A stretch of DNA of 37,297 nucleotides from Lactobacillus hamsteri DSM 5661 = JCM 6256 (GTDB lineage: Bacteria; Bacillota; Bacilli; Lactobacillales; Lactobacillaceae): assembly GCF_000615445.1 (NCBI RefSeq), contig NZ_BALY01000018.1:1-37297 (forward strand), in the 5' to 3' direction. Positions 1 to 37,297 of this stretch are shown here, in pieces. Position numbers and translations under genes: made by a program. Numbering within the stretch: the first letter of the stretch is position 1; each line of letters opens with the position of its first letter. The notes under the pieces were generated by a model that was given only the letters and a program-made list of their open reading frames with translations, made no database searches and had not been told where the DNA came from.

Positions 1-681
1 CGAATTGTGGCTTTTGTTGCAGCTATTGTCGTAATTGTAGCAGCAATTGTTGGATTTAATGTTTACAAAAATTTTCAAAATAATGTGTCAGAAAGTAATT
101 CGTCTTCAAGATCTGTAAAAACTAAAGTGAAAAAGAATGGAAAAGTTACTACAACTGGTAAAAATAATAAAGTTTTAGTTGTTTACTTTTCAAGAAAAAA
201 AGCAGTTTACGGTGGTGATTTAAAACGTGGTAATACTGCAAGAGTAGCTGATTTCATTCAAGAAAAAACTAAAGGTGACACGTATGAAATTATTCCTAAA
301 AAAGCATATCCCAATGATTATGATGAAACTACTAAAGTAGCCCAACGAGAGCAAGATCAAAATGCCCGTCCAGCCATTAAGAATGCTTTGCCAGATGTTA
401 AAAAATATAAGACTATCTTTATTGGTGGACCAATTTGGTGGGGTGAATATCCAATGATTGTTCGTACCTTCATTGATAATGTCAATTTGAGCGGCAAAAC
501 TGTTATTCCTTTTACAACGGCAGCAGGTTCCGGCTTAGGCAATACTGAAGAGACTTTGCGGAAGGCTTATCCTAAGGCAACAATTCGTACAGGCTTTACT
601 ACTGAGGGTAATAATGTTAAAGATAATCCATCTAGTGTTAAGCGTGAAGTTAATAAATGGCTTAATGGTTTAGGTTACTAA
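1..681 (+). CDS. Membrane-anchored flavodoxin-family protein (5' end cut by window)
   Basis: The reading frame is open to the left edge, so the start codon lies just upstream; a GTG at position 7 is the first in-window start. The N-terminus is a hydrophobic stretch of about 18 residues (AFVAAIVVIVAAIVGFNVY), probably a signal anchor, followed by a Ser/Lys/Thr-rich linker. The flavodoxin fold starts at KVLVVYFSRKK with the strand-loop expected for FMN phosphate binding, and GGPIWWGEYPM is the usual aromatic FMN-contact loop of the flavodoxin_4-like group. The stop is one base before the next gene, a ferric-reductase-like protein, so the two probably form an extracytoplasmic or membrane electron-transfer pair. 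The pairing is inference; the flavodoxin family call is firm. Confidence 0.85.
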   Translation, partial: RIVAFVAAIVVIVAAIVGFNVYKNFQNNVSESNSSSRSVKTKVKKNGKVTTTGKNNKVLVVYFSRKKAVYGGDLKRGNTARVADFIQEKTKGDTYEIIPKKAYPNDYDETTKVAQREQDQNARPAIKNALPDVKKYKTIFIGGPIWWGEYPMIVRTFIDNVNLSGKTVIPFTTAAGSGLGNTEETLRKAYPKATIRTGFTTEGNNVKDNPSSVKREVNKWLNGLGY

Positions 682-682
682 A

Positions 683-1957
683 ATGAAAAATCGAAAACTA
701 TTTTTAGGGATTATATGGCTGCTTTTGGCAGTCATTTTACCTTTACCGTTAATTTTTGTTTTAAATACAGGCTTAACTGATACTGTAAATAATTTAATCG
801 CCTATGATTTTGGGATATTGGCATATGTTTGGTGGCTAGCAATTGTTTACTTAAGTATACGTCCAAAATGGATTGCAAAAAGAATAGGCATACCATCTAC
901 TTATATGATGCATGGAATGCTTGCGATTTTTGCACTTGTTGCAGCCACAATTCATAAATTTACAACGAATTCATTTCATGCAATTATTCGTAATACAGGT
1001 AATATTGCTTGGTATTTAGCAATTTTCATGATTGTTTATGTTATTGTTTTTCTTTCAGGTTGGTTAAGTGACAGATTATCTGTTTTTAAAAAATCAAAGG
1101 CTAATTTTGAAAAAGTATTTAATCACCAATTATCAGTTTGGGTTCATCGTTTAAATTTTGTAGTTATTGCTCTAATCTGGTTGCATGTTAACGTGATTCC
1201 AAGAATTGCTAATGTTCCATATTTTTTAATTATTTTTGATATTTATACTTTATTTTTTATTGCTTCGTATGCATATCAAAAATTTATTATTGATGCAGAT
1301 ATGAAAAATGGTGGTGTTGTAAGCGAAAATATTGCTCGAACTCCAACAATACAGGAACTGACTATCGATCTTAACGAAAAGGCAAAAGAATATCATGCTG
1401 GTGATTTCTACTTTATTTCATTTCGATCAAAAGAAATTTCCAGTGAGGCGCATCCTTTTTCAGTAACATCTAAACCAAATAAAAGACAGGTTTCTTTTCT
1501 TATTAATCGCGTAGGTGATTTTACTAAAAAAATAGATCAAGTTGAGCCCGGAACAAAGGTACATTTTGATGGTCCATATGGGTTATTTGATTCTGAAATA
1601 AGTCAAAGTAATTTACCAATTATTCTTTACGCATTGGGGACAGGAATTGCTCCTTTGATTAGTTTGGCAGAAGAATATGCTGGTAAGAAAAAAATACATT
1701 TGATTTGGTCAACTAATTCTACAGAAAGTTATTTTGATAAGCGAATAGAAAAATTATCTCAAGAAGATGTTAAGATCAATATTAAAAAGCATCGTTTTTT
1801 AGATAATGAAATAGAACAAATTTTGACTTCTGAGGAAAAACAAAATGGTCAGTTCTACATTGTAGGTTCGGCTTCAATTGTTTTAAAAGTTCGCAAAAAG
1901 TTGGAAGGGTTAGGAATTAAAAAATCTTATTTGCATGATGAGCATTTGACGATGTAG
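683..1957 (+). CDS. Ferric reductase/NADPH-oxidase-like membrane flavocytochrome
   Basis: This 424-residue protein has about six membrane helices in its first 205 residues, then a ferredoxin-NADP reductase-type cytoplasmic module. The membrane part carries two His pairs, H77/H91 and H155/H168 (spacing 14 and 13), the bis-heme ligand pattern of the FRE/NOX superfamily. HPFSVTSKP near residue 257 is the FAD-binding motif and GTGIAPLISL near 319 the NAD(P)-binding motif. It follows the anchored flavodoxin by one base and is probably co-transcribed with it. It should move electrons from NAD(P)H through FAD (and heme, if present) across the membrane. Lactobacilli generally do not make heme, so whether the heme sites are filled depends on exogenous heme. 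The substrate (ferric iron, quinone, flavodoxin or oxygen) cannot be told from sequence. Confidence 0.85.
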   Translation: MKNRKLFLGIIWLLLAVILPLPLIFVLNTGLTDTVNNLIAYDFGILAYVWWLAIVYLSIRPKWIAKRIGIPSTYMMHGMLAIFALVAATIHKFTTNSFHAIIRNTGNIAWYLAIFMIVYVIVFLSGWLSDRLSVFKKSKANFEKVFNHQLSVWVHRLNFVVIALIWLHVNVIPRIANVPYFLIIFDIYTLFFIASYAYQKFIIDADMKNGGVVSENIARTPTIQELTIDLNEKAKEYHAGDFYFISFRSKEISSEAHPFSVTSKPNKRQVSFLINRVGDFTKKIDQVEPGTKVHFDGPYGLFDSEISQSNLPIILYALGTGIAPLISLAEEYAGKKKIHLIWSTNSTESYFDKRIEKLSQEDVKINIKKHRFLDNEIEQILTSEEKQNGQFYIVGSASIVLKVRKKLEGLGIKKSYLHDEHLTM

Positions 1958-1962
1958 TTTTT

Positions 1963-2001
1963 AAAAAGGAACGTTCGGCTAGACGAAACGTTTCTTTTTT
2001 G
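1963..2001 (+). terminator. Rho-independent terminator after the ferric-reductase gene
   Basis: GGAACGTT pairs with AACGTTTC (one G.U pair), extended by an A-run on the left and T-run on the right (TTTCTTTTTT), ending the flavodoxin/reductase unit. Confidence 0.75.
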
Positions 2002-2061
2002 TTTTTCAGTTTGTTAAAATTAACCATAAAATCAAAGCAAATTCATTGAGGATATAATATT

Positions 2062-3081
2062 ATGGTTTTAAAAATGAAAGATATTGCTAGACTTGCTAAT
2101 GTATCAACTTCAGCTGTTTCGTTAGCTATTAATGGTAAGCCAGGAATAAGTCAAGAAACTCGTGAAAAAATATTTAAAGTAATAAATGAAAATGAATATC
2201 AACCTTTGAGAAAAAGACGAAAAGGTGGTGTTCGAAAGGTAGCAAGCTGTGATCTAATTATTGTTAGTGATAAAAAAGGCGTCGTAAATAGAAACTATAG
2301 AAGTTTGCCGTTTTTCGATTATTTGGTATCAACTTTAAGTCAGAATATTAATGGATTTGGTACAAATTTACGCATTGATACTTTGCGTATTCGGCATTTA
2401 GTAGAAGATCTAAATGAACTGCTTACTAACTCCGTTGTAACTAACGCAATAGTTTTAGGAACAGATTTAAGCAAAAGCGATATTGAATTAATTAATAGTA
2501 AAATTAAGCATACAGTTTTCGTAGATACTTATTTCAAAGAAATTAAAGCAGATTTTGTTACTATAGATAATTTTCAGGGAACATATGAAGCTGCCAAATA
2601 TATTTTAAGTAAAGGCTACAAAAATATTGGATATGTAGCGTCTAGCAAGGCTAACCCTAATTTTCTAAAAAGAAGAGAAGGCTTTCAAGCAGCGTTAAAA
2701 GCAGAAAATATTGATATAGCGCCTAATCATTTTTATAGTATTGAACCGATAAATTTAATTCCTACTACGCCACTGCATGGTTTTAGTTTAGATAACTTGC
2801 CTGAAGTGATTTTTTGTGAAACTGATTATATGGCAATTCGAATAATGAAAGAATGCATTAAAAATGGCATTGAAGTGCCAAAGGATATTGCCATAATGGG
2901 TTTTGATGATATAGAAGAAGGTCTATTGATTAATCCTGAATTAACAACTGTTCATGTTTCGATTGATCAAATTGTCGACCAGGCAATTTTTCAATTACAA
3001 GCACAGGCATCTTCAAATGAAGAATGGGAACCAGAAAAATCGCTTATTGGGACTCACTTAGTTATCAGAAAATCTGTTTAA
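2062..3081 (+). CDS. rbsR: LacI-family transcriptional regulator, probable ribose repressor RbsR
   Basis: The protein has 339 residues. An N-terminal LacI-type helix-turn-helix (MKDIARLANVSTSAVSLAING, about residues 5-25) with hinge is followed by a periplasmic-binding-protein-like effector domain with the typical late motifs VPKDIAIMGFDDIEEG and LTTVHVSIDQI. The start at 2062 has a GAGG ten bases upstream; an internal ATG at 2074 is possible but too far from it. It lies directly upstream of rbsK-rbsD-rbsU in the same direction and is separated from them by a promoter region, so it is very probably the ribose-responsive repressor of that operon. The effector is inferred from position, not from the binding pocket. 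Confidence 0.8.
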   Translation: MVLKMKDIARLANVSTSAVSLAINGKPGISQETREKIFKVINENEYQPLRKRRKGGVRKVASCDLIIVSDKKGVVNRNYRSLPFFDYLVSTLSQNINGFGTNLRIDTLRIRHLVEDLNELLTNSVVTNAIVLGTDLSKSDIELINSKIKHTVFVDTYFKEIKADFVTIDNFQGTYEAAKYILSKGYKNIGYVASSKANPNFLKRREGFQAALKAENIDIAPNHFYSIEPINLIPTTPLHGFSLDNLPEVIFCETDYMAIRIMKECIKNGIEVPKDIAIMGFDDIEEGLLINPELTTVHVSIDQIVDQAIFQLQAQASSNEEWEPEKSLIGTHLVIRKSV

Positions 3082-3208
3082 CTAAAATAACAACTAAAAT
3101 AAAAATATGCCATTGAAAACTGTTGAAAGCGATTACTTTATATGGAATAATACTTTTAACAAATAAAAAAACAATAAATCATTAAAATTATTTTATTTTA
3201 TTTTAGTT
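3080..3208 (+). repeat. AACTAAAATAA direct pair plus inverted copy flanking the rbs promoter
   Basis: The 11-mer AACTAAAATAA occurs at 3080-3090 and 3092-3102, overlapping the end of the upstream gene, and its exact reverse complement TTATTTTAGTT sits at 3198-3208, just before the rbsK ribosome binding site. The copies bracket the promoter and cre. They could be repressor operators allowing looping, or the arms of a weak AT stem. No function is proven. Confidence 0.4.
3123..3151 (+). promoter_or_regulatory. rbsKDU promoter with overlapping cre site
   Basis: TTGAAA (3123-3128), a 17-base spacer and AATAAT (3146-3151) form a good sigma-A promoter. TGAAAGCGATTACT at 3124-3137 matches the CcpA cre consensus TGWNANCGNTNWCA at 13 of 14 positions and covers the -35, so catabolite repression of ribose uptake is expected. 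Confidence 0.65.
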
Positions 3209-3223
3209 AAAAGGAGAAAGCTA

Positions 3224-4144
3224 TTGAAAGAAATCACTGTTTTAGGCAGTATCAACTTAGATACTACATATTCGATTCCTAGAATTCCACTACCAGGCGA
3301 AACGATTCATGTTACTAATGTATCTTCTGCTGCAGGAGGAAAAGGTGCCAATCAAGCCGTTGCCGCTCAACGTAGTGGATTGCAAGTAAACTTTATTGGT
3401 AGTGTTGGGGATGATCAAGGCGGAAAGTTTATGCTTGATACTATGAAAAAAGAGGGCATTAACTTAGAAAACGTTAAGATTAATTCAGCTATTGAAACTG
3501 GAGCAGCAGCTATTTTATTAGATGAAAAAGGTCAAAATAGTATTTTGGTAGATGCAGGTGCAAATGGCACGGTTAAGCCTGAACAAGTTAGGAATGCGGA
3601 AGAAGCCATTGCAAGATCTGAATATATCGTTGCTCAATTTGAAACTCCAATTGAAGCAACAAAAGAGGCATTCAGAATTGCTAAAAAGCATGGTGTTAAA
3701 ACTATTTTGAATCCTGCTCCTGCTAAGAAAATTGATGAAGAGTTATTAAGTTTAACGGATATTATTACTCCAAATGAAACTGAAAGCTATACAATTACTG
3801 GAATTAAAATTGATGCAGAAACAGGGATGTCTGAAACTGCTCAATATTTCAGAGACAAAGGTGTAGATGTTACTTTGATTACTTTAGGCGAAAAAGGAGT
3901 GTTCTATTCAACTCCTGTCCATGAAGGGATGATTAAAGCTAACAAAGTAAAAGCAGTAGATACTACAGGTGCTGGTGATACCTTTATTGGTGCAATGTCT
4001 TCAGTTTTGGAATCAGATTATTCTAATTTAGAAGATGCGATTATATATGGTCAACGTGCTTCATCAATTACTGTTCAAGGAAAAGGTGCGATGCCATCAA
4101 TTCCAACTAAAGCAGAAGTAGAAAAGGTTTACGGAAAGGATTAA
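3224..4144 (+). CDS. rbsK: Ribokinase
   Basis: This 306-residue PfkB-family sugar kinase phosphorylates D-ribose to ribose 5-phosphate with ATP in the cytoplasm. It shows the N-terminal substrate signature around [15 protein letters not shown] (about residues 38-52) and the C-terminal [13 protein letters not shown] motif with the anion hole and catalytic Asp (about residues 246-258). Length is standard. The start is TTG at 3224, preceded by a strong AAGGAG with correct spacing; no better ATG exists. It is the first gene of rbsK-rbsD-rbsU, with rbsD five bases downstream, and is controlled by the cre-bearing promoter upstream. Confidence 0.95.
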
Positions 4145-4149
4145 TAAAA

Positions 4150-4545
4150 ATGAAAAAAACAGGTGTAATGAATTCAAATATTTCTCGAGTAATCGCTGAT
4201 ATGGGTCACATGGATTTATTAGGTGTTGGAGATGCAGGCACTCCTGTCCCAGCTGGAACTGAAAAGATCGATTTATCAGTTCACGCAGGTTTGCCATCAT
4301 TTATTGATGTGTTAAAAGAAGTTTTAAAAGAACTCGAAGTTCAAAAAATTTATGTTGCTGAAGAAATTAAAACTGAAAATCCAAAGCAATTAGAAGAAAT
4401 TAAAAAAGTTCTTCCTAATGTAGAAGTTGAATTTATTCCTCACTCAGAACTCAAGAGAAAATTAGGTGATTCAAAAGCTTTCATTAGAACAGGTGAAGAA
4501 ACACCTTATTCAAATGTAATTCTTGAAAGTGGAGTTATTTTCTAA
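4150..4545 (+). CDS. rbsD: D-ribose pyranase
   Basis: A 131-residue RbsD/FucU-family protein interconverting the beta-pyranose and furanose forms of ribose, supplying the furanose used by ribokinase. The N-terminal [20 protein letters not shown] contains the active-site His region, followed by [13 protein letters not shown]; both are RbsD hallmarks. Length matches the family. It starts five bases after rbsK, and its AAGGA ribosome binding site is inside the rbsK end, so translational coupling is likely. Confidence 0.95.
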
Positions 4546-4565
4546 AATAATAAGGTGGTTATGAA

Positions 4566-5456
4566 ATGAATGGAATCGCGCTTTTAATTGGTTTAGGACC
4601 GCTGATTGGTTGGGGATTCTTCCCAACTATAGCTTCTAAGATTGGTGGTAGGCCAGTTAATCAAATTATAGGTACAACGTTTGGATCGTTTATTTTTGCA
4701 TTAATTCTTGCATTGATAGAAGGAACTCATCTTCCATCTGGGGCTGCTCTTTGGTGGTCTATATTATCAGGAATTTGTTGGGCGTCAGCTCAAGTTATAA
4801 CATTTTATTCCTTTACTTTGATTGGTTCATCTAGAGCAATGCCAATCACTACAGCTTTTCAATTATTAGGTGCATCTCTTTGGGGTGTATTTGCTTTAGG
4901 AGATTGGCCAACTAAAACTGATAAAATTATCGGCTTTGTAGCATTAATATTGATTGTTATTGGTGCATGGATGACAAGCTGGGATGAACACAAGGATGCA
5001 GAATCCAGTAGTAAACTTAAAAAAGCTGTTATTGTTCTTTTGATCGGGGAAATTGGTTACTGGGGCTACTCAGCAGCTCCACAAGCTGCACATATTAGTG
5101 GGATGCAAGCATTCTTGCCACAAACTATTGGTATGTGTATCGTGGCAATTGTATATGCGATTTTCTTAGGTATAAAAGATAAGAACCATAAGATGGCTTT
5201 GGCTGAATCAGTTTCATACAAGCATATCATTTCAGGTTTCTTCTTTGCTTTTGCAGCATTAACTTACTTGATTTCTGCTCAACCAAATATGAATGGTTTG
5301 GCAACAGGCTTCTTACTTTCACAAACATCTGTTGTACTTGCAACTTTAACAGGAATTTGGATGCTTCATCAAACTAAGACTCGCAAAGAAATGATTATTA
5401 CGGTTTTAGGTTTAGCATTAATTGTAGGTGCCGCTGCAATGACTGTGATTGTATAG
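4566..5456 (+). CDS. rbsU: Ribose uptake protein RbsU (GRP/DMT-type transporter)
   Basis: A 296-residue polytopic membrane protein with about ten hydrophobic helices, beginning MNGIALLIGLGPLIGWGFFP and including GGRPVNQIIGTTFGS, typical of the glucose/ribose porter (GRP) family used for ribose uptake in lactobacilli such as L. sakei. The gene order with rbsD and rbsK makes ribose the likely substrate. AAGGTGGT precedes the ATG. It is the last gene of the operon and is followed by a strong terminator. Confidence 0.88.
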   Translation: MNGIALLIGLGPLIGWGFFPTIASKIGGRPVNQIIGTTFGSFIFALILALIEGTHLPSGAALWWSILSGICWASAQVITFYSFTLIGSSRAMPITTAFQLLGASLWGVFALGDWPTKTDKIIGFVALILIVIGAWMTSWDEHKDAESSSKLKKAVIVLLIGEIGYWGYSAAPQAAHISGMQAFLPQTIGMCIVAIVYAIFLGIKDKNHKMALAESVSYKHIISGFFFAFAALTYLISAQPNMNGLATGFLLSQTSVVLATLTGIWMLHQTKTRKEMIITVLGLALIVGAAAMTVIV

Positions 5457-5476
5457 TATAATCTTCTTTGAAACTA

Positions 5477-5518
5477 AAATAGTTCAATTCTACAAAAGTA
5501 GGATTGAACTATTTTTTC
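5477..5518 (+). terminator. Terminator of the rbs operon
   Basis: AATAGTTCAATTCTAC (5478-5493) pairs with GTAGGATTGAACTATT (5498-5513) with a single G.U and an AAAA loop, followed by a T-rich tract. Confidence 0.9.
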
Positions 5519-5594
5519 TTTTTTATATTTTTTCATAAAGATTATAATTTAAATATATAACTGTGTAATAAATATTCTTCTATTGGAGTGAAAA

Positions 5595-6185
5595 ATGAAA
5601 ATATCTGGCAATGAGGACTTGCGAGTTCAACGAACTATTAAAAATATTTATCGAGCATTTGAAGATTTGATTTGTCAAAAAGATTATAACAAAATTACGG
5701 TTACTGAGCTGGCTCGTAAAGCTGAAATAAATAAGAAGACTTTTTATCGATACTATCCAACACTTGATGATTTACTTGCCGAAATGCAGGCACAGTATTC
5801 GCGGGGCTATATCAAATTAGTGGAAAATTATCGTTATCCGCAAGATATGAAAAAAATTGTACGTGCTTTTTATGAATTTTCAGCTAGACAAGGAAAAGCT
5901 TACGATAAAATTACTACGAGTACAGGAGCATATTCTAGAATTCGCCAGCAGATGATCAATCAAGTTGAAAAGAAAACTTGGGAACAATCGGCAGAGTTTA
6001 ATAATTTAAATGAATGGCAACAAAAAATCTTGCTAGCTTTTATTCAAGATACAAGTATTGCTTGTTATCGAGAATGGATTAATAGTAATAAAGAACAATC
6101 TATTGACGATATGATTGCTATAACATCTTCTTTATTAGAAGGTGGAATTGAAAAGTTTTTCAAAAATATAAAGCAAAATAACTAA
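5595..6185 (+). CDS. TetR/AcrR-family transcriptional regulator
   Basis: The protein has 196 residues. The N-terminal TetR helix-turn-helix is clear: ITVTELARKAEINKKTFYRYYPTLDDLL, about residues 34-62, with the family's K-x-T-F/L-Y-R-Y-Y signature. The C-terminal half is helical, with a conserved-looking FIQDTSIACYREWI. A GGAG lies upstream of the ATG. It stands alone between two terminators, immediately upstream of the NTF2-like/AKR operon in the same direction, so control of that operon or of itself is plausible. The ligand cannot be predicted. Confidence 0.88.
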   Translation: MKISGNEDLRVQRTIKNIYRAFEDLICQKDYNKITVTELARKAEINKKTFYRYYPTLDDLLAEMQAQYSRGYIKLVENYRYPQDMKKIVRAFYEFSARQGKAYDKITTSTGAYSRIRQQMINQVEKKTWEQSAEFNNLNEWQQKILLAFIQDTSIACYREWINSNKEQSIDDMIAITSSLLEGGIEKFFKNIKQNN

Positions 6186-6192
6186 GATTTAA

Positions 6193-6230
6193 GAGAAAAA
6201 AAGTCAAAACTTGGCTTTTTTTCTTATTTT
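6193..6230 (+). terminator. Terminator after the TetR gene
   Basis: GAGAAAAAAAGTCAA pairs with TTGGCTTTTTTTCTT (G.U pairs included) around an AAC loop and is followed by more T. Confidence 0.8.
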
Positions 6231-6347
6231 TTTGCACCTTTTTATAAAAAAAGTGTGGCATAAGTCCCACCTTGAAAAATATTGCCCATTTTTTTGTCTA
6301 TTTACAGCTGGCATAATACTAATTGTCAACAAGCAAGGAGGTCAAAA

Positions 6348-6731
6348 ATGAACAATATAACACAAACAGCAGAAGATCTAATTAGAGAAACTTTTGCTAA
6401 AGAAAACGATGGAATGATTAATCAAGATTTGGATTTACTAAAAGAAGTAATCGCTCCTGATGCAATTCTTACTCACATTACCGGTGCCGAGCAAAGCCGT
6501 GATGAATGGCTAAGACAAATTAAGATCGGTCGTATGCGCTATAAGAAAAGTATCTTACAAAAAGTAGCAATCACGATTCTTGATGAAAATCATGCTCATG
6601 CGATTGTTCAAAATTTAGTAACTGCAAGAATTTACGGTTTTACTAATGATTGGCTTCTTCAAAGTGACAATCAATTAGAAAAAAGAAATGGCAATTGGGT
6701 AATTACTGGTTCCAAAGCTAGTTTGGCCTAA
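6348..6731 (+). CDS. NTF2-like (DUF4440/SnoaL-type) small protein
   Basis: A 127-residue protein from the ATG at 6348, chosen because a perfect AAGGAGG lies seven bases upstream; the frame is open further up to 6282 but without a binding site. The sequence (ETFAKENDGMINQDLDLLKEVIAPDAILTHITG ... NGNWVITGSKAS) has the cone-like NTF2/SnoaL pattern, with the DAxxTHITG strand and the closing RxGxWxIxxS motif. Such proteins are ligand-binding or small hydrolase/isomerase domains; the exact role is unknown. It heads a tight run of detoxification-type genes (AKR, acetyltransferase, esterase, NAD(P)-binding protein). Confidence 0.8.
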   Translation: MNNITQTAEDLIRETFAKENDGMINQDLDLLKEVIAPDAILTHITGAEQSRDEWLRQIKIGRMRYKKSILQKVAITILDENHAHAIVQNLVTARIYGFTNDWLLQSDNQLEKRNGNWVITGSKASLA

Positions 6732-6764
6732 TTAATAAAGATTAATTATAAAGGAGAAAACATA

Positions 6765-7613
6765 ATGGCAGAACAAACTTATGTTGAATTAAACAATGGT
6801 ACAAAAATTCCTCAATTTGGTTTAGGTGTTTACATGATTCAAGGAGATGGCCAAACAGCCAAGGCTGTTAAAGATGCGCTTGATTTAGGTTATCGCCATA
6901 TTGATACAGCCCATGCTTACCAAAATGAACGTGGTGTTGGTCAAGGAATTAAAGAAAGTGGCCTGAAACGTGAAGATGTTTGGATCACCAGTAAGTTATG
7001 GCCAACAGATTACGATGATCCAGAAACTGCAATTGATAAAATGCTTGATCGTTTAGGTACCGATTATATTGATTTACTTTTGCTTCACCAACAAGTTGGT
7101 AATTACTTAAATGCTTACAAGGGTATGGAAAAAGCACTTAAGGAAGGTAAAGTTAGATCAATTGGTATTAGTAACTTTGATGGGGAACGTCTTGATGACA
7201 TTATTGAACATTCAGAAGTTAAGCCAATGGTTATGCAAGTAGAAATGCATCCATATTACCAACAAAAGGCTTTAAAGGAAAAGATGAAGCCTTATGGTAC
7301 TAAGTTTGAAAGTTGGTATCCACTTGGTCATGGTGACGCTGGCTTGATGAATGAATCAATTTTTACCAAACTTGCTAAGAAGTATGGTAAGACTAACGCC
7401 CAAATTATCTTACGTTGGCACATTCAAGAAGAAAATATTGTTTTCCCTAAGACGACAAATCCTCAACATATGAGAGATAATATTGATATTTTTGATTTTG
7501 AATTAACTGATGAAGAAATGGCGGAAATTAACAAATTAGATTCTGGCAAGCGTTACTATAATGCAAGCTTGGCGCAACAAGAACAATTTGTAAACTATCA
7601 TCCTGCTGACTAG
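6765..7613 (+). CDS. Aldo/keto reductase (2,5-diketo-D-gluconate reductase-like)
   Basis: A 282-residue NADPH-dependent aldo/keto reductase. The catalytic tetrad is complete: D47 and Y52 (GYRHIDTAHAYQNE), K77 (TSKLW) and H108 (LLLLHQQ). The C-terminal cofactor loop contains FPKTTNPQHMRDN, where other family members have IPKS. A strong AAAGGAG precedes the ATG. It lies 33 bases after the NTF2-like gene in one apparent operon. It is the most divergent of the four AKR paralogues here and the only one lacking the LysR-type upstream box. The substrate is probably a small aldehyde or ketone; this is inference from the family. Confidence 0.92.
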   Translation: MAEQTYVELNNGTKIPQFGLGVYMIQGDGQTAKAVKDALDLGYRHIDTAHAYQNERGVGQGIKESGLKREDVWITSKLWPTDYDDPETAIDKMLDRLGTDYIDLLLLHQQVGNYLNAYKGMEKALKEGKVRSIGISNFDGERLDDIIEHSEVKPMVMQVEMHPYYQQKALKEKMKPYGTKFESWYPLGHGDAGLMNESIFTKLAKKYGKTNAQIILRWHIQEENIVFPKTTNPQHMRDNIDIFDFELTDEEMAEINKLDSGKRYYNASLAQQEQFVNYHPAD

Positions 7614-7634
7614 TTTTTAGAAAGAGACATAATT

Positions 7635-8176
7635 ATGACTAATAAAATTACGCGTTTGAATATGGATGACCCGACTTACCGTAGGTTCATATTCCTGAAA
7701 TGCATCGTAGTGATAAGCTTTGTTTTAAAATTAATCAATATTCAAATGAAGACTCTGAAAGACGTCCATTATTAGAAGAATTATTTGAAAATCGACTTCC
7801 TAAGACAAGTAATATTTACGCACCGCTTGAAATTGATTCAGGCCATCAAGTTGAAATTGGCGAACACGTATTTATTAATCATAATGTGACAATGATGGCT
7901 CATGGCGGAATTAAAATTGATGATGGCGTTATGATTGGACCACATGCCTCGCTTTTAACTGTCAATCATGATTTTCATAATCACCGAATTTTGGAAGTTT
8001 CACCAATTCATTTAAAGAAAAATGCGTGGATTGGTGCTAATACAACAATTCTTTCTGGTATTACAATTGGTGAAAATGCAATTGTTGCTGCGGGTGCAGT
8101 TGTAACTAAAGATGTTGAGCCCAATACAATTGTTGGTGGTAATCCAGCCCATGTCTTAAAGAAAATTGATGATTAA
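7635..8176 (+). pseudogene. Hexapeptide sugar O-acetyltransferase, frameshifted near its N-terminus
   Basis: The intact part (frame of 7700-8176) shows left-handed beta-helix repeats with the xenobiotic/maltose acetyltransferase pattern: [17 protein letters not shown], catalytic-type His in [11 protein letters not shown], then [30 protein letters not shown] and GNPAHVLKK. That frame has no start with a binding site: the ATG at 7700 has none, and a stop lies just upstream at 7682. An ATG at 7635, downstream of GAAAGAG, opens a different frame ([17 protein letters not shown]), which joins the acetyltransferase frame if one base is restored (or two removed) around 7680-7692. I therefore read it as one gene with a -1-type frameshift, either a mutation or a sequence error. 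Confidence 0.7.
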
Positions 8177-8810
8177 AATGTTGATCGATACTTTTACTCA
8201 AAATAATCGTAAAGTCTATGTTTATGGTAAGAAAAGTGTTCTTACTAATAGACAGGTACCCATGATTTTAGATTTAAATTGTACGACAGGAAATCCTAAA
8301 GCAGAGGTCTTAACTAATGGTTGGGATGAAGTAACAGAAAAAGAAAATATAATTGTGATTGCTCCTGAATATGATGATTATGCTACTTATTCTGAATGTC
8401 CGTTTTTAAGAGATTTAATTGCTGTTTGCGTGCAAAAATATCCAATTGATGAAAGTCGAATTTATAGTGTTGGCTTTTCAAATGGTGGTGCTAGTTCGGT
8501 AGCTTTGGCAAGTACTTATCCAAACTTATTGGCTGGAATTGCAGCTATGGGATGGGCAATTGGTATGATGCGTTCAAAAACGCAGATTCCATTTTTACTT
8601 ATTCAAGGTTCAAAAGAGTATGTTGATCAAAATTTGCCAGCTGTTATGGATGATGAAAAAGAAACTTTGCGTGATATTTTCTTAGCGGATAATTTGATTA
8701 CAAATGAAATGCGTACAGATTATAAAAAATGGCCTTATTGGGGTTATCCAAGCTCAAGTCAAGAAGTTAAAGAATTAACTTATCATGACTATGATCCTAC
8801 GGAAATATGA
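8169..8810 (+). CDS. Alpha/beta-hydrolase esterase, N-terminal fragment
   Basis: About 213 residues of a PHB-depolymerase/feruloyl-esterase-like serine hydrolase. The nucleophile elbow is clear in [15 protein letters not shown], following PIDESRIY, and [24 protein letters not shown] is the preceding strand-helix. The start overlaps the acetyltransferase stop (ATG at 8169; a TTG at 8166 and an ATG at 8178 are alternatives), implying coupling. The frame ends at TGA 8808-8810, after HDYDPTEI, before the catalytic His. The missing C-terminus is in the next frame (8807-9001), so this is the front half of a frameshifted gene and is probably inactive alone. Confidence 0.72.
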
Positions 8811-9001
8811 AACAAAAAGTTACTAATAATTTAACATTTTCGTATTATCAAAAAAATGGTTATCGTCATCCCTTTGTTCAAACAGTATTAATTCCGAATG
8901 CTCATCATATTCCTCATGATTGTAATGCAGAAATTGCATGGGATTTTCTTAAGCATTTTGCAAGAGATAAGCAAGGACAAATTGTAGAAATAAATAATTA
9001 G
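8807..9001 (+). CDS. Alpha/beta-hydrolase esterase, C-terminal fragment
   Basis: 64 residues continuing the upstream esterase in another frame: it contains VLIPNAHHIPHDCNAEIAWDFLKHFAR, where the His of AHH is the expected catalytic-triad histidine and the final helix is typical of the fold. There is no ribosome binding site for the ATG at 8807. The frame offset fits loss of one base (or gain of two) close to the AAACAAAAAG stretch near 8810. Restoring the frame would give a normal esterase of about 280 residues. Confidence 0.65.
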   Translation: MKQKVTNNLTFSYYQKNGYRHPFVQTVLIPNAHHIPHDCNAEIAWDFLKHFARDKQGQIVEINN

Positions 9002-9017
9002 AAAAAGAGGTAATAAT

Positions 9018-9629
9018 ATGACTAAAGTTCTTATCATTGGAGCTTCTGGCTCTATTGGCAGTGTTGTTGCTCCTGAATTATTAAAGAAGACAGATGCAGA
9101 TTTACGTTTGGCTTCAAGACATCCAAATTATATTAATGTAACTAACCCTAATCGAGAAGAAACTGTTAAATTAGATGTAACTAATGACGAAGAATTAGCT
9201 AATGCTTTAAGTGGAGTTGACTTTGTATTTGCTGCATTGTCAGGGAGTATGAATAAATATGCTAAGCATTTGGTTAAAGTAATGGATGAAGTTGGCGTTA
9301 AGCGCCTTGCTTTCATTACTACAATGGGAATCTATCAAGAAATTCCTTCATGGCTCGGTGATTCACCAAATCCATACCATAACATGATCTTAAGACCGTT
9401 CAGAAAAGCTGCGGATACTATTGAAGCAAGTGATCTAGATTATACAATTATCCGTCCCGGATGGCTTGATGATGGGGATGCAACTTATGAATTAACTAAG
9501 AAGGGTGAACCTTTTGGTGGTCATGATGTATCTCGTTACGCCATTGCCGATTTTGTTGCAAGGATGGTCAATGACCCAAGTTTTGCAAATAGAGAAAGCT
9601 ACGGTATTAACCGTCCACAAGCTTATTAA
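9018..9629 (+). CDS. NAD(P)H-binding atypical SDR (NmrA-like)
   Basis: A 203-residue Rossmann protein with the N-terminal dinucleotide motif MTKVLIIGASGSIGSVV (GxxGxxG-like, residues 8-14), then SGVDFVFAALSG and the late DLDYTIIRPGWLDDG motif typical of NAD(P)-binding_10/NmrA-like reductases or redox sensors. It lacks a clear YxxxK catalytic pair. AAGAGG precedes the ATG. It is the last gene of the run beginning at 6348 and is followed by a terminator. A paralogue lies at 17650, again downstream of an AKR gene. Confidence 0.85.
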   Translation: MTKVLIIGASGSIGSVVAPELLKKTDADLRLASRHPNYINVTNPNREETVKLDVTNDEELANALSGVDFVFAALSGSMNKYAKHLVKVMDEVGVKRLAFITTMGIYQEIPSWLGDSPNPYHNMILRPFRKAADTIEASDLDYTIIRPGWLDDGDATYELTKKGEPFGGHDVSRYAIADFVARMVNDPSFANRESYGINRPQAY

Positions 9630-9631
9630 TT

Positions 9632-9657
9632 AAAGTAGGGGAAACCCTGCTTTTTTT
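9632..9657 (+). terminator. Terminator ending the 6348-9629 operon
   Basis: AGTAGGG pairs with CCCTGCT (one G.U) around a GAAA tetraloop and runs into seven T. Confidence 0.85.
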
Positions 9658-9667
9658 ATAAAGATGA

Positions 9668-9734
9668 GTATACGAAGGGTGAATACTAGCTTGCCTAACA
9701 GTGAATTTTTTAAATGAATATTTGCATCTAGAAT
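9668..9734 (+). promoter_or_regulatory. LysR-type box and promoter upstream of AKR 9775 (site C)
   Basis: GTATAC-N7-GAATAC (9668-9686) is a dyad with an embedded T-N11-A, continuing into ACTAGCTTG as at sites A (14685) and B (16552). TAGAAT at 9729-9734 is the -10-like hexamer, exactly 61 bases after the box start; the -35 position holds only TTTTTT, so activation is expected. Confidence 0.6.
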
Positions 9735-9774
9735 AATAATCAAATCAAGAGATAAAAATTAGGAGAAAACAAAT

Positions 9775-10632
9775 ATGAATAAGACAATAAAATTAAATAA
9801 TGGCGTGGAAATGCCAACTGTTGGTTATGGTGTTTTTCAAATTCCTGAAGAACAAACAAAAAAAGTAGTTACTGAAGCGTTGAACGATGGCTACCGTTTA
9901 ATTGATACAGCTGCTGGATATTTAAATGAAAAGGCAGTTGGTGAAGCAATTAATAATAGTTCAGTAAAAAGAGACGACATTTTCTTAACTACTAAGTTGT
10001 GGGTTCAAGATTTTGATGGTGATAACCCTGAAAAAGCCATTGATGGAGCTCTTAAGCGTTTAGATCAAGATTATATCGATCTTCTTTTAATTCACCAACA
10101 TTTGGGTGATGTTTATAACGCATGGCGTGCTATGGAAAAAGCTGTAAAAGCAGGCAAGGTTAGAGCTGTCGGTGTATCTAATTTCCAAAGCTATCAAGTT
10201 CAAGATTTAATGATGCATAACGAAATTAAGCCAGCTGTTAACCAAATTCAAATTAATCCTTTAAATCCTGAAAATGACAATGTCAAATGGCTTCAAGACA
10301 ACGATATTGTTCCAGAAGCTTGGGGTCCAATGGGCCAAGCTCAAGCAGGAATTTTTACTAATCCTATTTTGACAAAGATTGCCAAGGATCATGGTAAGAC
10401 TGTGGGTCAAGTAATGCTTGCTTGGAACCTTCAAAGAGGAGTTGTTGTAATTCCTAAGTCAGTTCATGCTAATCGAATTAAGGAAAACTTTGATGTATTT
10501 GATTTAACTTTGACTGATGATGAAATGAAGCAAATTAATGGTTTGGATCAACATAATTCATACTTTGACGGTTTGCTTACCCCAGATACTGTAAAAGTTT
10601 TAGGCAATATGAAATTCGATTACCAAAATTAA
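9775..10632 (+). CDS. Aldo/keto reductase
   Basis: A 285-residue AKR with complete tetrad D44, Y49 (GYRLIDTAAGYLNE), K74 (TTKLW) and H107 (LLLIHQH), and the cofactor motif VVVIPKSVHANRIKEN near the C-terminus. AGGAG precedes the ATG. It is the first gene after a LysR-type box and is followed nine bases later by a flavodoxin and then a lactonase, suggesting a redox/carbonyl-detoxification operon. The substrate is not identifiable from sequence. Confidence 0.92.
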   Translation: MNKTIKLNNGVEMPTVGYGVFQIPEEQTKKVVTEALNDGYRLIDTAAGYLNEKAVGEAINNSSVKRDDIFLTTKLWVQDFDGDNPEKAIDGALKRLDQDYIDLLLIHQHLGDVYNAWRAMEKAVKAGKVRAVGVSNFQSYQVQDLMMHNEIKPAVNQIQINPLNPENDNVKWLQDNDIVPEAWGPMGQAQAGIFTNPILTKIAKDHGKTVGQVMLAWNLQRGVVVIPKSVHANRIKENFDVFDLTLTDDEMKQINGLDQHNSYFDGLLTPDTVKVLGNMKFDYQN

Positions 10633-10641
10633 GGTGAATAA

Positions 10642-11106
10642 ATGAAAACTTTAATTGCTTTTTATTCTTGGTCAGGAACGACAAAAAGATTAGCTAATAA
10701 AATTCATAAACTTATTCCCAACAGTGATTTATTAGAAATTAAAGTGCCAGATAGTACTTTTTCCAGCGATATGCATAAGACAGCTAGTATTTATGAAAAT
10801 CAAAAGAGTATTCATAATCTTCCTCAAATTTTAAATATGCCAAATAATGTTAATGAATACGATTTGATAGTTTTAGGTAGTCCAGTCTGGGATTGGGGAG
10901 TTTCTTCTCCAGTAATGAGTTTTATCGAAAATATTAGTAATTTTAGAGGAAAAGTTGCGCCTTTTTATACTAGTGTAGGCAATTCACAAAGGTTCATGGA
11001 ATTTTTCCATGATGTTTCTGGCAATTTAAATGTAATTCAAGACTTTGATGATGCACATGATGATTTAAATGAATGGATTAAGGAAATAACAAATGATAGA
11101 AGCTAA
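10642..11106 (+). CDS. Short-chain flavodoxin
   Basis: A 154-residue cytoplasmic flavodoxin. The FMN phosphate loop is FYSWSGTTKRLA (residues 7-18) and the second flavin loop is LGSPVWDWGVSSPV (about 79-92). It has no membrane segment, unlike the flavodoxin at the left edge. GGTGA precedes the ATG nine bases after the AKR stop; its 3' end overlaps the lactonase start by 14 bases. It likely works as an electron carrier or NAD(P)H-linked FMN reductase partner within this operon. Confidence 0.88.
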   Translation: MKTLIAFYSWSGTTKRLANKIHKLIPNSDLLEIKVPDSTFSSDMHKTASIYENQKSIHNLPQILNMPNNVNEYDLIVLGSPVWDWGVSSPVMSFIENISNFRGKVAPFYTSVGNSQRFMEFFHDVSGNLNVIQDFDDAHDDLNEWIKEITNDRS

Positions 11107-11509
11107 ATTAACTTATCAAGAAGGTGACCAATTTGCACCGATTCCTGCCAATGAGCAGTCATTGCCTTCAATAGTAGCAGAGCATTTCGTAGACATTGAT
11201 CTAGGAGACGAAAATCCGGCCTACAATATTCTCGAAGGACTTAATTTTGATCAACATGACAACTTATATGTTTGTGTTCCACCTCAAGGAGATATCTATC
11301 GTGTTGATATGAAAACTAAAAAAGTAAGTCATTTTACCCATTTACCTCATAATATGCTTCCTTCTGCATTAAAAGTTCATCGAGATGGGCGATTGTTTAT
11401 TACCTCAGCAGGTTCGAATCATGGTTGCTCAGTTGCTGTTCTTGATCCAGATGATGGTCATGTCATTAAGGAATTGGCTAATTTGCTGGAAGAATGTTTG
11501 ATGATTTAG
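11093..11509 (+). CDS. SMP-30/Drp35-like lactonase, N-terminal fragment
   Basis: 138 residues with the first blades of a six-bladed SMP-30/gluconolactonase propeller (YNILEGLNFDQHDNLYVCVPPQGDIYRVD, then LHRDGRLFIT-type repeats as LKVHRDGRLFITSAG). The glutamate in the ILEGLNFD segment corresponds to a usual metal ligand. AAGGAAA precedes the ATG, which overlaps the flavodoxin end. The frame terminates at LEECLMI, and the propeller continues in the -1 frame from 11494, so this is the front part of a frameshifted gene. Confidence 0.72.
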   Translation: MIEAKLTYQEGDQFAPIPANEQSLPSIVAEHFVDIDLGDENPAYNILEGLNFDQHDNLYVCVPPQGDIYRVDMKTKKVSHFTHLPHNMLPSALKVHRDGRLFITSAGSNHGCSVAVLDPDDGHVIKELANLLEECLMI

Positions 11510-12060
11510 CATTTGATCATCGTGGTGGTTTTTATCTTTCTGACCTAGGTGGTACGCTTGATAATCCATCTGCTGGAATTTACTATGTTTCACCTGATGA
11601 AAAGACAATAACTCCAGTTGTTAAAAATGGAATGATTGCAAGTAACGGAATTAGTTTAGATCCAGAAGAAAATAATCTTTGGACTACTGAATATGGTACC
11701 GGCCGTTTGCATCATTTAGGCTTAAGCGGTGATAAAAAGTCAATCGTACCATCTTTATCCAATATTCCATATTATTTTACTGGTATGGAAGGTCCAGATT
11801 CTTTGACTGTTGATCGTGATGGTAATGTTTACGTTTCAATGTGTGGCCAAGGAAGATTTCTTATTTTTAATAAAAATGGTTTTCCAATTGGTCAAATCCT
11901 CCTACCTGGAAGGGAAAGGGGTGATATGCTTAAGTCAACGCACATCATTATTCGTCCAAATACAAATGAGGCTTATATGTGCAGCAGTAATTTGACAACG
12001 GGAAAGGCTGCAATATTTAAAGCTAAAGTATATGCAAAGTCGAATAATTTTAATGATTAG
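11494..12060 (+). CDS. SMP-30/Drp35-like lactonase, C-terminal fragment
   Basis: 188 residues completing the lactonase: FDDLAFDHRGGFYLSDLGG resembles the metal-site strand of Staphylococcus Drp35, GIYYVSPDEKTITPVVKNGMIASNGISLDPEENNLWTTEY contains the conserved Asn-Gly-Ile metal-binding loop, and GPDSLTVDRDGNVYVSM the third Asp motif. There is no ribosome binding site before the ATG at 11494. It overlaps the upstream fragment by 16 bases, consistent with a one-base loss near 11490-11500. Joined, the two give about 320 residues, normal for Drp35-like lactonases. Confidence 0.7.
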   Translation: MFDDLAFDHRGGFYLSDLGGTLDNPSAGIYYVSPDEKTITPVVKNGMIASNGISLDPEENNLWTTEYGTGRLHHLGLSGDKKSIVPSLSNIPYYFTGMEGPDSLTVDRDGNVYVSMCGQGRFLIFNKNGFPIGQILLPGRERGDMLKSTHIIIRPNTNEAYMCSSNLTTGKAAIFKAKVYAKSNNFND

Positions 12061-12144
12061 TTGACATTAATTTTGATTGCGATAGGAAGGGTTATAGGAT
12101 GTTATTCTTATAATCCTTTTATTTTTGAAAAAGGGATGATTATT

Positions 12145-13713
12145 TTGAAAAAAATTATGATTGGCGTTATTGGTAAAACAGGTTCAGGAAAAACATCATT
12201 AATTAATAGTTTTTCTACAATTAGTAATCATGAATTTGAATTCATTGATACTCCTGGGACTTTGGCTTTAGCTGATCAGATTGAAGAAAAAACATCTAAC
12301 CTTGATTACGCAATTTTTGTGTTGCCAGCTAATGAAAAATTTTCGGGTGAAAGTTTTGCCTTGTGGCAATTATTGAAATATTATCAAATTCCTACATTTA
12401 TTTTTATTAATAAAGTGGATTTAAAGACGTGGGATAAAAAAGAACTTGATCAAAATTTAAAGGAGCAACTAGGCTCTTCCAGCATTTTGTTTAATGATAA
12501 GTTACGTGACGAAAGTTTAGAAGAGATCGCGTTACAAGATGAAGTCTTGCTTGATAAGTACATTAAAGATGGACATATTTCTGAGGAGGACATTCGCGAA
12601 CTTATTGCTAAAAGAAAAGTTTATCCATATTATGTTGGCTCCGCTTTAAATAGGGATGAAATATCAACTTTCTTTAACGGTATAAAAAGATGGTATGAAT
12701 TAAGCAATAAAAATAAATCGTCTAAAACCCAACGCTTTTTTGATGCCAGTTTTATTTATACTGTCAAAGTAAAAGAAGATGACATTTCTTCGTGTATAAA
12801 AGCATTACGAAAAATAGAAAACGAAAATCCTCGTTTGAATGTAAAATGGATAAAACAATTAGATGAAATTCAAGTTAATCTAATGGGAGATTTGGCAGGA
12901 AAGGTTCTTGAAGATAGATTGAAAAAAGATTTTAATATTCAAGCCCAAATAGTTCCAGCGCAACCTTTATATAAAGAAACTGTTAATTCCTCTGTTGAGG
13001 GTGTAGGACATTATTCTCCCTTACGGCACTATTCTGAAGTTCATTTAATTATTGAATCAGGAAAGCGTGGGAGTGGAATTACTTTTGATGCAGACTGTCC
13101 TTGGACAGTATTACCAAGAAATTGGCAGGAAGTAGTTCACCAAGAGATTTTAACGGAAGAAATTCCCGGAGTTTTAATTGGTGCACCGATAATAGATCTT
13201 AAGTTTACATTAATAGGTGGTATTTCTAATTTAGCCCATTCAGGAAGTGAAGATTTTAGAAAATCGACTAGAAGAGCTGTTCGGCAAGGCTTGATGCAGT
13301 TGAAAGCAATGAATCAATGTCAGCTGTTAGAACCTTTTTATCGTTTCAAATTAATTCTTCCTGAAGAAAATGTTGGTCAGGCGATTCAAGATATTAGTCA
13401 AATGTCTGGCGAAGTAAAAATTAGTGACCATAGAGGATCAATTGTTACTTTAACAGGGATGGCTCCAGTGAGTGAAATGCAAAATTATCAGAAAAAGGTA
13501 AGCAGTTATACTCATGGTTTAGGATATTTAAGTTGTGTTTTTGCGGAATATCGCAATTGCCATAATGCTTCTGAAGTTATTGAATCGTATAAATATGATC
13601 CGGAAAATGATATTAATTTTCCAATTGATTCTGTTTTTTGTTTGAATAAAATTAATACGCAAATAAGATGGGATCAGGTTGATAAGTATTGTTTGTATCC
13701 GATGAAAAATTAG
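12145..13713 (+). CDS. Reduced TetM/EF-G-like translation-factor paralogue lacking switch I and domain II
   Basis: From a TTG at 12145 with AAAGGG upstream the protein has 522 residues and starts MKKIMIGVIGKTGSGKTSLI, aligning with TetM-type starts; the frame stays open further up to 12061. Visible GTPase motifs are the P-loop GKTGSGKTS (10-18), DTPG (35-38), NKVD (89-92) and GSA (165-167). Only 16 residues separate P-loop and DTPG, so the switch I RGITI segment is absent, and DTPGH is DTPGT. After residue 200 it enters domain III directly (ALRKIENENPRLNVKW), skipping the beta-barrel domain II, then domains IV/V (EGVGHYSPLRHYSEVHL, RGSGITFD, LLEPFYRFKL, MSGEVKISD) and a C-terminal CHNASEVIE tail. 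It resembles the Firmicutes TetM-like translation GTPase family. Tetracycline resistance should not be assumed. Confidence 0.75.
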   Translation: MKKIMIGVIGKTGSGKTSLINSFSTISNHEFEFIDTPGTLALADQIEEKTSNLDYAIFVLPANEKFSGESFALWQLLKYYQIPTFIFINKVDLKTWDKKELDQNLKEQLGSSSILFNDKLRDESLEEIALQDEVLLDKYIKDGHISEEDIRELIAKRKVYPYYVGSALNRDEISTFFNGIKRWYELSNKNKSSKTQRFFDASFIYTVKVKEDDISSCIKALRKIENENPRLNVKWIKQLDEIQVNLMGDLAGKVLEDRLKKDFNIQAQIVPAQPLYKETVNSSVEGVGHYSPLRHYSEVHLIIESGKRGSGITFDADCPWTVLPRNWQEVVHQEILTEEIPGVLIGAPIIDLKFTLIGGISNLAHSGSEDFRKSTRRAVRQGLMQLKAMNQCQLLEPFYRFKLILPEENVGQAIQDISQMSGEVKISDHRGSIVTLTGMAPVSEMQNYQKKVSSYTHGLGYLSCVFAEYRNCHNASEVIESYKYDPENDINFPIDSVFCLNKINTQIRWDQVDKYCLYPMKN

Positions 13714-13761
13714 CATAAGCTATTAAAATTTTGAAAGATAATGATTATAAAATAATAGATT

Positions 13762-13790
13762 AAAAAAAGCCTATTTTATAGGCTGTTTCT
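13762..13790 (-). terminator. Terminator between the TetM-like gene and lysR (both directions)
   Basis: AGCCTA (13768-13773) pairs with TAGGCT (13779-13784). On the minus strand it is followed by seven T, ending the lysR transcript; on the plus strand the downstream tract TGTTTCTTT is weaker. Confidence 0.75.
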
Positions 13791-13804
13791 TTAAAAATTT
13801 AAAT

Positions 13805-14671
13805 TTAATCTACCTTTTCCCAAGCGTCTTGCCATTCCTCAATGACTGGCTCAAGACGCTTTTTGTTTGTCCTTAAGTAATTGGCATAGAAGCTTTGTGT
13901 AGCAACAGAATCAGAGATTTTAACAGCAATTCTGTCTCTAGTTAGTTCTTCATCAGCAATTGGATTTAATTTACTAATGTTAGTTGTAAAGAAAGGAAAG
14001 ACTGAGTAATTCTTAATTTCGTTAAAGCTTTCCAATTGATTCTGATATAAAAACTTCGCTTCAGGAATTTCTTTTTGAATAATATCTTTCCAAATTCCGA
14101 TGTCGCTTAAAACTAGGAAACTCAATCCCTTTAATTCATTAAAAGTAACGCTGGGTTTGCTTGCTAAATTAGAGAATTCATTCAGATGAACAGTTAAAGT
14201 TTCCATCCCTAAATAATCGGATTCGATTTTAGAATTATCAATTGGCTCATTTGAAATTATACAAGTATATTGATTTTGTAAAAGTAAATCACCCAAATTT
14301 TCTTTTTTAATTAGATTATCGTTAATTTTAAGATTTTCTTGTTTAAGAGAATTTATTAACATAACAGGACCAGGTGCAATGGAAGCCATGGTTATTTCTT
14401 TATTACTATTGTCGAAGTTTTTAACTTCAGTAATGTAATCTCGATTAACCTTTAACACATATTCCGCACGTTCTGCCGCATATTCACCGGTTTTATTGAG
14501 AGTGATTTTATTAGGAGTACGATCAAAAATTTTGATTCCTAATTCACTCTCAATTTTTTTAGTTCCGCGGGTAATAGCCGGCTGAGATAGTCCTAATTTT
14601 TCTGATGCTTTAGCTAGCGTTCCTTCTTTTGCAAAAGCAACAAGTTCTTCTAATAAATAATTGTCAATCAT
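13805..14671 (-). CDS. LysR-family transcriptional regulator
   Basis: The protein has 288 residues. The N-terminal winged helix-turn-helix is canonical (LVAFAKEGTLAKASEKLGLSQPAITRGTKKIESELGIKIFDRTPNKITLNKTG, about residues 10-62), followed by a LysR substrate-binding domain that is divergent from well-known subfamilies. It is divergently transcribed from the AKR at 14794, and the 19-bp dyad of site A lies between them, starting 13 bases from its own ATG, so it probably autoregulates. Identical box geometry before two other AKR genes suggests one regulon for all three. A plausible but unproven role is sensing reactive carbonyl or redox stress. Confidence 0.9.
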   Translation of the reverse strand: MIDNYLLEELVAFAKEGTLAKASEKLGLSQPAITRGTKKIESELGIKIFDRTPNKITLNKTGEYAAERAEYVLKVNRDYITEVKNFDNSNKEITMASIAPGPVMLINSLKQENLKINDNLIKKENLGDLLLQNQYTCIISNEPIDNSKIESDYLGMETLTVHLNEFSNLASKPSVTFNELKGLSFLVLSDIGIWKDIIQKEIPEAKFLYQNQLESFNEIKNYSVFPFFTTNISKLNPIADEELTRDRIAVKISDSVATQSFYANYLRTNKKRLEPVIEEWQDAWEKVD

Positions 14672-14684
14672 AATTCCACCTCAA

Positions 14685-14751
14685 GTATTCATTTAACGTA
14701 TACTAGCATGTTCAAGAGTAAATTTTCAAGTTATACGTCTCCGTCTAAAAT
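14685..14751 (+). promoter_or_regulatory. LysR-type box and promoter in the lysR-AKR gap (site A)
   Basis: GTATTC-N7-GTATAC at 14685-14703 holds a T-N11-A box and continues TAGCATGTTC. The -10-like TAAAAT is at 14746-14751, 61 bases after the box start; the -35 position has TTTTCA. The same long block recurs at 16552 almost unchanged. Confidence 0.65.
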
Positions 14752-14793
14752 AATATTTGAAATCGAGATATGAAAGAAAAGGAGAATTAAGAA

Positions 14794-15669
14794 ATGACTC
14801 AAGCACCTAAATTTAAATTAAATGATAATACTGAAATTCCTTCATTTGGTTTTGGTACTTTCCAAATTCCAGATGATGGATCAACTTACAAAGCCGTGAG
14901 TGAAGCACTTAAAGCAGGATATCGTCATATTGATACTGCAGTTGCTTACTTCAATGAAGATGAAGTTGGAAAGGCGGTTCGTGATAGTGGCATCCCAAGA
15001 GAAGATATTTGGATTACTTCTAAAATGTGGCTTCAAGATTATGCTTATGAAGATGCTAAAAAGGCTATCGATCGTACTTTGGAAAAACTTGGCTTGGACT
15101 ATGTTGATCTTTACTTGATTCACCAACCATACGGTAAGGTGGATGAAGCTTGGAGAGCAATGGTTGAAGCTCAAAAAGAAGGTAAGATTCGTTCAATTGG
15201 TGTTTCTAATATGACGCCAAAGATTTGGAAAAAATGGGAAGCCAAAGGCATGTTTAAGGAAGCAATGCCTTCAGTTAACCAAGTTGAATTTAATCCATAC
15301 TTCCAACAGAAGGAACTTCGTCAAATTATGGCTCAAAATCATGTGACTTTGGAAGCTTGGGCTCCGCTTGGTGAAGGAAACAAAGATTTATTTGCGGAAC
15401 CTGTGTTAAATGATATCGCTAAGAAGTATGGCAAGGATGTTGGTCAAGTTATGCTTAGATTTGAACATCAAGAAGGCGTAATCGTCTTTCCTAAGTCATC
15501 CCATGCAGCAAGAATTAAGTCAAATATGAATATTTTCGACTTTGAATTAACTAGTGATGAAATGGATGCGATTCGTGGGCTTGACAAAGGCCAAGGGGCG
15601 CATGATCCAGATGCCCCAGGCTTTGACAAGGTTCTTCTTAATGCTTTTGACGTTCATGCCAATGATTAA
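14794..15669 (+). CDS. Aldo/keto reductase
   Basis: A 291-residue AKR with tetrad D47, Y52 (GYRHIDTAVAYFNE), K77 (TSKMW) and H110 (LYLIHQP), and the cofactor segment VIVFPKSSHAARIKSN. AAGGAG precedes the ATG. It is divergent from lysR and is followed 26 bases later by an SDR oxidoreductase, with which it probably forms a two-gene operon ending in a strong terminator. Confidence 0.92.
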   Translation: MTQAPKFKLNDNTEIPSFGFGTFQIPDDGSTYKAVSEALKAGYRHIDTAVAYFNEDEVGKAVRDSGIPREDIWITSKMWLQDYAYEDAKKAIDRTLEKLGLDYVDLYLIHQPYGKVDEAWRAMVEAQKEGKIRSIGVSNMTPKIWKKWEAKGMFKEAMPSVNQVEFNPYFQQKELRQIMAQNHVTLEAWAPLGEGNKDLFAEPVLNDIAKKYGKDVGQVMLRFEHQEGVIVFPKSSHAARIKSNMNIFDFELTSDEMDAIRGLDKGQGAHDPDAPGFDKVLLNAFDVHAND

Positions 15670-15695
15670 ATATAAATATGAAAGGAAATAATAAA

Positions 15696-16448
15696 ATGAC
15701 TGAAGAATTAAACAATCAAGTTGCATTAGTAACTGGCGGTGGCTCAGGCTTAGGCCGTGCCATGGCAGAAAAGTTTGCAAATAATGGTGCTAAGGTAGTT
15801 ATCCTTGGTCGTCACGAAGAAACATTGAAAGAAACAGCAGATACTAACGATAATATTTCCTATGTGGTTGCTGATTTAACTAAGGATGAAGATATTCAAA
15901 AAGTTGCCGATTATGTAAAAGATAACTTTGGTCAATTGAATATTTTAGTTAACAATGCAGGATGGTGCCCAATTAAGCCAATTTCTGAAATGGAAATTAG
16001 TGATTATGATCGCGCCTTTGATGTTGATGTGCGTGGAGTTGTTGCTTTAACTATTGCAACTTTGCCTTTGATTAAGAAGGCTAAGGGTAACATTATCAAC
16101 ATTTCAAGTATTGCTACTCAACATCCGGGCGTTGGCTTTTCAATGTATGCAGGTGCTAAGTCAGCTGTTGAACAAATGTCAAAGAGCTGGGCTTTGGAAC
16201 TTGCTCCAGAAGGTGTTCGTGTAAACGTGATTTCTCCAGGTGCTATTGATACTAATATTTGGTATAAGACTGATACTATTAGTAAAGATGCTGAAGAAAA
16301 GAACCGTGAGGGCGCAGTTGCTGGAACTCCTTTAGGTCACATTGGTAAGCCTGATGATATTGCAAATATGGCCTTATACCTTGCTTCTGAAAAAGGCAAC
16401 TTTATTACTGGCGCTAACTACTTAGTTGACGGCGGAATGGGTATGTAA
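15696..16448 (+). CDS. Classical short-chain dehydrogenase/reductase
   Basis: A 250-residue classical SDR from the ATG at 15696, chosen because GAAAGGAAA is at a suitable distance; an in-frame ATG at 15678 would place the binding site inside the gene. Motifs are TGGGSGLG for NAD(P) binding (residues 13-20), NNAG in the fourth strand, catalytic Ser in INISSIA and the YxxxK pair in MYAGAK, then ISPGAIDT and a C-terminal GxxYLVDGGMGM. It likely reduces a small ketone or sugar-derived carbonyl using NAD(P)H. Co-transcribed with the upstream AKR. Confidence 0.92.
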   Translation: MTEELNNQVALVTGGGSGLGRAMAEKFANNGAKVVILGRHEETLKETADTNDNISYVVADLTKDEDIQKVADYVKDNFGQLNILVNNAGWCPIKPISEMEISDYDRAFDVDVRGVVALTIATLPLIKKAKGNIINISSIATQHPGVGFSMYAGAKSAVEQMSKSWALELAPEGVRVNVISPGAIDTNIWYKTDTISKDAEEKNREGAVAGTPLGHIGKPDDIANMALYLASEKGNFITGANYLVDGGMGM

Positions 16449-16484
16449 TTATCTATAAATATCAATAACTATCACTTTAAGCTT

Positions 16485-16521
16485 AAAAGCTCCTAGTTTC
16501 ACGACTAGGAGCTTTTATATT
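16485..16521 (+). terminator. Terminator of the AKR-SDR operon
   Basis: A 13-bp perfect stem, AAAAGCTCCTAGT (16485-16497) with ACTAGGAGCTTTT (16504-16516), is followed by TATATTTTT. Confidence 0.92.
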
Positions 16522-16551
16522 TTTGTAAAAGTATGAAAATACTTAAAAAGT

Positions 16552-16618
16552 GTATTCACTTATCGTATACTAGCATGTTCGAAAGGTAATTTTCTCTTAT
16601 AAAAATTCGACATATACT
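16552..16618 (+). promoter_or_regulatory. LysR-type box and promoter upstream of AKR 16677 (site B)
   Basis: GTATTC-N7-GTATAC at 16552-16570 with T-N11-A continues TAGCATGTTC, as in site A. TATACT at 16613-16618 is the -10, again exactly 61 bases after the box start; the -35 position reads TTTTCT. Confidence 0.65.
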
Positions 16619-16676
16619 AATAATTGTCAAATGAAAGAACAAAATAATAAACAAAAATATATCGGAGGAATTAGAT

Positions 16677-17543
16677 ATGGAATACATTACTTTAAACGAC
16701 GGTAACAAAATGCCTCAACTTGGCTTTGGTGTTTTTCAAGTCCCAGATTTAAATGAAGCTGAAAAGGCGGTTAGGGATGCACTTGATGTAGGTTACCGTT
16801 TATTCGATACAGCCGCAGCTTATGGTAATGAAGAAGCCGTTGGCAAGGCTATTCGTGAAAGTGGCGTTAACCGCGATGATATTTTCGTAACTTCTAAACT
16901 TTGGGTTGATCATTTTACTTATGAAAAAGCTAAAAAAGGTATTGATGATTCATTGAACAAGCTGGGTCTTGACTACATGGATCTTTACCTTCTTCACCAA
17001 CCATACGGTGATACTGCAGGTGCTTGGAGAGCATTGGAAGAAGCACAAAAAGCTGGCAAGATTAAATCAATTGGTGTTTCTAACTTCTACGCAGACCAAT
17101 TAAAGAATTTGGAACTTATGAGCAATGTTAAGCCAGCTGTTAACCAAATTGAAGTTTCTCCTTGGTATCAACAGCCTGAGGAAGTTGCTTTTAACCAAAA
17201 TGAAAATGTTGCTGTTGAAGCATGGGCACCTTTTGCTGAAGGTAAGCACAATATTTTTACTGATGAAACTATTGCTAAGATTGGTGAAAAATACGGTAAA
17301 GCTAATGGTCAAATTATCTTACGTTGGCTCATTCAACGTGGCATTATCGTGATTCCTAAGTCAGTTCATAAGAATAGAATGGAAGAAAACTTTGATGTCT
17401 TTGACTTTGAATTAAGTGATGATGACATGAAGGTAATGAACAGTTTGGACAAAAAGGAAAGTCAATTCTTTGATCATCGTGATCCAGCTGCTATTGAAAG
17501 TATCTTCGGTTCAAGCTTGAAGGCATTGCGCGATTATAAATAA
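16677..17543 (+). CDS. Aldo/keto reductase
   Basis: A 288-residue AKR with tetrad D44, Y49 (GYRLFDTAAAYGNE), K74 (TSKLW) and H107 (LYLLHQP), and IIVIPKSVHKNRMEEN in the cofactor region. GGAGGA precedes the ATG. It is closest in style to the AKR at 9775 (both have IPKSVH), suggesting duplication within the island. It has its own LysR-type box upstream and a NAD(P)-binding protein downstream; no terminator is visible between them. Confidence 0.92.
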   Translation: MEYITLNDGNKMPQLGFGVFQVPDLNEAEKAVRDALDVGYRLFDTAAAYGNEEAVGKAIRESGVNRDDIFVTSKLWVDHFTYEKAKKGIDDSLNKLGLDYMDLYLLHQPYGDTAGAWRALEEAQKAGKIKSIGVSNFYADQLKNLELMSNVKPAVNQIEVSPWYQQPEEVAFNQNENVAVEAWAPFAEGKHNIFTDETIAKIGEKYGKANGQIILRWLIQRGIIVIPKSVHKNRMEENFDVFDFELSDDDMKVMNSLDKKESQFFDHRDPAAIESIFGSSLKALRDYK

Positions 17544-17649
17544 TAATCTCAGCTTATGAATAATACTTAATTTTACAAATTGTTAGTTACAGGATGAGCA
17601 ATTATTATAATCACTGTCAATTGAATTGAAAAATTTTTGAGGTGATAAA

Positions 17650-18303
17650 ATGAAAAACGTAATTATTTTTGCGGCAAATGGACAGATTTCAAGACTTGTG
17701 GAAGAACGTTTATTGGCAAATGATCCAGATATTAATTTGACTTTGTTTTTAAGAAATAGTCAAAGATTAGCTGAACTTGCAAATAATAATGATCGTGTAA
17801 CTTTAGTTGATGGTAATTTAGACGATACTCAAGCAATTAGTGATGCAATGAAGAATCAAGATATTGCTTTTATTGGTGTTGTTGATCATGAATCACAAAA
17901 TACTATTACTAAGAATGTAATTGCTGGTGCTAAAACTAACGGAGTTAAAAGAATTATTGAATGTAATGTTTTAGGCATTTACGATGAAGTTCCTAATGAA
18001 TTCGGTCGTTGGAATGCTGAAATGATTGGGGAGGCTGGTCTTAGAACGGCCAGAAATGCTGATAAGCTTCTTGAAGAATCAGGCATTGATTATACAACTT
18101 TGCGTCTTCCATGGCTTAATGATCGTAACGATTTAAATTATACGATTACTCATAAAGATGAAGAATACGTCGGTGTTTCTGGCTCTCGTAAAAGCATGGC
18201 TGATGTAGTTGTTAAGATTATTGAAAATCCAGATTATCTTAAAAACGATAGTGTTGGTATAGCTGATCTGACAACCCAAGGTTCAGATCGACCTGTATAT
18301 TAA
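17650..18303 (+). CDS. NAD(P)-binding atypical SDR (NmrA-like)
   Basis: A 217-residue Rossmann-fold protein beginning MKNVIIFAANGQISRLVEERLL, with the first glycine loop changed to AANGQI, and the later DYTTLRLPWLNDR motif of NmrA-like NAD(P)-binding proteins. It is a diverged paralogue of the protein at 9018 (same VKRIIECNVLGIYDEVPN / VKRLAFITTMGIYQEIPS region). GAGGTG precedes the ATG. TATAAT at 17606-17611 could be its own -10. A terminator follows. Its role, reductase or redox-cofactor sensor, is unknown. Confidence 0.85.
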   Translation: MKNVIIFAANGQISRLVEERLLANDPDINLTLFLRNSQRLAELANNNDRVTLVDGNLDDTQAISDAMKNQDIAFIGVVDHESQNTITKNVIAGAKTNGVKRIIECNVLGIYDEVPNEFGRWNAEMIGEAGLRTARNADKLLEESGIDYTTLRLPWLNDRNDLNYTITHKDEEYVGVSGSRKSMADVVVKIIENPDYLKNDSVGIADLTTQGSDRPVY

Positions 18304-18312
18304 TATCCATAT

Positions 18313-18349
18313 AAAAACAGCAAGCTGGTTAAAGGCTTGCTGTTTTTGC
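18313..18349 (+). terminator. Terminator after the NmrA-like gene
   Basis: AAAAACAGCAAGC (18313-18325) pairs perfectly with GCTTGCTGTTTTT (18335-18347). Confidence 0.9.
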
Positions 18350-18350
18350 A

Positions 18351-18494
18351 TTAGAAATGCATATCCTTGGTAAGTTTGAATTTGTAGGGTTTTATGTTTG
18401 TAGTTTTAATGGCTGCTCCCAGTTTTTTATTAGTTACGATGCCAATCTTTTTTAGATTTTCGTTATTGAGTGATGATGAAGCTAAAAAGAAAAC
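18351..18494 (-). pseudogene. Possible remnant of a minus-strand protein-coding gene
   Basis: In the otherwise empty stretch before the arylsulfotransferase gene, one minus-strand frame reads 47 codons with coding-like composition, including ENLKKIGIVTNKKLGAAIKT and PYKFKLTKDMHF before a TAA at 18351. It has no start codon or ribosome binding site and is closed upstream by a stop. It looks like the C-terminal end of a lost gene, but I cannot name the family and chance is not excluded. Confidence 0.3.
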
Positions 18495-18556
18495 TTAGTG
18501 TAGATATGATTATTCAATAAATCTTATTAAGTTTTTGTTAATGAGGTGCTACAATT

Positions 18557-18603
18557 TTGCGATCAACTATATTTTTTATATAAAATATATGAAAACGCTT
18601 GAA
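18557..18603 (+). promoter_or_regulatory. Promoter with cre-like site upstream of the arylsulfotransferase
   Basis: TTGCGA (18557-18562), a 16-base spacer and TATAAA (18579-18584) form a promoter. TGAAAACGCTTGAA at 18590-18603 matches the cre consensus at 12 of 14 positions and sits at the probable start site, abutting the AAGGAG. Confidence 0.5.
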
Positions 18604-18614
18604 AGGAGAGAATC

Positions 18615-20309
18615 TTGAAAAAAAGAAAAAATATTATTACTTTAGTAGCAGCTGTAACTTTGGGAACTTCTTGCATAACGATTTTTCCGAATCGTTCACA
18701 GACTGTTTTAGCTGAGAAAAATAATAATGCTAAAAAGACGAAGCTTAGTGATAAGCAAATTATAAAAAATTTGGGTGTTCAAGCTGTTTCAAATACTGAA
18801 AACGATAAATTGACACAAAAATATGCGGATATTGTTAAAGAAAGAAATTATACATGGGAGAATCCTTACATAAAAGTAAATCCTTATGAAAATTCTCCTT
18901 TAACAGCCCTAATGATTTTTCATACTGATACACCAACTGAAATTTCTTATGAAGTAGTTGGAAAAACGGCAAATACATCGATTAAAAATACGGTTTCAGG
19001 CTATCAGACTGATCATCAAATACCTATTGTTGGATTGTATGCAGGGTACGATAATGATGTAAAAATCACCATGACCGATCAAAATGGTAATCAACAAGTT
19101 AAAACTGTAAAAATAAAAACAATTAATTTGCCTCGTTGGATAAAAACTACCAAGATTTCAGTATCGAAAAATGATAAGTCTAAGATGAACATCGGAGATA
19201 ATGAACTTACTGTTTTAAATAGAACGACTAAGCAGACTTTCGCAGTTGATGCTGATGGCCAAGTTCGTTGGTATTATTTACGTTGGAATGAGCATATTTT
19301 TGAACAGTTGAAAAATGGACATATCTTGCTTTTTAATAAAATTAAAAGTGGAGATTCTAAGTATAATATGTTAGTTGAAACAGATTATCTAGGAAGAATT
19401 TATCATCAATATAAATTTGATAAAAACTTAGGCGGGAGCTATTATGGAACCGCTGGGGTATCAATGGTTCACCACGATGTAGCAGAAATGCCAAACGGTA
19501 ATTGGTTGTTAACTGTTAATGATGGAAGCAAATATGTTGAAGATACGATCGCTGAATTAAATCCTAATACTGGAAAAATTGAAAAAGTTATTGATTTTAA
19601 GAAGATTTTTCCTTCAGATATGTATGCCAAAAGTACTATAAAGGCCGCTGATCAAGCAACGTCAGGTTTAGGATTAATGGATTGGTTACATATAAATTCT
19701 ATAGACTATGATCCGGAAACTAATAATGTTTTATTTTCAGCTCGTAATCAAGATATGATTTGGTCAATGAATTATAAGACTAATAAGTTAAATTGGATAT
19801 TTACTAATAAGCCAGCTTCAAAATGGCCATCTTCGTATCGAAAATATTTATTAAAGCCAACTTCTGGAACTAAATATCCAGGTGGACAGCATGGTGTTTA
19901 TATATTAAGCAAAAAAGGTTCAACAATGAGAGTTCTGCTTTATGATAATAATATTGCTGTTACTAATGGAGATAAGGCACAAAGTAAAAAGTTTTCTGTT
20001 GCCACGGAATATGAAATTAATACTTCTAAGAAATCTATTAAAGAAGTCTGGAGCTATGGTAAATCTTTGGGTGCAGCTAATTTTACAGCCGTAATTGGTT
20101 ATGCACAAAGATTAGCTAATGGAAATACTTTAATCGATTTTGGATTTAAAGATAATGGAAATCAGAGTAATATTATTGAGGTAGATAAAAACGGTAAACA
20201 AGTTTTCAATATGACTACGTATAATAGTGTAGAGAATAAAACTTATGTATATCGTGCATATAGAATGAAATTCTATCCTAAAGAATATGTTTTTAATGCG
20301 TTGAATTAA
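18615..20309 (+). CDS. Secreted arylsulfate sulfotransferase (ASST family)
   Basis: A 564-residue exported protein from TTG at 18615, with AAGGAGAG upstream. The signal peptide (MKKRKNIITLVAAVTLGTSC, then ...TVLAEK) has a probable cleavage after VLA near residue 33. Residues about 75-175 form the beta-rich ASST N-terminal domain; the rest is the six-bladed propeller. All four residues expected from E. coli ASST (His252, His356, Arg374, His436) have counterparts: the HH at 286-287 in MVHHDVAEM, H359 in DWLHINSI, R377 in FSARNQD and H425 in GGQHGVY. The enzyme transfers sulfate from one phenolic sulfate to another phenol without PAPS, outside the membrane. In a gut organism it could act on host or bacterial phenol sulfates; that is inference. 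A disulfide like the E. coli one is not apparent. Confidence 0.9.
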   Translation: MKKRKNIITLVAAVTLGTSCITIFPNRSQTVLAEKNNNAKKTKLSDKQIIKNLGVQAVSNTENDKLTQKYADIVKERNYTWENPYIKVNPYENSPLTALMIFHTDTPTEISYEVVGKTANTSIKNTVSGYQTDHQIPIVGLYAGYDNDVKITMTDQNGNQQVKTVKIKTINLPRWIKTTKISVSKNDKSKMNIGDNELTVLNRTTKQTFAVDADGQVRWYYLRWNEHIFEQLKNGHILLFNKIKSGDSKYNMLVETDYLGRIYHQYKFDKNLGGSYYGTAGVSMVHHDVAEMPNGNWLLTVNDGSKYVEDTIAELNPNTGKIEKVIDFKKIFPSDMYAKSTIKAADQATSGLGLMDWLHINSIDYDPETNNVLFSARNQDMIWSMNYKTNKLNWIFTNKPASKWPSSYRKYLLKPTSGTKYPGGQHGVYILSKKGSTMRVLLYDNNIAVTNGDKAQSKKFSVATEYEINTSKKSIKEVWSYGKSLGAANFTAVIGYAQRLANGNTLIDFGFKDNGNQSNIIEVDKNGKQVFNMTTYNSVENKTYVYRAYRMKFYPKEYVFNALN

Positions 20310-20346
20310 TTATATATTTTGCATAACAAAATTTGAGGAATTTTAT

Positions 20347-20490
20347 ATGAAAAAATTTGCTAAATTAAGTGCTGGTGCGTTGTTTGTTAGTCTTTTTGCT
20401 TTATTTGTAGGTAAAAAGTTAGATGATAAAATTGTTAATGACCGTTATGATGAGAGCAAAGATCGTGGCGTTGATTCAATATATAAATAA
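20347..20490 (+). CDS. Small single-span membrane protein, 47 residues, unknown function
   Basis: ATG at 20347 with GAGGAA upstream. The product has a Lys-rich start (MKKFAKLSAG), one hydrophobic segment ALFVSLFALFVG and a charged tail (DDKIVNDRYDESKDRG). It follows the arylsulfotransferase gene by 37 bases and shares its terminator, so the two are probably co-transcribed. I do not recognise the family; it may be an accessory membrane peptide. Confidence 0.6.
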   Translation: MKKFAKLSAGALFVSLFALFVGKKLDDKIVNDRYDESKDRGVDSIYK

Positions 20491-20498
20491 TATATAAA

Positions 20499-20528
20499 GA
20501 AAAAGCATCCCAAACGGGATGCTTTTTT
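20499..20528 (+). terminator. Bidirectional terminator between the small membrane gene and the PNPOx-like gene
   Basis: AAAAGCATCCC (20501-20511) pairs perfectly with GGGATGCTTTT (20516-20526) around AAAC, with T-runs in both directions. Confidence 0.9.
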
Positions 20529-20540
20529 GATTGAATTTAA

Positions 20541-20873
20541 CTATTCATCAATTTCCTCAACTGTAATGGTAACAGGGTACCAGCCGTTTTCATCTTTATC
20601 ATGAACTTCTGCAGTACCGATTACACGTACATTAGTATGTGAAGGCTTGTCAGCAACTACAACCGCAACTTTTGAACCATTCTTGATGTTTTCAAAAGCA
20701 TGTGCTTGAGTCTTTTCAAGGTAAGTTAAGTGACTTTCATCTTGAACCTTCATTGATTGCTTAGGACCAACTTGTGGCATACCGTCTTTATCTACAGTTG
20801 CTAAGAAGGCTAAATGAGTAGCGAAAAATTCTTGTTGTTCTTCCGTAAGTTTTGTTGAATCTAATTTTTTCAT
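20541..20873 (-). CDS. Pyridoxamine 5'-phosphate oxidase-like (split-barrel flavin) protein
   Basis: A 110-residue protein with the split-barrel pattern TEEQQEFFATHLAFLATVDKDGMPQVGPK, in which the LATVDKDGxPxVGP strand pair is the flavin-binding hallmark, then KVAVVVADKPSHTNVRVIGTAEV. It is shorter than true PdxH and more like general-stress or heme/F420-type small PNPOx proteins. AAAGGGAAA precedes the ATG. Single gene with its own terminator. The cofactor (FMN or other) and substrate are not known. Confidence 0.82.
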   Translation of the reverse strand: MKKLDSTKLTEEQQEFFATHLAFLATVDKDGMPQVGPKQSMKVQDESHLTYLEKTQAHAFENIKNGSKVAVVVADKPSHTNVRVIGTAEVHDKDENGWYPVTITVEEIDE

Positions 20874-20961
20874 AGGATTAATTTCCCTTTCTACATTTAT
20901 CTGTTGTTTATTTGATTATACATTGTGAGCTCTTAAAAAGTAAAATAAATTGCTTCATATA

Positions 20962-22581
20962 CTATTTAATAACAACAGCAAAAGCCTCATAAGGTTTTAA
21001 ATCAATATTTTTTAAATTGTCATGTGTATCATAATTGCTGATAAGTTCTGTTTCAACTTTATCATTAGAAGAGAAGTGTTGATTTTCGCCGGATAAATTT
21101 GCGACAACTAACCATTTTTGATCATTGAGCTTACGGTAATAAGCCAAAACTGCGTCGCCAATATTAGGAACTAATTCAAAATCTCCGTCAACAACAATAT
21201 CATTCTCATGTCGCAATTTTATCAGTTTTTGATAAGCGTAGAAAATTGAATTAGAGTCTTTTAATGCGGCTTCAACGTTAATTTCTTTATAATTATGGTT
21301 TACTTTAAGCCATGGGTTACCAGTGGTAAAGCCCGCATTTTCCTTATCGTTCCATTGAATAGGTCTGCGGGCATTGTCCCGTCCTTTAACGTTAATAGAG
21401 TGAATTAATTCTTCCTTAGTGTAGCCTAGTTTAATACGTTCATTGTACATATTAATACTTTCGATATCTTCTACTTCATTAATATCTTTTACAGGACAAT
21501 TAGTCATACCAATTTCTTCGCCGTTATAAATATAAGGAGTACCATGCATTAAGTGAAGAACAATTGCAAACATTTTAGCACATTGCACTCTATATTCTTT
21601 ATCATTACCCCAGCGTGAAATTACGCGGGGAATATCATGATTTTCCCAGAAAAGACTATTCCAAGCATGATCAAAATCAATTTGGGTTTGCCATTTTACT
21701 AATACTTTCTTTAATTTACCTAAATCCAGTTTACGCAAATCCCATTTTTCTTTACCAGGTTGTTGGTCCAATGATTGATTTTCGAATTGGAAAACCATAG
21801 ATAACTCATGACGATCAGGATCTGAATATTCTTCAGCAATCTTTGGCGTGGCATTCCATGTTTCGCCGACTGTCATTAAAACTTTGTCTCCAAAAGTATT
21901 TCTATTCATTTCTTGAAGGTAAGGATGAAGCATTGGGCCATTTTCACGGATTCCCTTGTCAGGCTCTTTACCAATTAATTCAATAACGTCCATTCGAAAG
22001 CCGCCAATACCTTTATTAATCCAAAAATTCATCATATCGTAAATTTTGTGACGAAGTTCAGGATTTTGCCAATTCAAATCGGGCTGTTGGTCAGCAAAAA
22101 AGTGTAAGTAATATTGACCAGTTTCTTCGTCAAATTTCCAAGCTGAACCAGAAAAGGCAGACTTTAAATTATTAGGTTCATGCCCATTAACAGGATCACG
22201 CCAAATATAATAATCACGATACGGATTGTCCTTGCTCTTGCGAGATTCTACAAACCATTTATGTTGATCAGACGTATGGTTAACAACTAGATCCATTACA
22301 ATTCGAATATGATGTTTTTTAGCTTCAGAAATCAGCTCTTCCATATCAGCCATTGTGCCATATTGAGGATCAATAGCTTCATAGTCTGAAATATCATAAC
22401 CGTTATCAATTTGGGGTGATTGATAGACGGGGGAAAGCCAAATGGCATCAATACCTAGTTTTTCTAAATATCCTAAACGTGAAGTGATACCTTTAAGATC
22501 GCCAATACCGTCACCGTTACTGTCTTGAAAAGATTTTGGATAAACTTGATAAACAGCAGCTTTTTTCCACCAAGGTGTCAT
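20962..22581 (-). CDS. malL: GH13 alpha-glucosidase (oligo-1,6-glucosidase type)
   Basis: 539 residues from the ATG at 22581, chosen for its AAGGAGG; an upstream frame extension has no binding site. GH13 motifs in order are DLVVNHTSD, nucleophile Asp in GFRMDVIEL, acid/base Glu in TVGETWNA and the transition-state Asp in WENHDIPR. The DVIEL after the nucleophile and the lack of a signal peptide point to a cytoplasmic oligo-1,6-glucosidase or related isomaltose/sucrose-type glucosidase rather than trehalose-6-phosphate hydrolase, which is encoded separately at 29554. It is monocistronic, with a promoter overlapped by a cre-like dyad. The exact glycosidic preference is uncertain, so the symbol is tentative. 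Confidence 0.88.
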   Translation of the reverse strand: MTPWWKKAAVYQVYPKSFQDSNGDGIGDLKGITSRLGYLEKLGIDAIWLSPVYQSPQIDNGYDISDYEAIDPQYGTMADMEELISEAKKHHIRIVMDLVVNHTSDQHKWFVESRKSKDNPYRDYYIWRDPVNGHEPNNLKSAFSGSAWKFDEETGQYYLHFFADQQPDLNWQNPELRHKIYDMMNFWINKGIGGFRMDVIELIGKEPDKGIRENGPMLHPYLQEMNRNTFGDKVLMTVGETWNATPKIAEEYSDPDRHELSMVFQFENQSLDQQPGKEKWDLRKLDLGKLKKVLVKWQTQIDFDHAWNSLFWENHDIPRVISRWGNDKEYRVQCAKMFAIVLHLMHGTPYIYNGEEIGMTNCPVKDINEVEDIESINMYNERIKLGYTKEELIHSINVKGRDNARRPIQWNDKENAGFTTGNPWLKVNHNYKEINVEAALKDSNSIFYAYQKLIKLRHENDIVVDGDFELVPNIGDAVLAYYRKLNDQKWLVVANLSGENQHFSSNDKVETELISNYDTHDNLKNIDLKPYEAFAVVIK

Positions 22582-22622
22582 ACAAATGTCCTCCTTGTAA
22601 ATATTTATTATTCTCAAGTATG

Positions 22623-22651
22623 ATTATCCTAATTGTGTAAGCGGTTTACAA
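22623..22651 (-). promoter_or_regulatory. Glucosidase promoter with cre-like dyad
   Basis: On the minus strand TTGTAA (22651-22646), a 17-base spacer and GATAAT (22628-22623) form a promoter. The dyad TGTAAGCGGTTTACA (22636-22650) covers the -35 and spacer. It resembles cre but has one extra central base (TGTAA-N5-TTACA), so a CcpA or LacI-type sugar repressor site is possible. Confidence 0.5.
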
Positions 22652-22752
22652 GTATATCTTAAATGTTATCGGTATCAAAATTAAATTTATTATTTTAAAA
22701 AATTACTAGCTTTGTGCGGATATATTTATTATAATAGATATGTTCGCGTGAT

Positions 22753-22826
22753 GGCGGAATTGGTGAAGGGGTTAACACACCGGTTTGTGGATCCGGCATA
22801 CATGGGTTCGAATCCCATATTCCGCC
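22753..22826 (+). tRNA. tRNA-His (GTG anticodon)
   Basis: A cloverleaf can be folded: acceptor GCGGAAT/ATTCCGC, a three-pair D stem GTG/CAC, anticodon loop TTGTGGA with anticodon GTG, and T arm ATGGG-TTCGAAT-CCCAT. The extra G at 22753 pairs with the discriminator C at 22826, the G-1:C73 identity element unique to tRNA-His. The last pair of the anticodon stem is a T-T mismatch. CCA is not encoded. TATAAT at 22730-22735 is a likely -10. Confidence 0.95.
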
Positions 22827-22836
22827 CTATATTTAT

Positions 22837-22870
22837 AAAAGCATAGGTCTTAACAGATCTATGCTTTTTG
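22837..22870 (+). terminator. Terminator of tRNA-His
   Basis: AAAAGCATAGGTCT (22837-22850) pairs with AGATCTATGCTTTT (22855-22868) with one G.U pair, followed by T. Confidence 0.88.
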
Positions 22871-22931
22871 TTTTGCTATAATAAAATTCAGATCTTAATG
22901 ATGGGTTACTAAATCTAAAATACATTAATTT

Positions 22932-22967
22932 AAATAAAAAAGATAAGATATCAGTAAATCTCATCTT
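22932..22967 (-). terminator. Terminator of tpx
   Basis: On the minus strand AAGATGAGAT pairs with ATCTTATCTT (one G.U) and is followed by TTTTATTT, just after the tpx stop codon. Confidence 0.65.
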
Positions 22968-22978
22968 CAATATATTTT

Positions 22979-23473
22979 TTAATTTAGTTCTTTTAATTGA
23001 TCTAAGGCCTTTTCATAATCAGGCTCATCGGTAATTTCGTCTACAATTTGTCGATAAACAATTTTACCATTCTTGTCTAGGACCCAAACTGAGCGGGCTA
23101 AGATTCCCATTGTTGGAATTAATAACTTGCTAGTTTTTCCAAAAGAACCTTCAGTATCAGAAACAAGTTGCATGTTCTTTACGTTTTCTGCAGCGCACCA
23201 ATTTTGTTGTTCTGCAACTGTATTAGTAGAGATCGTCAAAAAATTGACGCCAGGGTATTCATCCATCTTTTGATTAAATTTTTTAGTTTGAATACTACAT
23301 ACAGACGTATCAATGTCAGGAACTACACTTATTAGAGTTGGCTTTCCGTGTAAATCTTTGGAATCTACACGTTTATTTTCTTTATTAATTACGTAAAAAT
23401 CATCAAATTGATCATTAACGTTAGCTGGATCACCGATTAATTCAGTAGTTTTTCCTTTAAAAGTAACTTTCAT
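22979..23473 (-). CDS. tpx: Thiol peroxidase (atypical 2-Cys peroxiredoxin)
   Basis: 164 residues from the ATG at 23473, preceded by AAGGAGG; longer in-frame starts lack a binding site. The peroxidatic Cys lies in PDIDTSVCSIQT and the resolving Cys in NWCAAENV, about 34 residues apart as in Tpx. The family reduces hydrogen peroxide and alkyl hydroperoxides with thioredoxin in the cytoplasm. Single gene, own terminator. It fits an oxygen-exposed lactobacillus lacking catalase. Confidence 0.95.
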   Translation of the reverse strand: MKVTFKGKTTELIGDPANVNDQFDDFYVINKENKRVDSKDLHGKPTLISVVPDIDTSVCSIQTKKFNQKMDEYPGVNFLTISTNTVAEQQNWCAAENVKNMQLVSDTEGSFGKTSKLLIPTMGILARSVWVLDKNGKIVYRQIVDEITDEPDYEKALDQLKELN

Positions 23474-23629
23474 TATATGTCCCTCCTTATTAATGGTTGT
23501 CATTTTAATAGTTAGTATAGCAAAAGCGGAGGATATAATTAAATAATTAGCTCAATTTTTGATAATTTCTTTAGTTAAATGTTTGTTAATTTTCGTATGA
23601 AATCAATGAATAGACAACTCTTTTTTCGG

Positions 23630-23658
23630 TATAATAACCATATATGTAAGCGTAAACA
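23630..23658 (+). promoter_or_regulatory. -10 and cre site upstream of the maltose-type acetyltransferase
   Basis: TATAAT at 23630-23635 is followed by TGTAAGCGTAAACA at 23645-23658, a 13 of 14 match to the cre consensus at the expected transcription start, so CcpA roadblock repression is likely. The -35 is poor (TGAATA at 17-base spacing). Confidence 0.65.
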
Positions 23659-23673
23659 CTGAGAGGTAATACA

Positions 23674-24288
23674 ATGGAAGAAAATACTAAAAATATGTTA
23701 GCGGGAAAGCCTTATCGCCCTGATACCGAAGAATTATGTAAAATTTCAAGATTAGCTCATCGTCTTTGTCGAGATTATAATATGCTCGCTGATACTGATA
23801 AAGAAGAGCGTAACGCAATTATTGATCGCCTTTTTCCTGAGCATGGGAGGGGTGTATATTTGCAAGGACCAATTCAAATCGATTACGGTCAATTTACTAA
23901 ATTAGGTAATAATTTTTATGCTAACTTTAATTTCACAGTTCTAGATACTTGTCCTGTTACAATTGGCGATAATGTAATGTGTGGTCCAAATGTTACTTTA
24001 GCTACACCACTTCATCCACTTCTTGCTGAACAAAGAAATGCTAGAATGCAAAAAGATGGTAAGTTTGCAGATATTGAATATGGTGCGCCGATAAAAATCG
24101 GTAATAATTGCTGGCTTGCAAGTAATGTTACGATTTGCTCAGGAGTAACAATTGGTGATGGCTGTGTAATCGGAGCAGGAGCAGTTGTTACTAGAGATAT
24201 GCCAGCAAATTCACTTGTTTTAGGTGTTCCAGCAAGAGCCGTTCGTAAGTTAACTGAGGCTGATCGAATTAAAGATTGGCCATATTAA
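23674..24288 (+). CDS. Maltose/galactoside-type sugar O-acetyltransferase
   Basis: A complete 204-residue LbH-fold acetyltransferase with the N-terminal Mac domain (MLAGKPYRPDTEELCKISRLAHRLCRDYN) and hexapeptide repeats (YANFNFTVLDTCPVTIGDNVMCGPNVTL, IKIGNNCWLASNVTICSGVTIGDGCVIGAGAVVTRD). The catalytic His is in TPLHPL. It transfers acetyl from acetyl-CoA to sugars. GAGAGG precedes the ATG, and the gene is cre-controlled. It overlaps functionally with the frameshifted acetyltransferase at 7635, which is a shorter and different subfamily. Confidence 0.92.
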   Translation: MEENTKNMLAGKPYRPDTEELCKISRLAHRLCRDYNMLADTDKEERNAIIDRLFPEHGRGVYLQGPIQIDYGQFTKLGNNFYANFNFTVLDTCPVTIGDNVMCGPNVTLATPLHPLLAEQRNARMQKDGKFADIEYGAPIKIGNNCWLASNVTICSGVTIGDGCVIGAGAVVTRDMPANSLVLGVPARAVRKLTEADRIKDWPY

Positions 24289-24304
24289 TATAGAAGGAAA
24301 AATT

Positions 24305-25168
24305 ATGAAAATAGGATTTATTGGCACTGGCGTGATGGGGTCAGGTGTGATTGAAAATTTGTTAAAGCATAAGAAGGAAGTTTACGTTTTTAATCGTACT
24401 AAAGCTCATGCGCAAAAAGTTATTGATAAGGGCGCAAAATGGGTTGATTCACCCATGAAGATAGCCGAAAAAGCCGATGTTGTCTTTACAATGGTCGGTT
24501 TTCCTCAAGATGTTGAAGAAGTTTATTTTGGTGAAAATGGTTTGTTTAAGACCGCACATTCTGGTCAATATTTGATTGATATGACAACTAGCAAGCCAAG
24601 CTTAGCTAAAAAAATTGGTGAATTTGGTGAAAAGAATGGTATTCACATTTTAGATGCGCCAGTTTCGGGTGGCGATATTGGCGCAAAAAAGGGCACTTTA
24701 ACTGTTTTTGTTGGTGGAAAAGAATCTGATCTCAAGCAATTGACGGATATTTTCTCTGATTTTAGTAAGGAAGTTAATTACTTTGGCGACTATGGTAGTG
24801 GTCAAAATGCCAAAATGGCTAATCAAATTATGATTGCCGGAACAATGACAGGCATGACTGAAATGCTTGTTTACGCGAAAAAAGCTAATTTAGATTTAGA
24901 GCAAATCTGTCATACTTTGCAAGGTGGCGCTGCGGAAAACTTTAGTTTAGGTAGTTATGGTCCACGTATTTTAAAGAATGATTATACGCCAGGCTTTTTT
25001 GCTAAGCACTTTTTGAAAGATTTACGTATTGCTCTTGAAGAAGCTGATGAAATGAAAATCGATTTACCAGCGACTAAACTTGCTAAACAACTTTATGAAG
25101 AATTAGTTGATGAAAAAGGTTTGGGTAATGACGGTACTCAAGCACTAATTAAGTTATGGTGGAAATAA
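24305..25168 (+). CDS. 3-hydroxyisobutyrate dehydrogenase-family (beta-hydroxyacid) oxidoreductase
   Basis: A 287-residue NAD(P)-dependent beta-hydroxyacid dehydrogenase. GFIGTGVMGSGVIENLL is the Rossmann motif (residues 4-20), DAPVSGGDIGAKKGTLTVFVGG the substrate-binding signature and GSGQNAKMANQ contains the catalytic Lys. The family includes 3-hydroxyisobutyrate dehydrogenase, tartronate-semialdehyde reductase and succinic-semialdehyde reductases; which one applies is unclear. It starts 16 bases after the acetyltransferase, with AAGGAA, probably in the same operon, and runs into repeat copy 1, whose hairpins can serve as terminator. Confidence 0.9.
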   Translation: MKIGFIGTGVMGSGVIENLLKHKKEVYVFNRTKAHAQKVIDKGAKWVDSPMKIAEKADVVFTMVGFPQDVEEVYFGENGLFKTAHSGQYLIDMTTSKPSLAKKIGEFGEKNGIHILDAPVSGGDIGAKKGTLTVFVGGKESDLKQLTDIFSDFSKEVNYFGDYGSGQNAKMANQIMIAGTMTGMTEMLVYAKKANLDLEQICHTLQGGAAENFSLGSYGPRILKNDYTPGFFAKHFLKDLRIALEEADEMKIDLPATKLAKQLYEELVDEKGLGNDGTQALIKLWWK

Positions 25169-25196
25169 ATATATTAATTGAAATATAAATAAAAAA

Positions 25197-25330
25197 AAGA
25201 GAGGTCATAACAATGTCATTAAGTTAAGACATTAACAAGTAAAAGTCACTTTTAGAGATCGAATTATTTGGATTCGATCTCTTTTTCTACGTAAAGTCAA
25301 GTACCATAAGTTATTTGACTTTTATTTTTG
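25197..25330 (+). repeat. Three-hairpin repeat element, copy 1
   Basis: A conserved 5' block at 25210-25238 (contains AATGTCATTAAGTTAAGACA, with AATGTC/GACATT able to pair) is followed by an 11-bp hairpin (AGAGATCGAAT 25254-25264 with ATTCGATCTCT 25272-25282) plus T-run, then a second hairpin (AAAGTCAA 25293-25300 with TTGACTTT 25315-25322) plus T-run. Copy 2 is at 26368. The 5' block contains ATG-TCA-TTA-AGT-TAA eight bases after GAGAGG, a four-codon reading frame. The first arm sequences differ between copies but stay complementary. It may act as terminator of the preceding gene. Confidence 0.65.
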
Positions 25331-25432
25331 ATTAGATTCTTTAACTTTCAAATTGAAAAATCATTCAAGTGTTAAAATCTAAATTTGGCCATATACAATA
25401 GAAACTAAATTAGACATGAATGGAGAAAATAA

Positions 25433-25948
25433 ATATTAATCTACGTTAGAAAAGCTATTAAAAATGATCTTGATCAGATCATGCCGATCATTGCTGATGC
25501 CAAAAAATTCTTGAAAGAAACAGGTAGTCCCCAATGGCAAAGTGATTATCCAAATATTGAAACGATCGCTGCTGGTATTGCGGCAGAAGTAGGTTATGAT
25601 TTATGCGTTGATCACCAGGTGGCAGGTTATGCAGCTGCCATTGCTGGAATTGAACCGACTTATCAAGTGATCGATGGTGCGTGGACAAATGAGCAAGATC
25701 CTTATATGACGATTCACCGTATGGCTTTGAGTAGTCATTATCGCGGGCTGCACTTAGCTAACTTTTTCTTCTCCAATATGATTTCACTTCAAGCGGCTAA
25801 CGGCATTCATAATTTTAGAATTGATACTTTTAAAAAGAATGCCGTCATGCAACACTTAGCCATCAGTAATGGTTTTGTCGAACGCGGAACGATTCAAGTC
25901 GATGATCCAATCGATCCATCCCGGATTGCATATGAATTAAATCTTTAA
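25433..25948 (+). CDS. GNAT acetyltransferase-like protein, probably degenerate
   Basis: The frame is a close paralogue of the GNAT at 35480: KNDLDQIMPIIADAKKFLK aligns with QDDISKIMLIVEEAKDFLK. Homology begins at codon ATA 25433, six bases after a GGAGAA that would suit a start there, but neither ATA nor the following TTA/ATC is a normal start; the first ATG, at 25481, is 16 codons in and has no binding site. The acetyl-CoA loop QGQGLA of the paralogue is RGLHLA here, losing a key glycine. Other parts (GYAAAIAGIEPTY, NGIHNFRIDT, AISNGF) are kept. Probably a decaying gene; if translated from 25481 it has 155 residues. Confidence 0.65.
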   Translation: MLIYVRKAIKNDLDQIMPIIADAKKFLKETGSPQWQSDYPNIETIAAGIAAEVGYDLCVDHQVAGYAAAIAGIEPTYQVIDGAWTNEQDPYMTIHRMALSSHYRGLHLANFFFSNMISLQAANGIHNFRIDTFKKNAVMQHLAISNGFVERGTIQVDDPIDPSRIAYELNL

Positions 25949-25950
25949 TG

Positions 25951-25977
25951 AAAAGGCTTACTATAAAGCCTTTTTTC
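25951..25977 (+). terminator. Terminator after the 25.4 kb GNAT
   Basis: AAAAGGCTT (25951-25959) pairs with AAGCCTTTT (25966-25974) and runs into T. Confidence 0.8.
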
Positions 25978-26051
25978 TTTTGTTTCATTCGTCTTTCATG
26001 CTATACTTATAAAAACATGACACAATGTCACTGATTGAGAAAGGATACAGT

Positions 26052-26357
26052 ATGATAGATAGTACAAAGTTTCGTCCAGGTACAATTGTTAAAACTCACT
26101 TTTCTAGGAAAAGATATTTAGTAATTTCAACACCTGTAGTGGTGAGAGCCATTCAGGTATTGATCAAGGCTGTACCAATTGCGGAAAAGATTGATAGTGA
26201 CGCATGTAAAACTGGTCATCACTTATTGATGCCAAGCAATGCTAAAACTAAAGGAACAATCTGTCTTCACATGCAGGATACCCTTAACTGCGATCAACTG
26301 GAATTTGTTGAGCGATTGAACGATAGCTTAGCAGATTACGTTGTCCAAAACACGTAA
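26052..26357 (+). CDS. PemK/MazF-like toxin-fold protein without visible antitoxin
   Basis: 101 residues from the ATG at 26052, preceded by GAAAGGA; a longer frame from 26025 (MSLIEKGYS) would overlap the binding site. The pattern FRPGTIVKTHFSRKRYLVIS, then IQVLIKAVPIAE, then KGTICLHMQDTLNCDQLEFVERL follows the MazF/PemK barrel (start G-x-IV, R-x-YLVIS strand, late P-x-x-x-KGxxxL-Q strand). MazF proteins are RNA endoribonucleases normally paired with a small antitoxin; none is encoded in the 100 bases upstream or immediately downstream. TATACT at 26002-26007 is a likely -10. The assignment is by pattern only; it could be an inactive barrel. Confidence 0.55.
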   Translation: MIDSTKFRPGTIVKTHFSRKRYLVISTPVVVRAIQVLIKAVPIAEKIDSDACKTGHHLLMPSNAKTKGTICLHMQDTLNCDQLEFVERLNDSLADYVVQNT

Positions 26358-26367
26358 ATAAGCAAAA

Positions 26368-26507
26368 AGAGGAAAAGCCTGATCACAATGTCATTAAGTT
26401 AAGACATTGACAAATTCAGTTGCTTTTATAGAACTCAAATCTTGATTGATTTGAGTTCTTTTTTCTACATAGAGTCAAGCACAATAAGGTGTTTGGCTTT
26501 ATTTTTT
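26368..26507 (+). repeat. Three-hairpin repeat element, copy 2
   Basis: The same architecture as copy 1: 5' block at 26385-26413 nearly identical (one A/G change), a 12-bp hairpin (AGAACTCAAATC 26430-26441 with GATTTGAGTTCT 26448-26459) with T-run, a conserved TTTTCTACRTA link, and a second hairpin (AGTCAAGCAC 26473-26482 with GTGTTTGGCT 26489-26498, two G.U) plus seven T. It follows the MazF-like gene and can terminate it. Confidence 0.65.
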
Positions 26508-26647
26508 TGCCCACTTTTATAAAACTATAGTTTCATCTTAGCATAAGTAGAAAAAATTTTATGATTAATAAAAGTGCGACACTAAAAACCTTGAATTTAA
26601 AAATAGAAAATGGTAGGGCAACTAAATATTCACAAAATAGATAAACT
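26508..26647. other. AT-rich intergenic stretch without a recognisable gene
   Basis: Between repeat copy 2 and the treB terminator I see no reading frame with start and binding site on either strand. The segment around AAAGTGCGACACTAAAAACC resembles the ends of some lactobacillus IS30-type elements, but no transposase remnant or partner repeat supports this. Confidence 0.4.
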
Positions 26648-26680
26648 AAAAGGTCTAGAGTAATTGCTCTAGACCCTTTT
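26648..26680 (-). terminator. Terminator of treB
   Basis: GGTCTAGAG (26652-26660) pairs perfectly with CTCTAGACC (26667-26675); on the minus strand a CTTTTAG tract follows. It also has T on the plus side. Confidence 0.8.
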
Positions 26681-26696
26681 TAATATTTAAATTATT

Positions 26697-27545
26697 TTAC
26701 TTAGTACCTGGGCGTTGTTTCTTAGCAACTTTTTTGCCCATAGTCATATTGTCATTGTAGCCCCATACCCAAGTTGCGATGAAGGCAACAACAATTGAAA
26801 CAGCACTGGCAATGAGGAAGGCGTAGAAACTGTTTAAATCAGTTGGATTCTTAGGATTGAAGAAACTTGAGAATCCGATTAAGCCACCTGTGAAGCCGAA
26901 CATTGTTCCGTGCATAAGGCCTGTTACAAGACCACCAAATGCTGAACCGATACAACCTGAAGCAAAGACCTTCTTGTATCTTAAGTTAATACCGTAAATA
27001 GCAGGCTCAGTAACACCGCAGAATGCTGAAATTGCAGCTGCGATACCTAATTCTTTCATGTCAGCTTTCTTTGATTTAACGGCAACAGCCAATACAGCTG
27101 CACCTTGAGCAACCATTGTTGAGCAAATAATTGCGTTCAATGCACTTTGACCTGTTCCGGCAATTTGTTGAGCGACCAAAGGAACCACTCCCCAATGAAG
27201 ACCGAAGATAACCAATAATTGGTAGAAAGCACCAATGATAAGACCACCAACCCAGCCAGAAGCTGATACTAACCAGTTAATGAAGACAGCAATTCCGTTA
27301 GCTGCGCCTTGAATAACTGGACCTGTAATTACCAAAGTAATTGTTGAAACAACTAAAATCGTAATTAATGGAACGAAAATCATTTGCAAGTAACTTGGTA
27401 AAACCTTCTTAAGCCATTGCTCACATTTAGCGGCAAGCCATGCGGCTAAGATCATTGGGAAGATTGAATAGCTGTAGTTTAGGAATTGGAAATTCCAAGA
27501 ACCTAGGCTAAACATTGTCTTGAATCCTTGTCCCCAAGTAATCAT
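26697..27545 (-). CDS. treB: PTS trehalose transporter EIIC, C-terminal fragment
   Basis: 282 residues with the second half of a glucose/sucrose-class EIIC: multiple membrane helices, IFGLHWGVVPLV (substrate-region loop) and GVTEPAIYGINLRYKK, the conserved GxxEPxxYG signature. It begins MITWGQGF, which normally continues an EIIC sequence without break, and it has no ribosome binding site. It overlaps the upstream fragment by 38 bases in another frame. Joined to 27508-28632 it gives a normal-length trehalose EII of about 650 residues. As written, the permease is split in mid-EIIC, so transport should fail unless the indel is an artefact or is bypassed. Confidence 0.8.
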   Translation of the reverse strand: MITWGQGFKTMFSLGSWNFQFLNYSYSIFPMILAAWLAAKCEQWLKKVLPSYLQMIFVPLITILVVSTITLVITGPVIQGAANGIAVFINWLVSASGWVGGLIIGAFYQLLVIFGLHWGVVPLVAQQIAGTGQSALNAIICSTMVAQGAAVLAVAVKSKKADMKELGIAAAISAFCGVTEPAIYGINLRYKKVFASGCIGSAFGGLVTGLMHGTMFGFTGGLIGFSSFFNPKNPTDLNSFYAFLIASAVSIVVAFIATWVWGYNDNMTMGKKVAKKQRPGTK

Positions 27546-28632
27546 TTGAGTAGGTAAGGAAGCCCCCGATTACAGCTGCGATAATTGGATCGCTATTTAA
27601 CCGTTTAGCAGCACTAAATCCAACAATTACAGGAAGGAAGAAGAATGCTGAATCAGCCATTGCACTAACAGTGATATAAATAGGACTTTTTACATTAAGC
27701 AAAGCACCTAGTTGAGGCAAAGTTAATAATGCCAAAAGACCTTTGATAATACCTGAAGCAGCAATTACACCAATGACTGGACTCATTGACCCGGTAATAA
27801 AACCAATCAAATTACCAAATGCTTTAGAAATTGGATTGCGATTATCATTTTCATTATTAGTTGGTTGAGGCGCATCACTATCTCTTAATTCTGGCAATTG
27901 CTTCATTACAGCATCAAATACGTTAGTAACTTCATTGCCGATAACAACTTGATATTGACCGCCAGCATGCATAACATCTAAGATTCCACGCTGATTCTTA
28001 AGAATATCGTCGTTGGCCTTGCTTTCATCCTTTAGATAGAAGCGAAGACGAGTAATACAGTGAACTAAATTATTGATATTTTCTTTGCCACCAACATTTT
28101 TAATAATAAATGTTGCAAGTTCATCATATGAAAGTTTCTTACTTGGATCAGCTTCTTCAGCTGTCTTTAAATAAGCGTGAGCAACAACATCACCAGTTTT
28201 TGCTGGGCCTTCGCTAACATCTAATCCATCAATTTTATCATTAGAGTTAGTAATTAAAACCATGATTGTTGTATCAAGATTTTTACTTTTAATAAAATCA
28301 AGATCCATAGTAGCAATGTCTTGACCAGCTTCAACATATGAATCGTTCTTTACTAAAACTTCGAACGGTTCACCCTTAAGGCCAACGGTGTCGACACCCA
28401 TGTGAACTAAAACTTCAAGTCCTTCGTCAGTGGTAATTCCAATTGCATGTTTTGTTTCGGCAATCATTGAAATTTTACCGCTAACTGGAGCAACAACTTC
28501 ACCATCGGAAGGGGTAAGACCAAAGCCTTGACCCATAGTTCCTTTACTAAAAATTGGATCACTTGTCTTGCTCAAGGCAATAACTTCGCCATTTGCAGGA
28601 GCAAGAACTGAAATTTCGTTTTTCTCTGTCAT
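27508..28632 (-). CDS. treB: PTS trehalose EIIA-EIIB-EIIC, N-terminal fragment
   Basis: 374 residues. An unusual N-terminal EIIA(Glc) domain has GFGLTPSDGEVVAPVSGKI and the active-site His in VLVHMGVDTVGLKG. A linker is followed by an EIIB domain (NNLVHCITRLRFYLKD, Cys phosphorylation site) and the first EIIC helices (MSPVIGVIAASGIIKGLLALL, SAFFFLPVIVGFSAAKRL). It ends DYLGTRIQDNV after leaving the conserved frame at GGFLTYSN. Domain order A-B-C differs from B. subtilis TreP (B-C only). It is divergent from treR-treC, with a TreR-type operator and cre upstream. Confidence 0.85.
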   Translation of the reverse strand: MTEKNEISVLAPANGEVIALSKTSDPIFSKGTMGQGFGLTPSDGEVVAPVSGKISMIAETKHAIGITTDEGLEVLVHMGVDTVGLKGEPFEVLVKNDSYVEAGQDIATMDLDFIKSKNLDTTIMVLITNSNDKIDGLDVSEGPAKTGDVVAHAYLKTAEEADPSKKLSYDELATFIIKNVGGKENINNLVHCITRLRFYLKDESKANDDILKNQRGILDVMHAGGQYQVVIGNEVTNVFDAVMKQLPELRDSDAPQPTNNENDNRNPISKAFGNLIGFITGSMSPVIGVIAASGIIKGLLALLTLPQLGALLNVKSPIYITVSAMADSAFFFLPVIVGFSAAKRLNSDPIIAAVIGGFLTYSNDYLGTRIQDNV

Positions 28633-28645
28633 AGCTTTTTCTCCT

Positions 28646-28659
28646 ATAAAGCGTTTTCA
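28646..28659 (-). promoter_or_regulatory. cre-like site upstream of treB
   Basis: Minus-strand TGAAAACGCTTTAT matches the cre core at 12 of 14 positions and lies between the promoter and the AGGAG of treB, suggesting CcpA repression. Confidence 0.5.
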
Positions 28660-28674
28660 TTCGATTCACCAATT

Positions 28675-28703
28675 ATATTAAACTTGTCTATACATGTTGT
28701 CAA
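28675..28703 (-). promoter_or_regulatory. treB promoter with TreR operator
   Basis: Minus strand: TTGACA (28703-28698), 17-base spacer, TAATAT (28680-28675). The near-palindrome TTGTCTATACAT (28684-28695) occupies the spacer and matches the operator before treR. Confidence 0.7.
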
Positions 28704-28757
28704 TATATTTTTTGAAAAAGGTTACATTCGCTATAAAATAATAATTTAAATTTTCTC

Positions 28758-28787
28758 TTTACTTGTCTAGACAAATATGAATATAAT
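28758..28787 (+). promoter_or_regulatory. treRC promoter with palindromic TreR operator
   Basis: The perfect 12-bp palindrome TTGTCTAGACAA (28763-28774) lies between a weak -35 (TTTACT 28758-28763) and TATAAT (28782-28787). It resembles known TreR operators (TTGTATATACAA type in B. subtilis) and pairs with the operator at 28684 for joint control of treB and treRC. Confidence 0.75.
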
Positions 28788-28815
28788 AAAGTCGTGTTAA
28801 GAAAGGAAAGATATT

Positions 28816-29541
28816 ATGGCTGAATCAAAGTCCGATATTATCGCTCAAGATATAGCAGCGAAAATTCAACATCATCAATTTAAAGCAGGCGAATTCCTTC
28901 CAAGTGAGAGTCAATTAACTACTTTATATGGTTCCTCGCGTGAGACTGTACGAAAGGCTTTGAATCAATTGACAGCATTAGGTTTAATTCAAAAGATTAG
29001 AGGAAAAGGATCTATAGTATTAAATTTAGAAAAATATTCTTTTCCTATTTCAGGAATTTCTAGTTTCGCTGAATTAAATAAGTCGCTTGGGATGCATGCC
29101 CAAACTAAGGTGATAACCTTAAAGAAAATGGCAGATATGCCAGAACTTTTTAAAGAAAAATTCCCTGAACAAAAAAAGCAAGCTGGATTCTATCTTGAAA
29201 GATTGCGAATGGTTAATGATGAGCCAGCCGTGCTTGATTGTGACTATTTATTTACTCCGCCAATTAATGATTTGCCAAAGGAAGCTGCAGAAAGATCTAT
29301 CTATGATTACATTGAAAATGAATTGAAATTAGATATTTCATACGCCACTAAGGTAATTACGGTGGAAAAGATTAATAATGATTTTCAAAAATTGCTTCAG
29401 CTTGATGATAGTTTAGCTGTATTAGTTGCTAGTCATAATTTCTTAAGTGATACGACTTTATTTCAGTTAACTTTGTCTTTCCATAATCCACAAAAATTTA
29501 AGTTTACTGATTTTGCTAGAAGACAAAAGATTAAGTTATAG
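28816..29541 (+). CDS. treR: GntR/HutC-family trehalose operon repressor
   Basis: The protein has 241 residues. The N-terminal GntR winged helix is IAQDIAAKIQHHQFKAGEFLPSESQLTTLYGSSRETVRKALNQL (about residues 9-52), followed by a UTRA effector domain (GFYLERLRMVNDEPAVLDCDYLF). Length and context match TreR, which binds trehalose 6-phosphate. AAAGGAAA precedes the ATG. It is followed 12 bases later by treC and diverges from treB, with two TreR-type operators in the gap. Confidence 0.92.
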   Translation: MAESKSDIIAQDIAAKIQHHQFKAGEFLPSESQLTTLYGSSRETVRKALNQLTALGLIQKIRGKGSIVLNLEKYSFPISGISSFAELNKSLGMHAQTKVITLKKMADMPELFKEKFPEQKKQAGFYLERLRMVNDEPAVLDCDYLFTPPINDLPKEAAERSIYDYIENELKLDISYATKVITVEKINNDFQKLLQLDDSLAVLVASHNFLSDTTLFQLTLSFHNPQKFKFTDFARRQKIKL

Positions 29542-29553
29542 GAGAAAAAAACG

Positions 29554-31215
29554 ATGACAGATTTAGGCAAGAAAGTTATCTACCAAATTTATCCAAAGTC
29601 TTTTTATGATTCAAATGGTGACGGAATCGGTGATATTCCTGGTATTATTCAAAAGATTGATTATATCAAGAAACTTAATGTTGATATGATTTGGTTCAAT
29701 CCATTTTTTGTATCACCACAAAGAGACAATGGTTATGATATTGCCAATTATTACGAAATAGACCCTCGTTTTGGCACAATGGACGACTTTGAAGAACTTG
29801 TTAAAAAACTTAAAGAAATTCATGTTGGCGTAATGCTGGATATGGTTTTAAATCACTGTTCAACTGATAATGAATGGTTCCAAAAGGCTTTAGCCGGCGA
29901 TGAAAAATACCGTAAATTTTTCTACTTAAGAAAGGCTAAAGCAGACGGCAGTTTACCTAACAATTGGCAAAGCAAGTTTGGTGGTCCGGCTTGGGCAAAA
30001 TTTGGTGATACTGATTATTATTACTTGCACCTTTATGATCCTTCTCAAGCCGATCTTGATTGGCATAACCCTGAAGTTAGAAAAGAATTATTTAAAGTAA
30101 TTAATTTCTGGCGTTCAAAAGGCGTACAAGGCTTCAGATTTGATGTAATCAATGTAACTGGTAAATCCGAAAAGTTGGTTGATTCGACGGACCCAATTGA
30201 AGAAAAGAAACTTTATACGGATACGCCAGTTGTTCATGAATATTTGAAAGAAATGAATGCTGCAAGTTTTGGTCAAGATCCAGATAGCGTAACGGTTGGT
30301 GAAATGTCATCAACAACTATTCCTAATTCAATTGAATATTCTAAGCCAAGTGAACATGAATTATCGATGGTCTTTACTTTCCATCATTTAAAAGTGGATT
30401 ATAAGAATGGTGAAAAATGGTCAAAGATGCCATTTGATTTTATGAAGTTAAAGCAGCTTTTCACTGAATGGCAAGAAAAAATGGATCAAGGTGGTGGTTG
30501 GAATGCCTTGTTCTGGAATAACCATGATCAACCTTGGGCTTTAACTCGTTTTGGTAATACTGGCAAATATCGTGAAAAATCAGCTGAAATGCTCGCTACT
30601 GCAACCCACTTTATGCGGGGAACACCATATATTTACATGGGTGAAGAACTGGGAATGATTGATCCCAATTATGCTTCAATGGATAATTATATTGATGTTG
30701 AAGCTAAAAATGCCTTTAATGAATTGATGGAAAAAGGCATGAGTGATGATGAAGCCTTTGATATTGTTAAGACAAAAGCTAGAGATAATTCTCGTGTGCC
30801 AATGCATTGGGATGATACTGAATATGCTGGCTTCAGTACGGTTAAGCCATGGCTAATGCCAATGGATCAAGATCGCATTAATGTAAAAGATGAACTTGAT
30901 CATGGTGAAATTTTTAATTACTATCAAAAGTTAATTAAGTTGCGTAAGAGTGAAGCATTAATTTCTGACGGTCATATTAAGATGTTCTTGAAAGATGATC
31001 CGCAAATTTTTGCTTATGAACGCTTCTTAGAAGATAGTGATGAAAAATTGCTCGTCTTTACTAATTTCTATGGTAAAGAACATGAGGCTGAACTTCCAAA
31101 AGAATATCAGGGTAAGAAGTATCAGGTTTTGCTAAGCAACTATGAGCAAGATAGTGATACTTTAAACGAGAAAATTAGTTTGAGACCTTATGAAGCTTTA
31201 GCAATTAAAATATAA
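29554..31215 (+). CDS. treC: Trehalose-6-phosphate hydrolase (GH13)
   Basis: A 553-residue cytoplasmic GH13 enzyme cleaving trehalose 6-phosphate to glucose and glucose 6-phosphate. Motifs are DMVLNHCST, nucleophile Asp in GFRFDVINVTGK, acid/base Glu in TVGEMSST and transition-state Asp in WNNHDQPW. FDVINVTGK and NNHDQPW are typical of TreC/TreA and differ from the oligo-1,6-glucosidase at 20962 (MDVIELIGK, ENHDIPR). AGGAG precedes the ATG. It is the last gene of treR-treC, ended by a bidirectional terminator. Confidence 0.94.
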   Translation: MTDLGKKVIYQIYPKSFYDSNGDGIGDIPGIIQKIDYIKKLNVDMIWFNPFFVSPQRDNGYDIANYYEIDPRFGTMDDFEELVKKLKEIHVGVMLDMVLNHCSTDNEWFQKALAGDEKYRKFFYLRKAKADGSLPNNWQSKFGGPAWAKFGDTDYYYLHLYDPSQADLDWHNPEVRKELFKVINFWRSKGVQGFRFDVINVTGKSEKLVDSTDPIEEKKLYTDTPVVHEYLKEMNAASFGQDPDSVTVGEMSSTTIPNSIEYSKPSEHELSMVFTFHHLKVDYKNGEKWSKMPFDFMKLKQLFTEWQEKMDQGGGWNALFWNNHDQPWALTRFGNTGKYREKSAEMLATATHFMRGTPYIYMGEELGMIDPNYASMDNYIDVEAKNAFNELMEKGMSDDEAFDIVKTKARDNSRVPMHWDDTEYAGFSTVKPWLMPMDQDRINVKDELDHGEIFNYYQKLIKLRKSEALISDGHIKMFLKDDPQIFAYERFLEDSDEKLLVFTNFYGKEHEAELPKEYQGKKYQVLLSNYEQDSDTLNEKISLRPYEALAIKI

Positions 31216-31218
31216 CAA

Positions 31219-31252
31219 AAAAAGCAGTTGTTCGTTAAAACAACTGCTTTTT
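31219..31252 (+). terminator. Bidirectional terminator between treC and the DHFR-like gene
   Basis: AAAAAGCAGTTGTT pairs perfectly with AACAACTGCTTTTT around CGTTAA, with A/T runs on both sides. Confidence 0.9.
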
Positions 31253-31253
31253 C

Positions 31254-31784
31254 CTATCTGCGTTCATAAACTACTTCAACAATTCCATTGTAATTTTTAG
31301 TGGAAATTAAAGTTAATTTTTTCTCTTCTGGTAATTTGTCAAAAAGCTTAATTCCATCCCCTAAAAGAGTAGGAATGATAGAAATATAGTATTTATCAAT
31401 AACATTAGCTTTCAAAAGTTGATTAATAAGATTGGCTCCGCCACAAATCCAAATATTTTTCCCATCTTTATTTTTTAATTTATTTAATAATGCTATAGGA
31501 TCTTGACTAGTGAAAGTAATATTTTTAGAAGATTTTTTGGTGTGATGTGTAAATACATAAGAATAAAGATCACCGTAAGGCCAGTTGTTTGGTGCAAGTT
31601 CAGTAATAATTTGATGATAGGTATTCCATCCCATGAGAACAGTATCAATATTTTTTATAAATTCGGAATAAGTATCGGCATTTTCACTATCTTTACTTTG
31701 TCCGTTAAGCCAATCGACGTTTCCATTTTCATCTGCAATATAACCATCTAAGCTCATTGCGATGAATAAAATTGTTTTTCTCAT
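31254..31784 (-). CDS. Dihydrofolate reductase-family (RibD C-terminal-like) protein
   Basis: A 176-residue NADPH-binding reductase of the YyaP/YwjB type. It shows MRKTILFIAMSLDGYIADENGNVDWL at the N-terminus, DTVLMGWNTYHQI in the second motif and WICGGANLINQLL for the cofactor glycine loop. It differs from FolA in the SLDGYIA start and the IIPTLLGDGIKLF segment. AAAGGT precedes the ATG. Single gene. The substrate of this family is mostly unknown. Confidence 0.88.
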   Translation of the reverse strand: MRKTILFIAMSLDGYIADENGNVDWLNGQSKDSENADTYSEFIKNIDTVLMGWNTYHQIITELAPNNWPYGDLYSYVFTHHTKKSSKNITFTSQDPIALLNKLKNKDGKNIWICGGANLINQLLKANVIDKYYISIIPTLLGDGIKLFDKLPEEKKLTLISTKNYNGIVEVVYERR

Positions 31785-31883
31785 TATAATAAATACCTTT
31801 CATTAATTAGAATTTGAATAATAATATTATAGCTTTTGGTTATAGTTAAGTCTCAAGTTTAAATATTTATAATTTTTAAAAAA

Positions 31884-31912
31884 TTGATTTACAATAAGTA
31901 AGTACGTAAAAT
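31884..31912 (+). promoter_or_regulatory. Promoter of the DXS-like gene
   Basis: TTGATT (31884-31889), 17 bases, TAAAAT (31907-31912), ending 36 bases before the chosen ATG. Confidence 0.5.
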
Positions 31913-31948
31913 CGATAAATAAAAATTATGAATTGGAAGGAGCTTCTT

Positions 31949-33688
31949 ATGAACAAGCATCCAGAATTTTTACTTAATAAAGTTAATGATCCAAAGGATT
32001 TAAAAAAGTTAAATCTTGACCAAATGAAGGAATTAGCTCAAGAAATTAGAACTTTAATTCTTGAAAAAGACGCCGCCGAAGGTGGTCACTTGGGCCCAGA
32101 TTTAGGTATTGTTGAAGCGACTATTGCTTATCATTATGTTTTTGATGCACCTAAGGATAAGATTGTTTGGGACGTTTCTCACCAAACTTATCCTCATAAG
32201 ATGTTGACGGGCAGAGCTTTGGCTTGGCTTGATCCAGATCATTATGAAGATGTAACTCCATACAGCAATCCTGATGAAAGTCCATATGATTATTACGCAG
32301 TTGGTCACACCTCAACTTCAATTGCTTTAGCAACAGGGATGGCTAAGGCACGTGATTTGATGGGTAACCATGAAAATATTATGGCTTTAATCGGTGACGG
32401 GTCAATGACAGGTGGATTGGCTTTTGAAGGCTTAAACAATGCCGCTATTGAAAAGCATAATCTTGTCGTTGTTGTAAATGACAACCAAATGTCAATTGAT
32501 GAAAACGTTGGTGGTCTTGTTACTGCTTTGAAGAAATTACGTGATTCAAATGGCGAAACAAAGGAAAATCCATTTACTGCAGTGGGTTTTGATTATCGTT
32601 ATGTTGCTGACGGTAATAATATTGAAGATATGATTGAAGCCTTCAAAGCTGTAAAAGACGTTGATCATCCAATTTTGCTTCACATTAATACTTTGAAAGG
32701 TAAAGGCTACCAACCTGCTATTGATAATGAAGAGGCTCACCACTGGGTAATGCCTTTTGATCTTAAAACTGATAAGACAACAGTTCCCGCAACTGAAGGA
32801 CCAACTGCCAACTCTGTTGCTTTAGATGAAATTATTAAGCATATTAATAATGGCGAAAATATCATGGCAATTAATGCCGCTATTCCAGGTGTATTTGGCC
32901 TTGATAAGATAAAGAATGAATATCCAGACCATTACACTGATGTGGGTATTGCTGAACAGGAATCTGTTGCCTTTGCTGCCGGTTTCGCCAAGGAAGGCGC
33001 AGTTCCAGTTTTATTTGAAAATTCAACATTCTTACAACGTGCATTTGACCAATTATCACATGATGTTGCCGCAAATGATTTGCCAGTTGTGATGATGGTG
33101 GGCAATGGTGGTATCTCTGGAACTTCAAAGACTCACTTGGGTATTTTTGATCAAGTGATGATTTCTAATTTGCCTAACTGGATTTATTTAGCTCCAACAA
33201 CTTTGAGTGAAGAAAAGGCAATGCTTGAGTGGGCAATTAAGCAAGGCAAGCATCCTGTAGCAATTAAAATGCCAACTAAGCCAGTTCCAGAAGGAGATTC
33301 TGTTGAAGCAAACTTTGATGAAATTAAGTATCAAATTAAGCCCGGTAAAAAAGTTGCGGTTATTGGCTTAGGTGACTTCTATGGTCTTGGTGAAAAGGTA
33401 GCAGATAAACTTGGTGCTACTTTGGTAAATCCTATTTCTGCCAATATTTTAGATAAAGAAACTCTCGATAAATTAGCTGCTGATCATGATGTAGTTGTAA
33501 CCTTAGAAGATAACGCTCTTGATGGTGGTTTTGGTGAAAAAGTTGCCAGCTACTTAGGTGCAAAGACTAAAGTTTTGAACTTTGGTCAAAAGAGAACGTA
33601 TACTGATCAAGTTCCACTTGAAGAAATTTACAAAGAAAATCATTTGACAGTTGATCAAATTATTGAAGATGTGAAGAACGTACTTTAA
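31949..33688 (+). CDS. 1-deoxy-D-xylulose-5-phosphate synthase-like TPP enzyme
   Basis: 579 residues from the ATG at 31949, preceded by AAGGAG; an ATG at 31928 lacks a site. Motifs of the DXS/transketolase family are GGHLGPDLGIVEATIAYHYVF, WDVSHQTYPHKMLTGR, the TPP-Mg signature GDGSMTGG ... VVNDNQMSID and the Glu of the pyrimidine domain in VGIAEQESVAFAAGF. It is about 40 residues shorter than typical Dxs, and GGHLGPDLG replaces the usual GGHLASSLG. Lactobacilli normally make isoprenoids by the mevalonate route, and no other MEP gene is here, so this may act in another pathway or with another acceptor. Monocistronic with terminator. Confidence 0.85.
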   Translation: MNKHPEFLLNKVNDPKDLKKLNLDQMKELAQEIRTLILEKDAAEGGHLGPDLGIVEATIAYHYVFDAPKDKIVWDVSHQTYPHKMLTGRALAWLDPDHYEDVTPYSNPDESPYDYYAVGHTSTSIALATGMAKARDLMGNHENIMALIGDGSMTGGLAFEGLNNAAIEKHNLVVVVNDNQMSIDENVGGLVTALKKLRDSNGETKENPFTAVGFDYRYVADGNNIEDMIEAFKAVKDVDHPILLHINTLKGKGYQPAIDNEEAHHWVMPFDLKTDKTTVPATEGPTANSVALDEIIKHINNGENIMAINAAIPGVFGLDKIKNEYPDHYTDVGIAEQESVAFAAGFAKEGAVPVLFENSTFLQRAFDQLSHDVAANDLPVVMMVGNGGISGTSKTHLGIFDQVMISNLPNWIYLAPTTLSEEKAMLEWAIKQGKHPVAIKMPTKPVPEGDSVEANFDEIKYQIKPGKKVAVIGLGDFYGLGEKVADKLGATLVNPISANILDKETLDKLAADHDVVVTLEDNALDGGFGEKVASYLGAKTKVLNFGQKRTYTDQVPLEEIYKENHLTVDQIIEDVKNVL

Positions 33689-33712
33689 TTAATAATAATT
33701 TTGATAAAAAAT

Positions 33713-33752
33713 AAAAGATTAACCTCAATTGAACGAGAGAGGTTAATCTTTT
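33713..33752 (+). terminator. Bidirectional terminator after the DXS-like gene
   Basis: AAAAGATTAACCTC (33713-33726) pairs perfectly with GAGGTTAATCTTTT (33739-33752); it also serves the converging gene. Confidence 0.9.
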
Positions 33753-35306
33753 TTAGTTTACTTTTAATAACTCAGGTCTACGAGCTAATTCAATATATGG
33801 TTGATTTTTTCTAATTGCGACGCCTTCAGTTTCTCTTAGAGTGTGGAAGTGATAATGCTTTAAAACTTTTCCGGAACGATTTACCATAAATAAATTATCA
33901 TTGAAAGCTAAAAAGAAATGGTTATTGGCATAGGTAAATCCTTGAAGAGGTGATTGATTATTAACGAAATTAGATTGTGTTGCAGAAATTTCGGTCGGAG
34001 TCCAGGAATTACCTTGACGAGTTAAACGCCAATATTCATAACTAGTTTTGCTAGCATTATGAAAAACTGCATACATTAAGTGACTGTTAATTATATATGC
34101 GTTATGAAAATAACGTGGGAAGTAGCTTGAATGATTCCATACTTTCAGCGTCCATAAATGCTTTATCTGATAATTTTTGCGAGAAATTTGAAGAAGTATT
34201 TCTGAATTAGCAGAATTTGCTTCTTTATTATCGTTTGCTAAAACGTAGATATATTTTTTAGTCATTCCAAGTGATTGGCCATGACCTAAATTTAGATATG
34301 GTGAAACCGAAATATTTTGGGATGTCCTTTTAAAATCTGTCCAACTCATTGTTAATAGGTTTTGACTTTGAATAGGATCGATTAACTTGTTTAAATTGTA
34401 GGTCACTAAATGTCCGTGACTTGAATTGGGCTGACTAAAGTAAGAAACAAGTAAGTGATTATTAAATAAGTTTATACCTTCTGGGATAACGCCAACTTGA
34501 TCTAACTCGCTGTTATCGTAGTAATCTAACAAATGAAAACGTGGTTGATAAAATCGTGTTTTCATCGTATGAGAATTATTCCCATTATATTTATTGATTT
34601 CAGTTTCAGGTTGATAACCATTTTCATAATTCCAATTTTTTGAAGAAGAGCGAGAGCTACCCGTAAAACTTTTGCTTTCTTTCGGTCCAGGAATAGGAAT
34701 TTTATCTGCGACAGTGATACCTTCATTTAGGTTGTTTCTAACTTGGACATGAGCATAGGTCACTAGATTTTTATAATGAAAAGAAATTCTATAATTACCA
34801 GGTTCGGCCGAACTGATTTGGGATTGCGAAACTTTCACTTGATTTGGATTAATTAAAGTTCCATTTTTGTTTACTAGATAGGCAATCGCATCTTGGGTTG
34901 GAAAATTATAATAAGGATTTCTAACCAATGAAATATGCTTTGCTACTGATATTTCATTCCGTAAGAAAAATTTCTGATTTACCCAGCCGACTTTTCGACC
35001 ATTCACATATAATTCATCAAATATTCCTTGTTTGGTTTTAGCAAATCTTTGTGATTGAAGTAAGCCGGTTTTGAAATATTTTGTTGAAGAAAAAGCATTT
35101 ATACCACCGTTTTTTGAAATGTTGCGATAAATAGGAAAATCTTTTCTTCCAGCTAATTTAGTTTCTGTTTTGGGATAATCGCTTATTTGTGCGGGCTGAA
35201 GCACAATATCGCCGTTTTTTAATATATTGAATTTCTCGGGTAAAAAATATATACCTAAGCCAATAATGATTATTGATATAAATAGGAATTTAAAAAATCG
35301 TTTCAT
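33753..35306 (-). CDS. Membrane-anchored extracellular protein with SH3/GW-like and propeller-like regions
   Basis: 517 residues from the ATG at 35306, chosen because the protein then starts MKRFFKFLFISIIIIGLGIYF, an evident signal anchor; a TTG 16 codons upstream is less likely. Next comes a region ending in LYVNGRKVGWVNQKFF, resembling GW/SH3 cell-wall domains, then an Ig-like stretch (NYRISFHYKNLVTYAHVQV), a Ser-rich linker and about 270 residues of repeated beta-strand blades (NNHLLVSYFSQP, TKKYIYVLAND, NNHFFLAFNDNLFMVN) that could form a propeller. No catalytic motif is seen. Probably a surface protein binding wall or host glycans; the function is unknown. Confidence 0.7.
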   Translation of the reverse strand: MKRFFKFLFISIIIIGLGIYFLPEKFNILKNGDIVLQPAQISDYPKTETKLAGRKDFPIYRNISKNGGINAFSSTKYFKTGLLQSQRFAKTKQGIFDELYVNGRKVGWVNQKFFLRNEISVAKHISLVRNPYYNFPTQDAIAYLVNKNGTLINPNQVKVSQSQISSAEPGNYRISFHYKNLVTYAHVQVRNNLNEGITVADKIPIPGPKESKSFTGSSRSSSKNWNYENGYQPETEINKYNGNNSHTMKTRFYQPRFHLLDYYDNSELDQVGVIPEGINLFNNHLLVSYFSQPNSSHGHLVTYNLNKLIDPIQSQNLLTMSWTDFKRTSQNISVSPYLNLGHGQSLGMTKKYIYVLANDNKEANSANSEILLQISRKNYQIKHLWTLKVWNHSSYFPRYFHNAYIINSHLMYAVFHNASKTSYEYWRLTRQGNSWTPTEISATQSNFVNNQSPLQGFTYANNHFFLAFNDNLFMVNRSGKVLKHYHFHTLRETEGVAIRKNQPYIELARRPELLKVN

Positions 35307-35479
35307 GTTTCTATTATTATCCTGTGAAGGAAAAATAGAATAATTAATGTGCAATATTTAGTGTTTTTTAATTATCAAAGGTAAAATTTAAACTTCAATT
35401 AGAAATTAAATACATAATAAAATGGCTAGAATGAGTTATACTTTGATTAATACTAAATATAAGTAAATAGGTGAAAATT

Positions 35480-35998
35480 ATGCAAAAATTTACTCGTTTA
35501 GCTACGCAAGATGATATATCAAAAATTATGTTGATTGTTGAAGAAGCAAAGGACTTTTTGAAGAGATCCGGCTCAACTCAATGGCAAAATGGTTATCCAA
35601 ATAAAAATAGTATTAAAGAAGATATTAAAAATAAAAATGGCTATGTTTTTATGGCTGGAGATCAAATAGCAGGTTATGCAGCTGTCATTGAAGGAATTGA
35701 ACCTACATATGTAAAGATTAATGGTAGTTGGAAGAATGAACAAGATGAGTATGCAACTATCCATAGAATTTGCTTTTCTTCAAATTATCAAGGCCAAGGA
35801 TTAGCAAAGATATTTATTTCTAATATTATTACTTTAAAATATGCGAATGGAATTAAAAATTTTAGGGTTGATACTCATCGTTTGAATGTTCCAATGCAAA
35901 CTTTAGCTGAGCATAACGGTTTTGAGTACCGCGGTGTTATACAATGCGATGATGAAAAAGATCCTGATAGATTGGCATACGAGTTAAGTTTGCAATAA
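35480..35998 (+). CDS. GNAT-family N-acetyltransferase
   Basis: 172 residues from the ATG at 35480, with AGGTGA upstream (a GTG at 35471 sits inside that site). GNAT motifs are GYAAVIEGIEPTY in the beta-strand core, the acetyl-CoA loop NYQGQGLAKIF and the late strand NGIKNFRVDTHRLNVPM with AEHNGFEYRG. It is the intact paralogue of the degenerate copy at 25433. The substrate is unknown. Single gene; no terminator obvious directly after it. Confidence 0.9.
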   Translation: MQKFTRLATQDDISKIMLIVEEAKDFLKRSGSTQWQNGYPNKNSIKEDIKNKNGYVFMAGDQIAGYAAVIEGIEPTYVKINGSWKNEQDEYATIHRICFSSNYQGQGLAKIFISNIITLKYANGIKNFRVDTHRLNVPMQTLAEHNGFEYRGVIQCDDEKDPDRLAYELSLQ

Positions 35999-36116
35999 GA
36001 AAAGTTTTAAGAATATTTTAAGGTAAAAGCATTTACATTTACTAACAACTATATTGATGATATTTTATATACATAAAGAAAAAGTCAGATATAGATTAGC
36101 AAATGAGGTGTACATT

Positions 36117-36284
36117 ATGACTAAATTCTTAATCCTTGGCGCCAGCTTAGCTGCAGTCGGAATTGTAAGATTAGCCCTTAAAGAAATTCAAGAAGTTTCA
36201 ATTGAAAATGAATTTGAAACAGATGCCGAAACTGCTAGATTTAAAGCACAAACAATTGATATGAATCTCCCAAGTGGATATTAA
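36117..36284 (+). CDS. Small membrane-associated protein, 55 residues
   Basis: ATG at 36117 with GAGGTG upstream; the frame extends to 36054 without a binding site. The N-terminal half FLILGASLAAVGIVRLALKEI is hydrophobic, followed by an acidic tail (IENEFETDAETARFK). The organisation resembles small DUF3042-like proteins of lactobacilli, but this is not certain. Single gene ended by a terminator. Function unknown. Confidence 0.65.
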   Translation: MTKFLILGASLAAVGIVRLALKEIQEVSIENEFETDAETARFKAQTIDMNLPSGY

Positions 36285-36311
36285 TTATTAATAATAGAAG
36301 AATAAAATTGT

Positions 36312-36342
36312 AAAAGCATTTGAAAATTCAAGTGCTTTTTTA
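36312..36342 (+). terminator. Terminator after the 55-residue gene
   Basis: AAAAGCATTTG (36312-36322) pairs with CAAGTGCTTTT (36329-36339), one G.U, followed by T. Confidence 0.85.
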
Positions 36343-36382
36343 ATATCTTAATCGTTTATGTCTTGTGTAAGCAATAACTGCA

Positions 36383-36410
36383 TTGACTTAACACCTATTT
36401 TTGTGATAAT
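36383..36410 (+). promoter_or_regulatory. Promoter of the metalloprotease gene
   Basis: TTGACT (36383-36388), 16 bases, GATAAT (36405-36410). A 7-bp inverted repeat CACCTAT (36392-36398) / ATAGGTG (36423-36429) brackets the -10 and reaches the AGGTG ribosome binding site; it may be an operator. Confidence 0.55.
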
Positions 36411-36435
36411 TATATGTATATAGATAGGTGATACA

Positions 36436-37155
36436 ATGCAAATAGTAAATAGTTTTTTGAAAAAGTTACTCGTTGCCTCCATGCTTTTAGGGATTGGTGG
36501 TGGATTAATTGAGACTCCAAACTTAGGTCATCCTGAAGTTGAAGCGGCTAGTCATAAAAAGAGCACACATAAACGAGCTAAAAGAAAGACAAAGGCGAAT
36601 AAGAAGACTAAAAAGCGCAAAAAAACTTCAAAAGCCAAAAAGTCTAAAAATCTTTTAAAAGTTGACGTAAAAAGTTCAACTGAGAATGCTAAAAGAAAGC
36701 TTATAACTCAAAATCATCAGGTTCCAGAAGCAACATATTATATTGCTATTAATAATGATAAAGATTATCAGGCTACTTTAGCTGCAATAGAAGCGTGGAA
36801 TAAAACAGGTGTAATTAAGTTTAAAGAAACAACTGATTCTAAAAATGCATATGTATATATACATAATGCTAATTACGGTGATACAAGTTGGGCCGGAAAG
36901 GAAATAACATATACTAATCGTCGCAATAGAAATGAGCATAGATCTGAAATTAGAATCAATGACTATTTTACTCAAAAAGTAAGTAATTATATTACTATGG
37001 CCGTAATTGAACATGAATTAGGTCACTCGATTGGGTTGATGCACATTGATAGTCAACCATCCGTAATGAATTCTGTTGTTGATCCATCGACAACTGTTTA
37101 TACAATTCAGCCGATTGATATTGAGATGGTAAGACAACTTTATGATGAAAAATAA
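36436..37155 (+). CDS. Secreted zinc metalloprotease (matrixin-like)
   Basis: A 239-residue exported protein. Signal peptide LLVASMLLGIGGGLIETP with a likely cleavage near VEAAS (about residue 34) is followed by a very basic stretch of about 35 residues rich in Lys/Arg/Thr. The peptidase domain starts near residue 90 (ATYYIAINNDKDYQATLAAIEAWNKTG). The zinc site is HELGHSIGLMH, the HExxHxxGxxH motif of metzincins, with SVMNSV downstream as the Met-turn. No propeptide cysteine switch is visible. AGGTG precedes the ATG. The basic linker may bind the anionic cell wall. The substrate is unknown. Confidence 0.9.
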   Translation: MQIVNSFLKKLLVASMLLGIGGGLIETPNLGHPEVEAASHKKSTHKRAKRKTKANKKTKKRKKTSKAKKSKNLLKVDVKSSTENAKRKLITQNHQVPEATYYIAINNDKDYQATLAAIEAWNKTGVIKFKETTDSKNAYVYIHNANYGDTSWAGKEITYTNRRNRNEHRSEIRINDYFTQKVSNYITMAVIEHELGHSIGLMHIDSQPSVMNSVVDPSTTVYTIQPIDIEMVRQLYDEK

Positions 37156-37157
37156 AC

Positions 37158-37204
37158 AGATAGGTAAGAATGTACACAATAGTTATTCTTGTCTATCTTT
37201 TTTT
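37158..37204 (+). terminator. Terminator after the metalloprotease gene
   Basis: AGATAGGTAAGAAT (37158-37171) pairs with ATTCTTGTCTATCT (37185-37198), two wobble pairs, followed by seven T. Confidence 0.85.
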
Positions 37205-37296
37205 GTGTATCCCGCAATATCATTATATGAAAAATTATAAGTTAGCTTTTTTCCATAAACCTTTTCATAGGCAAATTTCTTTTGTTTAAAGTCCTT
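37183..37296 (-). CDS. C-terminal end of an unidentified minus-strand protein (cut by window)
   Basis: A minus-strand frame enters from the right edge and runs 37 codons to a TAA at 37183. It reads KDFKQKKFAYEKVYGKKLTY then SYNDIAGYTKKDRQE, a coding-like composition. Its last codons overlap the terminator of the metalloprotease gene. No family is recognisable from this short piece. Confidence 0.45.
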   Translation of the reverse strand, partial: KDFKQKKFAYEKVYGKKLTYNFSYNDIAGYTKKDRQE

Positions 37297-37297
37297 T

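Follow-up and report, generated by a model that had tools for sequence, protein, structure and literature searches.

We found that three promoters in the window (the whole 37,297-nucleotide stretch of DNA analysed here) share one rigidly spaced module, and that a lysR gene divergent to one of them probably encodes the regulator of a dedicated regulon controlling AKR-type genes through this module. The proposed regulon is of the classical LysR type, a switch of a well-known kind whose targets and layout are now open to test. As judged from the sequence, the two T-N11-A motifs of the module, 21 bp apart, have the layout of a LysR recognition site plus an activation site.

Three promoter modules in the window

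As an earlier note on this DNA had reported, the dyad GTATWC-N7-GWATAC starts at 9668, 14685, and 16552, and a search of the whole window returned exact matches at these three places only. Chance was rejected as their origin, since 100 dinucleotide shuffles of the window never gave an exact match to this 19-mer or to the 26-mer formed with the adjoining TAGCWTG. When two mismatches were allowed in the 19-mer, 4 matches were seen against 4.23 expected, which is chance level, and therefore only the exact or longer forms were informative. The -10-like hexamers start at +61 from the box start in all three modules (Table 1), and the -35 positions, read with a 17-bp spacer, are T-rich and poor (TTTTTT, TTTTCA, and TTTTCT for modules 1-3), both as the note had described. 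It had also placed every box 5’ to an AKR gene and one of them beside lysR: all three downstream genes match PF00248 at 172.5 to 188.7 bits (cut-off 24), and box 14685 lies 13 bases from the start codon of lysR. Scanned with a matrix for scores of at least 12 bits, the window gave the three boxes and no others, so that the fourth AKR gene (6765) indeed lacks one.

The N-terminal winged HTH of the window LysR was recognized by PF00126 (47.8 bits, cut-off 26.6), and its C-terminal substrate-binding domain matched PF03466 below the cut-off of 28 (22.0 bits, E=1.2e-4). The three box-linked AKRs stayed under the 425-bit cut-off of the DkgA NCBIfam model NF008598, with 249.1, 251.3, and 285.5 bits. 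The reading of a small dedicated regulon was supported overall and gained a fourth target beyond the window; its lactonase gene is present here as two ORFs (138 and 188 aa) versus a single 322-aa ORF in a relative (L127).

Table 1. Promoter modules, genes, and neighbouring elements in the window.
Feature	Position	Strand	Details or evidence
Terminator-like stem immediately 5’ of module 1	9632..9653	+	
Module 1: dyad 9668-9686, TAGCTTG 9687-9693, AATTTT 9704-9709, -10 TAGAAT 9729-9734	9668..9734	+	profile E=5.5e-11
AKR, first gene 3’ of module 1	9775..10632	+	PF00248
Flavodoxin-like protein, second gene 3’ of module 1	10642..11106	+	PF12682
SMP-30/gluconolactonase-like gene in two ORFs	11093..12060	+	11093-11509 no Pfam match, 11494-12060 PF08450
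lysR, 288 aa, proposed regulator	13805..14671	-	PF00126 above, PF03466 below cut-off
Module 2: dyad 14685-14703, TAGCATG 14704-14710, AATTTTCAA 14721-14729, -10 TAAAAT 14746-14751	14685..14751	+	profile E=1.9e-15
Predicted lysR promoter: TTGAAA 14729-14724, 18-bp spacer, extended -10 TGCTAGTAT (TAGTAT 14705-14700)	14700..14729	-	consensus scan, letters, class-specific conservation
AKR 3’ of module 2	14794..15669	+	PF00248
SDR, second gene 3’ of module 2	15678..16448	+	PF13561
Terminator-like stem immediately 5’ of module 3	16484..16517	+	
Module 3: dyad 16552-16570, TAGCATG 16571-16577, AATTTT 16588-16593, -10 TATACT 16613-16618	16552..16618	+	profile E=1.0e-12
AKR 3’ of module 3	16677..17543	+	PF00248

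Genome-wide set and fine structure of the module

In a whole-genome motif scan, which the earlier note had proposed as a check, the full module was not scattered. A 76-position profile, built partly from the window's own three sites, matched four places in the genome at E<1e-9, namely these three sites and C50:18829, and the next match had E=0.24. The fourth full site is on another contig, 5’ to a 37-aa ORF, and would bring a small membrane-type protein without family assignment into the regulon. The exact 19-mer occurs at one other place in the genome (C54:21463). This dyad was rejected as a member: the rest of the module is missing, the 26-mer has 3 mismatches, and the site is not among the 26 profile matches.

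The conserved unit proved longer than first described: it also includes AATTTT, which stands at +36, and a further T-N11-A motif at a distance of exactly 21 bp downstream of the first. The 76-bp alignment of 24 sites was gap-free, and both there and at the loci matching the search pattern set columns were conserved and spacers variable. T3, A15, and T24 were invariant in 113/113 sites and A36 was present in 112/113 (identical sites counted once, matrix scores of at least 18 bits); these sites, like those of the non-redundant genus counts below, were collected by matrix, which favours the conserved columns. T-A-N3-T stood at +61 in 32 of 33 pattern matches, though absent from the search pattern, and the -35 was weak in nearly every site. 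The dyad, with its invariant T3-N11-A15, is centred at about -64 from the predicted start, bearing out the LysR activation position near -65 that had been proposed. This position, the further T-N11-A motif two helical turns on, and the poor -35 together form the arrangement typical of activation by LysR-type proteins. Of the 30 lysR loci, 21 entered alignment A1; those left out were the window's own site (L010), repeats (L022 and L033), and loci in which all or part of the module is missing (L029, L030, L032, L035, L036, and L038).

The box is linked to one clade of LysR

When 84,980 species were searched with the pattern derived from the three window sites, 33 loci matched, every one of them in Lactobacillaceae. 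Comparison with orthologous upstream regions came out as the regulon reading had it, in that the box also stands at AKR homologs of other genera: 30 of the 33 matches have a divergent lysR homolog on one side and, on the other, homologs of two window AKRs. The lysR gene was divergent to a putative target in the window, and likewise among the lysR loci and the pattern loci. Among the 30 lysR loci, four had the dyad and no promoter part, and one had no box.

Within the genus, the box was present in 21 of 22 genomes with a LysR of this clade versus 9 of 39 others (Fisher p 2e-8), a comparison that is partly circular, with 21 of the 24 training sites coming from those same genomes. In the order sample the corresponding numbers were 8/9 and 4/149 (Fisher p 5e-10). 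LysR was present with no box at the thresholds used in G008 (genus) and G109 (another family), and a weak box match (E=1.7e-6) was found without LysR in G088, from another family.

In the LysR protein, residue 35 of the recognition helix is paired with the half-site, Arg with G13 and His with T13. His35 arose once in the tree (L060 left out), and therefore the match of helix and half-site counts as one event. Conserved redox cysteines were sought in an alignment made up of 27 rows from the genus and 27 from the set of 33 pattern loci: the window LysR has one Cys (137), common to 9 of the 54 aligned homologs, and no column was fuller. OxyR-type thiol sensing by this protein was thus rejected. 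Taking a ligand from the nearest solved structure was likewise rejected, since structure matches cover the HTH region only.

The predicted promoter of lysR

The predicted lysR promoter overlaps the dyad and, on the opposite strand, the AKR -35. CAA at positions 42-44 coincides with this promoter as called by consensus scan, and was found in 49 of 59 lysR-divergent sites versus 8 of 54 other sites; after near-copies were removed (genus loci only, dropping sites within 8 differences of a kept site) the counts were 16/24 versus 4/43. That the whole TAGCATG...AATTTTCAA block is a LysR site was partly rejected, because C22 and CAA 42-44 track the presence of a divergent lysR and make better sense as part of the lysR promoter. 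Three MFS-type sites distant from lysR retain CAA. In the same filtered genus set, A2-T3 with A15 occurred in 16 of 24 lysR sites versus 42 of 43 elsewhere, and this weakness at lysR sites speaks against the regulon model, which does not predict it. Since the predicted lysR promoter overlaps the AKR -35 on the other strand, autorepression by bound LysR is likely.

Proposed mechanism and alternatives

We propose that LysR binds the module, perhaps as a tetramer, with T3-N11-A15 as the recognition dyad centred at about -64 from the predicted start and T24-N11-A36 as a degenerate activation site centred at about -43, touching the weak -35; the two sites would be separated by 21 bp, or two helical turns, and so lie on one face of the helix. 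Inducer-bound LysR would recruit RNA polymerase to the +61 hexamer (the -10), and the inducer is probably a small carbonyl or a quinone, or a compound related to these. Three units would be switched on here (AKR-flavodoxin-lactonase, AKR-SDR, and AKR) and a fourth elsewhere, the 37-aa membrane-type ORF. The predicted start of the lysR transcript lies close to the centre of the dyad, and bound LysR would thus repress lysR.

It is improbable that LysR on the module chiefly represses the AKR genes and is released by the inducer. The module does cover the -35, but the dyad at about -64, the second T-N11-A two turns on, and the weak -35 nearly everywhere are the layout of activation, and a promoter built for repression should rather have a good -35. 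Another regulator might bind the module, the adjoining lysR being incidental, and three genus genomes (G002, G026, and G042) have the box with neither a LysR of the window clade nor a remnant. However, lysR remnants were found in 6 of the 9 genus genomes with a box and no LysR, lysR and box adjoin in several genera and co-occur, and the recognition helix matches the half-site. Moreover, C68:3459, the second LysR-like gene found in the own genome, has no box nearby in the genome-wide profile search, and we consider a different regulator very unlikely.

Just as small a chance was given to the boxes being alike through duplication of AKR genes with their upstream DNA, the likeness reflecting mostly descent and not function. 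In favour of this, the three window targets are AKRs without exception, and homologs of AKR16677 and AKR14794 are tandem in other genera; yet the same module precedes unrelated genes (a small ORF, MFS, flavodoxin, esterase, NAD(P)-binding protein, and transporter genes), and conservation is confined to set columns while spacers vary. Tandem duplication as the full account was rejected on the ground of these unrelated genes, and a LysR regulon is the reading we prefer.

Relation to known systems

IlvY-ilvC and GltC-gltAB involve LysR-type regulators with overlapping divergent promoters. The window system resembles them in its divergent target, its T-N11-A dyad near -65 with a putative activation site near -40, and the predicted overlap of target and regulator promoters, with autorepression expected; unlike them, it has the module at several unlinked targets, and some relatives have at least 10 in one island. 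In E. coli, the LysR gene yafC adjoins the AKR gene dkgB. Here too a LysR gene lies beside a DkgA/DkgB-like AKR gene, but the YafC model gave the window LysR 33 of 470 bits and matched it in the HTH region only. The best NCBIfam model for this LysR was CidR, the cidABC activator (NF047520), with 61 bits versus a cut-off of 415, and identity with CidR was rejected on this score; both are LysR-type proteins, and their targets are not the same.

The RegPrecise regulons of Lactobacillales were built by comparative genomics of lactic acid bacteria and include LysR-family ones (PMC3616900). The LysR passage names three cysteine/methionine regulons and MleR, and the terms 'aldo', 'keto reductase', and 'oxidoreductase' are absent from the main text, supplements aside (PMC3616900). 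Titles and abstract starts in the open-licence literature, outside which most subscription papers lie, yielded no description of the regulon. The LysR-type protein and its precisely spaced element are apparently an undescribed switch in lactic acid bacteria.

Reductases without assigned purpose would become a single response open to test, whose operator is resolved to the base and whose promoters number four genome-wide, and the natural change in the recognition helix predicts specificity. In gut and food lactobacilli, the switch is a candidate for the sensing of reactive carbonyls or quinones. In some relatives, islands of ten or more such promoters stand 5’ to redox genes. Tentatively, the operator-promoter cassette may be the unit of evolution, placed before successive Lactobacillus redox genes and giving islands of at least ten separately switched promoters; lysR would have several paralogs whose half-sites diverge, and an otherwise unlinked 32-37-aa membrane protein would be drawn into the response again and again. 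If so, this small protein would, for example, modulate a transporter or some redox enzyme of the membrane.

Anatomy of the module

The earlier note had placed a dyad, GTATWC-N7-GWATAC, at 9668, 14685 and 16552. All three boxes were recovered without mismatch, and no other exact match occurs in the window; its dinucleotide shuffles contained none for either the 19-mer or the 26-mer. When aligned by box start, the three shared the dyad at offsets 0-18 as described, together with TAGCWTG at offsets 19-25 and AATTTT at offsets 36-41. The -10-like hexamer reported at +61 was also confirmed, with T-A-N3-T occupying offsets 61-66 in each case. Terminator-like stems lie 15-35 bases ahead of modules 1 and 3, each of which therefore probably heads its own transcript.

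Features in and around the modules
Feature	Position	Strand	Remark
Terminator-like stem	9632-9653		ahead of module 1
Terminator-like stem	16484-16517		ahead of module 3
Predicted lysR promoter	14729-14700	opposite	promoter scan
37-aa ORF	L008 1621-1734 (own genome C50:18950)		behind the fourth module
TetR-type gene	5595-6185		precedes the box-less operon
Box-less operon	6282-9629		contains AKR6765
Hexapeptide transferase gene	7635-8176		158 aa
Hydrolase gene	8166-8810		214 aa
Lactonase gene	11093-12060		split, 138+188 aa
EF-G-like ORF	12061-13713
Arylsulfotransferase-type protein	18615-20309		PF05935

We compared 59 lysR-divergent sites with 54 others. T3, A15, T24, T39 and A62 were invariant in 113/113 sites, and A36 was present in all but one. 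Read from sequence, T3-N11-A15 and T24-N11-A36 are two putative motifs of the LysR type; their centres lie at about -64 and -43 relative to the start predicted at offset 73, a separation of 21 bp or two helical turns. The two classes did not differ in AATTTT (52/59 lysR-divergent, 45/54 others) or T-A-N3-T (58/59 and 53/54), whereas CAA at 42-44 occurred in 49/59 lysR-divergent versus 8/54 other sites, and CA at 22-23 in 57/59 versus 25/54. Within the genus, after removal of near-copies, the ratios were 16/24 versus 4/43 for CAA (p=1.6e-6) and 22/24 versus 20/43 for CA. On the opposite strand, the extra bases at lysR sites read TTGAAA-18-TAGTAT with an extended TG. The predicted lysR start lies near the dyad centre and the predicted lysR -35 overlaps the AKR -35; the promoter scan is weak alone, because the scanned region held no more promoter-like sites than its shuffles (39 versus 46.7). 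Two features did not fit this reading: A2-T3 with A15 was found in 16/24 lysR sites versus 42/43 elsewhere (genus, near-copies removed), and CAA was retained at the three MFS-type sites.

Distribution of the box and its link to LysR

A 42-bp pattern built only from the three window sites was scanned against one genome per species (84,980 species) and yielded 33 loci, a result from which records very close to the window's genome may be absent. These loci belonged to Levilactobacillus, Lactiplantibacillus, Secundilactobacillus, Loigolactobacillus, Lapidilactobacillus, Bombilactobacillus, Pediococcus and Oenococcus, all Lactobacillaceae (three checked singly, others by the tree), and to two bins labelled uncultured Lactobacillus. 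The box proved to be conserved ahead of homologous AKRs, lying in 30/33 loci between an opposite-strand LysR homolog, intact or fragmented, and a homolog of AKR16677. A homolog of AKR14794 came next in 29 of these 30, the exception (L079) being where the stretch ends; at L075 the LysR ORF was about 780 bp from the box. At the other three loci (L062, L072, L084) the gene behind the box was a long ORF, similar at its start to the MFS protein of L114. The -10 was not part of the pattern; T-A-N3-T was found at +61 in 32/33 loci, and no other offset between 44 and 84 had it in more than seven. The layout of these loci therefore establishes lysR <- box -> AKR-AKR as a widespread arrangement. In the relative G006, whose LysR is 69% identical to that of the window, the first box was followed by a small ORF, two AKRs and an SDR, and the second lay ahead of a flavodoxin gene, not of the AKR9775 homolog (L127).

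A sequence-only profile (R1; 24 sites, gap-free across 76 columns) was used for the genome-wide scan that the earlier note had proposed. In the window's own assembly (1.83 Mb, 81 contigs, 96% complete; the window is contig C64), four places scored E<1e-9 and the next best 0.24. The fourth, C50:18829, lies upstream of a 37-aa ORF. Because the assembly may lack about 4% of the genome, there may be further sites.

The module was linked to this LysR clade across genomes. Within the genus, LysR (E<=1e-40) was present in 22/61 genomes and the box (E<=0.01) in 30/61, with the box in 21/22 LysR+ genomes versus 9/39 others (Fisher p=2e-8), a test that is partly circular because 21/24 training sites come from those genomes. 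Six of the nine box-positive genomes without LysR (G007, G011, G012, G036, G045, G058) carried remnants of this clade's lysR, and a search for such remnants in G002, G026 and G042 found none. In an order sample of 158 genomes, the box (E<=1e-5) was found in 8/9 LysR+ genomes versus 4/149 others (p=5e-10). All four LysR+ family genomes outside the genus (G106, G122, G194, G209), which contributed nothing to profile training, had the box, adjoining lysR in three by gene maps and in G209 by coordinates. G109, from another family, had LysR and no box at E<=1e-5; G088 gave a weak box match and lacked LysR. The entire module was present at 24 of 30 genus lysR loci and a weaker form at L035; L032 was the sole locus with no box, and four (L029, L030, L036, L038) had the dyad alone. 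These four are lysR paralogs with the dyad by the start codon and neither AATTTT nor a -10 on the far side; they are perhaps autoregulation sites only.

Recognition helix and proposed mechanism

Arg35 in the LysR recognition helix was paired with G13 in 18/18 genus loci (C5 in 16, T5 in 2), and His35 with A5/T13 in 4/4. Arg35 also occurred in 27 family loci, which were preselected by a pattern fixing C5 and G13. The His35 LysRs formed a single clade (support 100/100), and the change was therefore a single event. His35-type boxes precede one shared gene or its neighbourhood in G002, G012, G036 and G011 (L107, L108, L110, L112); of lysR, only remnants were seen in the last three genomes and none in G002. 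These boxes are operators outliving their regulator.

We infer binding, the direction of control and the inducer alike: LysR would occupy both T-N11-A motifs, an inducer would move its grip on the second, and the shifted LysR would recruit polymerase to promoters that have only a poor -35; the bound protein would also mask lysR's own start. No conserved cysteine was found in the LysR homolog alignment, which argues for a bound small molecule as the signal rather than thiol chemistry, and the kind of target enzymes points to carbonyl, quinone or similar stress. The regulon is of a classical type. A literature search, mostly of open-licence papers by title and abstract start, found no earlier description of it; the operator dissection and the islands of repeated modules are new.

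Targets in relatives and the small ORF

Profile matches numbered 11 in G016, 10 in G025, 8 in G024 and 6 in G047. The ten in G025 lay inside 27 kb along with three lysR paralogs, and a matrix scan at >=14 bits gave 14 sites in this island. Its targets were AKRs and SDRs, esterases, NmrA-like NAD(P)-binding proteins, an MFS protein, a PF06800 transporter and flavodoxins; behind one flavodoxin gene lay a ferric-reductase-like flavoprotein and behind another a Zn-dependent dehydrogenase.

The 37-aa ORF, with a single hydrophobic stretch and a basic tail, is newly proposed here as an unlinked regulon member, its product being predicted. Nine copies of it turned up in 7/61 genomes, relatives elsewhere spanning 28-37 aa. 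A module of 15 to 57 bits preceded 7/9 copies, ending 35-46 bp from the start codon; the weak ones (15 to 20 bits; L157, L160, L163) were outside the genus profile matches. The other two copies had no full module upstream (L162, dyad alone; L164, nothing). The homolog search missed a 28-aa copy behind the lysR box of G006, and an NCBIfam scan of three copies gave no match.

Other genes in the window

The TetR-type gene precedes an operon without a box, DUF4440-AKR6765-hexapeptide-hydrolase-NAD(P)-binding, which may answer to the TetR protein, not LysR; these genes are likewise together in G006. The genes for the hexapeptide transferase, the hydrolase and the lactonase are shortened or split compared with G006 (L127; 180, 273 and 322 aa there), reflecting either operon decay or assembly errors. 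The EF-G-like ORF is nearest to ribosomal-protection proteins (188 bits, far under the 775-bit model cut-off), and the arylsulfotransferase-type protein adjoins the regulon.
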